Positions 1-7,167 of a stretch of DNA of 7,167 nt are shown in pieces. The DNA comes from Candidatus Woesearchaeota archaeon (lineage in GTDB: Archaea > Nanoarchaeota > Nanoarchaeia > Woesearchaeales > CALCXY01). The translations under genes were made by a program, and so were the position numbers. Position 1 is the first letter of the stretch. Every line of letters begins with the position of its first letter. The notes below the pieces were generated by a model. The model worked only from the letters and a program-made list of their open reading frames with translations, was not told the DNA's origin and did no database searches. The stretch is taken from NCBI GenBank assembly GCA_030751555.1, contig JASMFX010000069.1, positions 1-7,167 of the forward strand, in the 5' to 3' direction.

Positions 1-1923
1 GACGCAAGTTTTCGTTTTGAAGAGATCCATAATGAAAAAGGAAATATGAGTCCTGTTGGGGGTAATTATCGAGTAATTGTAAACAGTGATGCAGAAGAGT
101 TAGTATATAATGTCCAGATTGGTAGAAAGGGTACTAGGAAGTGGAAATACTCTATTAGTGGGCCAAATTTCACTTCTGAGGGTTTGAGGGTAAATTATAC
201 TTTTTCTCCTTGGATTCATTATAGGAGATCACATGCTTCCAGGTTTATGGAGGCTGCTGATATTGAACGAAGAGGCTTGAGAGTTTTATCAGGATTGCAG
301 GAAGTTGTTCGTCATGATTCTGCAGGAGTTGTTATGCACACAGGAGGGGATACTTATTTTTTTATGGCATCAGCCCCTCTCTTTTCAAGAGGGAGAATTG
401 CTGATGAGGCAGTTCCTGTTAAAGAAAGAAGTAAGGGACTTGGATCAATACCTGGCAGGATGTTGGATTTCTCTCGAGAGGTACATGATTGGAGTATTTA
501 TGGAGAGTTTCCTGCTCTACGTAGGCTCATGGGACCTGATGGAAAGTGTCCATCATTTCGACATCTTTTGTATAACACTCATGGTATTAATCAAGGGAGT
601 AATCTAACTACAAGGGCTGTTCATAGTACTGCTTTAAAATTATTAGGATCTGGCTTTATTTATGCCTATGCCTCTGTTGTGGTCCTTCGTTTGTTAAGCA
701 CATTTGGTTATACTGTCTATAATCGGCGTGCAAGAGACCATATCTCTGCGCATGATCCAAAAGAGAAGTGGGACACCCTCATTAGCAATCACTTAGAGGT
801 GCATTGGCCTTTATACCAAAGGGGAGATGTTAGGAGTTGGGTTGATTTTGAACAGTCACTTCAGAATTTATTTGTTAAGGTTTCAAAAAAGAATGGTTCT
901 AGCATACAGGAGCTTGCTGAAAAATATCTTCAGATTAAATCAAGTATTCATGAGATACTAGAGATGGCAGAAGGGGATCTCCCATCTCAGTACCAAAGCA
1001 TTAGAAGACTTATTACTGATGCTGATATTATTGGAAAAACTATTCCTCCTGAATTAGATAATCTGTTAATAAAGTTAAGACCTCTTGAATTCGATAGTTT
1101 AACTAATCATCATCTAGAATGGTGTGAGCATCTTAGGGATCGAGGACTCTTAAGTAATGAGTATGCAAATAAGAAGGATCTTGATACGGTTTTCCAAGAA
1201 TGGGGTGAAATTTATTATCAGAGGTTGTTAGGTTTTGAAACTCCTACTAATGTTGGCCCTGTCAGGAGTCCAACCATGGCTTCAAAGTGTCTGGATGATG
1301 TTCTTGCATCATTTAGGGGTAAGGTTCGTGAGGAGAGTGATGAAGAATTGGATTTAATGGCAGGTGCTGCTTTGAAAAAGCTTGATAATGCAAATTCCTT
1401 AAGTATTGCTGGCACGGTGATTAGCTATCTTCCTTTAGTAAATTTTCTGGGAGTGACTTTTGATCTTGGTATGTATGTTGCATGGACATTATTAAGTAAT
1501 GTTCATGGGGGTATTTCTGGTCCTTATACCAACCAAGCTTCTAATAGGATGGCATTTCATGTCTATGTTTCCAGAAAAATGGCTACTGAGGCTGAACATA
1601 CTATGAAGGCAGGAGTTTTTCAGAGAGCTCAAAATCTATGGTATCTTTTAGGTGATTCTTTGGTAGCAGGATCTGTTTTTTTGGACCAGTTAGTATTGAA
1701 GCCACTCTATGGGGAGAATGCTGTCCAAACTTTTTATCCCTACTTTGGTTTATTTGGATTGGGATTAGCTAGCACTGTTGCTGGTTTTGCTTATTACTTC
1801 AAATTTCATAAGCAATTTAAAGAAGACTTTGGATGGGAGCATGAAGGTTTGATTGATAAGGTTAAGAAGTTGGGTAAAAAGTGGGGTGGCCGATTGAGTA
1901 GACGTTTTAGAAAAGAGGAGTAG
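1..1923 (+). CDS. Large multi-pass membrane protein of unknown function, 5' end outside window
   Basis: The frame is open from base 1, so the ATG at 46 is probably an internal methionine and the visible 640 residues are a C-terminal part. I do not recognise the family. Numbering from that ATG, residues 1-55 look like the end of a beta-sandwich, extracellular-type domain, with N-x-T sequons at N41 and N50. A hydrophobic segment at about 197-219 is followed by the basic stretch NRRAR. Residues 225-450 are hydrophilic and mostly helical. Further hydrophobic segments lie at about 452-484, 531-553 and 562-586. The tail (587-625) is strongly basic and ends RRFRKEE. The positive-inside rule would put 225-450 and the tail in the cytoplasm, but segment 452-484 is long and the topology is uncertain. 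The stop TAG is at 1921-1923. The downstream gene is convergent, 31 bp away. I see no catalytic motif. It is probably a surface or envelope protein of an archaeon, an inference from architecture only. Confidence 0.8.
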   Translation, partial: DASFRFEEIHNEKGNMSPVGGNYRVIVNSDAEELVYNVQIGRKGTRKWKYSISGPNFTSEGLRVNYTFSPWIHYRRSHASRFMEAADIERRGLRVLSGLQEVVRHDSAGVVMHTGGDTYFFMASAPLFSRGRIADEAVPVKERSKGLGSIPGRMLDFSREVHDWSIYGEFPALRRLMGPDGKCPSFRHLLYNTHGINQGSNLTTRAVHSTALKLLGSGFIYAYASVVVLRLLSTFGYTVYNRRARDHISAHDPKEKWDTLISNHLEVHWPLYQRGDVRSWVDFEQSLQNLFVKVSKKNGSSIQELAEKYLQIKSSIHEILEMAEGDLPSQYQSIRRLITDADIIGKTIPPELDNLLIKLRPLEFDSLTNHHLEWCEHLRDRGLLSNEYANKKDLDTVFQEWGEIYYQRLLGFETPTNVGPVRSPTMASKCLDDVLASFRGKVREESDEELDLMAGAALKKLDNANSLSIAGTVISYLPLVNFLGVTFDLGMYVAWTLLSNVHGGISGPYTNQASNRMAFHVYVSRKMATEAEHTMKAGVFQRAQNLWYLLGDSLVAGSVFLDQLVLKPLYGENAVQTFYPYFGLFGLGLASTVAGFAYYFKFHKQFKEDFGWEHEGLIDKVKKLGKKWGGRLSRRFRKEE

Positions 1924-1954
1924 GTTTTCGTTATTGAAAATATGCAATCTTGAG
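1924..1954. terminator. Convergent intergenic spacer with a weak T-rich hairpin
   Basis: The 31 bp between the stop codons of the membrane protein and the nucleotidyltransferase contain TTTTC (1925-1929) and GAAAA (1936-1940), which can pair around a 6-nt loop. The left arm supplies a T-run on the plus strand and the right arm one on the minus strand, as might serve bidirectional archaeal termination. The stem is only five A/T-rich pairs, so this is a weak call based mainly on the convergent context. Confidence 0.25.
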
Positions 1955-2509
1955 TTATCTTAACAATACATCCTTTCTCTCAAAACTAATCTCATTCTTT
2001 TTCAAAACATCCTCAAATTCTAAAGAATTCTTGATAGGTATCTGTACTACTCCTGGAGCAAGATGCTTTCCTTCTAATTTTTCAATCATGCCCTTATTAT
2101 TTCTTCCAGCCAAGATATAGTTAAACTTAACCTTGTCAGTATGCGTTTTGTTCTTCAGAGTGTAGATAAATAAACTATGTCCTGTAAAATCAATTTTTTG
2201 GGCAAATGGTTTTCCATCAAAAAGGCTTATTCCCTCTAAGAAAATACCAGACCGAGCAAAAAACTCTGGCTTGAAAAGATCCTGCCAAAGTATTCCCTCC
2301 ATGTGTAATTTTTCCACAGATTTTAATTTTTTTTTCAGCGATTGAAGTTTATTCAATCTTTCTTTTAATGAACCATGTGTAAATATAACAACCACATCAA
2401 TATCCTCCGGTATATCTTTAGCCTTGACAGCAGAGCCATAAAGAACAATATCAAAGATAGTTGTATCCTTCTTCTCATCATTCAGCCATTTTTTTAATTG
2501 TATGAGCAT
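1955..2509 (-). CDS. Minimal nucleotidyltransferase (MNT-type), putative antitoxin partner of the HEPN gene
   Basis: This 184-aa protein carries the nucleotidyltransferase signature near its N-terminus: G25-S26, nine residues, then D36-I37-D38, in the run YGSAVKAKDIPEDIDVV. E71 in LHMEG is a candidate third metal-ligating carboxylate. Residues 1-100 make the catalytic fold. Residues 111-184 form an extra domain beginning HSLFIYTLKNKTH, with VKFNYILAGRNNKG and PGVVQIPI. From memory such tails occur in archaeal proteins, but I cannot name the domain. The start at 2509 lies 32 nt inside the upstream HEPN gene and is supported by a GAGGTG ribosome binding site 10 nt before it. No other Met lies before the GS motif. 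Established knowledge: MNT proteins paired with HEPN proteins can neutralise them by transferring AMP. The HEPN-then-MNT order and tight coupling fit a toxin-antitoxin operon, but activity here is inferred. Confidence 0.85.
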   Translation of the reverse strand: MLIQLKKWLNDEKKDTTIFDIVLYGSAVKAKDIPEDIDVVVIFTHGSLKERLNKLQSLKKKLKSVEKLHMEGILWQDLFKPEFFARSGIFLEGISLFDGKPFAQKIDFTGHSLFIYTLKNKTHTDKVKFNYILAGRNNKGMIEKLEGKHLAPGVVQIPIKNSLEFEDVLKKNEISFERKDVLLR

Positions 2510-2813
2510 CTTCTTTCAGCACCTCAGCTGCTTCTTTATCCATTTTCTTAGTATAGCTATCCTGATAGAAAGGAAAATCCTTGTCAAGCATATCATAAAG
2601 CTCAGGATATTTTTCTTGCAGTATTCTAAATCTATTCGTATGAGAACTTGGAACAGTACCTTCTTTCTTTAATAAAAACAAATCAGCACCAGCACTTATA
2701 GCTTTGAAGAAGAGGGTAACAGCAGAATTGAATTTATCTCTTTTAAGCGCCTCCTCAGCTAATCCCAAATACTCCTTCAGATTATCTGACAATATTTTCT
2801 CTTTTTCTTCCAT
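2478..2813 (-). CDS. Small HEPN-type helical protein, first gene of the HEPN-MNT operon
   Basis: This 111-aa, largely helical protein has the layout of the HEPN family. An N-terminal helix pair includes YLGLAEEALKRDKFNSAVTL and is followed by FFKAISAGADLFLLKK (about 11-50). Next are PSSHTNRFRIL (55-65) and a last helix, KEAAEVLKEDAHTIKKMAE (93-111). HEPN proteins in MNT operons are usually RNase toxins with an RX4-6H motif. That motif is not visible here: H58 precedes R61 in the wrong order, and H104 has no arginine 5-7 residues before it. It may therefore be a non-nuclease, substrate-binding HEPN or a divergent toxin. The ATG at 2811-2813 has no Shine-Dalgarno, and a TATA box centred about 30 bp upstream implies a nearly leaderless mRNA. 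The 3' end overlaps the MNT gene by 32 nt. Family assignment rests on helix pattern and context, so it is less certain than that of the MNT protein. Confidence 0.7.
   Translation of the reverse strand: MEEKEKILSDNLKEYLGLAEEALKRDKFNSAVTLFFKAISAGADLFLLKKEGTVPSSHTNRFRILQEKYPELYDMLDKDFPFYQDSYTKKMDKEAAEVLKEDAHTIKKMAE
2520..2525 (-). promoter_or_regulatory. Shine-Dalgarno site GAGGTG for the MNT gene, inside the HEPN gene
   Basis: The minus strand reads GAGGTG, a strong complement to the archaeal 16S rRNA 3' end, 10 nt before the ATG at 2509. It decides the MNT start and indicates that the second gene of the operon is translated from its own site within the HEPN reading frame, which would couple the two levels. 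Confidence 0.75.
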
Positions 2814-2814
2814 C

Positions 2815-2827
2815 TTGTATTATACAA
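2815..2827. promoter_or_regulatory. Palindromic operator copy 1, between the HEPN start codon and its TATA box
   Basis: TTGTATTATACAA is a perfect 13-bp palindrome around a single central base at 2821. It ends one base upstream of the HEPN start codon (2811-2813) and covers the expected transcription start, so a bound protein would block RNA polymerase. It shares its core with copies 2 and 3, which are centred exactly 40 and 80 bp away. Confidence 0.8.
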
Positions 2828-2838
2828 CAAATAAGTAA

Positions 2839-2854
2839 TATTTAAACTTTTCGG
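2839..2854 (-). promoter_or_regulatory. BRE/TATA promoter of the HEPN-MNT operon
   Basis: On the minus strand CCGAAAAG (2854-2847, BRE-like) is followed by TTTAAATA (2846-2839). The TATA centre is about 30 bp from the A of the HEPN ATG, so the transcript should start at or a few bases before the start codon. The box lies between operator copies 1 and 2, with the BRE abutting copy 2. Confidence 0.65.
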
Positions 2855-2868
2855 TTGTATTATACAAC
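2854..2868. promoter_or_regulatory. Palindromic operator copy 2, abutting the BRE
   Basis: GTTGTATTATACAAC is a 15-bp palindrome around the base at 2861. It sits directly upstream of the TATA/BRE element of the HEPN operon, so occupancy would compete with TFB/TBP. On the plus strand its centre is itself TATA-like, so a rightward promoter cannot be excluded. Confidence 0.8.
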
Positions 2869-2889
2869 AATTGATGTATTTTATTTATT

Positions 2890-2912
2890 TAATGTTGTAT
2901 AATACAACATTA
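2890..2912. promoter_or_regulatory. Palindromic operator copy 3, the longest (23 bp)
   Basis: Centred at 2901, this copy has the same core (TTGTATAATACAA, 2895-2907), and perfect symmetry extends over 23 bp, 11 bp on each side of the centre. It lies exactly 40 bp upstream of copy 2. As the most symmetric copy it is a candidate for the high-affinity nucleation site of a dimeric repressor; that ranking is inference. Confidence 0.8.
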
Positions 2913-3005
2913 CCAAGGATCCTTCCAAAAGTAGTGGAAGTATTTCATGAAACTGTCTTTAATTTCTTTGGATTCTAATACAAAGGCAAAGGGATTGTGA
3001 CAAAA

Positions 3006-3021
3006 CGATAGTCTTAAATAG
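3006..3021 (+). promoter_or_regulatory. Promoter of the zinc-finger gene
   Basis: The element CTTAAATAG at 3013-3021, preceded by CGATAGT, is centred about 28 bp before the ATG at 3045. That spacing fits a leaderless archaeal transcript, and no Shine-Dalgarno is visible before the ATG. Between operator copy 3 and this element (2913-3005) I see no gene better supported than a 28-codon open frame. Confidence 0.5.
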
Positions 3022-3044
3022 ATTTTTTCAGAACATTCCTCCCA

Positions 3045-3266
3045 ATGAAATGCATTCTGTGCAATGGGAAAACTGTTTTGAAACAAGTGGATTATGCTGA
3101 ATTTGGGATAAATCTTGGAAGATTTCCTGCAAAAGTGTGTTCAAAATGTGGTGAAATCTACTTTGATGAAGATACAGCAGCAAAAATTCAGAAGAAATCT
3201 AAGGTAGCTGATCTTTTTGGAATAGCAAAAATAGCCTTCATGTGGAGCTTTAGTTCAAGATTATGA
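3045..3266 (+). CDS. YgiT/MqsA-type zinc-finger protein, apparently C-terminally truncated
   Basis: This 73-aa protein has two CxxC knuckles, C3-I-L-C6 and C32-S-K-C35, in the arrangement of the YgiT-type zinc finger. They are followed by the family hallmark GEIYFDEDTAAKIQKKSK (36-53). The VDYAEFGINLGRFPAKVC segment (15-32) is also typical. From memory, archaeal relatives usually continue after a KxKxxxLFGxxK segment into an AbrB/SpoVT-type or helix-turn-helix DNA-binding domain. Here the continuation after LFGIAKIA is FMWSFSSRL and stop, and none of the three plus-strand frames downstream shows a remnant of that domain. It may be a decayed antitoxin or regulator, or a functional stand-alone zinc finger. 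It lies between the HEPN-MNT operon (divergent) and the acidic-protein gene, with its own TATA box. The zinc-finger family is confident; function and intactness are not. Confidence 0.75.
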   Translation: MKCILCNGKTVLKQVDYAEFGINLGRFPAKVCSKCGEIYFDEDTAAKIQKKSKVADLFGIAKIAFMWSFSSRL

Positions 3267-3303
3267 CCTTTTTGTCACACTATTATATACTCTAGAATAT
3301 AGA

Positions 3304-3317
3304 TATTTAAGTATATA
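3304..3317 (+). promoter_or_regulatory. Promoter of the acidic Cys-tail protein gene
   Basis: TATTTAA followed by GTATATA lies about 25-32 bp before the ATG at 3339, the archaeal TATA-to-start distance. No Shine-Dalgarno precedes the ATG, so the transcript is probably leaderless. The 72-bp gap after the zinc-finger gene holds little else besides a short T-run (3269-3273) that may end the previous transcript. Confidence 0.55.
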
Positions 3318-3338
3318 GGTTACGTTCTTATACCTAGT

Positions 3339-4490
3339 ATGATAGAAGTGTCACAACTAGATTTGGATGCCTTGATGGCAGGATTTCCTGAAGGTAGTGA
3401 TAGGTATGAACTCTCAACTAAACTAGGTTCAAATGGGCCAAGTAATGCAAGATCTAATAGGCTTCATCAAGCACATTCTCCTGGCAGAGAGCTTGGTGAG
3501 GCTCATTTTCAACCATCTGCTAGGCCTGGTAGATATGATGGAACCCTAACTCCTATTGCTCTCTATGAAACTCCAGATGGTTATGGGGTTTTATTGGCTG
3601 TCAATTACGGAGGAGCAGCAGGCGAGTATGGAAACAGCGATGGTAATGGTTTAGGTTATGGTCAGGGTTATGAAAGAGATGGGGAATCAATGTATCTTGC
3701 AGTCCCGAATGGAGAGGGTTACAGTGTTGTAGCTTTGCCATCTTCTTATTTTAAAAATGAAAATTTGCTTGATAGAAGAGATTGGGAGGATCAGGAGTAC
3801 AATCCAGTTCCTGGAAGCGAGAAAGAGTATGATCCTGCTAGATCGATTGATCCAGATGATCCACAATACTCAGATGATGCTCCTCTTAAAGAGGTCATGG
3901 ACCTTATTGCTAATACAGAAGTAGAGAGAAAGGGTATTTTTGAGAAAAGTCGTCCTTACAGTACTCAGGATTACGATCAATATGGATTTATCCCTGATTA
4001 TACTAAACAGGACAATGATGAAGGGGTGGATGCTGTTTTGGATAATCTTGCTCAGAAAAGTTCAGGAAAAAATCCAATGAGGTTATCAAGGGAGTTTACT
4101 AACAAGAACTTGCCTGGTGAGATGGCAGACAGCGCTGGCAGGCAGGTGGATATTGAGGATGAACCTAATTACAAAAAGACTGATGGAGCAGATCCATTGG
4201 AAAATGGGCCGCAGACTTGGATGCCTCTAGATCACATGCCTTTGCTTGATTATCTAGATGGTGAGGGTCAAAAAAAAAGTCTTTATGATCAGCCAGCGAT
4301 AGAAGTAAGCACAGCAAAGCACAATGCACCTTCAAACCTTAGAGATGGTCAAATATTAAGCAATGCTGATCTACAGGTTCAACCTAATCCAAATGAGTTG
4401 CTTACTATGTATCTGAGATATGATGATCCTCTATTAAGTTCTAATAAAATGGGTATTGCTCCTGCTTGTTCTGGAGGGTGCGGAAGGTAA
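3339..4490 (+). CDS. Acidic, largely disordered protein of unknown function with C-terminal CSGGCGR
   Basis: I do not recognise this 383-aa protein. It has no signal peptide or membrane segment. Residues 60-140 are rich in Gly and Tyr and include strand-like stretches such as TPIALYETPDGYGVLLAVNY and SMYLAVPNGEGYSVVALP, perhaps a small beta domain. Residues 145-350 are acidic, proline-rich and probably disordered, with many Asp-Pro and Asp-Tyr pairs (for example EKEYDPARSIDPDDPQYSDD). The only two cysteines are C377 and C381 in the last seven residues, CSGGCGR, a placement unlikely by chance. It could be a metal- or redox-active tail, a modification site, or an attachment tag. The gene has its own TATA box and a leaderless-type start, and ends 57 bp before the nucleotidyltransferase-HEPN gene on the same strand. 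Whether the two are functionally linked is unknown. Coding status is supported by the long open frame and plausible composition. Confidence 0.75.
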   Translation: MIEVSQLDLDALMAGFPEGSDRYELSTKLGSNGPSNARSNRLHQAHSPGRELGEAHFQPSARPGRYDGTLTPIALYETPDGYGVLLAVNYGGAAGEYGNSDGNGLGYGQGYERDGESMYLAVPNGEGYSVVALPSSYFKNENLLDRRDWEDQEYNPVPGSEKEYDPARSIDPDDPQYSDDAPLKEVMDLIANTEVERKGIFEKSRPYSTQDYDQYGFIPDYTKQDNDEGVDAVLDNLAQKSSGKNPMRLSREFTNKNLPGEMADSAGRQVDIEDEPNYKKTDGADPLENGPQTWMPLDHMPLLDYLDGEGQKKSLYDQPAIEVSTAKHNAPSNLRDGQILSNADLQVQPNPNELLTMYLRYDDPLLSSNKMGIAPACSGGCGR

Positions 4491-4493
4491 ACA

Positions 4494-4540
4494 TTTATAA
4501 AGTATAATCTAACTTTTTACTTTATACTACTATAATGAGG
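4494..4540 (+). promoter_or_regulatory. Promoter region and Shine-Dalgarno of the duplicated NT-HEPN gene
   Basis: A TATA box, TTTATAAAG (4494-4502), would start transcription near 4524 and leave a leader of about 24 nt. That leader contains TGAGG (4536-4540), 7 nt before the ATG at 4548. A second candidate box, TTTATACT (4521-4528), would give a leaderless mRNA. AGTATAA (4501-4507) and TTATACT (4522-4528) form a 7-bp inverted repeat around a T-run that could also help end the upstream transcript. Confidence 0.55.
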
Positions 4541-4547
4541 CAATACA

Positions 4548-6578
4548 ATGGCAAAAGAAAAAAAGAACAGCAAACCCAAGAAATCTATTCCTATTCCACC
4601 TGGATTAATAGAAAAACTACCTAAGGATGTTCAACAGAAGGTTAAGGCAATTAAGCCTAAAATCGATAAATATCAAAAAGAACTTCTTAAAAAATTTGAT
4701 AATTATGTGATTGGTATTTCGATAGCGCCACCACCACCTCAGCAGCCTCAAATGCCGCCTGGTGGAGGGCCAATGCCTCCTGGAGCTATACCTCCTGGTG
4801 CAATGCCACCTGGTGCTGTACCGCCTGGAGCGATGCCTCCTGGAATGCCTCAGATGCCACCTGCTAAAGGTGCTAAAAAAGGGGCTAAACAAGCTCAGAT
4901 GCCTACCATGCCTGGTATGCAGCAGCAACAAAAACTAACTCCTGAACAGGAAAAAGAGGTTAAGGGGAGGGTAAGCTTGTTGATACTTGTTGATGATTCT
5001 GACAGCCAAAAAATGTCAAAAGAGGAGTTGCGCAATAAACTCCTGGCTATTATGGATAATATGGCTGTTGAGATTGAGAAGAGGATATATCCAGAGGTTA
5101 TTTTATTAAGCGAGCTTTGGCAGAGTTGTTATGATGCAAAATATGATCTAGTTAGGCTATTTTCCTTGGCTGCTCCGATCTACGATACTGGAATGCTGCA
5201 GGCTGTTAGGATAGCTGAACTTCACAAAACAATGGTTTTGAAGAAGTTTGAAAAATATATTGTGAGTTATGTATTGGCAGGCAGTTTGATCCAGGGAAAG
5301 GCAACTGCCACATCTGATATTGATGTCTGGGTTGTTATTGATGATACTGATGTAAAAAAGATGACTCGTGCTGAGTTGAAAGACAAGCTACGAGCAATCA
5401 TTATTGGGATGGGCATTGAGGCTGGTGAGTTAACTAGTGTAAAAAACAAGCTCAACATCCAAGTCTACATCCTGACTGACTTTTGGGATAGCCTAAAAGA
5501 GGCAAATCCGATAATTTTTACTCTATTGAGGGATGGTGTTCCTTTCTATGACCGGGGAATATTTATGCCTTGGAAGCAGTTGCTTAAGATGGGAAAGATT
5601 AAGCCTAGTCCTGAAGCAATAGATATGTTTATGCACTCTGGAGAGCAGATGATCACTCGTGTTAAAACAGAGTTGAAGAATATTGCAATGGAGGATACTT
5701 TTTGGGCAATACTTACACCTTCACAGGCAGCACTGATGTTGTATGGTGTAGCACCTCCTACTCCTAAGGAAACTCCCCAACTTATGAGGGAACTGTTTGT
5801 CAAGAAGGAGAAGCTCTTAGAGGAAAAATATGTTAATATCCTAGAGAATAATATTGGAGTGAGAAAGGATCTGGAGCATGGCTCTAGAAAAGATATAACT
5901 GGCAAAGAAGTGGATAAGCTTTTAACAGATGCAGAGGAGTATCTGAAGAGGGTAAAGAAGTTGTTTACCCAGATTGAGGCAATTAAAGAGAAAGAAGATA
6001 TTGTCAAGGTATATGACAATGTGCTAACAGTTATTCGCGATGTATTACGTCTTGAAGGCAAGGATAATGTAAGCGATGTTGAGATTATCCAGGAATTTGA
6101 GAATGAGATGATTAGCAAAGGCAAGATTGCTGCTAAATTTTTGCGTATTTTGAATGACTTGATCAAAGGGAAGAAGGATTATGACCAAGGCAAGTTGACT
6201 AGGCCTGAAGTAGAGAAGATTAAGAAGGATAGTAGAACGCTAACTAAAGAACTTATTGAGTATATGCAGCGCAAACGGGGAAAAGAACTCGAGAAGGCTC
6301 GTATACGAGTTAAGCATGGCAATAGATTTGGAGAGATTCTTTTGTTTGGAAATACTGCTTTTATTATCCATGATATTGATCATGAGGAAAAGGAGATTTC
6401 TAAATCAAAAATAAAAGAGGATGGTAGCTTAGGAACGCCCCAGAAAAGTTCACTTGAAGACATGGAGAAGTTTTTGGCTGATGCTAAGATACCTGAGAAG
6501 GTTTTTATTAAAGAACCTCTCTTTGAAGATCTGAAAAGATTTTTCGGCAAGGATGTTCAAGTGCTGATAAACTATTAA
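4548..6578 (+). CDS. Single-chain nucleotidyltransferase-HEPN protein with both modules duplicated
   Basis: This 676-aa protein appears to hold four modules and a tail. NT1 (about 45-216) and NT2 (about 231-338) align with each other: KKFDNYVIGISIA with KKFEKYIVSYVLA, LVDDSDSQKMSKEELRNKL with VIDDTDVKKMTRAELKDKL, and APIYDTGML with VPFYDRGIF. NT2 keeps G245-S246 and D257-I258-D259. NT1 has lost these; the loop is replaced by about 80 residues including a Pro/Gly/Met/Gln-rich tract (61-130). HEPN1 (about 355-480) contains R439-KDLE-H444, the RX4H RNase motif, but lacks the HxY tyrosine that is AMP-modified in characterised HepT toxins. HEPN2 (about 484-575) has K542-KDYD-Q547 at the same place. 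Residues 582-676 form an alpha/beta tail. The N-terminus is Lys-rich. Domain identity is confident from motifs. The role, perhaps a self-contained toxin-antitoxin, RNA-processing or nucleotide-transfer machine in the cytoplasm, is inference. Confidence 0.85.
   Translation: MAKEKKNSKPKKSIPIPPGLIEKLPKDVQQKVKAIKPKIDKYQKELLKKFDNYVIGISIAPPPPQQPQMPPGGGPMPPGAIPPGAMPPGAVPPGAMPPGMPQMPPAKGAKKGAKQAQMPTMPGMQQQQKLTPEQEKEVKGRVSLLILVDDSDSQKMSKEELRNKLLAIMDNMAVEIEKRIYPEVILLSELWQSCYDAKYDLVRLFSLAAPIYDTGMLQAVRIAELHKTMVLKKFEKYIVSYVLAGSLIQGKATATSDIDVWVVIDDTDVKKMTRAELKDKLRAIIIGMGIEAGELTSVKNKLNIQVYILTDFWDSLKEANPIIFTLLRDGVPFYDRGIFMPWKQLLKMGKIKPSPEAIDMFMHSGEQMITRVKTELKNIAMEDTFWAILTPSQAALMLYGVAPPTPKETPQLMRELFVKKEKLLEEKYVNILENNIGVRKDLEHGSRKDITGKEVDKLLTDAEEYLKRVKKLFTQIEAIKEKEDIVKVYDNVLTVIRDVLRLEGKDNVSDVEIIQEFENEMISKGKIAAKFLRILNDLIKGKKDYDQGKLTRPEVEKIKKDSRTLTKELIEYMQRKRGKELEKARIRVKHGNRFGEILLFGNTAFIIHDIDHEEKEISKSKIKEDGSLGTPQKSSLEDMEKFLADAKIPEKVFIKEPLFEDLKRFFGKDVQVLINY
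4773..4847 (+). repeat. Five tandem PPGA-type pentapeptide repeats within the NT1 loop
   Basis: Residues 76-100 are five units of the form (M/I/V)PPG(A/M) encoded in a 15-bp period. The DNA copies differ at synonymous third positions (Pro as CCT, CCA or CCG; Gly as GGA or GGT; Ala as GCT, GCA or GCG). This suggests the peptide is maintained by selection rather than by recent slippage. The tract is part of a longer Pro/Gly/Met/Gln-rich stretch that is probably extended and flexible. Confidence 0.85.
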
Positions 6579-7167
6579 TCAATCAAATGTTTTTCTTCTA
6601 CTTTTGAGATTACTGCAAAGAATAATACGCATATCCCTAGGATCACAAAGGTTGTGTTCAAAGACCATTCTACTAAAAGACCTACTATTGGATAAGTAAC
6701 TGCAAAGCATAGTTTCTCTAACATAGAGACTGTTGAGAGGACAGTAGCTCTAGTATCGGATTTAATGTGTTTGTTCATGTAATTCTTGAATAAGACCTCT
6801 CTCGGGCCACCAAATCCCACAATAACAAAGAAAAGCAGGATTACTATTGGGAGATAGGTGATGAACCCTAGAAGGAAGTAGGAGACTCCTATGAGCAAGG
6901 CACTCCAGAAGATAAGGCCTTTTTTAGAACCGAATAGTTTTTCTAGCCTATTAAAATTATTCATTACTGGTATCTGGACACCTGCAATGCCTGCTTGAAC
7001 AAGGCCAAAAAAGAGGATAGGTACTCCTAGCTGTGTTAATAGTGGTTGATAGGTCCATATGATGAAGAACCACAGAACAGTATTTGAGATTAGATCAAAG
7101 GCAAGAATCCTCAAAACAGCATGACTCTTGAAGTATTTTACACCTTCTATCATTGTTTTCAAATAAT
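6575..7167 (-). CDS. MFS transporter, C-terminal half, 5' end outside window
   Basis: The minus-strand frame is open to the right edge (the codon at 7165-7163 is Tyr and no start is required there), so this is the C-terminal part of a longer gene. The visible 195 residues from 7162 contain six hydrophobic segments, at about 17-37, 47-69, 83-102, 104-121, 141-164 and 169-186. They match TM7-TM12 of a 12-TM major facilitator. The RATVLSTVSML stretch before TM11 and the FGGPREVLFKNYMNKHI segment after TM10 are characteristic of a group of MFS permeases. Substrate cannot be told; a drug/solute efflux type is plausible. The stop codon TAA (6577-6575) overlaps the stop of the convergent NT-HEPN gene by 4 nt, leaving no intergenic space. 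It acts in the cytoplasmic membrane and has no evident functional link to the neighbours. Confidence 0.85.
   Translation of the reverse strand, partial: YLKTMIEGVKYFKSHAVLRILAFDLISNTVLWFFIIWTYQPLLTQLGVPILFFGLVQAGIAGVQIPVMNNFNRLEKLFGSKKGLIFWSALLIGVSYFLLGFITYLPIVILLFFVIVGFGGPREVLFKNYMNKHIKSDTRATVLSTVSMLEKLCFAVTYPIVGLLVEWSLNTTFVILGICVLFFAVISKVEEKHLID

Follow-up and report, generated by a model that had tools for sequence, protein, structure and literature searches.

A phylum-wide archaeal protein with an active-looking nucleotidyltransferase-HEPN core between two degenerate modules and a possible role in translation

The window (the whole 7,167-nucleotide stretch of DNA analysed) encodes a protein of a nucleotidyltransferase (NT)-HEPN family in which two degenerate modules, NT1 and HEPN2, flank an active-looking NT2-HEPN1 core, and which additionally carries a C-terminal beta domain (Table 1). 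This protein, designated L, is the long member of the family and was found in nearly every genome sampled from its phylum (Woesearchaeota, Nanoarchaeota and kin). Our best explanation, for and against which we consider the chances to be evenly balanced, is that L is a domesticated NT-HEPN regulator which binds nucleotides, contains a pseudo-copy of its active-looking unit and works together with the short paralogue S in translation or ribosome function.

Table 1. Location of the L protein, its modules and its motifs in the window
Feature	Position	Strand	Basis or remark
L NT-HEPN protein, ORF of 676 aa	4548..6578	+	
NT1 (degenerate), part 1, residues 26-63	4623..4736	+	AlphaFold2 model; hhalign NT1~NT2; GS positions are Pro-Pro
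Pro/Met/Gly-rich disordered insert inside NT1, residues 66-129	4743..4934	+	pLDDT <50; alignment
NT1 (degenerate), part 2, residues 130-215	4935..5192	+	AlphaFold2 model; hhalign
NT2, residues 216-340, most conserved module	5193..5567	+	
NT2 GSX10DXD motif, G245 S246 ... D257 D259	5280..5324	+	invariant, 113/113 distinct rows
NT2 Asn303, position of the third metal-binding acid in canonical MNTs	5454..5456	+	
HEPN1, residues 355-480	5610..5987	+	
HEPN1 RX4H-like motif RKDLEH	5862..5879	+	no Tyr at H+2
HEPN2 (degenerate), residues 481-583	5988..6296	+	hhalign to HEPN1; model
Beta-rich C-terminal domain, residues 584-676	6297..6575	+	models; absent from the preliminary description

The borders of the modules were set by the secondary structure of an AlphaFold2 model together with profile matches, and the resulting order along the 676-aa chain is NT1-NT2-HEPN1-HEPN2 followed by the C-terminal beta domain. 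The open reading frame, its coordinates and all four modules of the preliminary description of this DNA were borne out, with borders refined. The model was built from 30 sequences and has a mean pLDDT of 78; since the pTM of the full model is 0.47, the packing of the pseudo-unit is left unfixed by it. Helices and strands follow one another in the same order in NT1 and NT2 of the model, and the helix patterns of HEPN1 and HEPN2 are comparable. The insert within NT1 is encoded by DNA with 15-base tandem repeats, and is absent or short in most of the 30 aligned homologues. For the region of the C-terminal domain, Foldseek gave weak matches only, many of them to coronavirus proteases, and this likeness was taken as noise (E-values >0.1).

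Searches of domain and structure databases gave faint signals. The Pfam search with the window protein returned a sub-threshold NT domain (approximately 235-291) and a faint HEPN trace, and the PDB sequence search with this single protein resulted in five matches only, with E-values of 0.13 or worse. Weak NT-domain matches in PDB were obtained with the S profile (best E-value, 1.4e-4), and nothing above the NCBIfam cut-offs was found for S, the other paralogue M, the TIM-barrel and tandem neighbours described below, or two ORFs of the window. The closest relative of the window protein is P0002 (79% identity over 98%), and the closest among the named records is L001 from a Woesearchaeota MAG (88% in the best segment). 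The names given to the family proteins by their sources include nucleotidyltransferase, UPF0332 and DNA polymerase subunit beta.

For the comparison of the modules, hhalign was run on profiles from 115 rows (113 distinct), with 40 column-shuffled controls per pair for NT1~NT2 and HEPN1~HEPN2. NT1 matched NT2 with a probability of 99.5 and a score of 125 (controls up to 16.9, n = 40), HEPN1 matched HEPN2 with a probability of 96.4 and a score of 54.9 (controls up to 19.3, n = 40), and the remaining eight module pairs gave probabilities of at most 2.7%. Chance similarity of the repeats is ruled out by the column-shuffled controls, and both of the internally alignable pairs that had been proposed for NT and HEPN are upheld by this profile-profile comparison. 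In addition, among the BLASTP matches listed, NT2 of the window protein aligns to NT1 of two other L proteins (L084, E-value 2e-8; L096, E-value 8e-8). When folded alone, HEPN2 gave its best structural alignments with HEPN structures, in agreement with its earlier designation as HEPN-like; in Foldseek it had no match at E ≤0.001 (2hsb: E-value 0.11, probability 1.00). HEPN1 and HEPN2 both form four-helix HEPN bundles, and NT1 appears to have the NT alpha/beta fold, as judged from its profile match to NT2 and the order of its secondary structure elements.

NT1 and HEPN2 mostly occur together among the family proteins, as would be expected if they formed one pseudo-unit around the active-looking unit. 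This co-occurrence accords with the proposal of the preliminary description that an NT-HEPN fusion was duplicated in cis and that one NT and one HEPN copy degenerated. In divergent rows of the Nanopusillaceae type, HEPN2 is often undetected. With S or M considered as the source of the degenerate modules, the hhalign scores were 96.7 for S~NT1, 99.1 for M~NT1, 92.6 for S~HEPN2 and 62.2 for M~HEPN2, and do not discriminate between the two.

Motif counts refer to the 113 distinct L rows unless 115 rows are stated. The G, the S and both Asp of the GSX10DXD motif of HepT/MntA are invariant in NT2 of every distinct L row, and the spacing between GS and DxD is 10 residues in 105 of the 115 rows, 9 in six and 8 in four. 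The aligned S (25) and M (11) proteins likewise keep GS and DxD without exception. Of all modules, NT2 is also the best conserved (median identity with the window protein 0.87, minimum 0.47; other modules 0.53-0.66), which argues for a kept nucleotide site. At the GS positions of NT1, prolines are found instead (P61 in 106/113 and P62 in 104/113 distinct rows), and at the DxD positions, residue 141 is mostly Lys and residue 143 is mostly Asn, His or Ser. As the GS..DxD pattern is present in NT1 of a single row out of 115, the decay of NT1 is a fixed feature of the family and not of the window copy alone. The earlier observation that only NT2 keeps GS...DID is true of the window protein.

The metal site of NT2 seems to be altered. 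According to PMC7641770, D71 of MntA binds Mg together with D39 and D41 (statements ascribed here and below to PMC-numbered papers refer to their accessible parts). In L, the position of the third acid, where the third NT strand begins, is occupied by N in 91, H in 13, S in 4, E in 4 and I in 1 of the 113 rows, so that the counterpart of the third Mg-binding Asp of HepT/MntA is non-acidic in 109/113; all S (25/25) and all M (11/11) have His at the equivalent position. In an hhalign comparison of the M profile with 11 MNT-type proteins picked from the neighbourhood of MntA family matches (probability 82.5), this position falls on a column with Asp in nine, Glu in one and Gln in one of them; the alignments of S and NT2 to the same 11 proteins end before that column. 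With one M-profile alignment and the strand order behind it, the placement is only moderately secure, and the column would correspond to D71 of MntA going by strand order.

The RX4H motif is present in HEPN1 of 90/113 distinct L, and the statement that only HEPN1 keeps it is correct for the window protein. The HepT signature RX4HXY, whose Tyr is the target of AMPylation in class I HepT (PMC7641770), was found in 0/113. Along the motif, R is present in 91, K in 111, E in all 113 and H in 112 of the rows, which gives the core K-x-x-E-H. The Arg is missing in 22/113 L (Y, F, W or C instead), 11/11 M and 25/25 S, the Lys that follows its position is found in 111/113 L, 11/11 M and 23/25 S, and the His in 112/113 L, 11/11 M and 17/25 S. 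On the aligned sequences, then, the motif common to L, M and S is K-x-x-x-H, not the RNase motif.

The paralogues S (about 270 aa) and M (335-404 aa) consist of one NT-HEPN unit each. In the phylum-wide sample, a family match was obtained for 193 out of 194 genomes. With classes assigned by best E-values and genome completeness not given by the source, L was present, whole or in pieces, in about 172 of the 194, M without L (plus S) in 11, S only in 10, and nothing in one. The S model matched 370/371 genomes of a sample that overlaps the 194 and likewise comes without completeness values; in 15 of these 370, the top match has an E-value above 1e-60 and could be either L or a divergent S. L, M and S occur together in two genomes (G149 and G151). 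A peculiarity of one contig is ruled out, as 4308 of the 7994 scored candidate proteins pass an E-value of 0.001. One scan of viral contigs for a viral origin yielded no relative, which is not proof of absence.

Among the 173 distinct family proteins from fetched loci, 121 have all five domains (in six of these, NT1 is split by an insert), the C-terminal domain was not detected in six, and HEPN2 went undetected in three, of which one lies at a contig end and two are divergent. The S and M proteins, with NT2-HEPN1 as their sole modules, account for a further 41, and the last two are a fragment at a contig end and a different NT protein. The survey of homologues for the four-module order, which the preliminary description had suggested, found all four modules and the C-terminal domain in 222 of the 351 proteins listed from three protein searches; 103 are NT2-HEPN1 and 26 are other, and 24 of the latter are divergent or partial rows that often lack a detected HEPN2 or C-terminal domain. 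All five domains were also detected in a protein of Nanobdella aerobiophila, which is grown in co-culture. In the tree of 111 core segments, rooted at the midpoint, S (30 segments; support 100/100), M (11; 100/99) and L (61, with nine divergent L nested within; 99/92) are each found on one side of a branch, and M adjoins L. One M row is labelled Aenigmarchaeota by its source, and another M protein (P0123) is from Parvarchaeum acidophilus, for which MNT-associated HEPN domains are mentioned in PMC3710099.

The neighbours of L in the window are uncharacterised ORFs, a small NT/HEPN-like pair, a zinc-finger ORF and an MFS transporter, with no translation genes among them. In 95 long loci (93 distinct proteins), a CBS-domain protein is encoded no more than eight genes away in 41, and its gene comes next downstream in the same orientation in 29; members of a tandem family (about 176 aa) are found nearby in 31. 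Counting loci with at least 1200 bases of flank, the ribosomal gene eL33 lies downstream on the same strand within 1200 bases for 29 out of 45 distinct L outside L001-L084 and for 7 out of 10 distinct M; in the group of the window itself, it was found downstream of L in 0/70 loci with enough flank. The uL16 gene follows within 2500 bases for 12/20 L outside L001-L084 and for 0/6 M. In 17/25 cases, the gene before S encodes a TIM-barrel protein (Pfam AP_endonuc_2). L and S are encoded on one contig within 10 kb, in one order, in 23/55 genomes (counted by eye), a proximity which may be no more than a result of slow rearrangement.

Based on these results, the family may have been inherited vertically and would be a domesticated toxin-antitoxin-type NT-HEPN unit. 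NT2 is predicted to bind a nucleoside triphosphate and Mg via GSX10DXD, and, since its metal site is altered by Asn or His at the third-acid position, to act either as a slow nucleotidyltransferase or as a sensor of nucleotides. NT1 and HEPN2 would be a tethered pseudo-subunit that completes an intramolecular pseudo-dimer. S is the putative partner of L, and the location of L beside eL33 and uL16 in several lineages points to a possible action of both in translation or ribosome function. Domestication fits the account in PMC3710099, according to which the predicted RNase residues are typically missing from MNT-fused HEPN domains and such units have been domesticated into regulatory enzymes. 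Counted against this explanation are the missing eL33 in the group of the window and the window neighbours, which are not translation genes, the absence of uL16 near M, the genomes that have S only, M and S with no L, or no family match, the often undetected HEPN2 of the Nanopusillaceae-type rows, the low pTM of the full model, the poor superposition of NT2-HEPN1 as one unit described below, and Glu at the third-acid position in 4/113 L. It is also conceivable, albeit doubtful, that one NT-HEPN unit was inserted in another, NT1-[NT2-HEPN1]-HEPN2, the dead outer unit being a tethered allosteric subunit, and that a hetero-assembly of L and S acts on the translation machinery by sensing or transferring nucleotides, with an NT site rebuilt around Asn or His; such an assembly would be phylum-wide and possibly essential.

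Alternatively, L could be a wholly dead RNA-binding or ribosome-assembly scaffold, in which the NT and HEPN folds are structural. The 114/115 rows in which NT1 is without the motif, the loss of the third acid in NT2, the presence of the C-terminal beta domain and the eL33/uL16 linkage in several lineages all suit such a scaffold. However, GS and DxD are invariant in 113/113 L and in the aligned S and M, which would be difficult to account for if neither nucleotide nor metal were bound. We consider this alternative unlikely. Still less probable is a nucleotidyltransferase of the kanamycin nucleotidyltransferase-like kind, which would act on a small molecule or metabolite bound by HEPN1. Superposed as one unit on kanamycin nucleotidyltransferases, NT2-HEPN1 gave rmsd values of 18-20 Å (19.4 Å over 206 residues); thus, the mutual orientation of the domains seen in those enzymes is unsupported, and single domains alone match. 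The replaced third acid likewise speaks against such an enzyme, which would also leave the second full unit unexplained.

The preliminary description had placed L in the frame of toxin-antitoxin systems, with the pseudo-copies as a possible scaffold or built-in inhibitor. As a single-chain toxin-antitoxin or defence module, L would hold an HEPN1 RNase restrained by NT2 modification or by the pseudo-copies. The GSX10DXD motif kept by NT2 and the RX4H motif kept in the window protein and most other L would agree with this. In PADLOC, the NT domain of L had weak matches to PDC-S09 (E-value, 8.4e-6) and PDC-M05A (7e-4), and that of S a best E-value of 8.3e-15, the library giving no cut-off for either protein. 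PDC-M05 is an archaea-enriched NT and HEPN system with an unconfirmed antiviral role (PMC12988326), class II HEPN/MNT pairs that dispense with RX4H exist (PMC7641770), and the authors of PMC6393860 deem a DPANN cluster of this kind most probably a toxin-antitoxin module. However, RX4HXY is absent throughout L, the Arg is missing from many L and from all M and S, L occurs in most sampled genomes, the three paralogues separate in the tree, and the synteny is of a housekeeping kind in several lineages. The MntA antitoxin family itself scored over its curated cut-off in 8/60 genomes of the same phylum and is thus patchier than L and S; weaker matches to it were found in 59/60 genomes, L and S among them. 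The frame is therefore poorly supported: owing to the lack of RX4HXY, the near-universality and the synteny, the toxin-antitoxin and built-in-inhibitor readings were dropped as the main explanation, and we regard a single-chain module of this type as very improbable.

L is a strikingly conserved orphan protein in a major radiation of tiny archaea, and it resembles a housekeeping protein more than a toxin system. Its dissection provides testable parts, namely candidate nucleotide-binding residues, dead-looking modules and a likely partner paralogue. Should L act on translation, it would clearly exemplify the conversion of a toxin-antitoxin-type fold into a core cellular factor.

Among the known systems, HepT/MntA (PMC7641770) shares with L the NT and HEPN folds and the GSX10DXD motif. 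It is a two-gene, mobile and patchy module, whereas L is one chain with two domains of each kind, belongs to a family matched in nearly all genomes of the phylum, has no RX4HXY and has the third Mg ligand replaced. Kanamycin nucleotidyltransferase and AadA-type enzymes resemble L in that a HEPN-like helical domain comes after an NT domain on the same chain, and the relation of that helical domain to HEPN is stated in PMC3710099; they differ by their single unit, their context and a relative domain orientation which the superpositions of L do not support. The halves of the glutamine synthetase adenylyltransferase GlnE (1v4a, 3k7d) also turn up among the matches. GlnE has two NT units in one chain in the order NT-helical-NT-helical, whereas the order in L is nested, NT-NT-HEPN-HEPN.

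The closest described counterpart makes the earlier statement that no such system is known too strong. In 2019, PMC6393860 listed cls.004259 (NEQ050), a DPANN-specific cluster of MNT fused to HEPN, from 36/67 DPANN genomes and two outside, and its authors stressed its unusual conservation and its typically housekeeping context in DPANN. By its description, the cluster very probably belongs with the L, M or S superfamily; these proteins are also conserved MNT-HEPN fusions in a housekeeping context, seen here for one phylum. The two NT and two HEPN domains, the L, M and S paralogues and the altered metal site are not part of the accessible account in PMC6393860, and a literature search found no account of four modules, nested order, three paralogues or altered site in the accessible parts of its sources.

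The insert that interrupts NT1, the degenerate first nucleotidyltransferase (NT) module of the L protein, is long in the window's copy, whereas most of the 30 aligned relatives have a short insert or none. Near L, 31 of 95 loci harbor a family of ~176-aa proteins, often as several copies in tandem. The Pfam search of two members revealed no match above the cut-off, and the same was true of NCBIfam for one of them. The surroundings of S, the single NT-HEPN paralogue of L, include a xylose-isomerase-like (AP_endonuc_2) TIM-barrel protein of roughly 600 aa, encoded upstream on the same strand (17/25 loci) and often followed by an uncharacterised protein of ~400 aa.

Coordinates of features in the window and in homologous loci (L-numbers)
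Feature	Location	Strand
Overlapping genes: 111-aa ORF, then 184-aa NT protein	window 1955-2813	minus
Perfect 13-base palindrome TTGTATWATACAA, copy 1	window 2815-2827	
Copy 2	window 2855-2867	
Copy 3	window 2895-2907	
73-aa ORF, YgiT-type zinc finger (TIGR03831)	window 3045-3266	+
Pro/Met/Gly-rich low-complexity insert in NT1 (15-base repeats)	window 4743-4934	
~176-aa family runs (examples; similar ones elsewhere)	L029:4763-5365; L040:12137-12664; L099:3991-4506	
TIM-barrel neighbour of S	L131-L149	

The zinc-finger ORF, which matches TIGR03831 above that model's cut-off and the MqsA family model below its own, is possibly a remnant antitoxin. Three TTGTATWATACAA palindromes, spaced by exactly 40 bases, lie immediately upstream of the minus-strand gene pair and look like an operator array; three matches were found in none of 200 shuffled controls. 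The 111-aa product of this pair had no match in Pfam and no meaningful similarity to the L protein by BLASTP; judged by eye, it looks HEPN-like. The 184-aa protein has DUF6932 and Polbeta matches, both under the Pfam cut-off. The two genes are a candidate for an ordinary NT/HEPN pair, residing in the same window as the L gene.
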